A DNA stretch of 64,000 nucleotides, from positions 248,001 to 312,000 of the forward strand of contig JAJDZV010000004.1 of NCBI GenBank assembly GCA_022824465.1. The letters run 5' to 3'. The DNA is from Anaerolineae bacterium (GTDB lineage: Bacteria > Chloroflexota > Anaerolineae > Aggregatilineales > Phototrophicaceae). Shown in pieces: positions 1-64,000 of this stretch (the stretch's first letter is position 1; every line of letters begins with the position of its first letter). The translations under genes and the position numbers were made by a program. The notes under the pieces were generated by a model. That model did not search any database, was not told the origin of the DNA, and saw nothing but the letters and a program-made list of their open reading frames with translations.

Positions 1-59
1 CGCAGGGTCCTCGCCGCCATCAAACCAGACATGCCCGCGCCAACAATCGCAACATCCAC
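1..59 (-). CDS. FAD-dependent oxidoreductase, N-terminal fragment (partial)
   Basis: Read on the minus strand, a GTG at 59-57 opens a frame encoding a hydrophobic beta strand followed by a GAGMSG turn, the dinucleotide-binding Rossmann motif found at the extreme N-terminus of FAD- or NAD-dependent oxidoreductases and amine oxidases. A purine-rich AGGAAAGG lies about 8 bases upstream of the GTG, which supports this start; the nearby ATG further upstream is in another frame. Only about 19 codons are inside the window, so the substrate and subfamily cannot be told. It is transcribed away from the tmRNA gene. Confidence 0.6.
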   Translation of the reverse strand, partial: MDVAIVGAGMSGLMAARTL

Positions 60-182
60 AGAGACGCCTTTCCTTATACATGCGCTCGACCAAGCAATGA
101 TACAGCAATCAACATGATATGTTAGGTTGATTCAAAATCGCGCAGTCAATCCCGTCTCTAATGCGCTTCTATCAGATGAGCA

Positions 183-212
183 TTGCAATGGCGGCGCCGA
201 ATGTGCTACACT
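183..212 (+). promoter_or_regulatory. Candidate sigma70-type promoter for tmRNA
   Basis: TTGCAA at 183-188 and TACACT at 207-212 are separated by 18 bases, and a TGn extension (204-206) precedes the -10 element. A start near 219 would give a precursor with about 47 bases of 5' leader, to be removed by RNase P. Prediction from motif only. Confidence 0.45.
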
Positions 213-265
213 TCTGTTGCGCGGCAGTGATCGTCAAATTGGGGGCGAATGCTGCCAGTCATCAT

Positions 266-652
266 GGGGGCGAACTAGATTCGACGTTGGTGGCTGAAAC
301 CGCACGGCAAGCCGTGGCGCCACGACACGTAAAACTGGCAACGCACATAGGTGCAAAACCCAATTTCCAACCCCTTCCGATGGTTGCTTAGCCAACCGGG
401 ATGAGGGTGCAGAGGCAAAACGCCCTCTGCCGCTCCCGCAGCTTCGTCTCCCGGCGCGAACTGCGATGAGTGTCATAAAAAGCTAGGGCGCCCGCCGTCC
501 ACGCCGATAAGACGGCGCCAAGACCTGTCGGCTAGCCTCATGTGAACCGCGCGCTCTGGGCTGCGTGAGGCGAAACCTTTCAGAGAGCTAAGCTTGTAAA
601 TGTGCGAGATTCGAAACCAGCGGACCCGGGGGGCAGGTCCCCGGCGCTTCCA
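266..652 (+). ncRNA. ssrA: Transfer-messenger RNA (tmRNA), ribosome rescue
   Basis: tmRNA enters stalled ribosomes as an alanyl-tRNA mimic and then templates a degradation tag. The 5' end (266-272) pairs with 645-651 as a 7-bp acceptor stem that includes a G3-U70 pair, the alanine identity element, and the 5' segment contains the hallmark GATTCGACG. The tag frame starts at GCA 353-355, preceded by ATAGGT, and ends at TAG 389-391, giving the 12-residue tag AKPNFQPLPMVA. The end MVA replaces the more usual LAA/LVA. CCA is not encoded after the discriminator A at 652. The T-arm at the 3' end has a 6-bp stem with loop GGCAGGT, which lacks the normal TTC. The boundaries and tag are read from sequence; the identity is secure, the odd T-loop deserves checking. 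Confidence 0.9.
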
Positions 653-662
653 CTAAGGTGTG

Positions 663-690
663 CCGCCTTGGCTTCTGCCAGGCGGTTTTG
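663..690 (+). terminator. Rho-independent terminator after tmRNA
   Basis: CCGCC...TGGC pairs with GCCA...GGCGG around a TTCT loop, with one unpaired T, and is followed by TTTTGCTTT. It starts 10 bases after the mature tmRNA end, and the next gene's -10 box lies immediately downstream. Confidence 0.7.
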
Positions 691-698
691 CTTTCATT

Positions 699-707
699 TG
701 CTATAAT
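699..707 (+). promoter_or_regulatory. Extended -10 promoter element of the lipoprotein gene
   Basis: TGC followed by a perfect TATAAT (702-707). No good -35 is visible. The expected start point (about 714) is only a few bases before the ATG at 718, so the transcript would be nearly leaderless. Confidence 0.5.
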
Positions 708-717
708 CTGCCCCACA

Positions 718-1512
718 ATGAACCTTAAGGTAAACTCTGCGCTCCAGACAGCCGGCGTCGGCGTCATTGCGATCTTTCTCGCAGGCTGTGCTTCCAGCTC
801 TCCGCAATTGACCGCGACAGCCGTCTATAGCCAGGCGCGCGCCGAGGTCGAGAGCCTGCGCGCAACGGCAACCATTGTCCGCGCTCGAATGAAAACCACG
901 CTCGAATATGCCGGAACCCGCGTGGGACAGGCAGAAGAGGCCGGCGGCTTGCTTCGCTACAGTCTGATCAACCTCGGCACCGATACCAGCTTTGTCGAGA
1001 CGAGCGTTAGCCAGATCGAAAGCGCGCCTACTCGAAATCCGCAGCCTACGCCAGGTGACGTCCGCGCGCCTGACACTGGCGTGATTACGCCCCATCTTCC
1101 GCCTACCGACGTCCCAACCGTCATTGCGACCGCTCCTCCTGCCGCCACACTGCCTGCGCCCGATGACAGCCAACCGCGTCTGGAAAACATCGTGATGGCG
1201 TCTGGCGTGGACGATTCTGACTGCGCTTCCGACGCCAATCCCCGCTTCACGCCGCAATCGGAAGCGATCTATATCGTCGCCAATGCGCATAATGTTGCCG
1301 CAGGCGCCAATATCTCGTCTCGCTGGTATCGTCGCGGCACGGAAGTCGCCTATTTCAGTTTTCAGGCTGAAAACAACATAAACGGCAACTGCATCTGGTT
1401 CTTCATCGACCAGACCGATACGCCCTTTGTCCCCGGCGCCTGGAGCGTTGAGATTCGCGTCGACAACATCTCGATTGCCACACCGGTCAGCTTCCAGATC
1501 ACGGCCGAGTAA
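718..1512 (+). CDS. Secreted lipoprotein of unknown function
   Basis: 264 residues. The N-terminus has a short basic region, a hydrophobic stretch and a lipobox ending LAGC, so it should be exported and lipid-anchored at Cys near residue 26. A helical region follows (about 30-90), then a Pro/Thr-rich linker (about 105-165) and a C-terminal domain (about 170-264) rich in beta strands with a conserved-looking W-Y and FFID pattern that resembles an Ig-like fold. I do not recognise a named family. The start at 718 is chosen because it gives a normal signal peptide; an upstream in-frame GTG at 658 would lie inside the tmRNA terminator. There is no obvious ribosome-binding site, consistent with a near-leaderless message. 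Confidence 0.75.
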   Translation: MNLKVNSALQTAGVGVIAIFLAGCASSSPQLTATAVYSQARAEVESLRATATIVRARMKTTLEYAGTRVGQAEEAGGLLRYSLINLGTDTSFVETSVSQIESAPTRNPQPTPGDVRAPDTGVITPHLPPTDVPTVIATAPPAATLPAPDDSQPRLENIVMASGVDDSDCASDANPRFTPQSEAIYIVANAHNVAAGANISSRWYRRGTEVAYFSFQAENNINGNCIWFFIDQTDTPFVPGAWSVEIRVDNISIATPVSFQITAE

Positions 1513-1568
1513 GCGTCTTCTTGTGATGCTTCGGCAACTGGCGCGGTCGCGCGCGATCGGTTCCGATA

Positions 1569-1597
1569 TTGGCATCCCGCACAACTGCTGGCATAAT
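1569..1597 (+). promoter_or_regulatory. Candidate promoter for the STAS-like gene
   Basis: TTGGCA (1569-1574), 17-base spacer, CATAAT (1592-1597); predicted start about 50 bases or fewer before the ATG at 1647. Good match to sigma70 consensus. Confidence 0.5.
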
Positions 1598-1646
1598 TGT
1601 TGCGTACAAAAATGTGTGATGGTAGGCAGCAAACAGGATACGCGAG

Positions 1647-2039
1647 ATGGCAATAGTCACCCGCTGGGATAACAAGAAACAGACCATCGTCCTGCTTGAA
1701 TTCGAATCTGAATGGACCTGGGCCGATCTTGAAGAAGCGGTGCAGAAAGCCGATCGCTTGATTGGCAGCGTCGATAATATCGTCGATCTAATCATCGACC
1801 TTGAAGGCGCCGCGATCCCCCGCGACATCTTGACTGGCGCCAAGAACCTCCTGGCCGCCGGCGAAGCGCGACCGAACGAAGGCGCGCGCGTCGTTGTCGG
1901 CGCCAATGGCATGTTACAGACGATTTACCAGACGCTGCAGAAGACAATGACCAATGACGTCGCCGGGCGGGAAGTGCTCTTCGCTCCGAACATGTCGGAT
2001 GCTCGCGCCATCCTGCGTGGCTTGGCGCTTGATCGCTGA
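1647..2039 (+). CDS. Small STAS/SpoIIAA-like domain protein
   Basis: 130 residues, soluble, acidic. The order of predicted strands and helices (ITRWDNKKQTIVLLEF, then a helix of EEAVQKADRLI type, then VDLIIDLEG, then a helix and RVVVGAN) resembles the STAS / SEC14-like fold of anti-anti-sigma-factor-type proteins. No phosphorylatable Ser is clear after the IDLEG strand, so a canonical anti-anti-sigma role is unproven. It is a single-gene unit with its own promoter, followed 177 bases later by an ABC exporter gene. Function unknown; the family assignment is by fold pattern only. Confidence 0.65.
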   Translation: MAIVTRWDNKKQTIVLLEFESEWTWADLEEAVQKADRLIGSVDNIVDLIIDLEGAAIPRDILTGAKNLLAAGEARPNEGARVVVGANGMLQTIYQTLQKTMTNDVAGREVLFAPNMSDARAILRGLALDR

Positions 2040-2216
2040 CACGACATCGATCGCCTTTCGTTGCGCATTGTCTACGTGCCTGGAAAGCGCTCGGCCGCGG
2101 CTTCCCGGGAGAAGACGCCATCAGCCGTGATGCAACGCGATCCTAAACCAACGGGCAGTTGTTTTCATGCCGCTTCTACCGCCAACCTGTTGTCATAGAG
2201 GGAGCTAGCGATACGT

Positions 2217-4154
2217 ATGATGAGAGGCGGCGGTTGGTTCCGCTATTGGCATGGCGCTGACGTCACCGTGAAGCCGAATGTTACCCGTCGGCTGCTGCTG
2301 CGCGTGCTCGCCTATGCCAAGCCCTATCGCCTGCAAATCATCGGCATGCTCGCCACTATCTTGGTGACCACCGGGCTCGGCCTCCTCAGCCCATTGATAT
2401 TTCGCGAGATCATCGATTCCGCATTGCCCGACAAAGATATCGGCAAGCTCAACTTGCTGGTTCTTGGCTTATTGGCCATTCCCCTGGTCAGCGGCGCCGT
2501 CCGTATCGTGCAGCGCAAATTGAATGTAGCCATCGGCGAAGGCGTCATCTATGACCTGCGCGTGTCGCTCTATCTTCACCTGCAGAAAATGTCGCTCCGA
2601 TTCTTCACCAACACCAAATCCGGCGAGCTGATGAGCCGCTTGAACAACGACGTGGTCGGCGCCCAAAACGCCATCAGCAACACTATCGTATCCATCATCA
2701 CCAACATAATCACCGTCGTCGCCACCCTGGCCGTCATGATAAGTATGAAGTGGGAGCTGACGATATTGGGCGTGCTCGTGCTGCCGCTCTTCATTTTCTT
2801 CGCTCGCCGCTTGGGCAAACAGCTCAAGGAGATCGCGCGCGAGCAAATGGGTTACAACGCCCAGATGAACGCCATGATGAACGAAACGCTCAACATCAGC
2901 GGCGCATTGCTGGTCAAGCTGTTCGGGCGCATTGACGCCGAAGTCGAACACTTCGAGAAACGGGCCGCCGATGTGCGGGATTCGGGCATTCAGCGCGCCG
3001 TCCTGGGCACACAGTTCTTCGTGCTTATTGGGTTGGTAAGCGTCGCCGGCACCGCCCTCGTCTACTGGATCGGCGGCATCCTGGTCATACAAGACCAGTT
3101 CACAATCGGCGACATCGTAGCCTTCGTCACTTACCTCACTCAGCTTTACACGCCGCTCCAAGCTTTGACCAACGCCCCGGTCGACTTCGCTCAATCCATC
3201 GTAAGCTTTGAGCGGGTGTTCGAGATCATAGACCTGCCGCTGGAAATCGACGAGAAACCCGACGCCGTTTACCATAAGGACGTGCGCGGGGAATTGGCAT
3301 TCGACAAGGTCGCGTTTCGCTACGAGATTGACCGGCGCCAACTGCTCAGCAATGTCGAGCGGATCGGCCGCATGGAACATGTGGCGGCGACACGTTCCGG
3401 CGCTATCAGACAACGCGACAACGGCGGCGCAACCAGGGCGGCGGCGCATCAGGCTCGAGATCTGGCGCTTGACAATCTCACCTTTCGTATCGCGCCCGGC
3501 AAGCTTGTCGCCCTCGTCGGTCCCAGCGGCGCGGGAAAGACCACCCTCACCTACCTCATTCCTCGCCTCTACGACCCCTCGGCGGGAAGCATCACCCTCG
3601 ACGGGCACGACCTGCGCGACTTGACCTTAAGCACCATGGCGGAGAATATCGGCATGGTGACGCAGGAGACGTATCTATTCCACGATACCATCCGAACCAA
3701 CTTGCTCTATGCCAAGCCCGATGCGACTCAAACCGAGATTGAAGCGGCCGCCAAAGTCGCCCATATTCACGATTTCATCGCGGGGCTCAGAGACGGTTAC
3801 GACTCCATCGTAGGCGAGCGCGGCTATCGCTTGAGTGGCGGAGAGAAGCAGCGCATGGCGATCGCGCGCGTCGTCCTGAAAGACCCGCGAATCCTCGTCC
3901 TGGACGAAGCCACCAGCCACCTCGACAGCCAATCAGAAGCGCTGATACAAGACGCGCTCAGCCAGATCATGCGCGGACGCACCAGCATCGTCATCGCCCA
4001 TCGGCTCAGCACCATCCTCGCCGCCGACATGATTCTGGTGCTCAACCGCGGCGCAATCGTCGAACGCGGCGCCCATACCGAGTTGCTCGAAATCGGCGGT
4101 CTATACGCCAACCTGTACGAAACGCAATTCAGCCATCAACACGAACTAGCCTGA
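2217..4154 (+). CDS. ABC exporter, fused permease and ATPase (half-transporter)
   Basis: 645 residues. An exporter-type transmembrane domain with six helices occupies about residues 30-340. The nucleotide-binding domain follows with Walker A GPSGAGKTT, Q-loop in MVTQETYLF, signature LSGGEKQR, Walker B ILVLDEATSHLD and the H-switch IAHRLST. It should act as a dimer exporting a lipid, drug or peptide; the substrate cannot be inferred. Oddity: about 50 extra polar, Arg/Ala-rich residues (about 370-420) sit between the first beta strand of the ATPase domain (FDKVAFRYE) and the next (LALDNLTF), where most exporters have a short loop. Two consecutive ATGs open the frame; GAGGGAG lies about 12 bases upstream, a slightly long spacing. 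Confidence 0.9.
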   Translation: MMRGGGWFRYWHGADVTVKPNVTRRLLLRVLAYAKPYRLQIIGMLATILVTTGLGLLSPLIFREIIDSALPDKDIGKLNLLVLGLLAIPLVSGAVRIVQRKLNVAIGEGVIYDLRVSLYLHLQKMSLRFFTNTKSGELMSRLNNDVVGAQNAISNTIVSIITNIITVVATLAVMISMKWELTILGVLVLPLFIFFARRLGKQLKEIAREQMGYNAQMNAMMNETLNISGALLVKLFGRIDAEVEHFEKRAADVRDSGIQRAVLGTQFFVLIGLVSVAGTALVYWIGGILVIQDQFTIGDIVAFVTYLTQLYTPLQALTNAPVDFAQSIVSFERVFEIIDLPLEIDEKPDAVYHKDVRGELAFDKVAFRYEIDRRQLLSNVERIGRMEHVAATRSGAIRQRDNGGATRAAAHQARDLALDNLTFRIAPGKLVALVGPSGAGKTTLTYLIPRLYDPSAGSITLDGHDLRDLTLSTMAENIGMVTQETYLFHDTIRTNLLYAKPDATQTEIEAAAKVAHIHDFIAGLRDGYDSIVGERGYRLSGGEKQRMAIARVVLKDPRILVLDEATSHLDSQSEALIQDALSQIMRGRTSIVIAHRLSTILAADMILVLNRGAIVERGAHTELLEIGGLYANLYETQFSHQHELA

Positions 4155-4169
4155 GTGGAGTCAAGCGCG

Positions 4170-4940
4170 ATGAAAGCAACGATCACGCAGCTTGACGCCA
4201 GCCAGCTGGAGCTTGAGTGGCAGCGGCTCATTCGCCATGTCGCCGACAACAAATCGCAGTTCGTCTTGCTGCCGGAGATGTGCTTTTCCCCCTGGTTCTG
4301 CACAGCGCCGACGGCGGACGCGCGTACATGGATTGGCGCTGTCGCGGCGCATGAGGCCTGGCTTCGGCGCCTGCCGGAGCTCGGCGCGGAAATCGTCGCC
4401 GGCACGGCGCCCCGTATCATCGGCGACAAGCGCTATAACATGGCTTTCATCTGGTCGCCCAGGCACGGACTCGGGTGGCATCACCAGAAGACTTACCTGC
4501 CCAATGACGATGGCTACTGGGAAGCCAACTGGTATGATCGCGCGCCGATAGACTTTCAAGCGGCGAGTATCAACCAACTGACAGTCGGCTTTATGATCTG
4601 CACCGAAATCTGGTTCCTGCAGCACGCTCGAGATTATGGCAAACGAGGCGCGCATCTCTTGCTTAACCCGCGCAGCACTCCGCGCCATACCAACGCCAAG
4701 TGGCTGGCTGGCGGGCGAACGGCGGCGGTTGTCTCTGGAGCGTTCTGTCTGTCTTCGAATCACGCTGGCCGCGTCAATGGCTTGGCGCTGGGCGGCGCCG
4801 GCTGGCTCTGCGACCCCGATGGGCGCCTGCTCGCCACCACCGGCGAAGCAACGCCTTTCGCAACGCTAGAGCTCGACCTGGCGCTAGCCGAAAAAGCGAA
4901 AACCACTTATCCGCGCTACGTAGACGACAGCCCGCTCTAA
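4170..4940 (+). CDS. Carbon-nitrogen hydrolase (nitrilase superfamily)
   Basis: 256 residues, close to the usual 250-280 for this superfamily. The catalytic triad is visible: Glu in LLPEMCFSPW, Lys in HHQKTYLPND and Cys in GFMICTEIWF. Members cleave amide or nitrile C-N bonds in the cytoplasm; the substrate is not clear from sequence. ATG at 4170 is chosen over the in-frame GTG at 4155 because GTGGAG (4155-4160) then serves as ribosome-binding site at 9-base spacing. The gene begins 15 bases after the exporter stop, so the two are probably cotranscribed. Confidence 0.85.
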   Translation: MKATITQLDASQLELEWQRLIRHVADNKSQFVLLPEMCFSPWFCTAPTADARTWIGAVAAHEAWLRRLPELGAEIVAGTAPRIIGDKRYNMAFIWSPRHGLGWHHQKTYLPNDDGYWEANWYDRAPIDFQAASINQLTVGFMICTEIWFLQHARDYGKRGAHLLLNPRSTPRHTNAKWLAGGRTAAVVSGAFCLSSNHAGRVNGLALGGAGWLCDPDGRLLATTGEATPFATLELDLALAEKAKTTYPRYVDDSPL

Positions 4941-4953
4941 ACATCGCTATCGC

Positions 4954-4983
4954 TGGACAATTCTCGTGGCGCTCTGCTACGAT
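4954..4983 (+). promoter_or_regulatory. Candidate promoter for pth
   Basis: TGGACA (4954-4959), 18-base spacer, TACGAT (4978-4983), giving a leader of about 20 bases before the ATG at 5013. Confidence 0.4.
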
Positions 4984-5012
4984 ACGCCGACCTCAGCGAG
5001 CAAGAGAGAAAC

Positions 5013-6068
5013 ATGGCTGGCAAGCGCTTGGTCGTCGGGCTCGGCAATCCGGGTCCCAAATACGCTGATACTCGGCACAATGTCGGCTTCCGGGTGATTG
5101 ACGCATTGGTGGCGCGCTACCAGCTTGGCGCCGGACGGAGCGACAAGCGCGCCCTCACTTGGGAGGCGCGAGTCAGCGGCGAGCGCGTCAAACTGGCCAA
5201 GCCCATGACATTCATGAATCGCAGCGGCGAATCCGTGCGCCAGTTGATAGACTACTATGGAGTCCCTCCGACCGATTTGCTCGTCGTGCACGATGATTTG
5301 GACACGCCGTTCGGCAATTTGCGTTTGCGCCCAAACGGCGGGCATGGCGGGCAGAACGGATTGCGCAGCATCATTCAACACCTCGGCAGCCGGGAGTTCG
5401 CTCGTCTGCGCTTCGGTATCGGGCGGCCGCCGGGCAAAATGGATCCGGCGCATTATGTGCTGCAAGCATTCAGGGGCGACGATGCCATTCGCGCCGAGGA
5501 AATCGCCGGGCGCGCCGCAGATGCCATTGAAGTCTGGCTTTGCGATGGCATCGACCGGGCGATGTCGCGTTTCAATGGCGGCGCGGGAGGCCTTAGCGAC
5601 AAGCGAGACAAGGTCGACCTGGAGGAGCAGTTGGCGACCGCCCTGCGCGCCCACGAGCTGGCGCCGGCGGACGAAAAGCCGCTCAAGAAACTTATCAGGC
5701 TGCAGAAGAAAATGGGGTTGATCGACGATGCAGTGGCCAGCCACCTCCAGCTGGCGGACCTTTTGGCGCGCTCCGGCAAGAGCCAAGCCGCCATCGCCGA
5801 GAAAGTCAAGGCAGTGTCCATTCAACCGTCGCTGGTCGCCGAACAGCGCGAGATCGCGGAATGGCATCTGTCGCAAGACAGCCCAAAGAAAGCGGTGGGT
5901 CGCTATCTCATTCTGGCGCAGCACTTTCACGAACGTGACGAAGTCGCCGCGGCTCTTGGCGAAGTCAAGCGCGCTCTGGAGATAAATCCCCAACATCCCA
6001 AAGCCTTGGCGCTGCAGCGGTCGCTGGCGGACTCGCTTGCGTCGGCGCGTCAAAAGGAACAGGAATAG
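5013..6068 (+). CDS. pth: Peptidyl-tRNA hydrolase with C-terminal TPR extension
   Basis: Residues 1-190 are a complete Pth: GLGNPGPKYADTRHNVGF carries the substrate-binding Asn and catalytic His, HDDLD the acidic residue, and HGGQNGLRSI the second Asn. The enzyme recycles peptidyl-tRNA that drops off ribosomes. Typical Pth is 185-200 residues; this one is 351. The extra 155 residues are helical with tetratricopeptide-like repeats (for example AVASHLQLADLLARSGK, AVGRYLILAQHF, LGEVKRALEINPQHPKAL). The frame is continuous with no stop or compositional break, so it reads as a true fusion. Ribosome-binding site is purine-rich AAGAGAGAA. A serine-hydrolase gene follows 24 bases downstream, likely in the same transcript. 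Confidence 0.92.
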   Translation: MAGKRLVVGLGNPGPKYADTRHNVGFRVIDALVARYQLGAGRSDKRALTWEARVSGERVKLAKPMTFMNRSGESVRQLIDYYGVPPTDLLVVHDDLDTPFGNLRLRPNGGHGGQNGLRSIIQHLGSREFARLRFGIGRPPGKMDPAHYVLQAFRGDDAIRAEEIAGRAADAIEVWLCDGIDRAMSRFNGGAGGLSDKRDKVDLEEQLATALRAHELAPADEKPLKKLIRLQKKMGLIDDAVASHLQLADLLARSGKSQAAIAEKVKAVSIQPSLVAEQREIAEWHLSQDSPKKAVGRYLILAQHFHERDEVAAALGEVKRALEINPQHPKALALQRSLADSLASARQKEQE

Positions 6069-6092
6069 GTTCAGATGGGACAGGAGCATCAC

Positions 6093-7301
6093 ATGAATGT
6101 TATCGCGCCGGAAGTGGTCGGCATGTCGGCTGAACGCCTTGGCCGCATTAACAGCAAGCTGCAACAGTATGTCGACGAGTGCAAAGTCGCCGGTTTCGTC
6201 ACGCTCGTGGCGCGCGACGCTGAGGTGGTTCACTCGCAGGCATGCGGCTATCGCGATGCCGAGAGTCGCCTGCCGATGACGAAGGACACCATCTTCCGCA
6301 TCTACAGCATGACCAAGCCGATAACATCGGTCGCCTTGATGATGCTGCATGAAGAAGGCAAGTTCCAGCTGGTTGAGCCGGTGAGCCGCTATATCAGCGC
6401 CTATGGAAGCGCCAAGGTCTTGACCGGCTTCGACTATATGGGACCGCGATTGCAGGCGCAGAACCCGCCGATGACGATACAGCATCTTTTGACCCATACC
6501 GCCGGTTTGAGCTATGGATTCCATTACGACTCGCCGATCGACGACATGTATCGTGACTCAATCTTCCGCAGCGAGACGGCTTCGCTGGAAGAGAAGATCA
6601 TCGGCATGGCGGCGCTTCCCTTGCGCTTCCAGCCGGGCAGCGCCTGGTGTTACAGCATTGCCACCGATGTCTGTGGCTACCTGGTGCAAGTCCTCGCCGA
6701 TATGCCCTTCGAAGACTTCCTGGCTGAGCGCATATTCAAACCGCTGGGCATGACCGACACCGCGTTTCATGTGACGCCCGACAAGTTGAACCGCTTCGCA
6801 AAACTCTATCAGCATAATATACAGGATGGCAGCTTTCACGAGTACAAGGGCTCGCCGCATATCCCTTACCACGACTACACCAAGCCAGCAAATGCGCCAT
6901 CGGGTGGCGGCGGTCTGGTCTCCACCATAAGCGACTACTGGCGATTCGCCGCCATGCTCTTGAACGAAGGCGAGTTGAACGACGTCCGCATTATTGGGCG
7001 CAAAACGCTCGAATTCATGACGCGCAACCATATCAAGCCAGATCTTTTGCCGCTGGCGATAGGCTTCGCCAATATGCCCGGTCGCGGCTTTGGCCTGGGC
7101 TTTGATGTGATTATGGACGCGGCGCAAACCGGCGTGCTCAACTCGGATGGCAACTACGGCTGGAGCGGGGCCGCCGCCACCAACTTCTGGGTTGACCCGC
7201 AAGAGCAGCTCGTCGGCATCATCATGACCCAGCTTATGGACAATATGCTGCCTTTACAGCAAGACTTCCGGACGCTTTCTTATCAGGCGCTAATCGACTA
7301 G
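6093..7301 (+). CDS. Serine hydrolase, beta-lactamase/penicillin-binding-like (class C fold)
   Basis: 402 residues without signal peptide, so cytoplasmic. The nucleophile motif SxxK appears as SMTK within FRIYSMTKPITSVALMML, followed by LLTHTAGLSYG and a Tyr motif in WCYSIATDVCGYL. This is the pattern of EstB-type esterases and class C beta-lactamase relatives; resistance is not implied. ATG 6093 is chosen over 6075 because GGACAGGAG then precedes it at correct spacing. The stop TAG at 7299-7301 overlaps the stop of the convergent gene on the other strand through a shared CTAG. Confidence 0.87.
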   Translation: MNVIAPEVVGMSAERLGRINSKLQQYVDECKVAGFVTLVARDAEVVHSQACGYRDAESRLPMTKDTIFRIYSMTKPITSVALMMLHEEGKFQLVEPVSRYISAYGSAKVLTGFDYMGPRLQAQNPPMTIQHLLTHTAGLSYGFHYDSPIDDMYRDSIFRSETASLEEKIIGMAALPLRFQPGSAWCYSIATDVCGYLVQVLADMPFEDFLAERIFKPLGMTDTAFHVTPDKLNRFAKLYQHNIQDGSFHEYKGSPHIPYHDYTKPANAPSGGGGLVSTISDYWRFAAMLLNEGELNDVRIIGRKTLEFMTRNHIKPDLLPLAIGFANMPGRGFGLGFDVIMDAAQTGVLNSDGNYGWSGAAATNFWVDPQEQLVGIIMTQLMDNMLPLQQDFRTLSYQALID

Positions 7302-8473
7302 GCTCCATCAATCGCGGGAATCAAGTAGTCCCACAAGAACTGATACGATTCAGCCTCTTCCGCGTAGTCGCGCGCGCTGCCGCCGTAGCCGTGCGTCGTA
7401 ACCATGACGAGCTCGAGCGCCGGAATGACGTGCAGGATCTGCCCGCCAGCGCCCAAGGCGGAGTACATATCGTAGCCCGCGATGCGGTTAAGCCACCAGT
7501 AATAGCCATATCCCGCGTAGTTGTTGCCTATGTCTACTTGTGGCGAGACCGACGCCGCCACCCACCAGCCAGGCAAGAGCTGTTCGCCGCGCCAGTTGCC
7601 CTCATTGAGATAGAGCTGCCCGAAGCGCGCCACTTCACGCGCTGTCATGCTTAGGCTATGGCCGCCAGTGAAATAGCCGCGCGGATCGACGCCCCAGAAT
7701 TCCGCTTCAATGCCAAGCGGCTCAAAAAGAAAGCGATGCGCGAAATCGCATGTGCTCATGCCGGTCGCGGCGGTCAACACAGCCGACAAAACATGCGACG
7801 CGCCCGTGCTGTAGCGAAACACTGCGCCGGGCTCGCTGCCTGCGGGAAGGGAGAGAATGTCCTGTATCCAGTCGTCGCTGCTATTTAGCAGTCGCTCGCT
7901 CTCGTTTTCCCGCCACGCCAAGCCATGCGTCATCGTCAGCAAATGGCGCAAACGTAGATTCGCGCGCCCAGTATTATCACCGTCAGCGAAATATTCGGGC
8001 AGGTAGTCGGAAAGCCGGTCATCCAGCGAAGCGATATAACCTTGATTCAGGGCGATGCCGACGAGTGCGGAGAGCATGCCCTTCGAAACGCTGGCGATGT
8101 TGTTGCTGTCCTCTCGGCGGCTGCCGTTGAAGTATCGTTCAAATACGATGAATCCATGCCGCATAATAATCAGCGAATGCCGCGTCGACGACTCCGCCAA
8201 TTGCGCCAGTCCCGGCGCCAGCGCGGACGAGTCGATCCCCTGCGCGTCAAGGGTCGAAATCCGCCAGTGGTCGTCATCAGGTTGATCGTCCGGCGCATTG
8301 GAGCGTTGATAGAAGCGGCGCGGGTTCGGGCGATCGTCCAGGTCGCAAGCGGCAAATGCGCGCGATTCCGCCTGAGCGGACGCGCTCATGGCGAGCGCCA
8401 GAATTGCTAGCAATGCGTGAGCAACAAACCTGAGCATAATCTGAAATGAGCCTCGTCTCAACCGATTTCGCAT
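7298..8473 (-). CDS. Secreted serine hydrolase (beta-lactamase/6-aminohexanoate-dimer hydrolase-like)
   Basis: 391 residues from the preferred start. An Arg-rich n-region, hydrophobic core and ASAQA cleavage site mark it as exported. SxxK appears as SVSKGMLSALVG, with LLTMTHGLAW and the Tyr motif in FRYSTGASHVLSAVL; the C-terminal YGYYWWLN and LGAGGQ segments match 6-aminohexanoate-oligomer hydrolase-like members. ATG at 8473 has GGAAAT 9 bases upstream; the internal ATG at 8437 would also retain a signal peptide. It is a paralogue, not a duplicate, of the convergent neighbour. Confidence 0.83.
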   Translation of the reverse strand: MRNRLRRGSFQIMLRFVAHALLAILALAMSASAQAESRAFAACDLDDRPNPRRFYQRSNAPDDQPDDDHWRISTLDAQGIDSSALAPGLAQLAESSTRHSLIIMRHGFIVFERYFNGSRREDSNNIASVSKGMLSALVGIALNQGYIASLDDRLSDYLPEYFADGDNTGRANLRLRHLLTMTHGLAWRENESERLLNSSDDWIQDILSLPAGSEPGAVFRYSTGASHVLSAVLTAATGMSTCDFAHRFLFEPLGIEAEFWGVDPRGYFTGGHSLSMTAREVARFGQLYLNEGNWRGEQLLPGWWVAASVSPQVDIGNNYAGYGYYWWLNRIAGYDMYSALGAGGQILHVIPALELVMVTTHGYGGSARDYAEEAESYQFLWDYLIPAIDGA

Positions 8474-8647
8474 GAGCACATTTCCGGCCGCCAACCATGG
8501 CTGTGGAAAAATGTTTTTCGGCAATCTGGCAATCTGACATACACGCGGCGCGCGCGGACGCCGGCTGCAAAGTCTCGAGCCCCAATGACGAGGCGGCGCT
8601 GATGTCCGTTCATAACAGACAGTCTAACAGCAAACCCAAGCCCAAAG

Positions 8648-8663
8648 GCGACCATTTGGTCGC
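8648..8663. repeat. Perfect short inverted repeat, possible operator
   Basis: GCGACCA-TT-TGGTCGC, 7-bp arms with a 2-base centre. Too short a loop for an RNA hairpin, but right for a dimeric repressor site. It lies about 245 bases before mfd and 175 before the opposite hydrolase; the cognate regulator is unknown. Confidence 0.35.
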
Positions 8664-8863
8664 GTATGCGCAAATTGGATTGGGATGGACTTGGCTAGCC
8701 ATTTCTCTTTGCGCTCGCCGGAGACCGGCCCGCCACATCCGCAACCGTAACAAGCTACCCGCCGGCGCCGCGTCCCGATCTTGCACCGTCGGGTGGCGCT
8801 GCATTCTATCGGCCTGCCTTCCGCGCCAAGCGCGTCGTCCGTCTAGTCGGCGCCTGGCCGCTC

Positions 8864-8872
8864 TGTTATACT
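8864..8872 (+). promoter_or_regulatory. Extended -10 element upstream of mfd
   Basis: TGT followed by TATACT (8867-8872), 35 bases before the mfd ATG. The -35 region is weak, as is usual with TGn promoters. Confidence 0.45.
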
Positions 8873-8907
8873 GACGCATTCCGTTTGGCTGACACATCAA
8901 GGCAAGA

Positions 8908-11900
8908 ATGACGCAGAAACTTGCGGGGTTGCTCGACGCGCTACGAGGCGCCGCCAGTTACCAGACATTACTGAGCGAACTCACTGCTTGCAGAGAGCGC
9001 GCGGAACTGAACATTGTGCGCTCCGCCCGGCCGTATCTGCTGGCAGCCCTGGCGAAGGACTGGCAGGGTCCGCTTATCTATGTCACAGCGGCAGTGCGCC
9101 GCGCCTACAACGTCTGTGAGCAATTGCCTCTTTGGCTGGACGAGCCCGGCCGCGTCTATCGCTTTGCGGAACCGTCGGCAGACTTTTACGATCGCGCGCC
9201 GTGGGAGCCAAGCGTTATCCACAACCGCATTGCCGCTCTCTCCGCGCTGGCATATCCGCGAACCGGGCCGCAGCCGATCGTGGTGGCATCCGCCCGCGCC
9301 TTGCTGCAGAAGACTATGCCGCCCGAGGACTTTCGCCGGGTCACGTTGGAGCTCTGTCAAGGCGAGCGCCAAGACATGGAAAGCCTCATACTGCGCTGGA
9401 TCGGCATGGGTTATGAGCCGGCGTCTTTAGTCATTGGACGCGGAAGTTTCAGCCGGCGCGGCGGCATCCTTGACATCTTCCCGCTGGCGAGCGCGTATCC
9501 GCTGCGCATTGAGTTCTTTGACGACGAAATCGAAAGTCTGCGGCTATTTGACCCGGCCGATCAACGCAGCATAAAGCACGTGCAAACGGCGCGGATCGGC
9601 CCCGCGCGCGAGGCTTTGCCGCAATCGACCGGGCCAGTCGGCGAGCGCCTGGAAGCTTGGGCGCGGTCGATTGGCAAAGAACTTGAAGATATGTCGAGCA
9701 TCTACGCTGACTTTGAATCGATGAAACAGGGCAGCGCCTTTCCCTGCTTGGAACACTACCTGCCGTATCTCAATGCCGCGCCGACGAGCCTGCTCGATTA
9801 CGCGAAGGGTGAAACTCTCGTCCTTGTAGAGGACCCGCGCTTTCTGGAGGAGGCGGCACTGGAGACGGCGAAGCGCGCCGAAGACAACCGGGCGGAAGCC
9901 GAGACCGCTCTTCAGATTTCGCCTGAGCACCCGCTGCCGTACTTGACCTGGATTGAACTGGAGCGGCAGTTCGCCAGCATTCGCCAGGCGTCGCTATCCA
10001 CTTTGTCCGCTGCAGAGTCGCCCTCGCCGTTCTTACCGGGCGATCGCTACGGCGGGCAGTTGCGACCAATGCTCAATCAGGTTCGCAGTCATCTGCGCCG
10101 CGGCGATAGCGTCGTCATAGTGACCGAGCAGGTCGAACGCTTGCAGAATCTCTGGTACGAGCAGGATACTTCAACCCTGATACCAACGGTGGACGTCATC
10201 GACGAGGCGCCGCCAGCGGGTACACTGCGCTTCGTGCGCGGCGCGGCGGCGGAGGGCTGGGCGCTGCAAGGCGAAAGTTCCACGCTGCATTTCATCACCG
10301 ATGCGGAGATATTCGGCTGGACGAGACCAGAGCCACGGCGACGGCAGGCCGGCCTTGGAAAGCCTCGCGGCAGACCAGCCGATACCAGCTACAGCGACTG
10401 GCAGGAAGGCGCTTATGTCGTCCATGTCGATTATGGCATTGGCAGGTTCATGGGCTTGCGCCAGCGAACAGTCAACAAAACTGAACGCGAATACTTGCTG
10501 GTCGAGTATCGGGGCGAAGACTCAATTTACGTGCCGATTCATCAAGCCGATCGGCTGTCGCGCTATGTCGGCGCCAATGACAAAGCGCCTGCGTTGAATC
10601 AGCTGGGCAAGGCCGACCAGTGGATAAAGGCGCGTGATAAAGCGCGGCGCAACGCCGAAGAAGAAGCGCGTGAGCTACTGGATATCTACAGTAAGCGCGC
10701 CCTGGCCACTGGGCATGCCTACAGCGGGGATTCCGCCTGGCAGCACGAAATGGAAGCCGGCTTTCCGTTCGTCGAGACTGAAGACCAACTACGCGTAATC
10801 CAGGAAGTCAAAGCCGATATGCATGACCGCAAGCCCATGGATCGCCTTATTTGCGGCGATGTCGGCTTCGGCAAAACGGAAGTGGCATTACGGGCGGCAT
10901 TCAAAGCGGTGCAAGATGGCATGCAAGTGGCGGTGCTCGTGCCGACTACTGTCCTGGCGCAACAGCATCACGACATCTTTCGCGCGCGCTTGTCCGCCTT
11001 CCCGGTTGAATTGGAAATGATGTCGCGCTTCCGCAATGCGCAACAACAGCAGCAAATCGCCGCGGGGCTGGCGACCGGCGAAATCGACATCGTCATTGGC
11101 ACGCATCGCCTGCTATCCAAGGACATACGCTTCAAGAAGCTTGGACTGATGATCATCGACGAAGAGCAGCGTTTCGGCGTCAAGCACAAGGAGCACTTCA
11201 AGAAGCTGCGCTCGCGTATCGACATCCTTACGCTGACCGCCACGCCAATCCCGCGCACGCTGTATCTCAGCCTAAGCGGCGTCCGCGATATCAGCATGAT
11301 TCAGACGCCGCCTGAAGAGCGTCTGCCCGTGATTACGCAAGTGGGATCCTGGGACGACAAGCTTTGCGAGCGCGCCATTATGCGCGAGCTGGAACGCGGC
11401 GGGCAAGTCTTTGTGGTGCACAATCGCGTGCGCAGCATTCACATCTTGCGCAACCGACTCGAGCGTATCGTGCCGGAAGCGTCGATCGCCATCGCCCATG
11501 GGCAGATGTCGTCGCGCGCGCTCGAAACAGTCATGGCCGAGTTCTCTCGCGGCCGCTATGACATACTTCTGGCGACATCGATTATTGAAAACGGCATCGA
11601 CATGCCGCGCGTCAACACGCTGATCGTCGATCGCGCCGATCACTTCGGTGTGGCGCAGCTCTATCAATTGCGCGGGCGCGTCGGGCGGTCGGCGCAACAG
11701 GCCTATGCCTATTTCTTTCACGATTCCGGCGCCCTCACCGAGGAGGCGCGCTCGCGGCTCGAGACGCTGGCGGAAAACACGCAACTAGGCGCCGGCTTCC
11801 AAATCGCCATCCGTGACCTGGAGATGCGCGGCAGCGGCGACATTTTGAGCATGCGACAATCCGGTCATATCGCCAGCGTGGGTTTGCATCTATACACCGA

Positions 11901-12420
11901 GATGCTGCAGCAGGCGGTCAAGGATCAGCGCGGCGCAAATGCGGCTGCTGCCGAACCAGCGCCGGCCTCAGCGCGGGACCGCATTATCATCGACTTGCCG
12001 CTTCCCGCCTATTTGCCGACGGACTGGATACCGGAAATGGCATTGCGACTTCAACTCTATCGCCGCATCGGCAACATCCAGAAACTGGATGAGGTGAATG
12101 CTATGCGCCATGAGCTGGTCGATCGCTTTGGTCCGCTGCCGGCGGCCGTCGACGGCTTGTTGTACCAGATACAGGTGAAGGTAATGGCCTCGGGGGTACG
12201 AGCTACCCACATTCGTCTGCCGCGTGAACACGTCTTGATCAAACTGCCGTATCTCGCGACTGTCCGGCGCGAACTGTTAGCGCTTTCGCTTGGCAGCGAT
12301 ATTGTAGTCACAAGAACCGAGGTGCGGATTCCAGCAAAAGATGACGCCTGGCAAGAACGGCTACTGATTATTCTGGAAAAGCTCGCTGAGCGGGTGACTC
12401 TAGTGACCACAGCAATATGA
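8908..12420 (+). CDS. mfd: Transcription-repair coupling factor
   Basis: 1170 residues, normal for Mfd. It displaces RNA polymerase stalled at lesions and recruits the UvrABC machinery. The N-terminal 300 residues resemble the UvrB-like damage-recognition part (GSFSRRGGILDIFPL). The RNA-polymerase interaction domain follows (YVVHVDYGIGRFMG), then the DNA translocase with Walker A GDVGFGKTEVALR, Walker B IIDEEQRFGV, motif III TLTATPIPRTL and motif VI QLRGRVGRS, and the C-terminal TRCF domain. AAGGCAAGA lies just upstream of the ATG. The next gene starts 31 bases downstream on the same strand. Confidence 0.97.
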   Translation: MTQKLAGLLDALRGAASYQTLLSELTACRERAELNIVRSARPYLLAALAKDWQGPLIYVTAAVRRAYNVCEQLPLWLDEPGRVYRFAEPSADFYDRAPWEPSVIHNRIAALSALAYPRTGPQPIVVASARALLQKTMPPEDFRRVTLELCQGERQDMESLILRWIGMGYEPASLVIGRGSFSRRGGILDIFPLASAYPLRIEFFDDEIESLRLFDPADQRSIKHVQTARIGPAREALPQSTGPVGERLEAWARSIGKELEDMSSIYADFESMKQGSAFPCLEHYLPYLNAAPTSLLDYAKGETLVLVEDPRFLEEAALETAKRAEDNRAEAETALQISPEHPLPYLTWIELERQFASIRQASLSTLSAAESPSPFLPGDRYGGQLRPMLNQVRSHLRRGDSVVIVTEQVERLQNLWYEQDTSTLIPTVDVIDEAPPAGTLRFVRGAAAEGWALQGESSTLHFITDAEIFGWTRPEPRRRQAGLGKPRGRPADTSYSDWQEGAYVVHVDYGIGRFMGLRQRTVNKTEREYLLVEYRGEDSIYVPIHQADRLSRYVGANDKAPALNQLGKADQWIKARDKARRNAEEEARELLDIYSKRALATGHAYSGDSAWQHEMEAGFPFVETEDQLRVIQEVKADMHDRKPMDRLICGDVGFGKTEVALRAAFKAVQDGMQVAVLVPTTVLAQQHHDIFRARLSAFPVELEMMSRFRNAQQQQQIAAGLATGEIDIVIGTHRLLSKDIRFKKLGLMIIDEEQRFGVKHKEHFKKLRSRIDILTLTATPIPRTLYLSLSGVRDISMIQTPPEERLPVITQVGSWDDKLCERAIMRELERGGQVFVVHNRVRSIHILRNRLERIVPEASIAIAHGQMSSRALETVMAEFSRGRYDILLATSIIENGIDMPRVNTLIVDRADHFGVAQLYQLRGRVGRSAQQAYAYFFHDSGALTEEARSRLETLAENTQLGAGFQIAIRDLEMRGSGDILSMRQSGHIASVGLHLYTEMLQQAVKDQRGANAAAAEPAPASARDRIIIDLPLPAYLPTDWIPEMALRLQLYRRIGNIQKLDEVNAMRHELVDRFGPLPAAVDGLLYQIQVKVMASGVRATHIRLPREHVLIKLPYLATVRRELLALSLGSDIVVTRTEVRIPAKDDAWQERLLIILEKLAERVTLVTTAI

Positions 12421-12451
12421 TGTTTGCATCTGTCGAGTAGGAACTTTGTTA

Positions 12452-14428
12452 ATGGCAATCGCGAATGTTATGCTGCCTGTGGGCTCGCAGCGCCGGGCGC
12501 AGAATCACGCGAGCCTGGCGATTATCGCTGCCGCTTGCCTGATCTTGCTGAACGCTCTTCTCCACGCCTCGGTTAATGGCAACCGCAATTACCGAGAAGA
12601 TGAAGTTGTCATCGTTCACGAGTCCACAATATTTTATGCAACCGAGCTGGTGCAATATCTCGCAAGCGGAGCTATTCACCCGCCAGGTTGGGAGCTGCTG
12701 GCAAACGCCTGGATCAAAGCATTTGGCATCAGTGAGGAACTCACGCGCTGGCTGGCCAAGTTGACTAATCTCATCACTTTCGCCTTGATCTATCAGCTTG
12801 GCAAACGCATCTGTGGCAGGCGCGTTGGCTTGTACGCCATTGTACTGCTGGGCGTCTACGGTTTCGCGGCAAACAGCATGTACGAATTGCGCCCTTATCC
12901 GGCGCTCATTATGCTTACAACGGCGCTGCATCTGCTGTTTTTTCGTTGGATGCACAAGCCGTCGCCCCGTTTGATGTTCACCTATGTCCTGCTCGGCATC
13001 GCAGCCATATACACGCATTTCTTTTCCTTCTTTGTATTTCCAGCGCACGCTCTTTGTCTTGCGCTGTTCACCCGCTTTGAGCGCAAGCTGTGGTTGGACT
13101 CATTTCTGATGTGGGTCTTCATCGGCTTGTCTTTTCTCGGCTGGTTGCTGCCATTTTTGCAAGCCATCACAACTGTCATGCCTGGCGGCATCTATTACGC
13201 CATCCCTCACGGATGGCAGGGTCTGCGACTGTACTACAAGGACAGTAAGTTCGAGCCCGAAATCATCTATCAGCTCCTCATGTTGCTCAGCCTGTTTGCT
13301 CCGTCAATATCGCGTGGCTTCGGCGCCGTCAACACTCGCCTGCGGTTCGAGCGCCGATACACGCTGCTTTATCCTTTGGTTCTGCTTATTACGACGATTT
13401 TCATAGCTTATGCCGCCGATGGATTGGTGCGCAGCTTTTCCCAGCGAAATGTGGTCATGTTCGCTCCGCTGATCGTTTTATGTATGGGATTGAGCCTGCG
13501 TCTCCTTCCGAATAAGGCTGCGCTGGTCATTGTCGCGCTGCTGATTCTGCATGCGCCGCAGAACATTGCCTGGCGGACGTCCAACGCGCCTTACCGTGAA
13601 ATCGTGCAAGAGATGGGGCAAAGCTACCAACAAGATAGCCTGGTCGTTACCGAGTTTGACTGGGCGTGGCGCTGGTTGCTTGGCGCCGCCTACTACCTCA
13701 TGGACTTCACGCCAGACAAGATGTCAAAAGAGCGCCTCTACCATCTTGTTGAGCCAGGCGATAGCGCGCATCCGCCGAACTTTCCCGACGGATTGGTGAA
13801 CATCCGCCAGACCTTTGATCCTGACCTATTCAGCAGTCAACTGCCGAATCACAGTCAACTCTGGCGCCTGCGGGAGGGCGGCGGCAACGAACTTGGCTCT
13901 GCCCTGGAGCTCTGGCTCAACCGACAGTATGCGCTAATCCGCAGCGTCAGCTGGGATGAGGGCTTCGAAACAAGCTACAGCCTGTCGCAGTATGCGCGCG
14001 CGCCCGCCAACGACGGACCCATCCTGGAAGTTGGCGACAGTTTGCGGCTATTTGCCTGGGACTTGCACGGCGGCTGGAAGGTCTCGCCCTGCCAGTCCGT
14101 CACCATCGATAGCTGGTGGCAAATCGAAGCGCCAGACTCGACGCCATACTCCCTGAGCATCATCCTCGCGGACGACGATGGCGACGGACAACTGGCTATC
14201 GCAGACACGGTTCCCGCCGACCAATTCACGAGCGACTGGCTTCACAAGCGTTACTATCGCGATAGGAGCCACCTGGAAATTCCCTGCGACGCCAAATCCG
14301 GCAGTTTCAACCTGCTCCTGGCGGCAAGGGAATCGATAACGGGCGAGCCGCTGGTCTTGGCATATCCCGGCGGCGAAGTGACTGACGGAGAGTATTACTT
14401 GACGACGATCAACATCGAAGGAAGCTAG
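12452..14428 (+). CDS. Multispanning membrane glycosyltransferase, GT39/ArnT-like
   Basis: 658 residues. Roughly ten hydrophobic helices occupy about residues 20-385. An acidic pair in the first outer loop (NYREDE, about 45-50) and the following HPPGWELL segment resemble the PMT/ArnT family that uses polyprenyl-phosphate sugars on the outer face of the membrane. The C-terminal 270 residues are a soluble, presumably extracytoplasmic beta-rich domain with no name I can give. ATG 12452 has AGTAGGA about 10 bases upstream; a TTG two codons earlier is less likely. Donor and acceptor are unknown. Cotranscription with mfd is possible. Confidence 0.72.
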   Translation: MAIANVMLPVGSQRRAQNHASLAIIAAACLILLNALLHASVNGNRNYREDEVVIVHESTIFYATELVQYLASGAIHPPGWELLANAWIKAFGISEELTRWLAKLTNLITFALIYQLGKRICGRRVGLYAIVLLGVYGFAANSMYELRPYPALIMLTTALHLLFFRWMHKPSPRLMFTYVLLGIAAIYTHFFSFFVFPAHALCLALFTRFERKLWLDSFLMWVFIGLSFLGWLLPFLQAITTVMPGGIYYAIPHGWQGLRLYYKDSKFEPEIIYQLLMLLSLFAPSISRGFGAVNTRLRFERRYTLLYPLVLLITTIFIAYAADGLVRSFSQRNVVMFAPLIVLCMGLSLRLLPNKAALVIVALLILHAPQNIAWRTSNAPYREIVQEMGQSYQQDSLVVTEFDWAWRWLLGAAYYLMDFTPDKMSKERLYHLVEPGDSAHPPNFPDGLVNIRQTFDPDLFSSQLPNHSQLWRLREGGGNELGSALELWLNRQYALIRSVSWDEGFETSYSLSQYARAPANDGPILEVGDSLRLFAWDLHGGWKVSPCQSVTIDSWWQIEAPDSTPYSLSIILADDDGDGQLAIADTVPADQFTSDWLHKRYYRDRSHLEIPCDAKSGSFNLLLAARESITGEPLVLAYPGGEVTDGEYYLTTINIEGS

Positions 14429-14438
14429 AATCCGCGGT

Positions 14439-14924
14439 CTATTCTCGCGCAAGATCGGCAAAGCTTCCGCCAGTCACCGAGCGCAGCGCCGCCAGCTCAA
14501 TGGGAAAGATAGCGTTAGACGCGCCGCCTGCCGCATAAACGGTATGAAAGCGCCTGAGCGACTCGTCGAGATAGATGGTGATTCCGGCGCTGCGATGCGC
14601 GATCGGCGGGATGCCGCCGGGCATATAACCCAGTACCCGCACGCATTGGTCGCCTGTCATCAAACGAACTTTCTTACGCCCGACATCGAAAAGCGCCGCC
14701 AACTTGCGCTCGTCTATGGCACGGTCGCCGCTAGCGAGCGCCAGGACGGGCGTCGACGTAGCGATCATAAAGCCCAGGCTTTTGACGATCTGGCCCAGTT
14801 GACAGCCGACTTTGTCAGCCGCCTGCTGCGAAGTGGCCGTGGAGCTGTCAAATTCGATGACTTGCACATCCAGCGCCAGAGACTTTAGCGCGGCTTGGAC
14901 GTCCCGCACTCCCCTTACTTGCAT
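14439..14924 (-). CDS. YbaK/ProX-type aminoacyl-tRNA deacylase
   Basis: 161 residues, the usual size for free-standing YbaK/ProX editing domains that hydrolyse mischarged Cys- or Ala-tRNA(Pro). Diagnostic segments are IVKSLGF with the essential Lys, a strand carrying VRLMTGDQCVRVLGY, and GYMPGGIPPIAH. Which tRNA it edits cannot be read from sequence. It is convergent with the membrane glycosyltransferase, with 10 bases between the stops, and divergent from the PhyH gene. Confidence 0.88.
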   Translation of the reverse strand: MQVRGVRDVQAALKSLALDVQVIEFDSSTATSQQAADKVGCQLGQIVKSLGFMIATSTPVLALASGDRAIDERKLAALFDVGRKKVRLMTGDQCVRVLGYMPGGIPPIAHRSAGITIYLDESLRRFHTVYAAGGASNAIFPIELAALRSVTGGSFADLARE

Positions 14925-15011
14925 AATGGCATCCCGTTGATTTACACTTAACTGTGAGGATTGTAGGCGAATTCATCAGAATCGCAAATCGAAGCGCGGG
15001 AGGCGCGGACA

Positions 15012-15824
15012 ATGCAAGTGGACGTTCAGACATTTAGGGAGCGCGGCTGCGTCACCGTAACCGGGTTGTTCACTGACGAGGAGGTGAATAGCTACCGGCA
15101 ACACTACACGGAGATGCGGCGCAAAGGGTCATATCCAGGAGACTTCGGCGGCGTTAACTTGGCGAGCAATGACCCGTTGAAGCGCTATCCTCGCCTCATT
15201 CACATGCACCGCTGGGATCAAGCCAGTCTGGACTGGATGATTGACCAGCGGCTGGGCGAAGCGTTTCGGCTGTTGCTGGGCAAAGAGCCTCTGGCGGTGC
15301 AGACGATGCTCTATTTCAAACCGCCAGGCGCGCGCGGTCAAGCGCTGCATCAGGACCAGTATTATCTGCGCGTACAGCCAGGGACCTGCATCGCCGCCTG
15401 GATGGCGCTCGACGACTGCGATGAAGACAACGGCTGTTTGCAGGTCGTGCCTGGCAGCCATGATTTGCCGCTTCTTTGTCCAGTCGAGGCCGATACCAAC
15501 CTTAGCTTCACCGACGTAACCGTGCCATTATCGGCGGACATGAAGCCCGAGCCAGTCCTTATGAAAGCGGGCGATGTCTTCTTCTTCAACGGGCAGCTCA
15601 TCCACGGCAGCTACCCCAACCGTTCAGGGTCTCGCTTCCGCCGCGCGCTCATCGGCCATTATATCGACGCCGATGCTGAGCAAGTAGCGAAGTATTATCA
15701 CCCGGTCCTGCGCTTTGACGGCACGACCGTCGAACTTGACATAGCTGAAGGCGGCGGTCAATGCGGCGTATGGGTCGAAAAGGATGGGACTGAAATCCTG
15801 GAGTTAAGCGGGCAATTGGTCTAG
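15012..15824 (+). CDS. Phytanoyl-CoA dioxygenase (PhyH) family oxygenase
   Basis: 270 residues, normal for PhyH proteins, which are Fe(II)/2-oxoglutarate-dependent hydroxylases of small molecules. The iron ligands are His and Asp in ALHQDQYYL and the distal His in QLIHGSYPNRSG, followed by the Arg expected to hold 2-oxoglutarate; CLQVVPGSHDLPL is the usual family segment. GGGAGG lies 8 bases upstream of the ATG. The substrate is unknown. Its TAG stop shares CTAG with the stop of the convergent gene. Confidence 0.88.
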   Translation: MQVDVQTFRERGCVTVTGLFTDEEVNSYRQHYTEMRRKGSYPGDFGGVNLASNDPLKRYPRLIHMHRWDQASLDWMIDQRLGEAFRLLLGKEPLAVQTMLYFKPPGARGQALHQDQYYLRVQPGTCIAAWMALDDCDEDNGCLQVVPGSHDLPLLCPVEADTNLSFTDVTVPLSADMKPEPVLMKAGDVFFFNGQLIHGSYPNRSGSRFRRALIGHYIDADAEQVAKYYHPVLRFDGTTVELDIAEGGGQCGVWVEKDGTEILELSGQLV

Positions 15825-16348
15825 TCCGCGTACAGCTTGCCGCCAAGGCGCTCAAAGTTGTCGCTGGGTTCCGCCAAGTCGGCCTGCGGATGACGCTTTG
15901 GAATCAAGTTCAGCAGAATGCGCCGCCCGCCCGCCTCCACATAGTATGCGTGCGACGCTTGGTCGGGCTTGAGTTTAAGCCGCTCGCCCAGCCGATGATC
16001 GAAACGAAATGCTTCTCCAGACTTGTCGGACAAGGTGGTCTTGCGCCAGAACTTCCAGCGTGATGGCAGCCCGTCGGCATAGAGCACGCGGTAAGACAGC
16101 CGAGCGCGCGCGAACAGCACAGCGCGCATACCGATGGTCAACAGGAATCCTGCGATAAGCAACAGAACGATCACTCGCCCGGCCACGCCATATCGCGCTA
16201 CCAGCAATATAAGAGGCACGCTTAGCAACAGCAAAGTCGTCAGAGGCTCGGTGATAAGCTGGAGCCACTGCCGCGACGACAGCTTGCCCTCGCGGTTGCG
16301 CTCGAGATCGTTTCGCATCTCGCGTGTTAGCTTTCCGCTTCGAGTCAT
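15821..16348 (-). CDS. Membrane protein of unknown function, two transmembrane helices
   Basis: 175 residues. A basic, charged N-terminus (about 1-30) precedes two closely spaced hydrophobic helices (about 32-75), and then a 100-residue soluble domain with alternating basic and aromatic residues that could be PH-like. ATG 16348 is preferred because it follows the upstream transporter stop by only 10 bases and has AAGG at suitable spacing; an in-frame start at 16432 would sit deep inside that transporter gene. Probably cotranscribed with it. I do not recognise the family. Confidence 0.65.
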   Translation of the reverse strand: MTRSGKLTREMRNDLERNREGKLSSRQWLQLITEPLTTLLLLSVPLILLVARYGVAGRVIVLLLIAGFLLTIGMRAVLFARARLSYRVLYADGLPSRWKFWRKTTLSDKSGEAFRFDHRLGERLKLKPDQASHAYYVEAGGRRILLNLIPKRHPQADLAEPSDNFERLGGKLYAD

Positions 16349-16358
16349 AGCCTGTGCC

Positions 16359-17276
16359 TTAACCGGCCTCATGCGCGATGCTGACATCAATCTGATTGCG
16401 CGGTCGAAGCTGCAAGACAATGACGCTGCCAATAATCAATGCCGCGCCCAGCCATTGTAACGCAAATATCGCCTCGCCCAATATAGCCATCGACATGACC
16501 ATGGATAAGGGCGGTTCGACCGTGCTGATGAGCGAAGCGCGCGCCGCGCCAATGCGCTGAATGGCGATGTTGATCGCGAATACCGGAAGCACCGTGCCTA
16601 AGGTGGCGATGCCGACGAGCATCAGCATGGTAAGCGAGCTCTGTGGCAACTGTAATCCGCGCAGGGGAATAAGCGGCAGTACGGCCAGAAGCGTTCCCAG
16701 CATCATCCAAGCGCTCGAAGCGGAAAGGTCGGTGACGCCGTTCAGCGCTTGCTTGGAGAGCAGGTAGTAGACGGCGACTACGGCGGCGTTGCCCAAGACG
16801 AGCAACACGCCGAGAGGATCGCCCACGTTTACGCCGCCAATGTCGGGAACGGTCAGGATGACGCCGCAGAGCGCCATTGCCAAGGCCAGCCAGGCTCGAT
16901 AGCCGATCCTTTCGCCCAGCGCGACTGAGAGCAAGACCACCATTGCGGGATAGGTATAGAACAGCACAATATACGTGCTGGCCGGCAGCCGCTCCAGCGC
17001 GAAGAATGCCGCCAACACCGCCGCCGAAAGAAAAATGCCTATCAGAAGCGTCTGTTTCACGGGCGCATCGCTCGGGCGGACCGCCGTTGCCGACCGTCGG
17101 TTGAAGACGACAATCGCCCACATAATCGGTACTGCCAGGATGAAGCGCCAAACGGCGATGTCCATCGGGGCAAAGGTCGAATGCAGGTAAGTGATCTTCA
17201 CCATCGCTGGCATGACCGAGAAGCCGGCGGCCGCCAGCAGCACCCAAATCAGACCTTCGCGTTCTTTCCGAGTCAT
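16359..17276 (-). CDS. EamA/DMT-superfamily transporter
   Basis: 305 residues with ten predicted transmembrane helices arranged as two EamA repeats, the standard architecture of drug/metabolite exporters such as RhaT/YdcZ/RarD relatives. Characteristic pieces include FAPMDIAVWRFILAVP in the first repeat and RIGAARASLISTVEPPLSMVMS near the end of the second. Substrate unknown. It lies 121 bases downstream of nuoN on the same strand and just upstream of the small membrane protein. Confidence 0.85.
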   Translation of the reverse strand: MTRKEREGLIWVLLAAAGFSVMPAMVKITYLHSTFAPMDIAVWRFILAVPIMWAIVVFNRRSATAVRPSDAPVKQTLLIGIFLSAAVLAAFFALERLPASTYIVLFYTYPAMVVLLSVALGERIGYRAWLALAMALCGVILTVPDIGGVNVGDPLGVLLVLGNAAVVAVYYLLSKQALNGVTDLSASSAWMMLGTLLAVLPLIPLRGLQLPQSSLTMLMLVGIATLGTVLPVFAINIAIQRIGAARASLISTVEPPLSMVMSMAILGEAIFALQWLGAALIIGSVIVLQLRPRNQIDVSIAHEAG

Positions 17277-17397
17277 CGCCTCGTTGCCGCGCGACCCAAG
17301 CTACCATTGCAACATAATGCGGCGAGCGCGATGTGCGGCATGACTATCCGCGTCAGCGCCATTTGCGCGTCAATTGGCAGCCAGGCAATAGACTCGA

Positions 17398-18936
17398 TCA
17401 AGCGATGCTGACCATGCTGACCAGATTGGTCGCCAGGGGGTAAAAGATGCCAAACACAAGCGTCCCCGCCAGTGCGATATTGATCGCCCAACGGACGTAA
17501 TGCGTATCCAGCGGCGGGTGCAATTCGCCAGCGCCGTCGCGCAAGTACATGTTGACCACCACCCGAATGTAGTAAAAGGCGCTCACCACGCTGGTTAATA
17601 CGCCAATGACGGCCAAGCCGAAGAGCCCGGCCTGCACCGCCGCCGAGAAGATCATGAACTTGCCGACAAAGCCCGCGGTCAAGGGAACGCCGGTCAAACT
17701 TAGCATGAAGATCGCCATCGCCATCGCCAGCAGAGGACGCGACTGCGCCAAGCCGCTGATGTCATCTATATTCCCGCCGCTTCCGTCTTCCCGCTCGATG
17801 GTCATTACTACAGCGAAGGCGCCGAGGTTTGTGAACATATAGGCAAGCATATAGACCAACGCGCCTTGAGTCGCGGCATCAATCACATTGGCGCTCCCGG
17901 CCGCAGCCACCGCTACCATAATATAGCCGGCGTGCGCGATAGATGAATACGCCAGCATCCGTTTAAGATTGCGCTGGGAAATCGCGACGAAGTTGCCAAG
18001 CACCAGCGTGAGGATCGCGATGATGGTGGCTGTCGCTTGCCAGGCGACGGCGTCGCCGTCCGCCAGCGCCAGCACGGATAGTCCGGTGATAAGAACTCGC
18101 AGCAAAGCCGCGAACCCGCCGATCTTGGCTGTAACGCTCATGAAAGCGGTGACGGGCGTGGGCGCGCCTTCATAGACATCGGGCGTCCACATATGGAAGG
18201 GCACAACCGCCACTTTGAAACCCAAGCCAACTATTAGCAGGGCGGTTCCGACTAGCAGATAAAAGGTCGCGGATGACGTGCCGCCGACGATGCCGCCAAC
18301 CATATCGAATATCTGCGGGATGTTTGTCGTGCCGGTCGCGCCGTAGATCAGCGCCGCGCCGAAGACCAGAAACGCGCTGGAGAATGCGCCCAAGATGAAA
18401 TACTTCATGCCGCTCTCTTCGGACTTCAGCGCCAAATCGCTGCCGTCGTTCTTTATCGAGCGGAAAGCCGCCAGAATGTACAAGGGGATGCTTAGCAATT
18501 CGAGGGCGACGAAGACCATGATCAAATCGTTGGCGCCAACCATGAACATGGCGCCGGCCGACGAAATCAGCGCAAGGACGTAGTATTCGCCGCGATGTAT
18601 ACCCGCGCGCTTGAGGTAATCCCGACTCATCAGCACGGCAATCAGCGTGGCGACCAGAATCACAAAGTTTAGGAAGCCAGTAAAGGCATCGGCAATGAAC
18701 ATGCCATAGAGCGCAACTCGCTCGCCTTCTGCCGGCGAATAGACACCGATATTCGCTACGAAGCTGATGCCCAAGCCAAGGCACGCCAGAATCGGCGTCC
18801 AGTGCTGCCGCTCTTCATCAACGAACAGGTCGACGATGACCAACAGCAGAGTCCACGCCAGCAGGAGTGTGCCGGGAAGGGTCGAAACCAGGTTGGACTC
18901 GGCGAGAAACTCGGCGATTGTCGGCGACTCAAACAT
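17398..18936 (-). CDS. nuoN: NADH-quinone oxidoreductase subunit N
   Basis: 512 residues, about 14 transmembrane helices. One of three Mrp-antiporter-like proton-pumping subunits of complex I. The buried Glu of the first half appears in VALELLSIPLYIL and the broken-helix Lys/His region in KVAVVPFHMWTPDVYEGAPTPVTAF. ATG 18936 is preferred over GTG 18942 because TAGGAG then stands 5 bases upstream; that TAG is also the nuoM stop. It is the last gene of the operon. Confidence 0.95.
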   Translation of the reverse strand: MFESPTIAEFLAESNLVSTLPGTLLLAWTLLLVIVDLFVDEERQHWTPILACLGLGISFVANIGVYSPAEGERVALYGMFIADAFTGFLNFVILVATLIAVLMSRDYLKRAGIHRGEYYVLALISSAGAMFMVGANDLIMVFVALELLSIPLYILAAFRSIKNDGSDLALKSEESGMKYFILGAFSSAFLVFGAALIYGATGTTNIPQIFDMVGGIVGGTSSATFYLLVGTALLIVGLGFKVAVVPFHMWTPDVYEGAPTPVTAFMSVTAKIGGFAALLRVLITGLSVLALADGDAVAWQATATIIAILTLVLGNFVAISQRNLKRMLAYSSIAHAGYIMVAVAAAGSANVIDAATQGALVYMLAYMFTNLGAFAVVMTIEREDGSGGNIDDISGLAQSRPLLAMAMAIFMLSLTGVPLTAGFVGKFMIFSAAVQAGLFGLAVIGVLTSVVSAFYYIRVVVNMYLRDGAGELHPPLDTHYVRWAINIALAGTLVFGIFYPLATNLVSMVSIA

Positions 18937-18944
18937 GCTCACTC

Positions 18945-20552
18945 CTAGCCAACGAACATGGCGACGATCTTGTCCACCGAAACATCCAACAGATTGAAGA
19001 AGACGATCGGCTGCAAGCCCATCCAGAATACCATGATGATGATTGGGATATAGGCCGCTTTCTCATACCAGGTCAGCGTGTAGCCCGCTTCATCAGCCAG
19101 CGGCTTCTTGAGGTCGCCCATGAAGACGTGCTGGAACATCTTGAGTAGATAGACCGCGGCCAAAATCACGCCGAGCGTGCCAAAGAGCGTGAAGGCGAAA
19201 CCGAGGTAATCGCTGCCAAGCGAACCAAGCAGAATCGTGAATTCGCCAATGAAACCGTTGAGACCGGGCAACCCCATACTGCTCAAGGAGATGACCAGGC
19301 TAATCGCGCCGAATAGCGGCATTACCTTCCATATCCCGCCGTAATCCGCCATTTCCTTGGTATGCCAGCGTTCGTAAAGCATGCCGACGATCAAGAAGAG
19401 GCCGCCGGTGCTGATGCCGTGATTGACCATTTGCAGGGTCGCGCCTTGCAAGCCTTGTGAATTTAGCGCGAAAATGCCCAGCACAACGAAACCCAAGTGG
19501 CTAACGGACGAGTACGCCACCAGCTTCTTAACGTTGTCTTGCGCATAGCTAACCCATGCGCCGTAGATGATGCCGACCACGCCCAGAAAAGCGATGGTCG
19601 GCGCCCAAGCTACGGTCGCCTCCGGGAACAGGTTCAGGTTGAAGCGCACAATGCCATAGGTGCCCATTTTCAGCAGCACGCCTGCCAAGATGACTGAGCC
19701 GGCGGTTGGCGCTTGCACATGAGCGTCGGGCAGCCAGCTGTGGAAGGGGAAGATCGGCACCTTGATCGCGAAGGCCACCAGGAAACCCAGGAAGAGGAAA
19801 CTCTCGACCGAGTCCAGCAGGAAGCCGGCATCCTCGCCTTCGCCATCGGGACCGAGCGCATCCCAATAGGTGCCCTCGCCATCAAAATTCTGCACCATTT
19901 CAATCACACCGACATCGCCGCCGGCGCTGTACGTGCTGAAGGTGCCAGAACGGTTGCCGACGTAAAGTATGGCGATCAGCATTAGGATCGAACCCGCCAT
20001 CGTATACAAGAAGAACTTGACGGCGGCGTAGATGCGCTCTTCCGCGCCCCAAATGCCGATAAGGAAGTACATCGGCACAAGCGTCACTTCCCAGAAGACG
20101 TAGAAAATGATGAGATCGTGAACGACGAATACGCCGATCATTGACCATTCGAGCAGCATCAAGAATATGTAGTAGAGCTTTTCGCGGCCCCGCTCCTCAA
20201 AGATGTGACTGCCGAAGGATCCGAGGATCGCGATCGGCATGATGAAGGTCGTCAAAAGCACAAGCAGCATCGAGATGCCATCGACGCCGACGAAGTAGCT
20301 GACGTTTATGACGGATTCGCCCAGAGAGATTTCCGCCCAGGTATTGCGCTGCGCCATCTGCAACTCAGCCGAACTCGGGTCGAAGTTGATCCACATTACG
20401 ACTGAAGCGACGAATGTCACCAGGCTCGTGACGAAGGCGACCCATTTCAGATTGCTCTTTTGTGTTTCGCCATTCATGAAGGCCAGAATGGCGAGCCCGA
20501 TCAAGGGCAAAAACAGGGTGATGGTAGTCAGCGAAAGTCCAGTTACGTCCAT
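18945..20552 (-). CDS. nuoM: NADH-quinone oxidoreductase subunit M, with enlarged TM6-TM7 loop
   Basis: 535 residues. Second antiporter-like subunit. The key Glu is in FWEVTLVPMYFLIG and the Lys in FAIKVPIFPFHSWLPDAHVQAPTAG. Between the helix preceding this motif and the next, there are about 50 residues rich in Gly, Asp and Glu (around residues 205-250), about 30 more than in Escherichia coli NuoM. By usual topology this loop is on the outer face. AAGGAG precedes the ATG by about 12 bases. Adjacent to nuoN with 8 bases between the stop and the next ATG. Confidence 0.95.
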   Translation of the reverse strand: MDVTGLSLTTITLFLPLIGLAILAFMNGETQKSNLKWVAFVTSLVTFVASVVMWINFDPSSAELQMAQRNTWAEISLGESVINVSYFVGVDGISMLLVLLTTFIMPIAILGSFGSHIFEERGREKLYYIFLMLLEWSMIGVFVVHDLIIFYVFWEVTLVPMYFLIGIWGAEERIYAAVKFFLYTMAGSILMLIAILYVGNRSGTFSTYSAGGDVGVIEMVQNFDGEGTYWDALGPDGEGEDAGFLLDSVESFLFLGFLVAFAIKVPIFPFHSWLPDAHVQAPTAGSVILAGVLLKMGTYGIVRFNLNLFPEATVAWAPTIAFLGVVGIIYGAWVSYAQDNVKKLVAYSSVSHLGFVVLGIFALNSQGLQGATLQMVNHGISTGGLFLIVGMLYERWHTKEMADYGGIWKVMPLFGAISLVISLSSMGLPGLNGFIGEFTILLGSLGSDYLGFAFTLFGTLGVILAAVYLLKMFQHVFMGDLKKPLADEAGYTLTWYEKAAYIPIIIMVFWMGLQPIVFFNLLDVSVDKIVAMFVG

Positions 20553-20567
20553 GGGAACGCGTTCTCC

Positions 20568-23054
20568 TTAAGCGCCACTTTGGAGCAGAGCCTCAACAAA
20601 TGGAATGAGCATGAATATGATTACAGCGACGACGCCGATGAATAGCACAACCGCGTAGAGTCGCACATAGCCCGTCTGAGACCGGCGCATCCAGTCGGCC
20701 GCGCGCTGTACAAATAGGCCGACGCCGTTTACCGTGCCGTCGACGATGCCCAGATCGATCGGACGGCTCAGCAAGTCGCCGATCGCGTCGAAGCCGCGTT
20801 TGATGATCCGGTCGTGAAAGTAATCGTGCAAGAAGTCCCAATCGACGCGGTCAGCGAGGAATCCAGCCAGTTGATTGAATGGCTTTTCGATGACGGCAAT
20901 GTAGAATTCGTCCCAATAAAGGCGAGCATTCGCCAGCTTGAAGAGTCCGCGCGACGGCTCGCTGGTCTCCAGCTGATCGCGCTTCTCGCTCGCCAAGCCC
21001 TTGCCCTTGTATACGCGATGGGCGACGATAATCGAAACAATGCCCAAAGCCAAGGCGACGCCGGCGATGAGCAAGTTGAAGTCCAGCGAATGTCCGCGTG
21101 AGACGCTGACCAAGCTGTGCTCGAGGAAGTGCTTGAACTCGTAAGGATGGTAGATGCCGTCAAATATCGGCGTCGCCTTTGGGATGTTGATGAAGCCAAT
21201 AATGCAGGTGAAAACCGCCAGCACGACCAAGGGCAGCAACATCGCGCCGCTGCTTTCTGGCGCCCGCTCTGCTGCTTCGCTGCGCGCGTCATCAAAGAAT
21301 ACCAACACCACCTGCCGCCACATGTAGAAGGCGGTGAAAGCAGCCGCGACCAGCAATACGCCAAAGGCAATGAATCCGCTCGTTGCGTTTAGTTCGAAAC
21401 CTTCAAACCAGGCATCAGCCAATATCTCGTCTTTAGACCAGAATCCAGCAAAGGGGAAGATCCCCGCCAAGCCCAAGGTTCCAATCAGGTAGGTCAAATA
21501 CGTGATCGGCATTCGTTTGCGCAAGCCGCCCATATTGCGCATATCTTGCGGATCAAAGTCGTCATCATGGCTCCCGTCGTGATCATCGCTTTGCCCGTGA
21601 TCATGCGCATGATGATGGCCATGTTCAACGCCGTGAATGACTGAACCGCTGCCGAGGAACAGCAGCGCCTTGAAAACGGCGTGCGTCACCAGGTGGAACA
21701 TCGCGGCGACGTGCGCGCCAATGCCGACGGCCGCTACCATGAATCCCAGCTGCGAGATTGTCGAGTAGGCCAGCACACGCTTGATATCCCACTGTCCCAG
21801 CGCAATGAATCCGGCAACTAAAGCCGTTCCCGCGCCGACCAAGGTGATAATCAATCCCAACACGTAACCGGCGTGATTGAGCTCCCACAAGAACACGTTC
21901 GAGCGCACCAACAGATAGACGCCAGCAGTTACCATCGTCGCGGCGTGGATCAAGGCGCTCACCGGCGTGGGACCAGCCATCGCATCCGGCAGCCAGACGA
22001 AGAGCGGAATCTGCGCCGACTTGCCGGCCACGCCAAGCAGCATAAAGAGCGCGATCAGGAAGATTGCGTCTTCAAGGGCGATCTGGAATCCGCCGAAATC
22101 TACCACTTCGCTCTTGCCGAATCGCTCAGTCGTCTGTCCAAACACGCCGAGCAGCTCGGTATCAAAGCGGTGGTTGTCACAATAGAGCGCGCGAATGTCG
22201 TTCGCCAAGGGATTTGATGCGCTGTGTTCGTCAGCCGCGTGTTCGTCATGACCGCCAGCGGACGCCGGCAGGCACTCGTATTTGCCGCCGTGCCCCTCAT
22301 CGGCCGCGGATTCCGCTTCAGTCTTATGCTCATCTTCAACGCTGTGCTCAACCAGTCGATTATGCTCACGCCAATTGACCAGGTATTTCGCTTCGGTATT
22401 GGGCAGCTCGCCCGCCTTGAAAAAGTCAAGCGTGCCAAAGGTCCAGAAGATGAGAAACATCGCCATAAGCAGGCCGAAGTCGCCAATGCGATTGACGATG
22501 AAGGCTTTGCGCGCGGCGTTGCTGTTCTTCCAACCTTCGGGCGCCTTCTTGTCCCACCAGAAACCGATTAGAAGGAAGGAGCAAAGGCCAACGCCTTCCC
22601 AACCCACGAAAAGCATCAAGAAGTTATTCGCCGTCACCAGGACCAACATGAAAGCCAGAAACATATTCAGGTAGGCGAAGAAACGCGGATACCATTTGTC
22701 GCCGTGCATATAACCGCGGGCGTACATGTGAATTAGCGAGCCGACGCCGGTGACCACCAGCATCATCGTCACGCTTAGCGAATCCACACGCATCTGCCAG
22801 GAGATCTCCAAACCGATCGACTCGATGCGCAGCCAGCCATCAAAGAATGGCGGATTGACGACGGCGGCGCTTCCGTTCGTGCCTGTCACCCAGGAGAGCA
22901 AGAACAGCGACACAATGAAGGCAAATATCGAGGCGAAGCAGCCGATGTAGCCCGACCACTTCTCTCCAAGTCGAGCGCCAAAGAAGAAGTTGATTATCGC
23001 CCCGAGCGCGGGAACGAATATCACCAGTGGTACCAAAAGCGGCAGATTTTCCAT
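20568..23054 (-). CDS. nuoL: NADH-quinone oxidoreductase subunit L, with two large insertions
   Basis: 828 residues; 610-680 is usual. It is the distal antiporter-like subunit with the lateral helix. The core motifs are intact: WEGVGLCSFLLIGFWW and GKSAQIPLFVWLPDAMAGPTPVSALIHAATMVTAG. Insertion one (about residues 215-325) sits between TM6 and TM7 and is acidic, His-rich and contains two Cys; E. coli has about 25 residues here. Insertion two (about 475-505) is a His/Asp-rich run between later helices, at a place where other NuoL proteins also vary. The C-terminal part (about 650-828) carries the lateral helix and final anchor. The reading frame is uninterrupted. Confidence 0.95.
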   Translation of the reverse strand: MENLPLLVPLVIFVPALGAIINFFFGARLGEKWSGYIGCFASIFAFIVSLFLLSWVTGTNGSAAVVNPPFFDGWLRIESIGLEISWQMRVDSLSVTMMLVVTGVGSLIHMYARGYMHGDKWYPRFFAYLNMFLAFMLVLVTANNFLMLFVGWEGVGLCSFLLIGFWWDKKAPEGWKNSNAARKAFIVNRIGDFGLLMAMFLIFWTFGTLDFFKAGELPNTEAKYLVNWREHNRLVEHSVEDEHKTEAESAADEGHGGKYECLPASAGGHDEHAADEHSASNPLANDIRALYCDNHRFDTELLGVFGQTTERFGKSEVVDFGGFQIALEDAIFLIALFMLLGVAGKSAQIPLFVWLPDAMAGPTPVSALIHAATMVTAGVYLLVRSNVFLWELNHAGYVLGLIITLVGAGTALVAGFIALGQWDIKRVLAYSTISQLGFMVAAVGIGAHVAAMFHLVTHAVFKALLFLGSGSVIHGVEHGHHHAHDHGQSDDHDGSHDDDFDPQDMRNMGGLRKRMPITYLTYLIGTLGLAGIFPFAGFWSKDEILADAWFEGFELNATSGFIAFGVLLVAAAFTAFYMWRQVVLVFFDDARSEAAERAPESSGAMLLPLVVLAVFTCIIGFINIPKATPIFDGIYHPYEFKHFLEHSLVSVSRGHSLDFNLLIAGVALALGIVSIIVAHRVYKGKGLASEKRDQLETSEPSRGLFKLANARLYWDEFYIAVIEKPFNQLAGFLADRVDWDFLHDYFHDRIIKRGFDAIGDLLSRPIDLGIVDGTVNGVGLFVQRAADWMRRSQTGYVRLYAVVLFIGVVAVIIFMLIPFVEALLQSGA

Positions 23055-23084
23055 ATCTTAAGCGCCTCTTACGACGGCAATCGG

Positions 23085-23393
23085 CTAGCCTTGCATTTGA
23101 CGCAGTTCGTCAATGTTGATGCTCTGGCGTTCGCGGAAAATGTTCACGATCAATGCCAAGCCTATGGCGACCTCAGCCGCGGCCACCGTCATCACAAAGA
23201 ACACGAAGACATGCCCGTTGACTTGCCCCCATTCGCGCGCGAAAGCCACCAGCGCCAGATTTGCCGAATTCAGCATCAATTCAACCGACATGAAGAGCAG
23301 AATCGCATTGCGCCGCATAAGGACGCCGAGCGCCCCCATCAGGAAAAGCACCATGCTGAGTACTATATATGGCTCGGCGCCGATTGGGTTCAT
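23085..23393 (-). CDS. nuoK: NADH-quinone oxidoreductase subunit K
   Basis: 102 residues, three transmembrane helices, standard size. The two conserved buried Glu residues of the proton path are in [13 protein letters not shown] and [14 protein letters not shown]. It is located between nuoL and nuoJ, 19 bases after the nuoJ stop, as in the canonical operon. Confidence 0.95.
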
Positions 23394-23412
23394 TGCCTAA
23401 GGTCTCCCGCCT

Positions 23413-24801
23413 TTACTCGGCTGCCTTGTCATCGCCGCCGCCGGGCAGCTTGGCCATATACTCCCCGCTCAAAACATCAGCGCCGGTCTGCTGGGCGATC
23501 ACGCTAACCAACGGACGGTTGACGCGGCGACGACGGTTGATGCGGCGGCGTTCCGCCTGCGCCAAAGCATCAGGCCGCGCCAAGACTATCACGCCGATCA
23601 AAGCCACCAGCAGCAGCATGCCGACCAGCATCACCGGCAAGACATAATCGATGAAAAGGACCTGCCCCACAGACTCGGGGCTGCCAAATGCCGGAACGGC
23701 AAATGCCGTGAAGACCGCCGCTCGATAGCTCCCCTGACTTCCGGGAACGCCCGGTTCCCGCACGAGAACGCGCGTCTCGATTACGCCACGCTCCGCTTCG
23801 TAGTCCGCCAGCGTGCGCAGAATCGCTTGATCCTGATCAACGAATGCCAGATTGTACGAGCCCTCTTCAAGCTCAAGGCTGGTCTGCTGTCCCGAAGGCA
23901 AATGCGCGATTAAGACACGATGCGGAATCAGCGAATTGCAGGAGTCGTCTTCGCATAAGCTGCGGCGCGCCGTGTACTGACCGACATCGACGAGCGCTAC
24001 CTGCCGGTCCGTCACCGCGTTAAAGACAGACAGCCGCATCTTGCCGACAGCCGGCGCGCGGACATCATCCTCCAACAGCGCCACAGCAACGACTCCCTCC
24101 GCATTCTCATAGAACACCGCCGAATGCGCCGAATCAGTCGTCAAGGTCAGGCTTTCGCTAAGCATGGGACTGGTGGCAAAGCCCGCAAGTTCTACACCGG
24201 CAATCGCGGTATATTCGCCCGCTGGCAATTCAGCATAATTCGCTATCGCGTCGCGCGTGTAGTCGTAGGCAACGTCGTCGATTCGCCAATCGGCCGAAGC
24301 GTCGTCGGCGCTGTCCAGCATAACGGTACCCGTAACGATGCCTGCCATAGTGACAGTCTGGCCCATGTCCTCGATGGTAAAGGGCTCGTTATCGCCGCCG
24401 GGAATTGCATTGATGACTCGCAGCCGCGCGCTGGTCGCCGGCGGCTCGGCTCTCTCATCGCTCAACATGTTGGAGGCGAGCGGGAAGGCAAATATCAGCA
24501 GTAATATGATGGCGACGGCTGTGCCAGCGAAGCCAAGCCAACGCATGCGCCCGGATGTATCGGTTGTCGCCTCCGCGCCCAGCAGCATGATGACAAATAA
24601 GAACAGCACCATGATGGCGCCGGTGTATACCGTTACCTGCACCATCGCAAGGAAGGGCGCATCCAGCATCAAATACAGAAAGGCGACGCAGCCGAAATTG
24701 ACGATCAAAAAGAGCGCGCTATGTACTGCGTTTTGCCGCGTGAGCATCATGCCAGCCGCCAAGACCGCCACAAAGCTCACTATCAAAAACAACCATTCCA
24801 T
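23413..24801 (-). CDS. nuoJ: NADH-quinone oxidoreductase subunit J with inserted tandem DUF4397-like domains
   Basis: 462 residues; 165-200 is usual. TM1-TM3 (residues 1-75, including VQVTVYTGAIMVLFLFVIMLLG with the pi-bulge region) and TM4 (about 90-110) are normal, and TM5 with its lead-in SVGQVLFIDYVLPVMLVGMLLL is normal. Between TM4 and TM5, about residues 112-372 form a soluble beta-rich insert with two similar modules, opening RLRVINAIPG (from 127) and MRLSVFNAV. Each has the LPAGEYTAIAG / LEEGSYNLAFV pattern typical of the DUF4397 extracellular fold. The second contains a Cys pair (CEDDSC). NuoJ topology (N-out, five helices) puts this loop on the outer face. The frame is continuous and flanked by true NuoJ sequence. 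Confidence 0.93.
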   Translation of the reverse strand: MEWLFLIVSFVAVLAAGMMLTRQNAVHSALFLIVNFGCVAFLYLMLDAPFLAMVQVTVYTGAIMVLFLFVIMLLGAEATTDTSGRMRWLGFAGTAVAIILLLIFAFPLASNMLSDERAEPPATSARLRVINAIPGGDNEPFTIEDMGQTVTMAGIVTGTVMLDSADDASADWRIDDVAYDYTRDAIANYAELPAGEYTAIAGVELAGFATSPMLSESLTLTTDSAHSAVFYENAEGVVAVALLEDDVRAPAVGKMRLSVFNAVTDRQVALVDVGQYTARRSLCEDDSCNSLIPHRVLIAHLPSGQQTSLELEEGSYNLAFVDQDQAILRTLADYEAERGVIETRVLVREPGVPGSQGSYRAAVFTAFAVPAFGSPESVGQVLFIDYVLPVMLVGMLLLVALIGVIVLARPDALAQAERRRINRRRRVNRPLVSVIAQQTGADVLSGEYMAKLPGGGDDKAAE

Positions 24802-24836
24802 ACGAGCTAGTTCCCACGATGAATGCGATTGCGCAC

Positions 24837-24863
24837 TTTATCACAAATGACGTCGGCCTTCAA
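24837..24863 (-). promoter_or_regulatory. Possible internal promoter before nuoJ
   Basis: The 94-base nuoI-nuoJ gap is one of the longest in the operon. On the minus strand it contains TTGAAG, a short 15-base spacer and TGT-GATAAA (extended -10). Weak; could be a spacer only. Confidence 0.22.
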
Positions 24864-24895
24864 TTTGCAACCTTGATTCGCGCGCGATAGCGTCG

Positions 24896-25390
24896 TTAAG
24901 TCGGATCTTCCATATCGGGTATCGACCGATCAAAGGCGCCCGGGGGCACCTCCTGTGGCGTGCCGGCCGCCCCTTCAATCGGCGGATCGATCAGCATATC
25001 TTTGACGTAAATGGCATCGCGCCGGTCGGTGAATGACATTTGATGCTCGTGACCAAGCTGAATCGCTTCGGTCGGACAGGCGTCTTCGCAATAGCCGCAA
25101 TAAATGCAGCGGAGCATGTTGATCTCGTAGGTCTTGGCGTAGCGCTCGCCCGGGCTATAGCGCTCTTCGTCGGTGTTCTCCGCCGCCTCAACCCAAATCG
25201 CGTCGGCCGGGCAGGCGGCCGCGCAAAGCGAACAACCGATGCATTTCTCCAGGCCGTTTTCATAACGGCGCAGATGATGACGCCCTTTGTAGCGATCGTG
25301 GAATTTCTGCACTTGTTCCGGATACTGCACGGTAACGGCATCATCCATCAAATGCTTCAGGGTAGTGGCAAATCCTTTGACAACATGCAT
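24896..25390 (-). CDS. nuoI: NADH-quinone oxidoreductase subunit I (2 x [4Fe-4S])
   Basis: 164 residues. Carries the N6a and N6b clusters that pass electrons to NuoB. The two ferredoxin motifs are CIGCSLCAAACPADAI and CIYCGYCEDACPTEAI. Peripheral arm, cytoplasmic side. Normal length. The gene follows nuoH with a 52-base gap. Confidence 0.96.
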   Translation of the reverse strand: MHVVKGFATTLKHLMDDAVTVQYPEQVQKFHDRYKGRHHLRRYENGLEKCIGCSLCAAACPADAIWVEAAENTDEERYSPGERYAKTYEINMLRCIYCGYCEDACPTEAIQLGHEHQMSFTDRRDAIYVKDMLIDPPIEGAAGTPQEVPPGAFDRSIPDMEDPT

Positions 25391-25442
25391 CTTGGGAACC
25401 CTCTTGCTCTACGACGCCAAGTAAACTTTCGTCCGGCCTGCC

Positions 25443-27011
25443 CTAATCGCCCGCCCGCTTCAGCGCGGTCTCGCGGCTTTCCAGCATGCGATCTTCTTCC
25501 GGCGTCCGTCCGAAGCTCGCCAATCCTTCCAACGCTCTCATCTGAAAACGGATATGAACCAGCGGAATGGCGATCAACATGCCAACCAGGTGAACCAGCG
25601 CCCAGCCCAAGCCGCGGCGTTCGCCGGTGTATGCCGGATCATCTTCCAGCGGTATCGCTTCTTCGCGATCCTGCTCGCGGCTCATGCGGCGCAGAACCAA
25701 AGCGCCGAATACAAGCGCGACCACAAACACCGCTCCTGAGATGACCGGATAGGCATCGCCGCCTATGGCTTCGCCAACTACAATTGACACGGCCGTCCAG
25801 GCCACCGCCAGCAGCGCCAGAGGAATCATCACCTTCCAACCGAATTGCATCAGCCGGTCGTAGCGAATTCGAGGCAGCGTCGCCCGAATCCAAATCATGC
25901 CGCAAAGCATCAAGAAGACTTTGCCGATGAAAATGACCGGCGCAAGAATCGGCAACCCGTCCATCGGCCACAAATGATATCCGCCGAAGAAAACAGCCGC
26001 CGCCACCAAGCTGACAGCGATCATGCCCAGATACTCCGCCATCATGAATAGGGCAAACTTCATGCCGCTGTACTCGGTCATATAGCCTTGCGTCAACTCT
26101 TGCTCAGCTTCGGTCAGGTCGAAGGGCGCGCGGTTGGTCTCCGCCAAAAGCGCCAGCATAAGCACGGCCGCCGCCAGCGGATTCTGAAAGACAAACCAGT
26201 CCCAGATGTTGCGCTGCGCATCGATGATATCGCCGATTGCCATGCTGCCGACGATCATCACCGGCACCGCCAGCGTCAAAGCGAAACTAAGCTCGTAGCT
26301 TATCATCTGCGCCGACGCCCGCAGCGCGCCCAACATGGCGTATTTGTTGTCGCTTGACCAGCCCGCCAGCACAACGCCATAGGTGGCGATGCTTGTGATG
26401 GCGATCACCCAAAGGATGCCAACATTAGAATCGACCAAGCCCTGCGGAACCTGATACCAGACATCGCCGAGAGACGGCGCGAACCACGGCAAAACAATAT
26501 CCGGTCCCATCGGAATCACCGCGGCGATCATCAGAATCGGAATGACTTTAATCATCGGCGCCAGCCGGAACACCCACTTGTCGGCGCCAGCCGGCATCAA
26601 GTCCTCCTTGAATACCAGTTTGAGGCCGTCCGCCGCCGGCTGCATGAAACCCATCGGACCCACCCGGTTCGGACCGACACGATGCTGCAAAAAAGCCAGC
26701 AGGCGTCGCTCAAGCAGGGTCGTATAGGCGAAGCCTGTCACGATTACGAATGCGAATCCGGCGGAAAATATGATCGGCCACAAAGCCGAGCAGCCCGGGT
26801 CCTGGTCACATTGAACCACGTTTTGGACGCGCGCTTCCGGGTTAAGCAACAAACCGATCGCGCCTTCGCGGCCGTTCAGGTTGCCCGCCTCATCAAAGCC
26901 TATCCAGGCAGCGATCGCGCCTAAATTGGCGACAATCAGCGCCACGATTACAATGAAACTTGCCAGCGCAACGGCGCCAATGCCAATGCCGATCTTCACA
27001 TTTCGGCTCAT
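25443..27011 (-). CDS. nuoH: NADH-quinone oxidoreductase subunit H with extra N- and C-terminal segments
   Basis: 522 residues; about 320-400 is usual. The quinone-site core is intact: LLAFLQHRVGPNRVGPMGFMQPAADGLKLVFKED, and LLAETNRAPFDLTEAEQEL. Before the core there is an added hydrophobic helix (about residues 8-30) and a 45-residue loop with two Cys five residues apart (68 and 74). After the last canonical helix comes a further hydrophobic segment (about 425-445), a charged linker and an amphipathic stretch. With the usual N-out start of the core TM1, the added loop would be on the outer face. Confidence 0.94.
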   Translation of the reverse strand: MSRNVKIGIGIGAVALASFIVIVALIVANLGAIAAWIGFDEAGNLNGREGAIGLLLNPEARVQNVVQCDQDPGCSALWPIIFSAGFAFVIVTGFAYTTLLERRLLAFLQHRVGPNRVGPMGFMQPAADGLKLVFKEDLMPAGADKWVFRLAPMIKVIPILMIAAVIPMGPDIVLPWFAPSLGDVWYQVPQGLVDSNVGILWVIAITSIATYGVVLAGWSSDNKYAMLGALRASAQMISYELSFALTLAVPVMIVGSMAIGDIIDAQRNIWDWFVFQNPLAAAVLMLALLAETNRAPFDLTEAEQELTQGYMTEYSGMKFALFMMAEYLGMIAVSLVAAAVFFGGYHLWPMDGLPILAPVIFIGKVFLMLCGMIWIRATLPRIRYDRLMQFGWKVMIPLALLAVAWTAVSIVVGEAIGGDAYPVISGAVFVVALVFGALVLRRMSREQDREEAIPLEDDPAYTGERRGLGWALVHLVGMLIAIPLVHIRFQMRALEGLASFGRTPEEDRMLESRETALKRAGD

Positions 27012-27028
27012 ACCGGTCTTCCTCTAGT

Positions 27029-29563
27029 TCAGTCCGCCGATGCAACCGCCACAGCCACTCGTCTAACCGTCCCAGCGGTTAACCACAGCGGGACAGCCGC
27101 ATCAGTCATATGTCGCGGCAGAGCGACGGCGCCCGCAGACATCTCGTCGCTTAGCGTCGCCTGCGCGCGCACGGTGGATTCTCCCGCCACGATCTCGACC
27201 ATATCGCCCTGAATGATGCCTAATAGCTGGGCATCGTCCGGATTTATGAGGACATAGGGCGCCAAGATACGCGGCTCCATCAGCAACGACGGTCGGAAAT
27301 TGCGCTGACGATTGTAGAGCCTCGTGATTGGCATGACCAGGATTTCGCCATCGCCCGCAGTTACAACGTCGACTTCCTCCAGTTCGGCTGGCTTCACAGT
27401 CTTCTTGCCTTCTGCGGCGGCTGGAATTTGGACGCCTATACCGCCAGTGTTCGTGTACGCGGTTCCGCCGTAATACTGGTCGCGGCCGCCGACATCCGGG
27501 AATTGTCGCGTCACTTGCGCCAGCGCCTTGTACGTCAATCCTTCGAAGGCCTCGACATTCTTGCTGATTTCAAGCATCACCGCCGCCGCCGAAGGCTTGA
27601 GATGGCTCATGCCCATCTCCTGCCGGATGCTGCCGTATACTTTCCAAGCCGGCAGCGCCTGCCCAATCGGTCCTTGCGCCAGATAAAAGCGCTGCGCCCG
27701 CCGCTCGCCATTAACGTAGCTGCCATCGCGCTCGGCAAAGCTCTGAATCGGCAAAACGAAATCAGCCAATTCGGCGATGCCGTCGTCGAAATGATTGGCA
27801 TAGATCACAGTCTCCACTTCGGCGAGCCAAGATCGCGCATCCGCAACGTCGTCGAGCAGCTCCGCCTGCGCGACAAAGAGCGCCTTTGGAGGCTTCACCA
27901 TGATATCGACGCTGGCTTCCGGCGAGTATCCCAAGTAGTGCAAGCCCATGCCGTTTGCGCCTGGCAGGGGCGAGAGTAAGCCGCTGTTGCGTTTGACTGC
28001 GTGACCAGTCTCAATGAGGAAGTTGCCAGCTGCCTGCGCCAGCGTTTTGCTGCCGGCCAAGGTCAAGCCTTCCGCGCCGGCTACAATCACCAGGTTCTCG
28101 GCTTGGGCAATGCGCTCGGCGATCGCCGGCTGCGTCTGCTTAAGGTCGCGCATGACGGCAACTGCGTCGCCCGCATCAAAGCGAATGGCATCGCCTTCGA
28201 CCACTTTGTCATTGCGCGCGCCTTGCACGGCTAAATCTTCCAGCCGCGTATTACGCGCGTTGGCGACGACCAGATACGCGCCGCGATCCTGCGCCTGCTT
28301 CAAACGCAGATGCCAAATCGGCACTTCTTCCTCCAAGTCGCAGGCGATGATGAGAATCGCGTCGCCCTTGCCCAGTTCGCCCAGGTTCGCGCCAGCGCCG
28401 AGTCCAACTTCAGCGACAGCTTCCGCGCCACCATGGGTCGGTGGCCACGCACCCAAGCGAGAACTTCCCAAGCCCTCCATCAGGCGCCGCAATTCCCAGA
28501 GGTCTTCGTTAGACATTCCGCTGCCCGCAATCGCCGCTACATCGCCGTCCGCATCCCGCAATACACCAGCAATTTCAGCCACAACGCTGTCCCAGCTCGC
28601 TTCCCGCAGCGTATCGCCAGTCCTGATCATTGGCGACCGCAGGCGTTCGTCGCCGCGCGTGAAATGATGGCCGAAGCGCGTCTTGTCGCTGATCCAGATC
28701 TCGTTGACCAGTTCATTTTGTCGCGGCATCACGCGTTTGATTTGAGCGCGACCGCCGAAGTCGCGGTCCAAACGCATGCTCAAGGTGATATTCTCGCCCG
28801 CCGCGTCCCAAGGCGAAATGCTCGGTACATCGGTCAATTCCCAGGGTCGCGCCCCGAAACGGAAATCAGCCGTCGTCAAGGCGCCGACCGGACAGATATC
28901 CGTCGTATTGCCGCTGAAATAGGTGTCGAATCCGGGATCCGAATTGGTGATTATTTGCAGTCGCCGGCCGCGTTCATGAAAGGCGAGCACATCGTCGCCG
29001 ACTATTTCGTCCTGAAAACGCACGCAGCGCGCGCACTGAATGCAACGCTCTTGATCCAGAAATATCAAATCGCCTAGCGGATAGTGCTTCTCAAGCAGTT
29101 GCTTGTCTTCAAAGTACATCCGCGACGCCTGGGGACCATGCTGCATCGTCAGATTCTGCAGCGGGCATTCGCCGCCTTTGTCGCAAATCGGGCAATCCAA
29201 GGGATGACTGCTTAACAAGAACTCCAGCACGTCGTTGCGCGCGTCGATTACTTCTTGCGTATTTGTCTTTATGTACATCCCATCGCTGACGGTCGTGGTG
29301 CAAGCCGTCTGCAATTTGGGAAAATAGCGGATCTGCGGCGAACCATCCTCATTGAGCATTATCTCGCCGGTTGCGCGGTCTCTCGCGGGTGTGCCCAGCT
29401 CCACCAGGCACATCCGGCACATGCCCACCGGATCCATCTTGGGATGATAGCAGAAAACCGGAATATCGTTGCCGGCGCGCCACTTTGCGGCATCCACCAA
29501 ATTGGACCCGGCCGCTACCTCAAACTCTGCCCCATCGATGTTGATCGTCACCGTATCGGACAT
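27029..29563 (-). CDS. nuoG: NADH-quinone oxidoreductase subunit G
   Basis: 844 residues. N-terminal [2Fe-2S] ligands CYHPKMDPVGMCRMC and a later Cys; the His-Cys3 [4Fe-4S] motif HPLDCPICDKGGECPLQNL; and CIQCARCVRFQDE...CPVGAL for N4/N5. A molybdopterin-oxidoreductase-like domain fills the C-terminal two thirds. It conducts electrons through the peripheral arm. GGAGG precedes the ATG at short spacing. Confidence 0.96.
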   Translation of the reverse strand: MSDTVTINIDGAEFEVAAGSNLVDAAKWRAGNDIPVFCYHPKMDPVGMCRMCLVELGTPARDRATGEIMLNEDGSPQIRYFPKLQTACTTTVSDGMYIKTNTQEVIDARNDVLEFLLSSHPLDCPICDKGGECPLQNLTMQHGPQASRMYFEDKQLLEKHYPLGDLIFLDQERCIQCARCVRFQDEIVGDDVLAFHERGRRLQIITNSDPGFDTYFSGNTTDICPVGALTTADFRFGARPWELTDVPSISPWDAAGENITLSMRLDRDFGGRAQIKRVMPRQNELVNEIWISDKTRFGHHFTRGDERLRSPMIRTGDTLREASWDSVVAEIAGVLRDADGDVAAIAGSGMSNEDLWELRRLMEGLGSSRLGAWPPTHGGAEAVAEVGLGAGANLGELGKGDAILIIACDLEEEVPIWHLRLKQAQDRGAYLVVANARNTRLEDLAVQGARNDKVVEGDAIRFDAGDAVAVMRDLKQTQPAIAERIAQAENLVIVAGAEGLTLAGSKTLAQAAGNFLIETGHAVKRNSGLLSPLPGANGMGLHYLGYSPEASVDIMVKPPKALFVAQAELLDDVADARSWLAEVETVIYANHFDDGIAELADFVLPIQSFAERDGSYVNGERRAQRFYLAQGPIGQALPAWKVYGSIRQEMGMSHLKPSAAAVMLEISKNVEAFEGLTYKALAQVTRQFPDVGGRDQYYGGTAYTNTGGIGVQIPAAAEGKKTVKPAELEEVDVVTAGDGEILVMPITRLYNRQRNFRPSLLMEPRILAPYVLINPDDAQLLGIIQGDMVEIVAGESTVRAQATLSDEMSAGAVALPRHMTDAAVPLWLTAGTVRRVAVAVASAD

Positions 29564-29601
29564 TCATGCCTCCACATCACCGTCTCGGCGCCCTCACCGC
29601 G

Positions 29602-29943
29602 CTAGAGGCGCCGCTCGATTACACTCAAGCCGTATAGGGCCCGGTCGCGCATCACCTGCTCCACCACAATCCATCCCGCCGAGGCGTCCATATTCTCCGC
29701 CAATGCCAGCGCCGCTTCGAAATCAACCTTCGCTCGTTCATACTCGCCGCGCTCCAGAAAGCGCTCGCCACGAAGCACCACATGACTGATAGACTCCGGC
29801 GCCTCTTCGATAGCCTCGCTCAAAATTCGCAGCCGTCGATAGAAGTCGCGCTCGCGCTCCAATGGCGGCTTGTAAAGCGCGCTGATCAACCTGCCTAGCG
29901 CGCCGCGCCAGTCTCTCGTTCGTGGCTCAGATTCCAATTGCAT
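29602..29943 (-). CDS. Small single-TPR-like protein encoded between nuoF and nuoG
   Basis: 113 residues, charged and helical, no signal or membrane segment. The central part (about 50-90), with ERFLERGEYERAKVDFEAAL, fits one tetratricopeptide repeat. Not a recognised Nuo subunit. It begins 8 bases after the nuoF stop and ends 38 bases before nuoG, so it is certainly in the operon transcript. It could be an assembly factor or accessory subunit of the NADH-oxidising module; this is inference from position. Confidence 0.7.
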   Translation of the reverse strand: MQLESEPRTRDWRGALGRLISALYKPPLERERDFYRRLRILSEAIEEAPESISHVVLRGERFLERGEYERAKVDFEAALALAENMDASAGWIVVEQVMRDRALYGLSVIERRL

Positions 29944-29951
29944 CAGCCGCC

Positions 29952-31202
29952 CTAGGTTTGCACATGTTGCGCGAAATCATCGGGAAAGTGACGGATCGTA
30001 TGAATGATCGGGTTGGCGGCGAAATCGCCCAGAGCGCAGAGCGTCGTGCCGGCCATGTTCTCCGCCACATCGGCGATGCGCTTCACATCATCCGGCGAGC
30101 CGCGCCCGTCCAAAATCCGATCGATAACTTTGTCCAGCCAGTACGTGCCTTCGCGGCAGGGCGTGCATTTCCCGCAGCTTTCGTGCTTGAAGAACTTGGT
30201 CACTTTTGACGCGACCCAGGTCATGTCCACAGTCTCGTCCATGATGATGATCGACGCCGACCCTATGATAGTGCCGATTCTCTCAGCGTCTTCGTAGCTC
30301 ATCGGCGTGTCAAGAACCTCGTCAGTCAATGGCACGATTGGACCCGAACCGCCGGAGGGCAGCATCGCCTTGAACGGACGGTCGTCAAACAGCGGTCCGC
30401 CAGCATGATCGTATAGCAACTCACGAAAAGTCGTGCCCATAGACAACTCATAATTGCCGGGCTTCTTCACGTGCCCGCTAACGCAGTAAATCTTGGTGCC
30501 GCTGCTTTGCTCGGTGCCGATGGCTTTGAAAGCCTCCGCGCCTGCTGTCAGAATGTAGGGCACGTTTGCCAAGGTTTCAACGTTGTTGACGACGGTCGCT
30601 TCCTTATATAACCCGCCGCCCTTTTGCGCCGGAAATGGCGGTCGGACGCGCGGCTGACCCAGATAGCCTTCCAAACTGTTGAGCAGCGCGCTCTCCTCGC
30701 CGCAGATATAGGCGCCAGCGCCCAGATGCGTGTAGACCTCGCAGTCATAGCCCGAGCCCAGGATATTCTTGCCGACGTAGCCTTTTTCACGCAGCGCCTC
30801 GATACAAGCATCCAGTTGATCGCCGATATCCCAGAATTCGCCGCGCAAATAAATGTAAATCGACTTGGCTTGAATCGCGTAAGCGCAAATCAGGGAGCCC
30901 TCGATCAACTGATAGGGATTCTCCTCCATGATTTCGCGATCCTTGAATGTGCCCGTCTCGCTCTCGTCAGCGTTGACCGTGACGTACTTGATCGGCTCGT
31001 TCTGCGGGATGAAGCTCCACTTCACGCCGGTCGGGAAACCGGCGCCGCCACGTCCGCGCAAGCCCGAGGCCTTGACGATGTCAATGACCTCGCTAGGCTT
31101 CACCGCCAGCGCTTTCCTCAAGCCAGCGAAGCCATCATGCGCCTCATAGACCTTGAGCTGCTTGATGTTCGCGATTTCGCGACCGCGCAAGAGAATGTGC
31201 AT
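29952..31202 (-). CDS. nuoF: NADH-quinone oxidoreductase subunit F (FMN, N3 cluster)
   Basis: 416 residues. NADH and FMN binding segments GRGGAGFPTGVKWSF and NADESETGTFKDRE, and the [4Fe-4S] motif CGKCTPCREG with the distal Cys in TTLCALGD. This is the NADH dehydrogenase site. One detail: the usual Pro of ESEPGT is Thr. AGGGA lies upstream of the ATG. Confidence 0.96.
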   Translation of the reverse strand: MHILLRGREIANIKQLKVYEAHDGFAGLRKALAVKPSEVIDIVKASGLRGRGGAGFPTGVKWSFIPQNEPIKYVTVNADESETGTFKDREIMEENPYQLIEGSLICAYAIQAKSIYIYLRGEFWDIGDQLDACIEALREKGYVGKNILGSGYDCEVYTHLGAGAYICGEESALLNSLEGYLGQPRVRPPFPAQKGGGLYKEATVVNNVETLANVPYILTAGAEAFKAIGTEQSSGTKIYCVSGHVKKPGNYELSMGTTFRELLYDHAGGPLFDDRPFKAMLPSGGSGPIVPLTDEVLDTPMSYEDAERIGTIIGSASIIIMDETVDMTWVASKVTKFFKHESCGKCTPCREGTYWLDKVIDRILDGRGSPDDVKRIADVAENMAGTTLCALGDFAANPIIHTIRHFPDDFAQHVQT

Positions 31203-31248
31203 AATTCCCTGGTGTTCCTTTTATTCGTCCGATCGGCGCCGAGCCCGC

Positions 31249-31755
31249 TCAGTTGCGCCCGTTTGCCGCTTGTACCGCCTCGCCGCGCCACTTCGCCAAC
31301 AATTCCCGCATCTTCTCCTGGTCGAGTTCTTCAACGTACCGGAAATTACACTGCAGCATCGGCGCCTTGTCACACGCGGCCAGGCACATCACATGATCTA
31401 CCGTAAACATGCCATCGGCGCTCGTGCCGCCTTCTTCGACGCCAAGCTCGTCTTTCAACCAGGCATGAAACTCGTCCGCGCCCTTAAGCGCGCAAGGCAA
31501 ATCGGTGCAGACTTGCAACCAGTATTTGCCCTTTGGCTTTTCCGAGTACATCGTGTAGAAGCCGGCGATGGACTTGACCTGGGTCGGATCCATGTTGAGA
31601 ATATGCGCCACTTCATCAATACCTTCCGGGTTGACCCAGCCATATTCTTCCTGGGCGATAAACAATAAAGGCATGACGGCCGAGCGCTTGGTTTCGTACT
31701 TAGCCAGATGGCTTTGAATGCGCTCTTTATATTTGGGATTGCCGATGATCGCCAT
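31249..31755 (-). CDS. nuoE: NADH-quinone oxidoreductase subunit E (N1a cluster)
   Basis: 168 residues, normal. Thioredoxin-like [2Fe-2S] ligands CTDLPC and CLAAC. ATG 31755 is preferred over an in-frame TTG at 31824 because GAGGGA precedes it at 9 bases and the N-terminus then matches the family. Confidence 0.95.
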   Translation of the reverse strand: MAIIGNPKYKERIQSHLAKYETKRSAVMPLLFIAQEEYGWVNPEGIDEVAHILNMDPTQVKSIAGFYTMYSEKPKGKYWLQVCTDLPCALKGADEFHAWLKDELGVEEGGTSADGMFTVDHVMCLAACDKAPMLQCNFRYVEELDQEKMRELLAKWRGEAVQAANGRN

Positions 31756-31845
31756 TCGCAATATTCCCTCTCGCGCGGATTCGCCGCCTGTCAGCCCGAA
31801 TCCGTCCTTAGGCTCGACCGCCAATAGTCAGAAAACTACCGCCGT

Positions 31846-33114
31846 TTATCGGTCGCAATCGCCCAAAACTATGTCGACGCTGCCGATGATCGCCACCATG
31901 TCCGCCAGCAGATAACCCTTTGCCATCACCGGCAAGGCGCTGATGTGAATGAATGACGGCGTCTTGAAATGAACGCGCCGCGGCTTGTTCGCGCCAGTTC
32001 CGTGAATGTAACAGCCGATCTCCCCGCGCGGGCTTTCGATCGCGTTGTAAATCTCATCGTCAGGCGCATCATAACCGTAGGTCCAGAGCTTGAAGTGATG
32101 AATGACCGCTTCCATGCTCTGCCCCAGTTCGCTGCGCAATGGCGGGCAATACTTATGATTCTGCGAGCGGTAGGGCCCCTTGACCGTTTCCAGCCGCGCC
32201 ACCGCCTGATTAAGAATCTTCATGCTCTCGCGGAATTCATGTATGCGTATTAGATAGCGATCATAGACATCGCCATGTTCGCCCAAAGGCACATTGAAGT
32301 CATAAGTCTCGTAACCCGAGTAGGGCTGCGCCTTACGAAGATCCCAGTTGACGCCGCTGCCGCGTAAGGCTGGACCGGTCAATCCGTAGGCAAGCGCGAC
32401 ATCCGGTTCGATGACGCCCACACCCTGCGCCCGGTCTTTCCAGATCGGATTCTGCGTCAGCAAGGCTTCGTAGTCGTCTACCTTCGCCGGAAAGTCATTC
32501 AAGAACTGCTTGACCGTCGGCAAGAAATCGTCGGGCACATCGCGCCAAACGCCGCCTGGACGTATATAGCTGCTCATCATGCGCTGGCCCGAAAGCATCT
32601 CGAACATGCCCAAAACTCGTTCGCGCTCGCGGAAAGCGTAAAGCAAGACGCTCATCGCCCCCATGTCGATGGCGTGCGTCCCCAGCCAAACGAGATGACT
32701 GGCGCAGCGAGCCAGTTCAAGACAGACGACTCGGATGATCTGCCCCCGTTCCGGAACTTCCAGATCGAGCAGCTTCTCCACCGCCGCCGCGTACGCCATG
32801 TTGTTTGACATCGGCGACAGGTAATCCATGCGGTCCGTCAACGGCAGCGCTATTTCGTAGGTCTTATCCTCAATAGACTTCTCAATCCCAGTGTGCAAGA
32901 AGCCGATATCCGGCAAGCACGAGACGATCTGCTCGCCGTCCAACTCCAGCAGCAAGCGAAGCACGCCGTGAGTGCTTGGGTGATGCGGGCCCATATTGAG
33001 CAGCATCGTCTCACCGGTGATCGCGCGTTCCGATACCAAGCCGCGCAACTGATCGAGGCTCCCCTCCCAGCGGCGTTGCTCTTCTATCGGTTGCGGCGGC
33101 GTTGCGACTGCCAT
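31846..33114 (-). CDS. nuoD: NADH-quinone oxidoreductase subunit D
   Basis: 422 residues. The 49-kDa-type subunit that forms the quinone pocket with NuoB and NuoH. The N-terminal GPHHPSTHGVLRLLLELDGE holds the quinone-binding His residues. No fusion to nuoC. TTGAGGA lies 6 bases before the ATG. Confidence 0.96.
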   Translation of the reverse strand: MAVATPPQPIEEQRRWEGSLDQLRGLVSERAITGETMLLNMGPHHPSTHGVLRLLLELDGEQIVSCLPDIGFLHTGIEKSIEDKTYEIALPLTDRMDYLSPMSNNMAYAAAVEKLLDLEVPERGQIIRVVCLELARCASHLVWLGTHAIDMGAMSVLLYAFRERERVLGMFEMLSGQRMMSSYIRPGGVWRDVPDDFLPTVKQFLNDFPAKVDDYEALLTQNPIWKDRAQGVGVIEPDVALAYGLTGPALRGSGVNWDLRKAQPYSGYETYDFNVPLGEHGDVYDRYLIRIHEFRESMKILNQAVARLETVKGPYRSQNHKYCPPLRSELGQSMEAVIHHFKLWTYGYDAPDDEIYNAIESPRGEIGCYIHGTGANKPRRVHFKTPSFIHISALPVMAKGYLLADMVAIIGSVDIVLGDCDR

Positions 33115-33128
33115 AAATTCCTCAAGAC

Positions 33129-33698
33129 CTAATCGGTGGCAAAGGGCTTATGCTTGCTGATTTCCGCTTCGTTAAACGAAAAGGCGACCGTTTCTTTTCC
33201 CAGCGGGTAATCACGCCGGTGGGGATGCCCATACCAGTTGTCCGGCATCAACAGACGACGCTGATCAGCGTGTCCTTCGAAAACTATGCCCATCATGTCT
33301 GCGATTTCACGCTCGAGCCAGTTGGCTGCCGGGAATATCATAGTCGCCGTCGGCAGTCGCGGATCGTCTTCGACGGCGAAGAATTTCACCCGCAATCGGC
33401 GGTTGTACAGCATCGACAGCAAATGGTAACTGACTGCAAACCGCTCCGGTCGGTAATCGCCGTCTTGCCCGTCAAAATCCTTGCCATAGTCGTCAGGATA
33501 ATAGTCGACCGCGCTTACATCCGACAGCATGTTGTACACGAGCCCCGGACTGGCTCGAAGGAAATCCAGCACTTCCGTCGCCAGCGCCGAATCCACCACG
33601 ATCGTCGTCTCGTCTCGGAATTCCTTGACGTATGCCACCGCCTCGCCAAATGCCTCGCGCAAGACGTCCACCGGGTTTCGCGCCGCCGGGATTTCCAT
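33129..33698 (-). CDS. nuoC: NADH-quinone oxidoreductase subunit C
   Basis: 189 residues from the preferred ATG at 33698. The family signature is FPAANWLEREIADMMGIVFEGHADQRRLLMPDNW. An in-frame start at 33782 would overlap nuoB by about 40 bases and adds a basic tail not typical for the family; GGGAC precedes 33698. The start is moderately sure, the identity secure. Confidence 0.93.
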   Translation of the reverse strand: MEIPAARNPVDVLREAFGEAVAYVKEFRDETTIVVDSALATEVLDFLRASPGLVYNMLSDVSAVDYYPDDYGKDFDGQDGDYRPERFAVSYHLLSMLYNRRLRVKFFAVEDDPRLPTATMIFPAANWLEREIADMMGIVFEGHADQRRLLMPDNWYGHPHRRDYPLGKETVAFSFNEAEISKHKPFATD

Positions 33699-33741
33699 TG
33701 CTATGCTGTCCCCTATGCCTGTCGTCTTGGTCGAACGCCGC

Positions 33742-34224
33742 TTACGCCCAATCTGCGATTCGTTCGCCCCTGACCTTTTCATGCAAGGTCAAGATACCGT
33801 GCAATAATTGCTCCGGACGCGGAGGACACCCGGCGACATAAACATCAACCGGAATGATCTCGTCGACACCCTGCACAATCGCGTAGTTGTTGTATACGCC
33901 ACCGCAGGAAGCGCAATCACCCATGGAAATAACCCACTTCGGTTCCGCCATCTGGTCATACAATTGCCGTATGACCGGCGCCATCTTGCGCGTCAATCGC
34001 CCCGAAACAATCAACAAGTCCGCTTGCCGCGGCGTCGCTCGGTTCAGCTCCATGCCAAATCGCGAAAGATCATAGCTCGAGGCTTGCGAGCTCATATACT
34101 CAATCGCGCAGCATGCCAATCCAAACAGCAGGGGCCACATCGCGCCCGTACGCCCCCAGTTCACGGCTTGTTCGACGGTGGTGGTCACGATACCCAGGTT
34201 GCCCAGCTTTGAGCTTACTCCCAT
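33742..34224 (-). CDS. nuoB: NADH-quinone oxidoreductase subunit B (N2 cluster)
   Basis: 160 residues. The N2 ligands are the vicinal Cys pair in LACCAIEYM, Cys in MGDCASCGG and Cys in GCPPRPE. ATG 34224 lies inside the end of nuoA (10-base overlap), which suggests translational coupling; AAAGGCGG precedes it. Confidence 0.96.
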
Positions 34225-34577
34225 TCCAAGCCGCCTTTCTTCCACTCGTAGACGAAGCCTACGATCAAGATCACCGTGAAGACCGCCATGACCGCCAAAC
34301 CATAAACACCCAGGTCGCGCATGGATACTGCCCACGGCAAAAAGAAAATAACCTCGATATCAAAAATGATGAACAGCACCGCCACCAAATAGAACTTCAC
34401 CGGCAGACGCCGCGTCGCCGGTCCTATCGGCTTCATGCCGCTTTCATACGGCACAGACTTGCGGTAGCTCGGCCGCTGCGGTCCCATCACCCGCGAGATA
34501 TTCGCGATGATCAACGCCAAAACAGAGGCTATGACCAACAGCGCGGTGACAGGTCCGAATTCCAGGACGGTCGACAT
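34215..34577 (-). CDS. nuoA: NADH-quinone oxidoreductase subunit A
   Basis: 120 residues, three transmembrane helices. The signature segment [15 protein letters not shown] is present, preceded by the loop YESGMKPIG with the Cys replaced by Met. First gene of the operon, 34 bases downstream of the inverted repeat at its promoter. Confidence 0.95.
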
Positions 34578-34610
34578 CAGGCGACAACCATTTGTGCTTT
34601 TTGGAACAAT

Positions 34611-34630
34611 CTAACCTGCGCTGAGGTTAG
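34611..34630. repeat. Inverted repeat at the nuo transcription start, possible operator
   Basis: CTAACCT-N6-AGGTTAG, perfect 7-bp arms. It overlaps the predicted start point of the nuo promoter, where a bound repressor would block initiation; as RNA it would be a hairpin at the 5' end. Confidence 0.4.
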
Positions 34631-34656
34631 CATACAATCCGGGCAAAATCAAGCAA
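34629..34656 (-). promoter_or_regulatory. Candidate promoter of the nuo operon
   Basis: Minus strand: TTGCTT (34656-34651), 16-base spacer, TATGCT (34634-34629). The predicted start is about 34622, giving a leader of about 45 bases before nuoA. Confidence 0.42.
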
Positions 34657-34780
34657 GCTTGCGTCTAGATTTACGAAGTGTTTCCACCGGCTTCATTTCC
34701 ACATGATTCGGACATGAATCTGCGCGAAGGCAGACCGAACAATCAGCGCGGCTGACACTCGAACGAAATTCAGATTCCCC

Positions 34781-34814
34781 AACAAAAGAGGACACATCCG
34801 TCGGGATGTATCCT
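34781..34814 (-). terminator. Rho-independent terminator of rpoB
   Basis: On the minus strand an 11-bp stem (one G-U pair) around a 4-base loop at 34814-34789 is followed by CTTTTGTT. It lies 30 bases beyond the rpoB stop, so rpoB ends before the nuo promoter. Confidence 0.7.
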
Positions 34815-34844
34815 CCTGCAACTAGTACACAGTCTTGCCCGGCG

Positions 34845-37800
34845 CTACCCCGTCCCCAAGCCCAGCAATCCCGTCTCCGGCTGCGGCTTCCGCGCCTGCT
34901 CATCGTACTTGCCAAAGCGAATGACATCGCCGGCGCCCGTGATCGCTTCCACCGACAAGCCCAGGCTCTGCAACTCCTTGACCAATACGCGGAAACTCGT
35001 CGGTATGCCCGGCTCCTCGATCGCCTCGCCCTTGACGATGCTCTCGTAGGTCTTCACGCGACCCTGCACATCGTCGGACTTCACCGTCAGCATCTCCTGC
35101 AAAATATGCGCCGCGCCATAAGCCTCCAGCGCCCAGACCTCCATCTCGCCAAAACGCTGACCGCCGAATTGCGCCTTGCCCCCGAGCGGCTGCTGCGTGA
35201 CCAAACTGTAGGGACCGGTCGAACGGGCATGCGCCTTATCCTCAACCAGGTGCGCCAGCTTCAGCATATGCACGTAGCCCACTGCCACCGGGCGGTCGAA
35301 GGGCTCGCCCGTGCGTCCGTCAAACAAGGTCTGCTTGCCATAATGCGGCACCGGCTGCGTGGTCGCAAACATAACACGGTCAGCGATATCGAATAATTCA
35401 CGCTGAGTCATATCCTCACGCAGTTCAATTGCCTCCGTCGCCGTCTGCTCAATCCACAACCGGATGGACACTTCCAGCGCCTTCATATCTCGCTGATCGC
35501 GCGTTTCGTCTGACAGCTCGCTGTTGTCATAGACCATAATCTCATCCGGGTCATAGCCGTTTTCACGCAGCATTTCCGCCACGGCCACGCGCCGAACATA
35601 AATCGGATCCCGTTCCAGAATGATCTTCTCGCTGTCGTACAAGCCCGACTCGCCCACCCGCTCAAACAGATAGGCGCTGATAACATGCATGTCGTCATCG
35701 AATTCATCCGGCGCCATGCCGACGCTGGCCGCCAGACGTTCCTGATTCTCCCAGGCGCGCGCTGTCGTCTGCCGCCAGGCCCAGTCGGTCATCCAGGCGC
35801 GTCCCAACTCCGCCTGGATCTCGTGCTCCTTGACGCCGTCAAACACTGGCGTGATCGCGCGGAAGCCCATGCGGTCCGCCGCCCAGCCGAGATGCAACTC
35901 CAGGATCTGCCCGATATTCATTCGGCTCGGCACACCCAGCGGATTCAAGATGATCTCTACCGGCACGCCGCCATCGATATACGGCATATCCTCGACCGAC
36001 ACAATCTTCGAGATGACGCCCTTGTTGCCATGCCGACCGGCCATCTTGTCGCCAACGGTGAGTTTGCGGCGCTGCGCCACACTCACGCGCACCATCTTCT
36101 CCACGCCAGCCGGCAAATCCGGGTGCTCATCGCGCGTGAACACCTTGACGTCAATCACCTTGCCGCGATCGCCATGCGGCAGCCGCAGCGACGAATCTTT
36201 CACCTCGCGCGCCTGCTCGCCGAAGATAGCCCGCAGCAGCTTCTCTTCCGGCGACAACTCCTTCTCGCCCTTCGGCGTGATCTTGCCCACCAGAATGTCG
36301 TTGGGTCCCACCTCAGCGCCGATGCGCACGATGCCGTGCTCATCCAGGTCTTTCAGCGCGTCTTCGCCGACGTTGGGAATATCGAAGGTAATCTCTTCCG
36401 GACCCAGCTTGGTGTCCCGCGCTTCTATCTCGTGCTTCTCGATATGGATGCTCGTGAACTTGTCGTTGCGCAGCATATCCTCGCTGACCAACAAGGCGTC
36501 TTCATAATTGCCGCCATCCCAGGATAAGAAGCAGGTCAATACATCGTGCCCCAAAGCCAGGTGACCATTATAAGTCGACGAACTATCGGCGACGACATCG
36601 CCCGGCTTGATCCAGTCGCCCTTGCGCACCACCGGCCGCTGGTCAATGCAAGTCGACTGATTGGATCGCTCGTATTTGCGAAGTTGGAAGGTATGCTCCG
36701 CGCCCTCTTGCGTGCGCACAATCACGCGGTGACCCTGAACGCTGATGACTTCCGCTTCAATCTCCGACACCAACACCTGCCCGCTGTCCGAAGCCGCCTG
36801 CCGTTCCATACCCGTGCTCACCACCGAGACATCCGGCGTGAGTAGCGGCACCGCCTGCCGCTGCATATTGGAGCCCATCAACGCGCGGTTGGCCGCATCA
36901 TGCGACAAGAAGGGAATCAGCGCAGCGCTTATGCCGACGATCTGGCGCGGGGCAATATCCATGAACTCGATTCGCCGCGGCGGCACCGAGAGAAAACCCT
37001 GCTCATAACGCGCCGATACGCGCCTTGACACAAACTGTCCGCGCTCGCCAAGCACCGCATTCGCCTGCGCGATGATAAAGCGGTCTTCATGGTCCGCAGA
37101 CAGATACTCGATCTCGTGCGAGGCAAATGGCACTACGGGAATTTCCGTGATGCCATGTCGCTTTAGCAGTTCGATGGCTTCGGCGTCAATTTGCGCGCCT
37201 TCTTCGAGAACAAGGCTTTCGATATTGACACTGCCGCCGAGCTGCTCACCGAGCAGATCCTCAGAAACCGGACGATTCCGAATGACGCCTCCGGCCATCG
37301 ACTCGCTGTCAATCAAGGACCTCAGCGCCTGCCCGGCTGACGCTTGGCTAGACCGCGCGCTTTCCAGCCGATCGGGATACTTGGTCAAGCGCTTCCCATG
37401 CTTTTGCACGCGGTCCCGTAGATTCTTCGGGATGCTCCCCCCGTTGAGCGAAGCGATTTCTGAGACCGCATTGTTAAGGTTTCGCAATCCTGCTTCGAGA
37501 TCGGCTCTTTCCCTTCCGTGTTCTTCCGCCTTCTCCAAGAACAACCGCGCCGCCTCCGCAAGCTCGTCGGGGAGCTCAGTTTGCTGCCGCAACTGGGCGA
37601 CGACGCCGCGCAACTCCGTCCGCGCATCGCCGTATTCGTCATACACTTGCCCAATTTCGTTCATGCGCTGCTCATAGAGCTCAAGAAACCGCTCGACCGA
37701 GTCATCATCCGACGACGCGCTGGTTCGCCGCAACTCATAGATCTTGTTGTCAAGCACGGCATATTCTCGAGCCGCTGTATCCGCGAATGCGTCAAAGCCC

Positions 37801-39608
37801 TGCTGGCTTTCATCAAGCCGGTCGTCGCTTCCCAAATCGGCGATGCGCGCAAGCAGCGAAAAGACCTCGTCTTCCTTGGCCAACATAGGCAAAGTGTCCG
37901 CCTCATCGCCAAAGAGCCGCAGACGCTCTAGCAATCGCTCATCTACCACATCGCCGACTTCGATTCTAAGACTCGCCTCCACATCATCCCGCAGCGTCCG
38001 CCCCGGAAGCCGAGGATCCTCCACATCCAAGGTATTGACCACCTTACGATAAGGCGTCTCAATGAACCCCAACTCATTCACCCGCGCATAGCTCGCCAGC
38101 CGGCCGATCAATCCAATATTCGGTCCCTCCGGCGTCTCTATAGGACAGATGCGCCCATAATGGCTGTGGTGCACATCGCGCACGTCAAAACCGGCGCGCT
38201 CCCGCCGCAAGCCGCCCGGACCCAGTGCCGACAAGGTCCGCTTGTGCGTCAACTCGGACAGCGGATTCGTCTGCTCCATGAACTGCGACAATTGCGACGA
38301 GCCAAAGAACTCTCGCACAGCCGCGACAATCGGCCGAATATTAACCAACGACACCGGCGTCAACTGCTCGGCTTCGCGGATGGACATGCGTTCCTTCACC
38401 ACCCGCTCCATGCGCCGCATTCCGATCCGCAGTTTGTTGCCAATCAGTTCGCCAACGGTCTTGACGCGGCGGTTGCCAAGATGATCGATGTCGTCCTTCG
38501 CGCGCGCGCCATTGTTAATCTTGATCATCTGCTCAACCAGCTTGACGATATCCGCTTTGGTGATCGTCCGGTGCGAAAGCTCGATCTTGCCCTCAAGCCC
38601 CAATCGCTGGTTCAGCTTATAACGCCCAACCCGTTCCAGGTCATAGCGCCGCTGGTCGAAGAGCTGCCCTCGCAGGTATTCGCGCGCGTTTTCCAGCGTC
38701 GGCGGATCGCCCGGGCGCATTCGCTTGTAAAACTCAATCAGTGCCGCGTCCGACAAGGTCTGGTTCTTCTTGACCTCCCAAACCGGCTCGTTCTTGAAGG
38801 AACTCTGGATGTATTGGTGCGTCTCGTTATCGTCGACCGCCGCAAACAACTCGAGGATTTCTTCATCCTTGCCGGTCTTGATCGGCGACAGTGACTTTGG
38901 CAAGCCGTCATCCACCGACGCCAAAGCTCGCAGCAAAATCGTCACCGGTATCGTCCGCTTACGATTGAATTTAATCGTGATGTAGTCCGTCTTGCGCGTC
39001 TCGAATTCCATCCAGGCGCCGCGGTCGGGGATCAATTTCGCATTTGAAAGTTGACGACCCGTCGCCCGCTCTTCTTCGGCATCGAAATAAACGCCGGGCG
39101 AGCGAATCAACTGGCTGACGACCACGCGCTCCGTTCCATTGATGATGAAGGTGCCCTTCTCCGTCATCAGCGGAAACTCGCCCATGAATATATTCTGCAA
39201 TATGATTTCGTCGCCTTGCTCGTGATTGACCATCGCGACTTGCACATACAGCGGCGCCGCAAACGACATATCGCGCTCAATGCACTCGTCTTCGTCGTAC
39301 TTCGGCTCCTGCATATAAATCTGCAAGCCCTTCTTGGGCTTCTGCGTCGTGTTGAGAAGCCTGTAAGGACGATGATCTTTCGGCGGCGGCTGAAACTCAA
39401 ATTCCTCGGAATCGGGGTGATTACCCGGGAAATAGAGCGACAGATTGCCGTTGAAACTCTCGATTGGATTGATCTCGTCGAATAGCTCTTTCAGCTTTCC
39501 GCCATAGAAGAAGTCCTCAAACGACTGCCTCTGTATATCAATCAACGACGGCAATTCCTGAATCTCGGGCGTACGCGCGTAGTTCTTCACGTTATAATAC
39601 TGTTTCAA
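34845..39608 (-). CDS. rpoB: RNA polymerase beta subunit with a large internal insertion
   Basis: 1587 residues; most bacterial RpoB is 1100-1350. All core regions are present, including the rifampicin-pocket segment [22 protein letters not shown] followed by [37 protein letters not shown] and the C-terminal [24 protein letters not shown]. About 300 extra residues (about 525-828), charged and coiled-coil-like, lie between FIETPYRKV and [13 protein letters not shown], where E. coli has about 10. The start codon is TTG with AAGGAG 7 bases upstream; no in-frame ATG competes. No rpoC follows and no ribosomal protein gene precedes it. Confidence 0.97.
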
Positions 39609-39790
39609 GGTACGGCTCCTTGGAAGTATAGATGACTCGTCGGACCAACCAGGGCGATAAGACAGCGAACCCTACGCCCAGTCGCAAGACCAGCGAAGGG
39701 AATAGCTAAAGCGCATACAACACAAAATGTGCCTATGACCTTGTATCATTCATCCGATAAATTGTGACAGCATGAGGACTGCAAACATGC
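39609..39790 (-). other. Long untranslated leader of rpoB
   Basis: If the promoter at 39791-39820 is right, rpoB mRNA has about 175 bases of leader. I see no tRNA, ribosomal protein gene or strong hairpin in it. The rest of the gap to 39959 contains no gene. Confidence 0.35.
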
Positions 39791-39820
39791 AGTGTAAAGC
39801 ACGAAGCAAGGTCTTGTCAA
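39791..39820 (-). promoter_or_regulatory. Candidate promoter of rpoB
   Basis: Minus strand: perfect TTGACA (39820-39815), 18-base spacer, TACACT (39796-39791). Confidence 0.5.
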
Positions 39821-39959
39821 GACTTCCCTTTAACTCGACCGTCTTTCGGAGTCGCCTCCCATTAGTCTATCACATGTCGCACCGCAGGCAAGTCCCAAAA
39901 CTGATTGCTTACGCGCATCCCGCGCCCGCAACAAGCCCATTCGAGACCTCCTGCGCTCC

Positions 39960-40748
39960 ATGACCGCGCGCGATGTCAAAGGCCAGGTTCAGCGCCGCTT
40001 CGGCGATGTGGCCGCCAACTATCGAACCAGCCGTGTCCATGCCGCCGGACCTGACCTTGACCTCATGGCTGCCTCCGCCCTCCTCGCGGAAGATGCGGTC
40101 GTGCTGGACGCCGGCTGCGGCGCCGGTCACGCGTCCCTGGCGCTTGCCCCTCGCGCCAGTTGCGTATTGGCCTGCGACTTCACTCGCGCCATGCTCGACC
40201 AGCTCAACGCGCTGGCAACGCAACGGAGGGTCCAAAATGTCGTGGCGCAAATCGCCGATGTCGAGAATCTTCCATACATGTCGCATTGCGTTGATCTCGT
40301 CGTCACGCGATTCAGCGCCCACCACTGGCTGCATCCTGAGCGAGCGCTGGCGGAGTGCCGCCGCCTGCTGAAGCCAAATGGCGCGCTCCTGATCAGCGAC
40401 ATTATGGCGCGCGAAGATTACGCGCAGGATACATTTCTGCAGGCCATCGAACTCCTGCGCGATCCGTCGCACGTCCGCGATTACCGGCTCTCCGAGTGGC
40501 AATCCATGCTTCGCGCCGCCGGCTTCAAGTCCGAAACGCTGCTGGCCTATGACTTGACGCTGCATTTTGGCGCATGGACACAACGCATGGCGACGCCTAG
40601 CCAGAACGCTGCGATGATCCTTTCGCTCTTCCAAGGCGCTCCCGCCGAGATTAAGCGCGCGTTTAACCTGCCCGACCGCATCGACAGCGACGATTTCGAA
40701 TTCACAATACCCGGCGCTGTGCTTAAGGCGACAGTTGCGGCCGACTAA
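39960..40748 (+). CDS. SAM-dependent methyltransferase, class I
   Basis: 262 residues, soluble. The SAM-binding motif I is VVLDAGCGAGHASLALA, the acidic residue after strand 2 is in LACDFTRAMLDQL, and the later LLISDIMAR is the post-motif strand. The region resembles UbiE/BioC-type small-molecule methyltransferases. The substrate is unknown. There is no clear ribosome-binding site. The TAA stop overlaps the ABC-F stop on the opposite strand by 4 bases. Confidence 0.82.
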   Translation: MTARDVKGQVQRRFGDVAANYRTSRVHAAGPDLDLMAASALLAEDAVVLDAGCGAGHASLALAPRASCVLACDFTRAMLDQLNALATQRRVQNVVAQIADVENLPYMSHCVDLVVTRFSAHHWLHPERALAECRRLLKPNGALLISDIMAREDYAQDTFLQAIELLRDPSHVRDYRLSEWQSMLRAAGFKSETLLAYDLTLHFGAWTQRMATPSQNAAMILSLFQGAPAEIKRAFNLPDRIDSDDFEFTIPGAVLKATVAAD

Positions 40749-42400
40749 GTCAACGGCAGTCGTCCAGACTTCGCCAAGTATTCACTATAACCGCCGAGAT
40801 GCTCAACCAGCGTCCCGTCGACAATCTCTACGATGCGTTCGACCGTCTGATCAAGAAAATAACGATCATGAGACACGATGAGCGCTGCGCCCTCAAATTC
40901 ATCCAGCGCGTCTTCAAGCACCTCAACCGATGCGATATCAAGGTTGTTGGTCGGCTCATCAAGCAGCAACAGATTCGGCTGCCGAAGCATGACCAACGCC
41001 AATTGCAGCCGACTGCGCTCCCCGCCAGAGAGCGTCCGCACCGGCTGCCGAACCTGCTCATAGCCAAATGCCATCTGCAACAAAAAGCTCACTGCGGTCT
41101 GCTCGCTGCTGTTCTGCACGCTGCGAATCAGTTCCAGCGGCGTCTTGTCCAGCCAGTCTTCAAGCGTCTGATGCTCTTGCGAATAATAGCCTATGCGTAT
41201 GCTGGGACCCACCTTGACAGCGCCAGCGCTCGGCTCCATTTCGCCCAGTATCATCCGCAAGAGCACGGTCTTGCCCGCGCCATTAGGACCGATGACGCCG
41301 ACGCGCTCGCCATGACGCAACAACATATTGGCGTCGCCAAGTAAGGGACCATTGTCAAACGCGATCGATACATCGACGAGCTCGAGCGCCTTCTTGCTGC
41401 CGCGCCAGCCCTCGACTTTGAAATCCATCAGCCTCTGCTCAAATACCTTCTCGATTACCTCGCCCCGCTCCTCCATTTGCCGCAACATCCGCCGTCTCTG
41501 CCGCGCCGCCAACATATGCTTGCGGCTTAGCACTTGTTTCGCCCAACGTTCGAATCGTTCGATCATCGCCTCAATACGCGCGATCTCTTTCTGCTGCGTC
41601 ACGCGTTGCTGCTGCTGTCGCAAGCGCCGCAACTCCCGCTCATTGACGTAATACGAATAATTGCCGTGATAGATCGTAAGCTTGCCGTCCTCCAATTCGA
41701 CCGTCTGCGTCGTCGCCTCATCCAGCAGATACCGATCGTGCGATATGATCACAACGCTCTTGCGATAATTGCGTATGAATCGCTCCAACTGCCGCTTCCC
41801 CTCTATATCCAGATGGTTGTCCGGTTCATCAAGCAGCAGTATATCCGGCGCCGAAACCGCCAACTGCGCCAGCGTCGCCATCTTCTTCTGGCCGCCGGAC
41901 AAGGCGCCAACCGGCAGGTCGTAGTCTGCCGCGCTGAATCCCAGCATCGCCAACAGCTCGCGCGCGTGGCTGGCGTGGCGGCTGCCATTCATCCGCTCGT
42001 AACGCGTCAACTCGGCTTCATGCCGCGTCAATGTCCGCGACAAGCGCGCCACATCGCCATAAACATCGGGATCAGCCAGTTGACTCTCGATTTCGCTGAG
42101 CGCGCGCTCCGCCTCCGCCAACTCGGGCGGCTTGACCATCGCGGCTTCAATCAGCGTAGATTCCGCCGGCAGCTCAATGTCCTGTGGCAAGTAGCCAATT
42201 CGCACACCCTTCTGTCGCGCGACCTTACCGCGCTCTGGCTCAATTTCGCCCAGCAAAACCTTGAATAGCGTCGATTTGCCCGCCCCATTGGGACCGACCA
42301 GCGCGATCCGATCTCGATCGCCAATAACCCAGGACAAGTCGCGATACAACTCGCGCCCGGCCAAGTTCACCGTGATGTTGTTGACGCGCAGAATGTGCAT
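40745..42400 (-). CDS. ABC-F family ATPase (ribosome-associated)
   Basis: 551 residues with two ATPase domains and no membrane segment. Walker A: GPNGAGKSTLF and GPNGAGKTVLL; signatures LSGGQKKMA and LSGGERSRLQ; Walker B in ILLLDEPDNHLD and LLLLDEPTNNLD. The linker between the domains (about 230-310) is basic and Arg/Gln-rich, as expected of the P-site tRNA interaction motif. ABC-F proteins act on the ribosome in translation rescue or antibiotic protection; the subfamily cannot be decided here. The first Walker B has DNHLD instead of TNHLD. Confidence 0.92.
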   Translation of the reverse strand: MHILRVNNITVNLAGRELYRDLSWVIGDRDRIALVGPNGAGKSTLFKVLLGEIEPERGKVARQKGVRIGYLPQDIELPAESTLIEAAMVKPPELAEAERALSEIESQLADPDVYGDVARLSRTLTRHEAELTRYERMNGSRHASHARELLAMLGFSAADYDLPVGALSGGQKKMATLAQLAVSAPDILLLDEPDNHLDIEGKRQLERFIRNYRKSVVIISHDRYLLDEATTQTVELEDGKLTIYHGNYSYYVNERELRRLRQQQQRVTQQKEIARIEAMIERFERWAKQVLSRKHMLAARQRRRMLRQMEERGEVIEKVFEQRLMDFKVEGWRGSKKALELVDVSIAFDNGPLLGDANMLLRHGERVGVIGPNGAGKTVLLRMILGEMEPSAGAVKVGPSIRIGYYSQEHQTLEDWLDKTPLELIRSVQNSSEQTAVSFLLQMAFGYEQVRQPVRTLSGGERSRLQLALVMLRQPNLLLLDEPTNNLDIASVEVLEDALDEFEGAALIVSHDRYFLDQTVERIVEIVDGTLVEHLGGYSEYLAKSGRLPLT

Positions 42401-42575
42401 TGATCGTCGGAAGGCTCGCGCAGTTGACTAGAATATGGCAGAGCTTAGCATAATTGACGCTTGCCACGCATGACCTAATTTTCGTCGCGGCGCGCAACAC
42501 CAGTTTCAATTATCATCATGGCAACTTGACTAGCGAGCAGCGCCAACTCGTCGCCTGCGCATACGGTACCGTCCT

Positions 42576-43637
42576 GTGCTCATCGTTGACGCCCAACAGA
42601 ACATCGCCTTCAATGCCCAGCAATTGCAGCGCGACTATACTGGCTGGGCTTGGCATCAGCGCCGGGCAAGCGCGCGCCGTGACCTGCCGCGCGCAACGAC
42701 CAGCCTCCGCGACAACTTGCTTGGGCGGGTCGCTGTCGTATTCGCTAGCCTGCAAGTCATCTCCGAGTCCTCGCCGAACTTGCGGCCTTGGCATAGCTTC
42801 ACCAGCGGCGATCTAAGCGACGCTCGGGATTTGGCGCGCTGGCAGCTTGACTATTACCGCCGGCTCGCCGATGACAACGATCAAATCGAGCTGATTCTCA
42901 CGCAGGCCGATCTCGCTGCTGTGCTGGAGTCCTGGCGCGAAGACATACCGCTGAACCAGCGCCTGAACGGAATCGTCGTCTCGATGAAGGGCGCCGATCC
43001 GATCTCTGAGCCCGCCCAATGCGAACAATGGTTGGAACTCGGCGCGCGCGTCATAGCGCCGGCTTGGCAGCCAAACCACTACGTCGCTGGCTATGATGCC
43101 GAACTGACCCGCGCCGGTTACGAACTGCTGGAAGCCCTTGCCAGCTTCAATGTCTTGCTCGATATCTCCGGCTTATCAGACAGAGCCGCGGCCGAAGCAC
43201 TAGCTCGTTACTCGGCGCCAATTTTCGCCAGCCACGCCAATCCGCGTTACTTTCGCGACAGCCCTCGCTGCCTCCCCGACGACCTCATCATTCGTCTCGC
43301 CGAGCGCGGCGGAGTCATGGGCATCATGGTGTATAATCGGTACTTGAGGAAAGACTGGCATCCCAGCGATCCAAAACGCCGCGTAACTGTCTCGCACTGG
43401 GTGGATGCGGTCGATTTTGTCTGCCAGCTAACCGGCGCGGTTGAACACGTCGGGCTGGGCAGCGACATCGACGGCGGCTACAGCTACAGCAGCTTGCCCG
43501 CAGAGATAGATACCTCCAGCGACCTGTGGCTGCTGCGGAAGGCGCTGCTGGAACGCGGCTTCACCGAGCCTGATGTCGCCGCAATCTTGGGCGGCAACAT
43601 GCTCCGAGTCCTGCGGGAGTCTTTGCCAGGCGGTTAA
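42576..43637 (+). CDS. Membrane-dipeptidase-like (M19) protein with degenerate metal site
   Basis: 353 residues from GTG. The fold segments of family M19 are clear (APIFASHANPRYFRDSPRCLPDDLIIRLAERGGVMGI, VGLGSDIDGG, NMLRVLRES). Four of six zinc ligands of active M19 enzymes appear lost: the DGHND motif reads DAQQN-I, the bridging Glu of the IEGA segment reads MKGA, and the first His of DLSHLSD reads DISGLSD. The later His (FASH) and the Asp (SDIDG) remain. It may be a pseudoenzyme or binding protein. No good ribosome-binding site precedes the GTG, so the start is uncertain. The next gene begins 6 bases on. Confidence 0.8.
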   Translation: MLIVDAQQNIAFNAQQLQRDYTGWAWHQRRASARRDLPRATTSLRDNLLGRVAVVFASLQVISESSPNLRPWHSFTSGDLSDARDLARWQLDYYRRLADDNDQIELILTQADLAAVLESWREDIPLNQRLNGIVVSMKGADPISEPAQCEQWLELGARVIAPAWQPNHYVAGYDAELTRAGYELLEALASFNVLLDISGLSDRAAAEALARYSAPIFASHANPRYFRDSPRCLPDDLIIRLAERGGVMGIMVYNRYLRKDWHPSDPKRRVTVSHWVDAVDFVCQLTGAVEHVGLGSDIDGGYSYSSLPAEIDTSSDLWLLRKALLERGFTEPDVAAILGGNMLRVLRESLPGG

Positions 43638-43643
43638 ACGCTT

Positions 43644-44159
43644 ATGTGGCGATTCGCACAAGTTGGCATCGCGCTGGGCGCCCTGGGCGCCATGATCTGC
43701 TTCATGGGGCTCTTTCCCGGCGTTACCGGCGCCGTGCCTACCGCCGGCATCGGGCTGATTCAAGTGGCGATGGTCATTACCGGCTACAGTTTGCTCATCC
43801 TGGGCGCTCTTACCTACTTGAAATACACCTTCTATCTGGATGTCCCCGGGACGCTTATCCAGCAAATCGGGACGCGGCTGGCGCTCACCGGACTGCTTTT
43901 CGCCGCCCTCGCCGGGCTCGCCGACATCCTCGGTTTCGGCAGCCACATCCGCGATGATACCGGCGACATTTTCTTCGGGCAGCTGCAGATGATCGGCATT
44001 CTCGCCTCTTTCGGGCTATCTTCATTCGGCGTGCTGGTCTATGTCTTGGCTGGCGCCCGCCTGGCGCGCCACGCCCCGGTCGAAGCGCTCAGTGAAAGCA
44101 TCGCCGGCGTGGACGATACCAGCGAGATACCGCAGGTCGAAGTAAACGCGGAGTCATGA
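43644..44159 (+). CDS. Four-helix membrane protein of unknown function
   Basis: 171 residues with four hydrophobic helices (about 5-30, 38-60, 78-100, 110-135) and an acidic C-terminal tail predicted cytoplasmic. No family recognised. It begins 6 bases after the M19 gene and its stop overlaps the next start as ATGA, so the three genes form an operon. Confidence 0.72.
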   Translation: MWRFAQVGIALGALGAMICFMGLFPGVTGAVPTAGIGLIQVAMVITGYSLLILGALTYLKYTFYLDVPGTLIQQIGTRLALTGLLFAALAGLADILGFGSHIRDDTGDIFFGQLQMIGILASFGLSSFGVLVYVLAGARLARHAPVEALSESIAGVDDTSEIPQVEVNAES

Positions 44160-45358
44160 GCGACCGCTCCCCAGACACTGGTCGAAATTCCGCGCGGCGC
44201 GTTACTATCAAGGATTCATCCTGGAGCGATATGCCGCCAAGATTGCTCTACGTTGTCAATATCCCGCGCTTCTTTGTATCGCATCGCTTGCCCCTGGCGC
44301 TGGCCGCGCGCGACGCCGGCTTCGACGTGCGCATCGCCACAGCTGACATCGACGCCGCCTCACAAGAACGGATCTCCGCCGACCGTCTGCCGCTTCACCC
44401 CGTGCCAATCAGCCAGCATGGCATGAATCCTCTGCGGGAAGCGCATACTCTTCTCGCCCTGCGCCGGCTCTACCGGCGTGTGCGACCAGACTTGCTTCAT
44501 CACATCAGCATAAAGCCGGTCATCTACGGCGGAATCGCTGCCCGGCTTGCCGGCGACATTCCCGCCATTCACGCCATGAGCGGCTTGGGGTATGTCTTCG
44601 CCAGCGACGACCCTAAAGCCAGGATTCTGGCGCGTTTCAGCCAGCCAGCCTTCAAATTGGCGCTGGCAGGCAAGCGCTCGCGCATGATCTTTCAGAACCC
44701 AAACGACCAAGATGTGTTTGTGAACCGCGGCCTCATCGAGCGGGACAAGACCTGCGTGATCCGCGGCTCCGGCGTCGACCCTACCGCATTCCGCCCTCGT
44801 GCCGAGACAGAAACGGATCGCCCCGTGGTTCTGTTCGCCGGGCGTCTCCTCTGGCAAAAAGGGCTGGCGCAATTCGTCGAAGCGGCGCGCCGGCTCAAGG
44901 GCAGCGCGCGTTTCCGCGTCGTCGGTTATGAGGAGAAAACCAGCCCCTCAAATGTCCCATCCTCTCAACTGCAAGCCTGGCACGATGCCGGTCACATTGA
45001 ATGGGGCGGCAAACGCGATGATATGCCGAACGTATTCGCGCAGTGCCACATCGTTTGCCTGCCCTCCACTTATGGCGAAGGCGTACCCAAAGTCCTGGTC
45101 GAAGCCGCCGCCAGCGGTCGCGCCTGCGTCGCCACCAATATTCCCGGCTGCCGCGAAATCGTGCGCCACCAAGAAAACGGATACCTCGTCCCGCCAAATG
45201 ACGTCGACGCGCTAGCAGACGCCCTTCGCCGCCTCATCAACGACGCCCGCCTGCGCCGACAATTTGGCGCCCGGGGACGCGAGATTGCGCTCGCTAGCTT
45301 CACCCTCAGCCATGTTATTAAAGAGACGCTTGCGCTCTATCGTGCCGCCCTCCGGTAA
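44156..45358 (+). CDS. Glycosyltransferase family 4
   Basis: 400 residues, GT-B fold. The N-terminal half has the acceptor-side pattern (LLYVVNIPRFFVSHRLPLALAARDAGFDVRI); the C-terminal half has the nucleotide-sugar site VVLFAGRLLWQKGLAQFVEAARRL and the EX7E-type segment CLPSTYGEGVPKVLVEAAASGRACVATNIPGCREIV. Cytoplasmic or membrane-associated; the sugar is unknown. The start overlaps the preceding stop (ATGA). Confidence 0.88.
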   Translation: MSDRSPDTGRNSARRVTIKDSSWSDMPPRLLYVVNIPRFFVSHRLPLALAARDAGFDVRIATADIDAASQERISADRLPLHPVPISQHGMNPLREAHTLLALRRLYRRVRPDLLHHISIKPVIYGGIAARLAGDIPAIHAMSGLGYVFASDDPKARILARFSQPAFKLALAGKRSRMIFQNPNDQDVFVNRGLIERDKTCVIRGSGVDPTAFRPRAETETDRPVVLFAGRLLWQKGLAQFVEAARRLKGSARFRVVGYEEKTSPSNVPSSQLQAWHDAGHIEWGGKRDDMPNVFAQCHIVCLPSTYGEGVPKVLVEAAASGRACVATNIPGCREIVRHQENGYLVPPNDVDALADALRRLINDARLRRQFGARGREIALASFTLSHVIKETLALYRAALR

Positions 45359-45419
45359 TCCACCGCGCCAACTCCACCCATCAGCGCAAGGCAGATTGCC
45401 CCGTGCGATCCCATGGTCC

Positions 45420-46091
45420 TCATGTCGCGCCCGGCGCTCCAGCCGCCTTGTGCGCGGCTCGGATCGGCTCAGGCAAGCGATACTTCGTCGTGCAAGAAAG
45501 CGCCAACGCCGCCGCGCTCTCCAGCTCACAGAGATGCCCGACCGATATGTAAATCGGCTGTACGCCCGTCCGCGTTCGCATCACGACGCCGAGCCGCTCG
45601 CCACCATGCATCAAGGGGCTGCGGCTGCCTTTCTCCAGCGCCGGCATCTCGTATTCGCCGATATAATGCGACTTGCCACAGCCAACTGTCGGCCGATCCA
45701 GCCACAATCCCATGTGCGCCGCGATGCCCATCTTTCGCGGATGAATCTGTCCCATGCCGTCAAACAGGAAAACATCGGGCGCCAGCTTGACCTGCCGCAG
45801 AGCATCCAAAACCGCCGGACCCTCCCGAAACGCCAGCAAGCCCGGAATATATGGATAGACAGTTTCCCGTTGCGCCGTAACGGTCTCGAGAACCGTCAGA
45901 TCCGGGTAGCTCATCACGACTATCGCAGCCCGCGTGATACCCGCCTTGACGCTGACATCAACACCAGCAACCGCGCCAACACCGCCGAGGCATAAGCGAC
46001 GATCGCTGACCAAGCGCGCCGACAATTCGCGCTGCAAGGCGATCGCGTCGCTTGGGCTGAGGTCCCATTCATGCAGCGGCGCAATCGTCAT
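45420..46091 (-). CDS. nfi: Endonuclease V (deoxyinosine repair)
   Basis: 223 residues, usual size. Cleaves the second phosphodiester bond 3' of deoxyinosine in DNA (or inosine in RNA). Active-site Asp in VAGVDVSV, Glu in YIPGLLAFREGPAVLDAL and Asp in DVFLFDGMGQIHPRKMGIAAHMG; GCGKS follows. It lies 32 bases downstream of the sigma-factor gene and is probably cotranscribed with dnaG and the sigma factor. Confidence 0.93.
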   Translation of the reverse strand: MTIAPLHEWDLSPSDAIALQRELSARLVSDRRLCLGGVGAVAGVDVSVKAGITRAAIVVMSYPDLTVLETVTAQRETVYPYIPGLLAFREGPAVLDALRQVKLAPDVFLFDGMGQIHPRKMGIAAHMGLWLDRPTVGCGKSHYIGEYEMPALEKGSRSPLMHGGERLGVVMRTRTGVQPIYISVGHLCELESAAALALSCTTKYRLPEPIRAAHKAAGAPGAT

Positions 46092-46123
46092 GCGCTGACC
46101 AATTCCGCGCGCCGAGCAAACGG

Positions 46124-47689
46124 CTACATTTCAAGATAATCGCGCAATTCACGCGAACGCGTCGGATGCCGCAGCTTGCGCAATGCCTTGGCTTCAATCT
46201 GGCGGATACGCTCGCGCGTGACTCCGAAATATCGCCCGACATCTTCCAGCGTGTTGTCCTGCCCATCAATCAAGCCGAACCGCTTCTCAAGCACCTGCCG
46301 TTCACGCTCGCTCAAGACGCCCAAAGCCGACTTGATCTGCTCCTTAAGCAACTGTCTGCCCGCGGCATCGACCGGTCCCAACATATTCTCATCCGGTATG
46401 AAGTCGCCCAACTGACTGCTGTCTTCTTGCCCGACAGGCATATCAAGGCTCATCGGTTCTTGGCTGATTCGCATGATCCGCCGCACCTTCTGCGACGCGC
46501 GTCGCAGCTTGCGGTTCAGCGCCGGATCCAACTCGTCGCCATCCTTCTGGCGCCGCTTGATCTCGCTGCGCTCTCCGTCGCTGAGGAAGTCCATTTCAAG
46601 CGCGATCTCTTCCGTCCGCGGTTCCGCGCCCAAGGTCTGAACCAGCTCGCGCTGTATCCGCATCATACGATTGATCGTCTCGACCATATGCACCGGAATG
46701 CGAATTGTGCGCGCCTGATCCGCAATCGCGCGGCTGATCGCCTGCCGAATCCACCAGGTGGCGTAGGTGCTGAATTTATAGCCCTTGGTATGGTCAAACT
46801 TGTTCACTGCCCGCAGCAATCCGATATTGCCCTCTTGAATCAGATCCAAGAAACTTATGCCCCGGCCCAGATAGCGTTTCGCCACGCTGACAACCAGCCG
46901 CAAGTTTGCCCGTGTCAAGGCCTCGGACGACATCGCCGCATGCTGTTCCACTTGTTCCTGCTGCTGCTTTGCCAAACTTATCGGATCGACCGTGTCTTCA
47001 ATCCAGGCGTCAAACTCGCTTAACGACGGCATCGCCTGTTCACGATGAAAATAGCGCTGGATTCGAATCAAATGCTCAATCGGAAACAGAAACAAGGCGT
47101 GGACCACCGCGAAAAACCGCTGCGCCAAAATCGTCCAGTCATCATCGCGTCCCCAGCTGCGCTGTTTCAGATAGGCGCGAATATAGGAATCAGCATCGCG
47201 GTCCCAATTGCGTATCGTCTCCTGCACCTCCGCCATCACTTTGGTGAAATCAGGCGCGTCCACGGCACGCTCGGCTGCCGCGTCATGCAGCGCCTCCCAA
47301 TCGTCTCGCAGACGCATGTAAGCAAACCGTTCCACATCAAGATAATTCGCCTCGCGGCGACCGTCCGCTTGCTTGTCCAAGCTCATCAGTTCGTCGCGCA
47401 GGCTCTCAAGATGCCCCTCCGCCGCGATCTGCGCGCTCAGCCACATCTCGCGATTGCTGTCCAGGAGCGGCGCCTGCCCAATCTCCTTCAGATACATGCG
47501 CACCGGATCATCAGACTGCGGCAAGCTATCGCGCGCCTGGCTCCCGGCGTCGTCAGCCTCCAGTTCGTTGACCATGATGTCGGATGTCGTCTGTCCGCTG
47601 TCCTGCCGATTCGCGCCGCTGGCAAGCCTGTCGCCATCGCCGAATCCTACATATCCGCGAATGCTCTCTTCAGTGTCCGGGCGCTTCAT
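46124..47689 (-). CDS. rpoD: Primary RNA polymerase sigma factor (sigma70 family)
   Basis: 521 residues. Region 1.2 ([18 protein letters not shown]), regions 2.1-2.4 ([32 protein letters not shown] through [19 protein letters not shown]), region 3 and region 4 with the helix-turn-helix [25 protein letters not shown] are all present. About 150 residues between 1.2 and 2.1 form a non-conserved region. ATG 47689 is preferred because AGGA stands 6 bases upstream; an in-frame TTG at 47725 has none. It sits directly after dnaG, recalling the dnaG-rpoD macromolecular synthesis operon without rpsU. Confidence 0.95.
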
Positions 47690-47737
47690 CCTCTTCCTCT
47701 GTTCTGCGCTGACGCATAGCCGCAACGCCTTGCCACG

Positions 47738-49780
47738 CTACCGCACTGCCCAATTGATCTTGGCCTTCGCCTGCATCGAAAGCGCAATCTGGTCGCCGAT
47801 GGATCTAAGCTGGCCATCGTCGCTCACGTCTTCAGATTCAGCCTCTTCCTGCAGATACTGCAACTCGGTCCGCTCAAACTCCAGCCGCTCTAGGCGAAGT
47901 TGGAGCGCGCGACGCACAAGCTCGTCCTGCCCGTCCAAGCCAGGGCGGCCGCTGCGAAGGCCCCTGCTGAATATATCGTTCAAATCAACCCGAAAGTTTC
48001 CCCCTATCCGCTCGGCTATCGTCTCCGGATCGTCGACTTGCAGCTCGTAAAACTCCGTCCGCAATTCCTCATCGATGACTTCGACCATGTACTCCAGGGG
48101 CGCCAAGTCGTCCTGCGCCATCGAATCCTGCAAATACCGCATCAAGGCGCGATAACCGCTCTGCGTGAAGTCGTCAGCGCCAATTTCGCGCAAGGGACCC
48201 CGCGACAGGGCTTCGTCATCGCCCGCCAACTCGCGCAGCTTGCGATTCACTTGCGACAGCAAATTCGGGTTCTTGAGCAATACGCTGAGACAGTAGGCTT
48301 CAATCGCTCGCTCGGACCGCCCCGCCGCATCAGCGGTCTCATGCGCGCCGTCGACAGGCTCGTCGCCCATCGGCGAATCCGGCGCGTAGTCAGCATACTC
48401 ATTGTCCCAGTACGCTGGCGGCAAGTCGCTTGGCGCCGCGTCCAAGCGCGCTCTCTTCCGTACGCGCGGCGCCAGCTCCTGCGTCCAGGCCAACATTTCG
48501 CGCTCGCCGATGCGAAGGCGACGGGCCAGCGTCTGGATATTCTCCTGCCGATAAATGTTGTTCTCAGACACTTGCAGGATCGGCAGAATCGACCTTGCCC
48601 GCGCCTGCCGCGCTTGCAGGCTCGCGTCCGCGGGCAATGCCGCCGTCTCCATCTCGATCACAAAATCAGCCACGCCTTGCGCATGCTCAACCAGCTCATC
48701 CCAACCCTCGGGCGATTCTCGCAGATAGTCGTCCGGGTCTTTCCCCGCCGGTATGCGCAAGATGCCGATGTCAATCGCCAGTTTGCCCGCGTAATCCTTG
48801 GCCAGCGCCTCTCGCGCCACGTCAAGACTACGGCGCGCCGCGTTCTGGCCCGCTTCATCGGCGTCCAGAGCCAACACCACCTTGGACGCGAATCGCGGGG
48901 CGACCAGACGCAGTTGCGGCTCGGTCATCGCCGTGCCCATCTGCGCCACTACATTGGCATAGCCGGCCTGATGCGCCTGAATCACATCCATATATCCTTC
49001 GACAATTACCACGGCGCCGCGATCGCGAATTGCCGACTTTCCCATATCTAAACCATAAAGCAGCCCGCTCTTGTCAAATACCGGCGTTTGCGGCGAGTTG
49101 ATGTACTTTGCCGCATCCTCAGTTCCAAGCGCGCGCCCGCCAAAACCAACCGCTCGTCCGCGTTCATCACGGATGGGAAACATTAAACGATTGCGGAAGC
49201 GATCATATACCCGTCCGTTTTCGCTTCGCGCCGCCAATCCGACTTCAACAATATCGTCGTCGCTGTGCCCCAAGTCCCGCAGCCCTCGCAGCATGAAGTC
49301 CCAACTCTCCGGCGCAAACCCCAGTTGAAACCGGCCGATTGTCTCGCTGCGCAAACCGCGCTCCTCGCGCAAGTAAACCAGCGCCGCCGTCCCCGCCGAC
49401 CGATGTAGTTCCTGCTCATAGAACTCGGCTGCGCTCGCCAAAATGCCGCGCAAATGCTCCAACCGGTCGCTGCGGCTCTTTTGTTCCGGGGTCTGCGCCC
49501 GCAGCTGCACGCCAGCCTCGTGAGCCAATTCCCGCAGCGCTTCCTTAAAGTCCCAGCCGTGCAGCTTCTGCGCAAAGGTAAACAGGTCGCCCCCTTCGGC
49601 GCATGCGCCAAAACAGCGCCACGACTGCCGCGCGGGATTGACGATGAACGAGGGCGTATTCTCCTTGTGAAAGGGACAAGGGGCTTTATAGTTGCGCCCA
49701 GCCTTCTTCAGCGCCGGCACATAACGCTGAACATAGCCCACAATATCAATGCGAGACTTTATCTCATCCGTTACTGACAC
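47738..49780 (-). CDS. dnaG: DNA primase
   Basis: 680 residues. The N-terminal zinc-binding domain is CPFHKENTPSF ... CFGACAEGG, where the last Cys pair is separated by three residues instead of two. The TOPRIM catalytic core is VIVEGYMDVIQAHQAGY and VVLALDADEAGQNAARR. The C-terminal helicase-binding part is long and acidic. The start codon is GTG, with GGGGGCGG upstream; the ATG just inside is out of frame. Confidence 0.95.
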   Translation of the reverse strand: MSVTDEIKSRIDIVGYVQRYVPALKKAGRNYKAPCPFHKENTPSFIVNPARQSWRCFGACAEGGDLFTFAQKLHGWDFKEALRELAHEAGVQLRAQTPEQKSRSDRLEHLRGILASAAEFYEQELHRSAGTAALVYLREERGLRSETIGRFQLGFAPESWDFMLRGLRDLGHSDDDIVEVGLAARSENGRVYDRFRNRLMFPIRDERGRAVGFGGRALGTEDAAKYINSPQTPVFDKSGLLYGLDMGKSAIRDRGAVVIVEGYMDVIQAHQAGYANVVAQMGTAMTEPQLRLVAPRFASKVVLALDADEAGQNAARRSLDVAREALAKDYAGKLAIDIGILRIPAGKDPDDYLRESPEGWDELVEHAQGVADFVIEMETAALPADASLQARQARARSILPILQVSENNIYRQENIQTLARRLRIGEREMLAWTQELAPRVRKRARLDAAPSDLPPAYWDNEYADYAPDSPMGDEPVDGAHETADAAGRSERAIEAYCLSVLLKNPNLLSQVNRKLRELAGDDEALSRGPLREIGADDFTQSGYRALMRYLQDSMAQDDLAPLEYMVEVIDEELRTEFYELQVDDPETIAERIGGNFRVDLNDIFSRGLRSGRPGLDGQDELVRRALQLRLERLEFERTELQYLQEEAESEDVSDDGQLRSIGDQIALSMQAKAKINWAVR

Positions 49781-49812
49781 GGACAGCCGCCCCCGGTTGA
49801 ACTTGACACTAA

Positions 49813-49818
49813 ATTATA
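49813..49818 (-). promoter_or_regulatory. -10 element of the dnaG-rpoD operon
   Basis: Perfect TATAAT on the minus strand, about 33 bases before the GTG. TGGCAG lies 17 bases further upstream as a poor -35. Confidence 0.5.
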
Positions 49819-49908
49819 GTGAAGCGTATAGACAACTGCCATAAAACCGGGCTTTGCCTTGGACGAACTATACAAAGCAATGGCGGCCAACAGAGATGCC
49901 GCTCCGGG

Positions 49909-52908
49909 CTAAAAGTTCTCCAATTCGCTGAGATCCGCCTTGCCCGCCTGCATGCCGCTGATTCGCTGCAGCAAGGCGATGCGATTGTTGCGCAATGCCA
50001 TATCATCCGTATGCACCAGCACATGGTCGAAAAAGTCGGTCACTGCCGGCGCCATTGTCTCGAAGGCTGACAGAAATTCGTCGACATTCGCCGATGCATT
50101 GAGTTGGCCGGCTGCGTCAAGATAGGCTTGATTCAGGTAGTGTTCCGCCGGTTCAGTGAACAGTTCGCTGCGCACCGGCCGATCCGTCTCATTCTTCGTG
50201 ATTCGTACGCAGCGGGCAAAGCTGTCAAGTACCAATTCCCAATTGTCGCTCTTCACCCACGCCGCCAGTTCAAGGACGGCTCTGGCCGCCCCTGCCGGAT
50301 TCTGCGCTTGCTCCGCCAGCACAGCCCGTATGACATCGCGAGGCGCGCCAGTCTTGTCTATCAGCCAGCCGTCCAGACGAGTCTTGACGAATTCAAATGC
50401 CTGCTGTCTCATTTCCGCGTTCACCGGCACGGGTTGGCTATCCGACACACATTTCATGAGACCGCGCAGATCTACAGGAACATCCGCCTCTGCAAGAATC
50501 CGAATGACGCCAAGCGCCGCCCGCCGCAAGCCAAATGGATCCGATGTCGACTTCGGCGCCAACCCAACCGCAATCAGCCCCACCAGACTATCCAGCTTGT
50601 CCGCCAACGCCAACAACTGCCCCGGTCTCGATGCCGGCAACTCATCGTCCGCGCCCTCCGGCAGCCAGTGCTCGCGAATCGCCGTCGCGACTCTGCTGTC
50701 GATCCCCTCGCGCAAGGCATACTCCCGCCCCATGACGCCCTGCAACGATGTCAGCTCTACCACCATGCTCGTCCCGAGGTCCGCCTTGGCCAGTTTCGCC
50801 GCCTCTAGCGCCACACCGATATCAGCCTCCGAGAAGCCCAACAGCGCGCCCAGATCGCCCACCGTCGCCGCGACCCGATCGTTCTTCTCCCGCATCGAGC
50901 CCAATTCCGCCTGAAAGGTCAACGTCTCCAAGCGCCCCAGGTTACTCGCCAGCGGTCTCTCAATATCTGCGTCATAGAAAAAACGAGCGTCGGAAAACCG
51001 AGCGCGCAGCACTTGCTCGTTGCCATGAATCACCTTGTCGATATGCTCGCTGTCGCCGTTGCGCACTGCCGCGAAGGCGTTCATCAACTTGCCATCCGCG
51101 TCTTCAACCGCGAAGTAGCGCTGATGCTTGCGCATAACCGTGACAAGCGCATCACGCGGCAACGACAGATGCGCCGCGTCAAATCTGCCCAGAAATGCCG
51201 TCGGCGCTTCCACCAGGTTCGCCACCTCGTCCAGAAGCGCAGCATCCTCCGCGACCCTGCCTTCCGCTTCCGCCGCAAGAGCGTCGATCTGCTGCCGAAT
51301 GGCGCGCCGTCGCTCGCAAAAGTCTAGAATGACGCCTTGCTGCTCTAGCGCTTTCTTATAACTCTCCCAGCTATCGACAGCGATCTCGCGCGAGCCCAGC
51401 GGCCGCAGCCCACGAGTCGCCCGCCCGCTCGCCACGCCCGCATATTCGAAGGAAATCGCCGCCTCGCCATGCAATGCCACGATCCAACGAATCGGCCGCG
51501 AAAAAGCCGCCCCGGACGAATTCCACCGCATTGACCGACCAAACCTTAGCCCGGCGATGAAACCCGGCAGCGCTGCCGCCAGCGCTTCCGTTGTCGGCTT
51601 TCCCGCGTTGCGCACAACCGCGGTGACATAAGTCCCGCCGTCCATGTCCTTGACCATCAAGTCCGCGACATCGACGCCCTTGCCGCGCGCGAATCCCAAG
51701 GCTGCTCGCGTCGGCTTCCCATCGCCATCATAGGCTCGGTCCTCCGGCGGTCCCCTGGAGACGAATTCCTCGTCGGCTTGTCGCGGCGCCACTTGACGCG
51801 CCACGAATACAATGCGGCGCGGCGTTGCATACGCGTCGACTCCCGCATGGCTCAAGCGCAATTCCTCGAACAGCGCGGGCGCCGACTCCTTCACCTGCGC
51901 CAAGGCAGCCGCCACATCGTCCGCCGGCATCTCCTCGACGCCAATCTCAACCAAGACATCGGCTGCTTCCGTCGGCGCCGGCGGCATTGCGCAGGCCTCC
52001 TGCGACTCCGCGCCCGGCCACTTCTCCGCCATCTTCATCAGCGGATAACCCAGCCCCTCTCGCTGCGCCACATAAGCCGAGGCGATCGTCCGCGTCATCT
52101 CACGCATTCGCCGGAAATAACTCGCCCGCTCCGTCACGCCGATCGCGCCCCGCGTGTCCAGCACATTGAACAAGTGACTGCACTTCAGCACATAATCGTA
52201 GGCGGAAATCAGCGCATCGCCCTCCAGCGCCCGCGCATACTCCCGCTCGTAGGTGTTGTAAACCAGCTTCAAGGCGCCCACGTCAGCCACATCAAAATAG
52301 TAACGGCAGTACTCGACCTCTTCGTGTAACATCACATCGCCATAACTGACGCCGTCCAGCCACTCAATATCCCAAGCCGAGCCCTTGCCCTGCAGCGCCA
52401 ACACAATCCGCTCGATGCCGTAGGTTATCTCCACGCTGACCGGATCCAGCGCCAGACCGCCCGCCTGCTGAAAATAGGTGAACTGCGTGATCTCCTGCCC
52501 ATCCAGCCAGACCTCCCAGCCCAGCCCCCAGGCGCCCAACGCCGGCGACTCCCAGTTGTCTTCGACGAAGCGAATATCGTGCTCGCGCGCATTAATGCCC
52601 AGCGCTTCCAATGACGCCAAATACAGTTCCTGCGGATTGCCCGGATCCGGCTTCAATATCACCTGATACTGATAATACTTCTGCATCCGATTGGGGTTCT
52701 CGCCGAAGCGGCCGTCATCAGGCCTCACGCTCGGCTCGACATACGCCACCCGCCATGGCTCCGGTCCCAGAACGCGCAATGTCGTCGCCGGGTTGCCGGT
52801 GCCCGCGCCCAATTGCACATTGTAAGGCGCCCATATCAGACAGCCTTGCGCCGCCCAATATTCATGCAATGTCAATATTACCTGCTGAAAGCTCAAAGCT
52901 GAGGGCAT
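49909..52908 (-). CDS. glyQS: Glycyl-tRNA synthetase, alpha and beta subunits fused
   Basis: 999 residues. Residues 1-300 match the alpha subunit ([24 protein letters not shown], and [19 protein letters not shown] holding class II motif residues). From about 318 ([13 protein letters not shown]) the protein matches the beta subunit to its C-terminal anticodon-binding part. In most bacteria glyQ and glyS are separate; a single-chain form is known in some lineages such as Chlamydia. The fusion joint (about 300-315) is a short Ala/Pro linker. The frame is continuous. Confidence 0.95.
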
Positions 52909-52950
52909 TCGTCGTCCTTGACACGCTTCCGGTGGCTAAAGGCGGCGGCA

Positions 52951-52956
52951 ATTATA
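52951..52956 (-). promoter_or_regulatory. -10 element of glyQS
   Basis: Perfect TATAAT on the minus strand, about 43 bases before the glyQS ATG. No clear -35. Confidence 0.45.
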
Positions 52957-52971
52957 TGAGCGAAAACATGA

Positions 52972-53001
52972 ATAAACGAGGGCGGCGGCTCCTGCGCCAC
53001 C
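52972..53001 (-). terminator. Weak terminator after the DUF4340 gene
   Basis: Minus strand: GGTGGC-GCAGGA-GCCGCC hairpin (53001-52984), then a TTTATT tract. Short stem with one G-U pair, 50 bases beyond the stop of the GldG/DUF4340 cluster. Confidence 0.35.
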
Positions 53002-53050
53002 CGCCAGAGAGGCAACCAACTTCGCATGCCCCGCGCGATCGCCCCTCGAA

Positions 53051-54115
53051 TCACTCGCTTGCCGGCGCTACTTCAAGCGCTTCTTCCGGCGCCGGCTGTT
53101 TGACCAAGTCCTCATGCCTGATGTTGTCAAAAGCGTTAAAGACCGTGTCGCGAACAAGCACATAATACTCAGCATCCGACGCTTTCAATACAAAGTCGCC
53201 AGCCTCCAACTCCGCTCCAAAGCTCAAGCTGTAACTCGCTTCGGCATATTCAATCGCCGGCTCGATGTCGGCGTCGCCTGCCACCGCCGTCTCGTCGCTC
53301 AGGTCAGTAGCCTCCGAGTCGCCTTCAACCAGCTCGCGATACCTTACCTCGACGGTCACCGCCGCCGAATCCAATCCATACGCTTCCTTCGCCTCCAAGC
53401 CCAACGGTTCAAGCAGCTGAACGCTGGCGGCGTTTCGCAGGATTATCGGCATTCTCGTATCCTCGAAGACCGCGCCCTCGCCCAAGCCAGTGTATGTCCA
53501 GCCCTCGCCAGCGCGCAGGAAGGTGAAGCTGCCCGCGCCGTTCTGGACACGGATCTCCAACACATCATCCGCCGGCACATCGACGTAACTAGCGTCAAGC
53601 CAGGTAGACACCTGCGTCGACAGCTCCCAGGAATTCAACCCGCTGCCCAGATAGACATCATTCTCGCCGCCGCGCCGCGCGTACACCGTGTCAACGCCCC
53701 CGCTCCCGCCCAGATACAGAATCCGGGTCTGTCCCGAATCAGTCAGTTCGATCCGCCGCCGGAAGTCGTCCTCCTTGACTTCCAGTCGCGCGAAATTCGC
53801 CGGGTTGGACGCCACCAAACGCCGCGTGTCCATCGCCGTCAGCTTGCCCAGTATCTCCTCCACCTTGTCGCCATTCAGCGGAAAGTCATCGGCCTCTGGC
53901 AGCACCCAACCATCACCCCCGCGCGCAAATGTCATGGCCTTGTCAAGATCATCGGCGATCATCACGCGCTCGATATCGGCTTGCGACATGCCTTCAAGCA
54001 AGGGAACAACCCGCCTGCCTTCGGCGCCGCCCGAAACCAAGGTCAAAATGGCCAGCAAAACGACCTGCCCCGCCAGCAAAGCCGCCAGGAAAAGATTGCT
54101 CCGGTTCAACATCAT
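53051..54115 (-). CDS. DUF4340 domain protein
   Basis: 354 residues. One N-terminal membrane helix (about 7-28) and a large extracytoplasmic beta-rich domain with the WVLPEADDFPLNGDKVEEILGKL pattern seen in DUF4340 proteins. Such proteins accompany GldG-type ABC systems, and that is the context here: its ATG overlaps the stop of the upstream permease/GldG gene (4 bases), with GGAGGAG before it, so they are translationally coupled. The biochemical role is unknown. Confidence 0.85.
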   Translation of the reverse strand: MMLNRSNLFLAALLAGQVVLLAILTLVSGGAEGRRVVPLLEGMSQADIERVMIADDLDKAMTFARGGDGWVLPEADDFPLNGDKVEEILGKLTAMDTRRLVASNPANFARLEVKEDDFRRRIELTDSGQTRILYLGGSGGVDTVYARRGGENDVYLGSGLNSWELSTQVSTWLDASYVDVPADDVLEIRVQNGAGSFTFLRAGEGWTYTGLGEGAVFEDTRMPIILRNAASVQLLEPLGLEAKEAYGLDSAAVTVEVRYRELVEGDSEATDLSDETAVAGDADIEPAIEYAEASYSLSFGAELEAGDFVLKASDAEYYVLVRDTVFNAFDNIRHEDLVKQPAPEEALEVAPASE

Positions 54116-57030
54116 GCTTCTCCTCCGCCTATCCGGTCCGCAGCCGCCCCGCTCTCACGCTCGCCCGCCGGCGGGATAAGCTCAATCGGCTGCTCAGCCC
54201 GGCGCTGTATCTGCCAGACTCCGCCAATCAACAGCAAGCCTATGATCGCCACCGCATAATTGATCAGAACCCAGCGGTTCTGCGCCGCTTCAGCGACCGG
54301 CGGGAGAATGCGCGCCGCGCTGCCTCGGCTCCGAATCGACGCCAGCGAAACATCCTCCGTGAACCAATCGATCGCGTTGGCGAAAAACTGCAGGTTGCTG
54401 AAAAAACGATCGCCGCCGAAACTGCCCGAAATCTGGTAGACGTTGTCATTCACAAACTCCGAACTGCCCACGACAACCATTCGCGTATTCTTGGGCGAGC
54501 GCTCCAGCAAACCGATGCCGCCAGCCTCGCCGCTCTCCGCGCCCGCGTCAGCCTCAGCGCCAACTTCAAAGGGAGAAGGCTGCCCCGCAAACGCGCTTTC
54601 AAACGACGATTCCACCGCCACCGCCAGCGGATACGACGACAATTCATCGCCAACCGCGAAACCATACTCCGGATACAAATCCAGATCCGGCTGCGGATTC
54701 GCCGCTGTCGTCTCCCATGCGGCATCGCTGGACCACACCAAGGTCCTTGCCTCCCCTTCCGCCGCGAGCGTCTCGTCAACAGTGACAGGCGACGCCCAGC
54801 TCAGCGTCAGCAGCGGCAATCCAATCACGACCGGGCTCTGGAAATCCATCTTGGCCGGGCGCGCATCAATGAAGAATGGATAATCCAGCGCCTGAATCTC
54901 GCGCACCACCATATCGCCGAGGTCGCGGTCCACCTGCACAGGAAACGGCGCATTCTGGAGATCCATCACCAGGCTGTCGCCGATGCTGACGCCATAACTT
55001 TCCATCATGCCTTCGATTCCGCTCTCATTGACGTCAAGCAGCAGATTCCCCACATAAGGATCGATGCCGAGCCGATAATGCCCCGCCGCCGCGATCAGCG
55101 AACCGCCGCGCATAATGAACTGGTCAATGGCGTAACGCTCCTTGTCCGTCAGGCTGTGAGGCGACAGCAGAATCAGCACATCAATCTCGGCGCCGACTTG
55201 CCCCTCGTCCAGCATGACCCGGCGCACTTCATAATTCTCCCGCAGCGTCTCTTCAACGATGCTGTATTGCTGCAAACTTGGCGTCTGCTGACCGAATTGA
55301 TCGACTGACGCTGGCGGCGGCGTCCACAACCCGACCACCTTCAAGAATCCGGGCGACGAACGTTTCAAGGCCGATTCGACCGCGTTGCGGATCTCGACGC
55401 GGCTAAGTTCGCCCGAAGGATAAATCACCTGAATCTCGCCGCCCGCCTCTATCACCAGGTGCAGATAAAACGTCTCGAGCGCGAAGAAACTGGTCGCCAC
55501 TGGCTGAATCTCGTAGCGATCGTAAAGCTCCTGCTCGCTGATGCCCGCATCCGCCAGAGACATGTCCACCGTCTCGAATGCTGCCTTCGCTGGATTCGCC
55601 TCAACGATCTCCCGCGTCTCCTCTTGCATCGTCTCGCTGACCTCGCGCATCATCTCCGGCAAGGTCGCTGACGAAACATACAGTGTCAGCCGCGCCGGCT
55701 CGGCCAGCGCCGCCAAAACCGCGTCCAGGCTCTGGAACCCGTATACCGCCCGTTGGATCGTGCTGGTCAAGTCGTATTCCAGGTTGCGCAGCCGCACCTC
55801 CACACCCAGCGGCGATTCGACCACCTCGATCAAATCATAAAAACTCAATACCGTTGTCTGATCGCCATAGGCTATCAGCACATCAAAATACACATTGACC
55901 AGCGATACTCCGCCGCGGTCGCTCACTTGCAGCGGCGTCGGTCGTATGCCATAAATCTGATTCGCCTCCCGCTCCAACTCCGGATTGACCAGCGGATCCA
56001 CAAATTCCAACTCCAGCTTGCCGCCGGCCGTCAACTCGTATTCGCGCAAGGTGTCCATAATCCGCGGCGCAAGCGGCGCCAATGCCGGATGACTCTCCTC
56101 GCTAAAATATCCGCGTATCAGCAGCGGCTCGCCCAAATCCGCCAGCAGATTCCTGGTCACATCCGACAAACTGTATTCGCCGTATTGCGTCAGGTCGAAG
56201 CGCGCGGCGCTTACCGGCGCGATAAGCAGATTCAGCGCCAGCAGATTCGCCCCGATCAGCGCGGGCGTGGCTCGCCCATTTAATCGCCGCCGCCGCAAAT
56301 GCGCTCCGTCGCTCCAACGCTTGCTTTCCAGCGACAAAACATTCATAGCCAGGAAAAACACCGTCAGCGAAACATAATAGATCAAGTCGCGCAGATCAAT
56401 CACGCCCCGCTCAATACTCTCGAAACGGCTGCCCGTGCCAAACTGACGCAGCAGATCGCCCATCGTCGCCCCGACGAAATCTGTGATCGCCGGCGAGCCG
56501 ACCGCGTGAAACACGCCGCATAAGGCCGCTGTGCCGATAAGCGCCACCAGTTGATTGTCCGTGCGCGACGAGACAAACAGGCCAATCGCGATAAAGCTGG
56601 ACGCCAGCAGCAGCGCCGCCAGATATCCGCCAATGACCGGTCCCCAATCCAGATTGCCCAGCGACGACACCGTGATCGGCAAAAACAGCGTCAAGCCCAG
56701 CGCCACCGCCACCAATACCAGCGCCGACGCAAACTTGCCCGCGACCAGCTCAACCAGCCGAACTGGCATCGTCAGCAGCACCTGCAAATTGCCGCTTTCT
56801 TCTTCTCGGCTCCACTGATGCATCGTCAGCGCCGAAACCAGGAAGATCATCAGCAGCGGCATCCAGGCGAAGAGCGCGCGCACATCCGCAATGCCCCGCG
56901 CAAAGAACGAATCGACCCAGAAGAAGACGAATAGCGTTAATACCAGGAAAACGCCAACGAATATCAGCGCCATCGGCGATCCAAAATACAGCCGAAGCTC
57001 CTTGCCCGTTACCGACAGTACTTTTCGCAT
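54112..57030 (-). CDS. ABC-2 permease fused to a GldG-like domain
   Basis: 972 residues. Residues 1-240 are a six-helix ABC-2 permease of the GldF type (MHQWSREEESGNLQVLLTMPV is the conserved cytoplasmic helix). From about 250 to 930 follows a GldG-like region: one membrane helix, then a large outer domain including VIYPSGELSRVEIRN and ILLSPHSLTDKERYAIDQFIMRGG, and a final membrane helix before a charged tail. In Bacteroidota GldF and GldG are separate gliding proteins; in other phyla they form export-like systems of unknown substrate. A gliding role is not implied. It lies 9 bases after the ATPase gene. Confidence 0.87.
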   Translation of the reverse strand: MRKVLSVTGKELRLYFGSPMALIFVGVFLVLTLFVFFWVDSFFARGIADVRALFAWMPLLMIFLVSALTMHQWSREEESGNLQVLLTMPVRLVELVAGKFASALVLVAVALGLTLFLPITVSSLGNLDWGPVIGGYLAALLLASSFIAIGLFVSSRTDNQLVALIGTAALCGVFHAVGSPAITDFVGATMGDLLRQFGTGSRFESIERGVIDLRDLIYYVSLTVFFLAMNVLSLESKRWSDGAHLRRRRLNGRATPALIGANLLALNLLIAPVSAARFDLTQYGEYSLSDVTRNLLADLGEPLLIRGYFSEESHPALAPLAPRIMDTLREYELTAGGKLELEFVDPLVNPELEREANQIYGIRPTPLQVSDRGGVSLVNVYFDVLIAYGDQTTVLSFYDLIEVVESPLGVEVRLRNLEYDLTSTIQRAVYGFQSLDAVLAALAEPARLTLYVSSATLPEMMREVSETMQEETREIVEANPAKAAFETVDMSLADAGISEQELYDRYEIQPVATSFFALETFYLHLVIEAGGEIQVIYPSGELSRVEIRNAVESALKRSSPGFLKVVGLWTPPPASVDQFGQQTPSLQQYSIVEETLRENYEVRRVMLDEGQVGAEIDVLILLSPHSLTDKERYAIDQFIMRGGSLIAAAGHYRLGIDPYVGNLLLDVNESGIEGMMESYGVSIGDSLVMDLQNAPFPVQVDRDLGDMVVREIQALDYPFFIDARPAKMDFQSPVVIGLPLLTLSWASPVTVDETLAAEGEARTLVWSSDAAWETTAANPQPDLDLYPEYGFAVGDELSSYPLAVAVESSFESAFAGQPSPFEVGAEADAGAESGEAGGIGLLERSPKNTRMVVVGSSEFVNDNVYQISGSFGGDRFFSNLQFFANAIDWFTEDVSLASIRSRGSAARILPPVAEAAQNRWVLINYAVAIIGLLLIGGVWQIQRRAEQPIELIPPAGERESGAAADRIGGGEA

Positions 57031-57039
57031 GCTGCGCTC

Positions 57040-57954
57040 CTATGCCGTTGTCGCCAGCTGGTTGAAAAAACTCTCAAGCGTGACCGTGTCGCGGCGCAAT
57101 TCCCGCAATGCCCAATCGCGCTCCCGCGCCGCGGCATATATCTGCGGCGTAATATCGGAGCCGCCGCTGATGCGATACGCCGGATAATCGTCCGGCGAAC
57201 GGAATGGTCTTATCATCCCCACGCCTTCCAGGTCGCCCAGCGTCGCCGCCACTTCTGCGCTGTCGCTCTCCAATACCAGCGTCGCGTCATTGCTCTGGCT
57301 TAGCTCGCTCAACCGCTGGTCGGCTTTCACCTCGCCATTGATGATAATGATCACCCGGTCGCAGATCGCCTCCACCTCCGACAATATATGCGACGAGAAC
57401 AATATCGTGCTTTCCCGCGCCAGCGACTTTATCAAAGCGCGGATCTCGACAATCTGCGTCGGATCCAAACCGACGGTCGGCTCGTCCAGTATCAAAAACT
57501 CCGGCTTATGCAAGATCGCCTGCGCCAATCCCAGCCGCTGACGCAAGCCCTTGCTCAATGAGGCGATCGGCCGTGTCAGGTAGTCCTGCAAACCCGCGCC
57601 ATACACCGCATCCGAAAGCAAGCGAATATGGTCCGCCGCAGGTACCGACCGCAAATCAGCGATCATGCCCAAATAGCCTTGCACCGACAGCTCCGGATAA
57701 AGCGGCGTATTCTCCGACAAATAGCCGATCTTTGCCTGCACCGCCCGCAACTCGCGCAAGACATTCAGCCCGTCAATCTCGACATAACCATCATCCGGAT
57801 GCAAAAAACCGGTGATGATCTTGATCGCGGTCGACTTGCCAGCCCCGTTGGGTCCCAGCAGACCCACGATCTCGCCCGGCTCAATCTCAAAACTAACGCC
57901 GCGCAGCGCCTCAATGCTGCCATACTTCTTGGAGATGTTCCGCACAGATATCAC
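57040..57954 (-). CDS. ABC transporter ATPase (GldA-like) for the GldFG system
   Basis: 304 residues. Walker A GLLGPNGAGKSTAIKI, signature LSKGLRQRLGLAQ (LSKG rather than LSGG), Walker B FLILDEPTVGLDP, and H-switch LFSSHILSEV. Membrane-peripheral partner of the downstream permease. GTG 57954 is preferred: AAAGGA stands at 9 bases and the family sequence (ISVRNISKKYG) begins there; an in-frame ATG at 58059 would add 35 unrelated residues. Confidence 0.92.
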   Translation of the reverse strand: MISVRNISKKYGSIEALRGVSFEIEPGEIVGLLGPNGAGKSTAIKIITGFLHPDDGYVEIDGLNVLRELRAVQAKIGYLSENTPLYPELSVQGYLGMIADLRSVPAADHIRLLSDAVYGAGLQDYLTRPIASLSKGLRQRLGLAQAILHKPEFLILDEPTVGLDPTQIVEIRALIKSLARESTILFSSHILSEVEAICDRVIIIINGEVKADQRLSELSQSNDATLVLESDSAEVAATLGDLEGVGMIRPFRSPDDYPAYRISGGSDITPQIYAAARERDWALRELRRDTVTLESFFNQLATTA

Positions 57955-58122
57955 AGACGCATTCCTTTCTCTCCGCGAATCCGCGTCGCGGTCGCCTACA
58001 CATGCAAGCGCCTCCCGCGCGCCCGATGGCTTGCCCTGCCGCCGCAATTCGCCCGCCATATTAGAAAGCTCTCACTTGAAATCAATAGGCGCTTCTTTAA
58101 CTTTCTGTAAAATCTCCCGCCT

Positions 58123-59070
58123 TCAAAACTTGAGTCCATCAACCGTCGTCCGCGCCAACACTTCCGCGTAATGCCGATAGGGGAACTGCGCGCCGCCAGC
58201 GTAAAGCGCGTTGACCGTACCCGCCGCGACCCCGCGCCGCAATGCCTCCGCCAGGCTCGCCCCGTCCGCCAGCGCCGTCACCAGCCCCGCATGCAAACAG
58301 TCGCCGCTGGCAATCGGGTCGACCGGCTTTATCACCGGCGGCGTCGCCTTGACCGCCAGATTGTCCGCAACCAACAGAGCGCCCTCCGCGCCCAATGTGA
58401 CGACAATGATCTCAATGCCAGTATTGATCAGCCGCCGCGCCAAAGCCGCCACTTCCGCCAGCGTTCGCGCCTCAACATCAAGCGCCTCGCATATCTCATC
58501 GCGATTGACCTTGATCGCAAACGGTCGGGCCGCAATCGCATTCCTCAACCAGCGTTTGCTGCTGTCGATCCAAACCCGCGCGCCGATCGCCTTCGCGCGC
58601 TCGATGAAATCCGCCGGCGCCGCATCGGGCGCCCCCACCGGCAAGCTGCCGCAGAGACAGACCGTGCGCGCCTCCTCACGCCCGGCTTGGCGGCAAATAT
58701 CGTCTGCCAAGGCTAACCAGTCCGCCTCTGCAATCTGCCCCGATTCGTTTATCACCGTCGAGTTGCCATCGGCGTTGGCGATGATTGTGCAGGTCCGCGT
58801 CTCGCCCTCAAACCACGTCCAGGCGCCCCGATAACCGGCATCCTTGACCATCGCCGCGACCATCGCGCCCGTATGCCCGCCCAACAACCCCATAGCCAAG
58901 GCGCGTCCGCCCAGAATCTCAACCGCTCGCATCACATTCAAGCCCTTGCCGCCTGGAACCGCGATCGCGCCGTCGATCCGCGAGATCCGTCCAATGGCGA
59001 AATCCGGCACGACCAGCGTTCGGTCCAGCGCCGCGTTCGGGGTTACGCAGACGATCGTCTCGTTCGACAT
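58123..59070 (-). CDS. PfkB-family sugar kinase, 1-phosphofructokinase-like
   Basis: 315 residues, standard for PfkB/FruK/LacC enzymes that phosphorylate hexose phosphates. VPGGKGLNVMRAVEILGG is signature 1, and IASGDCLHAGLVTAL is signature 2 with the catalytic Asp (GAGD altered to ASGD). TPNAALDRTLVV at the N-terminus is typical of 1-phosphofructokinase and tagatose-6-phosphate kinase. ATG 59070 is chosen because the upstream in-frame ATG at 59106 lies within a TATAAT box. Substrate specificity is not certain. Confidence 0.85.
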   Translation of the reverse strand: MSNETIVCVTPNAALDRTLVVPDFAIGRISRIDGAIAVPGGKGLNVMRAVEILGGRALAMGLLGGHTGAMVAAMVKDAGYRGAWTWFEGETRTCTIIANADGNSTVINESGQIAEADWLALADDICRQAGREEARTVCLCGSLPVGAPDAAPADFIERAKAIGARVWIDSSKRWLRNAIAARPFAIKVNRDEICEALDVEARTLAEVAALARRLINTGIEIIVVTLGAEGALLVADNLAVKATPPVIKPVDPIASGDCLHAGLVTALADGASLAEALRRGVAAGTVNALYAGGAQFPYRHYAEVLARTTVDGLKF

Positions 59071-59104
59071 CAAATTCGCGTCCAGCCTCGAGGTCCGCGC
59101 CGCC

Positions 59105-59131
59105 ATTATACTAAAGCCGATTCCACTTCAA
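59105..59131 (-). promoter_or_regulatory. Candidate promoter of the PfkB gene
   Basis: Minus strand: TTGAAG (59131-59126), 15-base spacer, perfect TATAAT (59110-59105). The -10 box overlaps an in-frame ATG, which argues against that ATG as start. Confidence 0.42.
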
Positions 59132-59238
59132 GGCGACGTTTTTCCCACGCTCTTGCGGTTCTCTTTCCCGCGCGCTTCCATCGACGCTAGAATTAGATGT
59201 ACCATGAAAGCATCCATTTGAGACATTCTTCGCCCTCT

Positions 59239-61212
59239 ATGACCCTGTTCGGCAGACTGGACATCGTCTTTCCAGACGGACAACGAGAGACTCGCCAACT
59301 GCGCGGCGACAGCATCACCGTTGGCAGCGCGCCCTCCTGCGCCATTCGCCTGAGCCGCAAGGTCGCAGTTGACCGCCTTTTTCGGCTGGACTACCGTGAC
59401 GACAGCGTATTTATCACCAATCTCGCTTCGCATGGCGCCCGGGTCGATGGAAAGCAAATCGCGCCCAACAGCCCCGCGCCACTGGACGATACCTCCCGCT
59501 TCACGGCTGGCTCGCTGCAATTCACCTTCTACCGGCATCGCGACAGCCCGACCATCGCGATGTCGGCGCCCGCCGACCAGACGCAGCCCATCGCCACCGG
59601 CATCCGCGCCAGTTTGGACCAGCCGCGAATCACCGTCTTCCCCGCATCCAGCGTGACAATCTCGCTCAACATCGCCAATACCGGCAAATCTGATGCCGAG
59701 TTCCGAGTCGAAGTATCCGGTCCCCCTGGCGATTGGGTCAAGCCGGAACGATTGACCTTCCCGCTGCCCGCCCAAGAAGACACCCAACTACGCTTCCTGA
59801 TCAAACCGGAGCTCCGTGCCGATATCGCGCCGCAGTCCCTGCCCCTAATCATCGACATCACGCGAATTGGCGAATCCCAGCGGCAGCTGCGTCTCACCGG
59901 CCAACTCAATCTCGGCGGCTTCGGCGGCCTCAGTCTCGCCCTCGATCCGCCGATCTGCCTCGATAATGGCGACTTTGCGCTCTTCTTGCTGAACCAAGGC
60001 AACGAGCCGCTCCATCTCACTCTGGAAAGCCACGATCCTGAGTCTCGGCTCAACTTGACGCTGAACCGCGCTTCTGTGACGCTGCCGCCGGGCCGGCGCG
60101 CCCAAATCGGCGGACGCGCCCGTTCGCGCAAACGCCCCCTGGTCGGCAAGGCCAGAGTCCGTCCATTCGTCCTCACCGCCAAAGCCGACAATCCCGCCGG
60201 ATATACCGTGCCCCTGCCAGCCGCCATTCGCGTGACGCCGCTGATCTCAAGCCGAGCCGCCAAGCTGCTTGCCGCTCTCATCATCGCCAGCGCCATCCTG
60301 GCTGCCCTACTCCTCCTTCAGCCGCCCGCGCCCCAAATCGATCGCTTCTCGGTCGCCCAGTCGCAAGTCGCGCAAGGCACACCCGCTCAACTCAGCTGGA
60401 GCGCCGAAAACGCCCATCGCTTTGTCATCGAAGTCGATCGCGTTCCGGTCGCCGCTCTGCCCGCCGACGCTTCCTCTTACGCTCTCGATACCCGCCCCTA
60501 CAGCGATCCCATCGACATCGCCTTGATCGCCCAGCAAGGCGACATCGCGGCGATAGAGTCGTATCGCCTAGATATCTACGAACCAGCCGCCATCGCGCGA
60601 TTTTACGCCGATCGCGCCGCCATGCTGCGCCGCATCGTCGGCACGCTTGTCGTCCGCTGGGAAGTCGACGGCGCCGTCGCCATTGATGTCGCCCGCCCCC
60701 TCGGCTTTGAAACCATCAGCGAATCTCATGACGATTCGCGGGGCGAGCTCGTGCTGCGCGGCGCGCCTCAAGCCCCATTTGAACTCCGGCTCAGCGCTAC
60801 AGACGAAATGGGCAACACCACCATCGCCACGATTCAAATCGCCATTCGCGATCCCGAATGCTCGCCGCGCCGCGACGCCAGCCTGTACGCCGGACCCGAC
60901 GCGCGCTACCAGCCCGTGAAGGTCGCGATAGCCAATGTTCCCGTCTTGATCCGCGGCACAAACGCCGCGCGAAACTGGCTGCAAGTCGAACTCGCCAACG
61001 GCATGGTCGGTTGGGCCGACGCCAGCTACTTCCACTGCCAAGGCTTTACGCCAGCCGCACTGGAAGTCGTCAGCGACATTCCGCCGCCGCCAACCGATAC
61101 GCCTACGCCCACGCCCGCCGCTACCAAATCCGACTCGCCAAGGCCATCCGCGACGCCCGGTTCAACCCCACCCCCGATTGCCTCTCCCTTCCCGACCGCG
61201 CTCGCGCCTTAG
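59239..61212 (+). CDS. Single-pass membrane protein with FHA-like and SH3b-like domains
   Basis: 657 residues. Residues 1-100 resemble an FHA domain (ITVGSAPSCAIRLS, then VFITNLASHGARVDGKQI) but the phosphopeptide-binding GR and SxxH residues are missing. About 125-340 contains beta-sandwich modules, one membrane helix follows (about 340-363), and then beta domains and an SH3b-like module (about 541-600, CSPRRDASLYAGPDARYQPV to VGWADASYF). The C-terminus is Pro/Thr-rich. Cytoplasmic FHA and outer SH3b is the inferred topology. ATG 59239 is preferred to 59197, since TAGAAT at 59188-59193 could be its -10 box. Function unknown. Its stop overlaps the rhodanese stop by 4 bases. Confidence 0.75.
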   Translation: MTLFGRLDIVFPDGQRETRQLRGDSITVGSAPSCAIRLSRKVAVDRLFRLDYRDDSVFITNLASHGARVDGKQIAPNSPAPLDDTSRFTAGSLQFTFYRHRDSPTIAMSAPADQTQPIATGIRASLDQPRITVFPASSVTISLNIANTGKSDAEFRVEVSGPPGDWVKPERLTFPLPAQEDTQLRFLIKPELRADIAPQSLPLIIDITRIGESQRQLRLTGQLNLGGFGGLSLALDPPICLDNGDFALFLLNQGNEPLHLTLESHDPESRLNLTLNRASVTLPPGRRAQIGGRARSRKRPLVGKARVRPFVLTAKADNPAGYTVPLPAAIRVTPLISSRAAKLLAALIIASAILAALLLLQPPAPQIDRFSVAQSQVAQGTPAQLSWSAENAHRFVIEVDRVPVAALPADASSYALDTRPYSDPIDIALIAQQGDIAAIESYRLDIYEPAAIARFYADRAAMLRRIVGTLVVRWEVDGAVAIDVARPLGFETISESHDDSRGELVLRGAPQAPFELRLSATDEMGNTTIATIQIAIRDPECSPRRDASLYAGPDARYQPVKVAIANVPVLIRGTNAARNWLQVELANGMVGWADASYFHCQGFTPAALEVVSDIPPPPTDTPTPTPAATKSDSPRPSATPGSTPPPIASPFPTALAP

Positions 61213-61628
61213 CAATTTGGCTTCGCCGAAACGCCAAGCCCGTCCAGCGTATACCCTTCGCGCTCCCAATACTCGATGCCGCCGATCATCTCCCGCACCG
61301 CAAAACCCAGTCGCGCCAACCGCAACGCCGCTTTCGTCGACCCATTGCAGCCCGGCCCCCAACAATAAACCACAAATCGCGCCCCATCGGGAAACGCCGC
61401 CATTCGCTCCGCGCTGATCTCGCGCCACGGCAAACTTAGGGCTCGCGCCACATGCTTTTCGGCATAGTCCTCGGCGCTGCGCACATCCAGCAAGATGAAG
61501 TTGTCCCGTCCCTGCTCCCTCGCCAAATGCACATCCGCCGGATCCGTCTCAAATCGCAGCTTGTTTCTGAAGAACCGGCGCGCTTCGCTCTGCTCGCCAA
61601 CATCGTTTCTGTCCATCTGTTCCAGCAT
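61209..61628 (-). CDS. Rhodanese-like domain protein
   Basis: 139 residues. A single rhodanese domain with FILLDVRSAEDYAEKHVARALSLPW and the active-site loop CWGPGCNGS, whose first Cys is the sulfurtransferase nucleophile. A second Cys in the loop could allow a disulfide. GGGGA precedes the ATG. Divergently oriented from the LysR gene with 108 bases between starts, a common arrangement for a LysR target. Confidence 0.88.
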   Translation of the reverse strand: MLEQMDRNDVGEQSEARRFFRNKLRFETDPADVHLAREQGRDNFILLDVRSAEDYAEKHVARALSLPWREISAERMAAFPDGARFVVYCWGPGCNGSTKAALRLARLGFAVREMIGGIEYWEREGYTLDGLGVSAKPNC

Positions 61629-61736
61629 AATCTTGTCCCCAGCGGTCTCAATCAGTAAGATGATGTTAGCCTAATTCCAAGCGCCTTATACCAACGATCC
61701 TCCACAGGTCGCTAACGAAAACGCCGAAGGACCCGC

Positions 61737-62603
61737 ATGAAGCTCTACCAACTGCGCACCTTTGTCGCCACCGCCGAACACGGCAGCATCTCAGCCGCCG
61801 CCCGACGCCTGTGCCTGACGACATCGACCGCCAGCGCCCATATCAGCGCCCTCGAATCCGAATATGGCATTGAACTCTTCACCCGCTCCCGCTCAGGCGC
61901 CGCCTTGACTGCAACAGGCGCTTGCCTCGTGAAACACGCCAACCACGCGCTCGCCGCCGCCGAACGCTTCAAGGCCCAAGCCTCCGCTCGCCGCAACCTC
62001 GTGAGCGGACAACTCCGTCTGGCATACAGCGTGACCGAAAAATCGTTCAGCTTGTCGACTTTCGTCGCCGCCATCGCTGACAAGCACGCCGCTGTCACCC
62101 TCCAACTCAGCCGCGCCGATTCAGCCGAAATTTTGAAGCAAATCCAAGCCGGCTCGCTTGATATCGGCCTTATCTACGGCCGCGCCAACGACGCCGATAT
62201 CGGCCAGCGCGCCGTCGGCGAAGCGCAGTTGGTCATCGCCATGCCGCGGAAATGGCGCGAAAAACACAGCGTCGCCGGCCCATCGCTCGGACAACTGCCC
62301 TGGATCAACACCGGCGAAGACTGCCCCTTCCAAGGTCTCAGCGCTCGCCTCTTCGCCAAACTTGACATTCAGCCCCCGCAACTCATGCGCGTCAATGACG
62401 ACCGCGCGCGCCGCCAGCTCGTCATCGGCGGGCTCGGCATATCCCTGCTCGACCAACATGACGCCGACCATCCCGACATACATCTGCCAGCCCTAGACCC
62501 CCTGCCTTGTCCGCTGTCGCTGATCTACCAGCGACGCCGCCAGTTTGACCCCCTGATCGCAGCCGCCTGCGACCTGCTTCCAAGGCTCGCCTCCGCCTGC
62601 TAA
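61737..62603 (+). CDS. LysR-family transcriptional regulator
   Basis: 288 residues. Residues 1-60 are the winged helix-turn-helix (MKLYQLRTFVATAEHGSISAAARRL); residues 90-285 form the periplasmic-binding-like effector domain. AAGGA lies 7 bases before the ATG. Effector unknown. It may control the divergent rhodanese gene and itself; the chelatase gene downstream has its own promoter. Confidence 0.92.
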   Translation: MKLYQLRTFVATAEHGSISAAARRLCLTTSTASAHISALESEYGIELFTRSRSGAALTATGACLVKHANHALAAAERFKAQASARRNLVSGQLRLAYSVTEKSFSLSTFVAAIADKHAAVTLQLSRADSAEILKQIQAGSLDIGLIYGRANDADIGQRAVGEAQLVIAMPRKWREKHSVAGPSLGQLPWINTGEDCPFQGLSARLFAKLDIQPPQLMRVNDDRARRQLVIGGLGISLLDQHDADHPDIHLPALDPLPCPLSLIYQRRRQFDPLIAAACDLLPRLASAC

Positions 62604-62656
62604 TCGCAGCCCGCTAGCGCCAGCTGCCCCTCCAGGAACTTTATGCAAGCCTGCAA

Positions 62657-62685
62657 TTGTCAGCCGCAATTCACGCGCGTATAAT
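62657..62685 (+). promoter_or_regulatory. Strong promoter of the chelatase gene
   Basis: TTGTCA (62657-62662), exactly 17 bases, TATAAT (62680-62685). The predicted start near 62692 excludes the in-frame ATG at 62657 and supports the ATG at 62729. Confidence 0.65.
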
Positions 62686-62728
62686 TCTCCTTTCAGTAAA
62701 GTCGAGTGTGCAGGAAACCGAATCCTCC

Positions 62729-63850
62729 ATGAGCAACCGACCGCCCGTCTACCCCTTCACCGCCATCGTCAGCCAGGACATGATGAAGCTCGCGCTGATC
62801 CTCAACGCCATCGATATGCGCATCGGCGGCGTGCTCATTCGCGGCGAACGCGGCACCGGCAAGTCGACCGCCGCCCGCGCCCTCGCCGCCCTCTTGCCCG
62901 AAATCAACGTCATCGCCGATTCGCCCTTCAACGACGACCCCAACCGGCCCGAATCCTGGTCGGATTTCGCCCGCGACAAATACCATGACTGCCCCGAAAT
63001 CCCCACATCGCGCCGGCGCATCAGCTTTGTCGACCTGCCCGTCAGCGCCACCGAAGACCGCGTGGTCGGCACCCTCGATATCGAAAAAGCCATCCAATTC
63101 GGCGAACGCCACTTCGATACCGGCGTCCTCGCCAACGCCAACCGCGGCATCCTCTACGTCGATGAGATTAACCTGCTTGATGACCACATCGTCGATCTTC
63201 TCCTCGATAGCGCCGCCATGGGGGTCAACATCGTCGAACGCGAAGGCATCAGCTTTAGCCACCCCGCCCGCTTCATCCTGGTCGGCACCATGAACCCCGA
63301 AGAAGGCGACCTGCGCCCGCAATTGCTCGACCGCTTCGCCCTATCCGTCGACGTCACCGGCATCAAAGACGCTGCCGACCGCATCGAAATCCTCGAGCGT
63401 CACATCGCCTACGAAAACGATCCGCTCGACTTCAAAACCGAATGGGACCCAGTCGACCAACGGCTCTCGCAGCGCATCGCCGCCGCGCGCGAAATCATCG
63501 ACCAGGTTACCCACACCACGCACGACCTTCGCGTCATCGCCAGCATCACCAGCGACCTGCGCATCGACGGCCACCGCGCCGACCTCGTCATCCTCAAAGC
63601 CGCCCGCGCCCACGCCGCCTTCGAAGGCAGAACCGCCATCAACGACCGTGATATCACCACCGCCATTCGTCTGACCATCCCCCATCGCCTCAAACGCGGA
63701 CCCTTCAGCGACGCCCAAGCCGACCTCAACGCCGTCGAAGCCGCCGTGGACGAGAAACGCCAGGAAATCGGCGAAGGCGAAGAAGAAGGCGAATTCAGCG
63801 AAAACAGCGACGAACAAGCCGCGCAAACTAAAAAAAAAGTGAGTCTTTAA
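62729..63850 (+). CDS. chlI: Mg/Co-chelatase AAA+ subunit (I-type), zero-frame product
   Basis: 373 residues. Walker A RGERGTGKSTAARALA, Walker B GILYVDEINLLDDHIVDLLLD, the insertion VVGTLDIEKAIQFGERHF, sensor GTMNPEEGDLRPQLLDRFA and the C-terminal helical bundle of ChlI/BchI are complete. It powers insertion of Mg2+ into protoporphyrin or Co2+ into a corrin precursor. After about residue 350 the sequence becomes acidic (GEGEEEGEFSENSDEQ), the start of a linker expected in D-type subunits, then reads KKKVSL and stops. The stop is 12 bases beyond nine consecutive A; the -1 frame continues the acidic linker. So this is probably the first product of a frameshifted chlI-D gene rather than a separate chlI. 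Confidence 0.9.
   Translation: MSNRPPVYPFTAIVSQDMMKLALILNAIDMRIGGVLIRGERGTGKSTAARALAALLPEINVIADSPFNDDPNRPESWSDFARDKYHDCPEIPTSRRRISFVDLPVSATEDRVVGTLDIEKAIQFGERHFDTGVLANANRGILYVDEINLLDDHIVDLLLDSAAMGVNIVEREGISFSHPARFILVGTMNPEEGDLRPQLLDRFALSVDVTGIKDAADRIEILERHIAYENDPLDFKTEWDPVDQRLSQRIAAAREIIDQVTHTTHDLRVIASITSDLRIDGHRADLVILKAARAHAAFEGRTAINDRDITTAIRLTIPHRLKRGPFSDAQADLNAVEAAVDEKRQEIGEGEEEGEFSENSDEQAAQTKKKVSL
63830..63838 (+). promoter_or_regulatory. Slippery A9 run, candidate -1 ribosomal frameshift site
   Basis: Zero frame reads ACT AAA AAA AAA GTG. The heptamer A AAA AAA at 63832-63838 satisfies the X XXY YYZ rule. The -1 frame has a TAA at 63829-63831 and is open after it, so any shift must happen within the run. 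The zero-frame stop is TAA 63848-63850. Confidence 0.55.
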
Positions 63851-64000
63851 GTGGCGAAGGCGAACCCCAAGAGCAAGAACTCGGCCAAACCGAAGCCGCG
63901 CCCCAAGACGTCTTTCCGACCGCCGACGCCCGCTGGTGGGAAGGCGGCCAGCAGATCGAGTCCAAAGCCGAATTCGAAACGCGCAAACTCAACACCCAGC
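63838..64000 (+). CDS. -1-frame continuation of the chelatase gene (D-type linker, partial)
   Basis: The frame beginning AGT at 63838 is open to the window edge (54 codons). The product starts SESLSGEGEPQEQELGQTEA and reaches an aromatic DARWWEGG segment. Its acidic, Gln-rich character continues the tail of the AAA+ domain, as in ChlD/BchD-type subunits where such a linker joins the AAA+ half to a C-terminal von Willebrand A domain. The vWA part would lie beyond the window. It is either reached by frameshift or joined to the previous frame by a base-count error in the A run. Confidence 0.6.

Follow-up and report, generated by a model that had tools for sequence, protein, structure and literature searches.

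A conserved run of nine adenines joins ChlI-like ATPase and vWA reading frames in Anaerolineae and may yield two products by slippage

What is made from a gene whose ATPase frame stops shortly after a run of nine adenines, while a second domain lies open one frame back? The question is raised by a gene at the end of the window analysed here, a 64,000-nt stretch of GCA_022824465.1 (contig JAJDZV010000004.1, 248,001-312,000, forward strand; analysis code G000:C5:248001-312000). The gene is cut by the window's end, and the same contig was read onward as locus L002 (L002 position + 60000 = window position). The zero frame runs from an ATG at 62729 to a TAA stop and encodes a 373 aa ChlI-like AAA+ ATPase. 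The -1 frame, shut by a TAA right before the nine-A run (A9), is open past it, and its 322 codons reach a stop at 64804-64806 on the same contig. Stops are near in both non-productive frames of this gene, the TGA and the zero-frame TAA listed with the other features in Table 1. The A9 is the sole A or T run of at least seven within the 64,000 bases; the 347,364 bases surrounding 20 orthologous loci contain 25 such runs of length 7, 7 of length 8 and 2 of length 9. The promoter-like site upstream of the gene is the only one in 3 kb, compared with a shuffle mean of 0.8, and is not significant alone. Elsewhere in the window, a 999 aa ORF on the minus strand (49909-52908) looks by eye like a glycyl-tRNA synthetase with fused alpha and beta parts.

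Table 1. Features of the gene, in window positions
Feature	Position	Strand	Basis
Promoter-like TTGTCA - 17 nt - TATAAT	62657..62685	+	Consensus match only, 11/12 positions; upstream of gene
Zero-frame ORF, predicted short product I, ChlI-like AAA+ ATPase, 373 aa	62729..63850	+	ORF and structure/profile matches
GERGTGKST, which we take to be Walker A	62843..62869	+	Sequence
ILYVDEIN, presumably Walker B	63149..63172	+	Sequence
AAA lid domain	63536..63715	+	PF17863, residues 270-329
TAA shutting the -1 frame right before A9	63829..63831	+	Sequence
A9 slippery run, codon phase 0 (AAA AAA AAA), containing in-frame A AAA AAA	63830..63838	+	Sequence
-1 frame, start of D part (acidic linker and vWA)	63838..64000 in window, onward to stop 64804-64806	+	ORF and domain matches
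TGA, third (+1) frame, immediately 3' of A9	63840..63842	+	Sequence GTGAGTCTTTAA
TAA, zero-frame stop of short product	63848..63850	+	Sequence

The ATPase (I) part matched the ChlI structure 8osf (E = 3.2e-106). The -1 frame (D part) matched Pfam VWA_2 (E = 8.3e-11) and the BchD vWA structure 2x31 (E = 1.7e-18), and carries a DASWS (MIDAS-type) motif. TIGR02030 scored 404 bits for the I part against a cut-off of 467, and TIGR02442 scored 482 (I) and 250 (D) against a cut-off of 779, the halves being scored apart. The ATPase and vWA domains of Mg-chelatase BchI/BchD and of the cobaltochelatase-type TIGR02442 are homologous to those of this gene, which differs from both in that no large subunit or corrin marker was detected in its genome. 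A sequence-only reading of the window had described the ChlI-like ATPase, the nine A's with an in-frame heptamer, the TAA stop, and a -1 frame closed before the run and open after it, and had proposed one gene with an I-type ATPase and a D-type part in the -1 frame. All of these elements were seen again, and reading past position 64000 revealed the expected vWA domain. The same reading had likened the gene to the published frameshifted chlD genes (fs-chlD), and the likeness holds: a ChlI-like N-terminal part, a D part in an overlapping -1 frame and an A-rich slippery site are shared, and the slippery run is conserved among relatives.

Conservation of the run was examined in loci from 61 family genomes (D match in 60), 251 phylum genomes (D at 1e-30 in 111) and 80 named contigs, mostly Anaerolineae/Chloroflexi MAGs. 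A further 60 class loci were added later as a fresh test; these came from the best-scoring unexamined class genomes of the listing, and so were not random (G455 was passed over). Before counting, 56 duplicate junctions were excluded, as were L035, L066 and L067 (CobN-linked paralogues with no run) and L003 and L036 (no D match). Of the 154 distinct orthologous junctions that made up the first set, 153 had a run of seven to ten A's, as did 58 of 60 fresh loci. The fresh misses were L271, with six A's and an unread base, and L287, with no run. The first-set miss, L213 (G188, family f6), has related I and D frames in a different frame relation and no A-run; it may have given up the slippery site for two separate genes. 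Over the 211 run-bearing loci, 157 runs were A9, 19 A10, 9 A8 and 26 A7. Bellilinea caldifistulae (L138) has an A8 run. Runs of exactly nine span all three codon phases (96, 29 and 32 in phases 0, 1 and 2), and nine was still the commonest length (68 of 104 cluster-states) when loci were collapsed at 85% D identity into 99 clusters. The two frames were split in 175 loci and in frame in 36, with the -1 relation found in all 41 fresh split loci. On a quick tree with long control branches, made from the first set only (120 orthologue rows), the orthologues formed a clade (SH-aLRT 97) that left out all 20 fetched in-frame D paralogues (CobN-linked and others), none of which has a run of six or more A's at that place. 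The tree required at least 11 changes of codon phase, at least 5 between split and in-frame states and at least 15 of run length; these counts omit L214 and L215, duplicates of L174 and L167 that both carry the run.

The in-frame orthologues retain the run as well. In the first set, 18 of 19 keep A8-A10 and one has A7, and the -1 frame stops 2-3 nt past the run in 14 of 19. Of the 37 in-frame loci (L271 included), 29 have a -1 stop and 27 a +1 stop no more than 21 nt away. The corresponding control fractions (-1, +1) were 0.23 and 0.12 for the same linkers off the run, 0.18 and 0.08 for paralogue linkers, and 0.25 and 0.27 for the ATPase domain. At a limit of 26 nt, chosen after the data were seen, the count is 37 of 37. 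Chloroflexi OLB15 (L058/L133), with ten A's and an open frame, has as its tree sister L059, with A9 and split frames. Since the in-frame orthologues keep both the run and a nearby -1 stop, the same two products are predicted for them with the frames inverted: the in-frame genes would make the short product by slippage, a mirror of the window's gene.

Codon phase, run length and downstream folding all bear on the mechanism. An in-frame heptamer A AAA AA(A/G/C) was found in 211 of 212 loci, and lies at 63832-63838 in the window's gene; it is automatic for nine or more A's and telling for A7 and A8. All 26 A7 runs lie in phase 2, with in-frame A AAA AAA, and 8 of 9 A8 runs lie in phase 1 with an in-frame heptamer, the ninth (L201) reading A AAA AAG. 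With A7 and A8 runs thus in heptamer phase, pure run-length slippage was rejected as an account of every member. In phase 2, where seven A's are enough for the ribosome, there were 26 A7, no A8, 32 A9 and 2 A10 runs (12, 0, 18 and 2 when collapsed at 85% identity).

Downstream of A7 runs, the nine first-set sites, five of them from one family, folded with a mean z of -2.34 at +6 nt; the fresh loci (n = 16) gave means of -2.20, -2.34 and -1.87 at 0, +3 and +6 nt. Farther from the run, z lay between -0.6 and +0.8. For first-set runs of eight or more, z was -0.68 in split loci (n = 99; -0.98 at +600 nt) and +0.38 in in-frame loci (n = 18). Fresh A9-A10 sites gave -0.37 to -0.96 (n = 35; -0.57 at +3 nt) and fresh A8 sites -1.18 at 0 nt (n = 6). 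The fresh test left out a single sequence that contains an unread base and so covered 57 of 58 run-bearing loci (16 of 17 A7); A7 differed from A9-A10 at +6 nt with p = 0.013 (one-sided Mann-Whitney, relatedness not corrected). The five fresh in-frame A7 sites were mostly weakly folded, two at -2.4 and -1.8 and three between -0.1 and +1.7. A third-frame stop within 21 nt occurred at 29 of 35 A9-A10, 6 of 6 A8 and 8 of 17 A7 fresh sites, and at 67 of 93 A8+ and 2 of 8 A7 sites among first-set split loci. In the window's gene itself, the earlier observation of no obvious stimulatory hairpin was borne out (z = -0.12 over 86 nt from 63845; -0.63 over 75 nt past the run, row L001), and no Shine-Dalgarno-like word was found in the 20 nt upstream of the run. 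The genome has a tRNA-Lys(CUU), with no tRNA-Lys(UUU) among the ARAGORN-named matches; 2 of 41 Rfam matches (partial, at contig ends) were unnamed and the genome is incomplete.

A nine-A run whose length is conserved in homologues has been taken as a mark of purposeful transcriptional slippage (PMC1088944, available part), and in Thermus thermophilus dnaX stops are near in both other frames (PMC5009743, in the portion available). The two-regime pattern, together with these arguments, leads us to favour RNA polymerase slippage at A9 sites. We propose that the relatives divide: A7 sites with hairpins would be of the ribosomal type, and A9-A10 sites, mostly without hairpins, would rely on slippage by RNA polymerase. 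Several points count against the polymerase reading: the in-frame heptamer is nearly universal, the A8 loci are at odds with a nine-A rule, a second heptamer is formed where a phase-2 A9 is followed by G or C, most in-frame A7 sites fold weakly, strong folds follow a few of the fresh A9 runs (L237, z = -4.6; L238, -3.8; L248, -3.3; L258, -3.3), and the gene has been read as ribosomal in print.

The window's gene combines a ChlI-type ATPase frame with a vWA frame one step back at A9. On balance, we consider it somewhat more likely than not that slippage at the run lets it encode two proteins, a short one with the ATPase alone (I, 373 aa) and a long one of about 692 aa in which the ATPase is joined to the vWA part (ID). 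RNA polymerase would probably add one extra A. As judged from the sequence, transcripts with nine A's would stop at TAA 63848, those with ten would read on into the vWA part, and those with eight or eleven would meet TGA 63840. By homology with ChlI/ChlD, I and ID may assemble into a mixed AAA+ ring in which some members bear vWA arms. The complex would likely serve no tetrapyrrole chelatase in this lineage; the remodelling of some other protein, or the insertion of metal into it, is more likely. Relatives with seven A's and then a hairpin would make the same two products by ordinary -1 ribosomal frameshifting.

Which partner such a complex would have was approached through the large subunit. 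CobN/BchH (PF02514) had no match in the window's genome (G000, 87% complete) or in nine others from the genus, which are 93-96% complete, and was likewise missing from 59 of the 61 family genomes. Across 199 class genomes, the D part was found in 172 (E 1e-50) and the large subunit in 17 (E 1e-20), all among those 172; 182 had no large-subunit match, and 155 had the D part with no large subunit detected. For the corrin enzyme CbiC, 42 genomes were tested overall and 7 had it; none of the 15 tested from the family did, nor did the window's genome. The sequence-only reading had supposed that the gene acts probably with CobN, and this part of it was not supported; the earlier interpretation is partly supported overall. 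Two family genomes do have CobN, with an extra in-frame I and D beside it (G026:C246, locus L067; G046:C16, locus L066), and CbiC was found in neither.

That reading had also raised the matter of a second chlI/bchI, and only a single I-like match was found at 1e-15 in G000, as in G017. In the 10 family genomes of other genera tested, all 10 carry a further, unlinked ChlI-like gene of 37-42% identity. Family and genus codes such as f1, f23 and f33 are labels of this analysis; we guess that f23 corresponds to Chloroflexales and f33 to Herpetosiphon-like organisms. In 5 of 6 f33 genomes, the only D gene accompanying CobN is a split one with an A7 run, so a chelatase role does exist in other parts of the phylum; this pairing of CobN with a split D gene alone has been published for such organisms. 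Among 37 loci with flanks, no family beyond I and D recurred in more than 12, and that one was mixed in position and strand. No neighbour is therefore conserved enough for a client to be named from gene context. On the plus strand at 59197-61212, the window holds a 671 aa ORF that by eye seems to begin with an FHA-like region, to contain a membrane segment and to carry an SH3-like part close to its end; related ORFs lie near 5 others of the 37 loci.

Alternative explanations differ widely in how well they accommodate these results. A homopolymer sequencing or assembly error, or a pseudogene, might be suspected in a MAG assembly, particularly with ten A's and an open frame in OLB15. The sequence-only reading had called for the A count to be compared in relatives, and the run recurs in independent assemblies: 175 split loci have the same arrangement, and genus-level relatives retain 88-96% identity in I and 91-99% in D either side of the run. 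Because the run is kept at the same place at nearly all junctions of both sets, the A9 junction is not an assembly error, and conservation already contradicts this explanation, whose probability we regard as negligible. It is very unlikely that no fused protein is made and that the vWA part is translated on its own, through either re-initiation or an internal start in the -1 frame. The zero-frame stop inside the overlap and the later start of the -1 frame (first ATG 64009, 265 aa) would suit separate translation, but 36 run-bearing orthologues encode I and D as one protein, and the conserved element is the run itself. More serious is the proposal that the same two products arise mainly by -1 ribosomal frameshifting on the in-frame A AAA AAA, with a longer run only raising efficiency, or by both mechanisms together. 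The near-universal heptamer and the hairpins at A7 sites speak for it, as do, in the accessible parts of the sources, E. coli cassettes shifting at 10, 40 and 63% with 7, 9 and 11 A's (PMC3711429) and purifying selection on A_AAA_AAR in other taxa (PMC5009743). It accounts poorly for the lack of any A8 run among the 60 phase-2 loci, in which A7 and A9 both occur, for the hairpin or Shine-Dalgarno-like word that is mostly absent at A9 sites and wholly so in the window's gene, and for the nearby stops in both other frames at A9-A10 sites. We regard it as quite possible, though less likely than not.

Polymerase slippage at A9 remains our preferred reading of the mechanism, and a separate alternative concerns function. 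That the products are Co- or Mg-chelatase subunits working with a large subunit would follow the homology to ChlI and BchD and the published role of frameshifted chlD elsewhere; the 87% completeness of the genome and the f33 genomes could be cited in its favour. Against it stand the missing PF02514 in this genome, the more complete genus genomes and most of the family, the missing CbiC in 15 of 15 family genomes, and the dedicated in-frame I and D beside CobN in the two family genomes that have it. A chelatase role for this gene appears extremely improbable. With no large subunit or corrin enzyme found, the complex likely serves no tetrapyrrole chelatase here, and the motor is probably used on something else in this lineage.

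Frameshifted chlD genes, and orphan cases in Chloroflexi, are already published. In the available part of PMC3711429 (Antonov 2013), -1 frameshifted magnesium chelatase genes are given for six genera including Herpetosiphon, a nine-A chlD cassette shifts at 40% in E. coli, the cassette results are read as frameshifting, and the Chloroflexus aggregans gene is named as a fusion. Kuznetsov 2022 (PMC9227772) reported that Brevefilum fermentans (Chloroflexi) and Spirochaeta thermophila have a frameshifted chlD but neither a large subunit nor a pathway, described frameshifted chlD with a separate chlI in some Anaerolineaceae, and called the function of ChlI and ChlD without the large subunit unexplored. 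The A_AAA_AAR of this gene is treated as a ribosomal site in PMC5009743, and the gene likewise in PMC8211752, as far as the accessible text of each goes. Compared with the published fs-chlD genes, the run here prefers exactly nine in all codon phases, mostly lacks a hairpin and persists in in-frame genes; the gene itself is near-universal across the class, where a large subunit rarely accompanies it. Among titles and abstract openings, no further work addressing transcriptional slippage in chlD or a run in in-frame genes was found; Antonov 2020 may contain parts. As far as searched, what is new is that the gene has orphan status throughout the class, that in-frame genes keep the run, and that A7-hairpin sites divide from A9-A10 sites, though parts may be in print.

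The closest likeness is to dnaX, in which one AAA+ gene gives a short and a long subunit, as predicted here, by transcriptional slippage at nine A's in T. thermophilus and by a ribosomal -1 shift in E. coli. The T. thermophilus gene shares the nine-A run and the nearby stops in both other frames (PMC1088944 and PMC5009743, parts available). The divide between polymerase and ribosome is known for dnaX, and a similar one is proposed among the relatives of this gene. Unlike dnaX, this gene has an unrelated role, its relatives are both split and in frame, and its slippage is a prediction from sequence. More broadly, and tentatively, at somewhat under even chances, nearly the whole class may keep a chelatase-type AAA+/vWA motor as an orphan, with no remaining tie to chlorophyll or B12. 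Slippage of RNA polymerase at nine A's would let a single gene supply both of its subunits; the run, rather than the frame, would be what is conserved, and some lineages would have swapped to a ribosomal A7-hairpin signal. Standard annotation would label the split genes as broken or split, would take the in-frame ones for plain fusions, and would so miss the second product predicted for the latter. If the proposal is true, this would be another dnaX-like gene, with relatives using either polymerase slippage or ribosomal frameshifting and many natural replicates, and the role of ChlI and ChlD in the many class genomes where no large subunit was detected would become testable.
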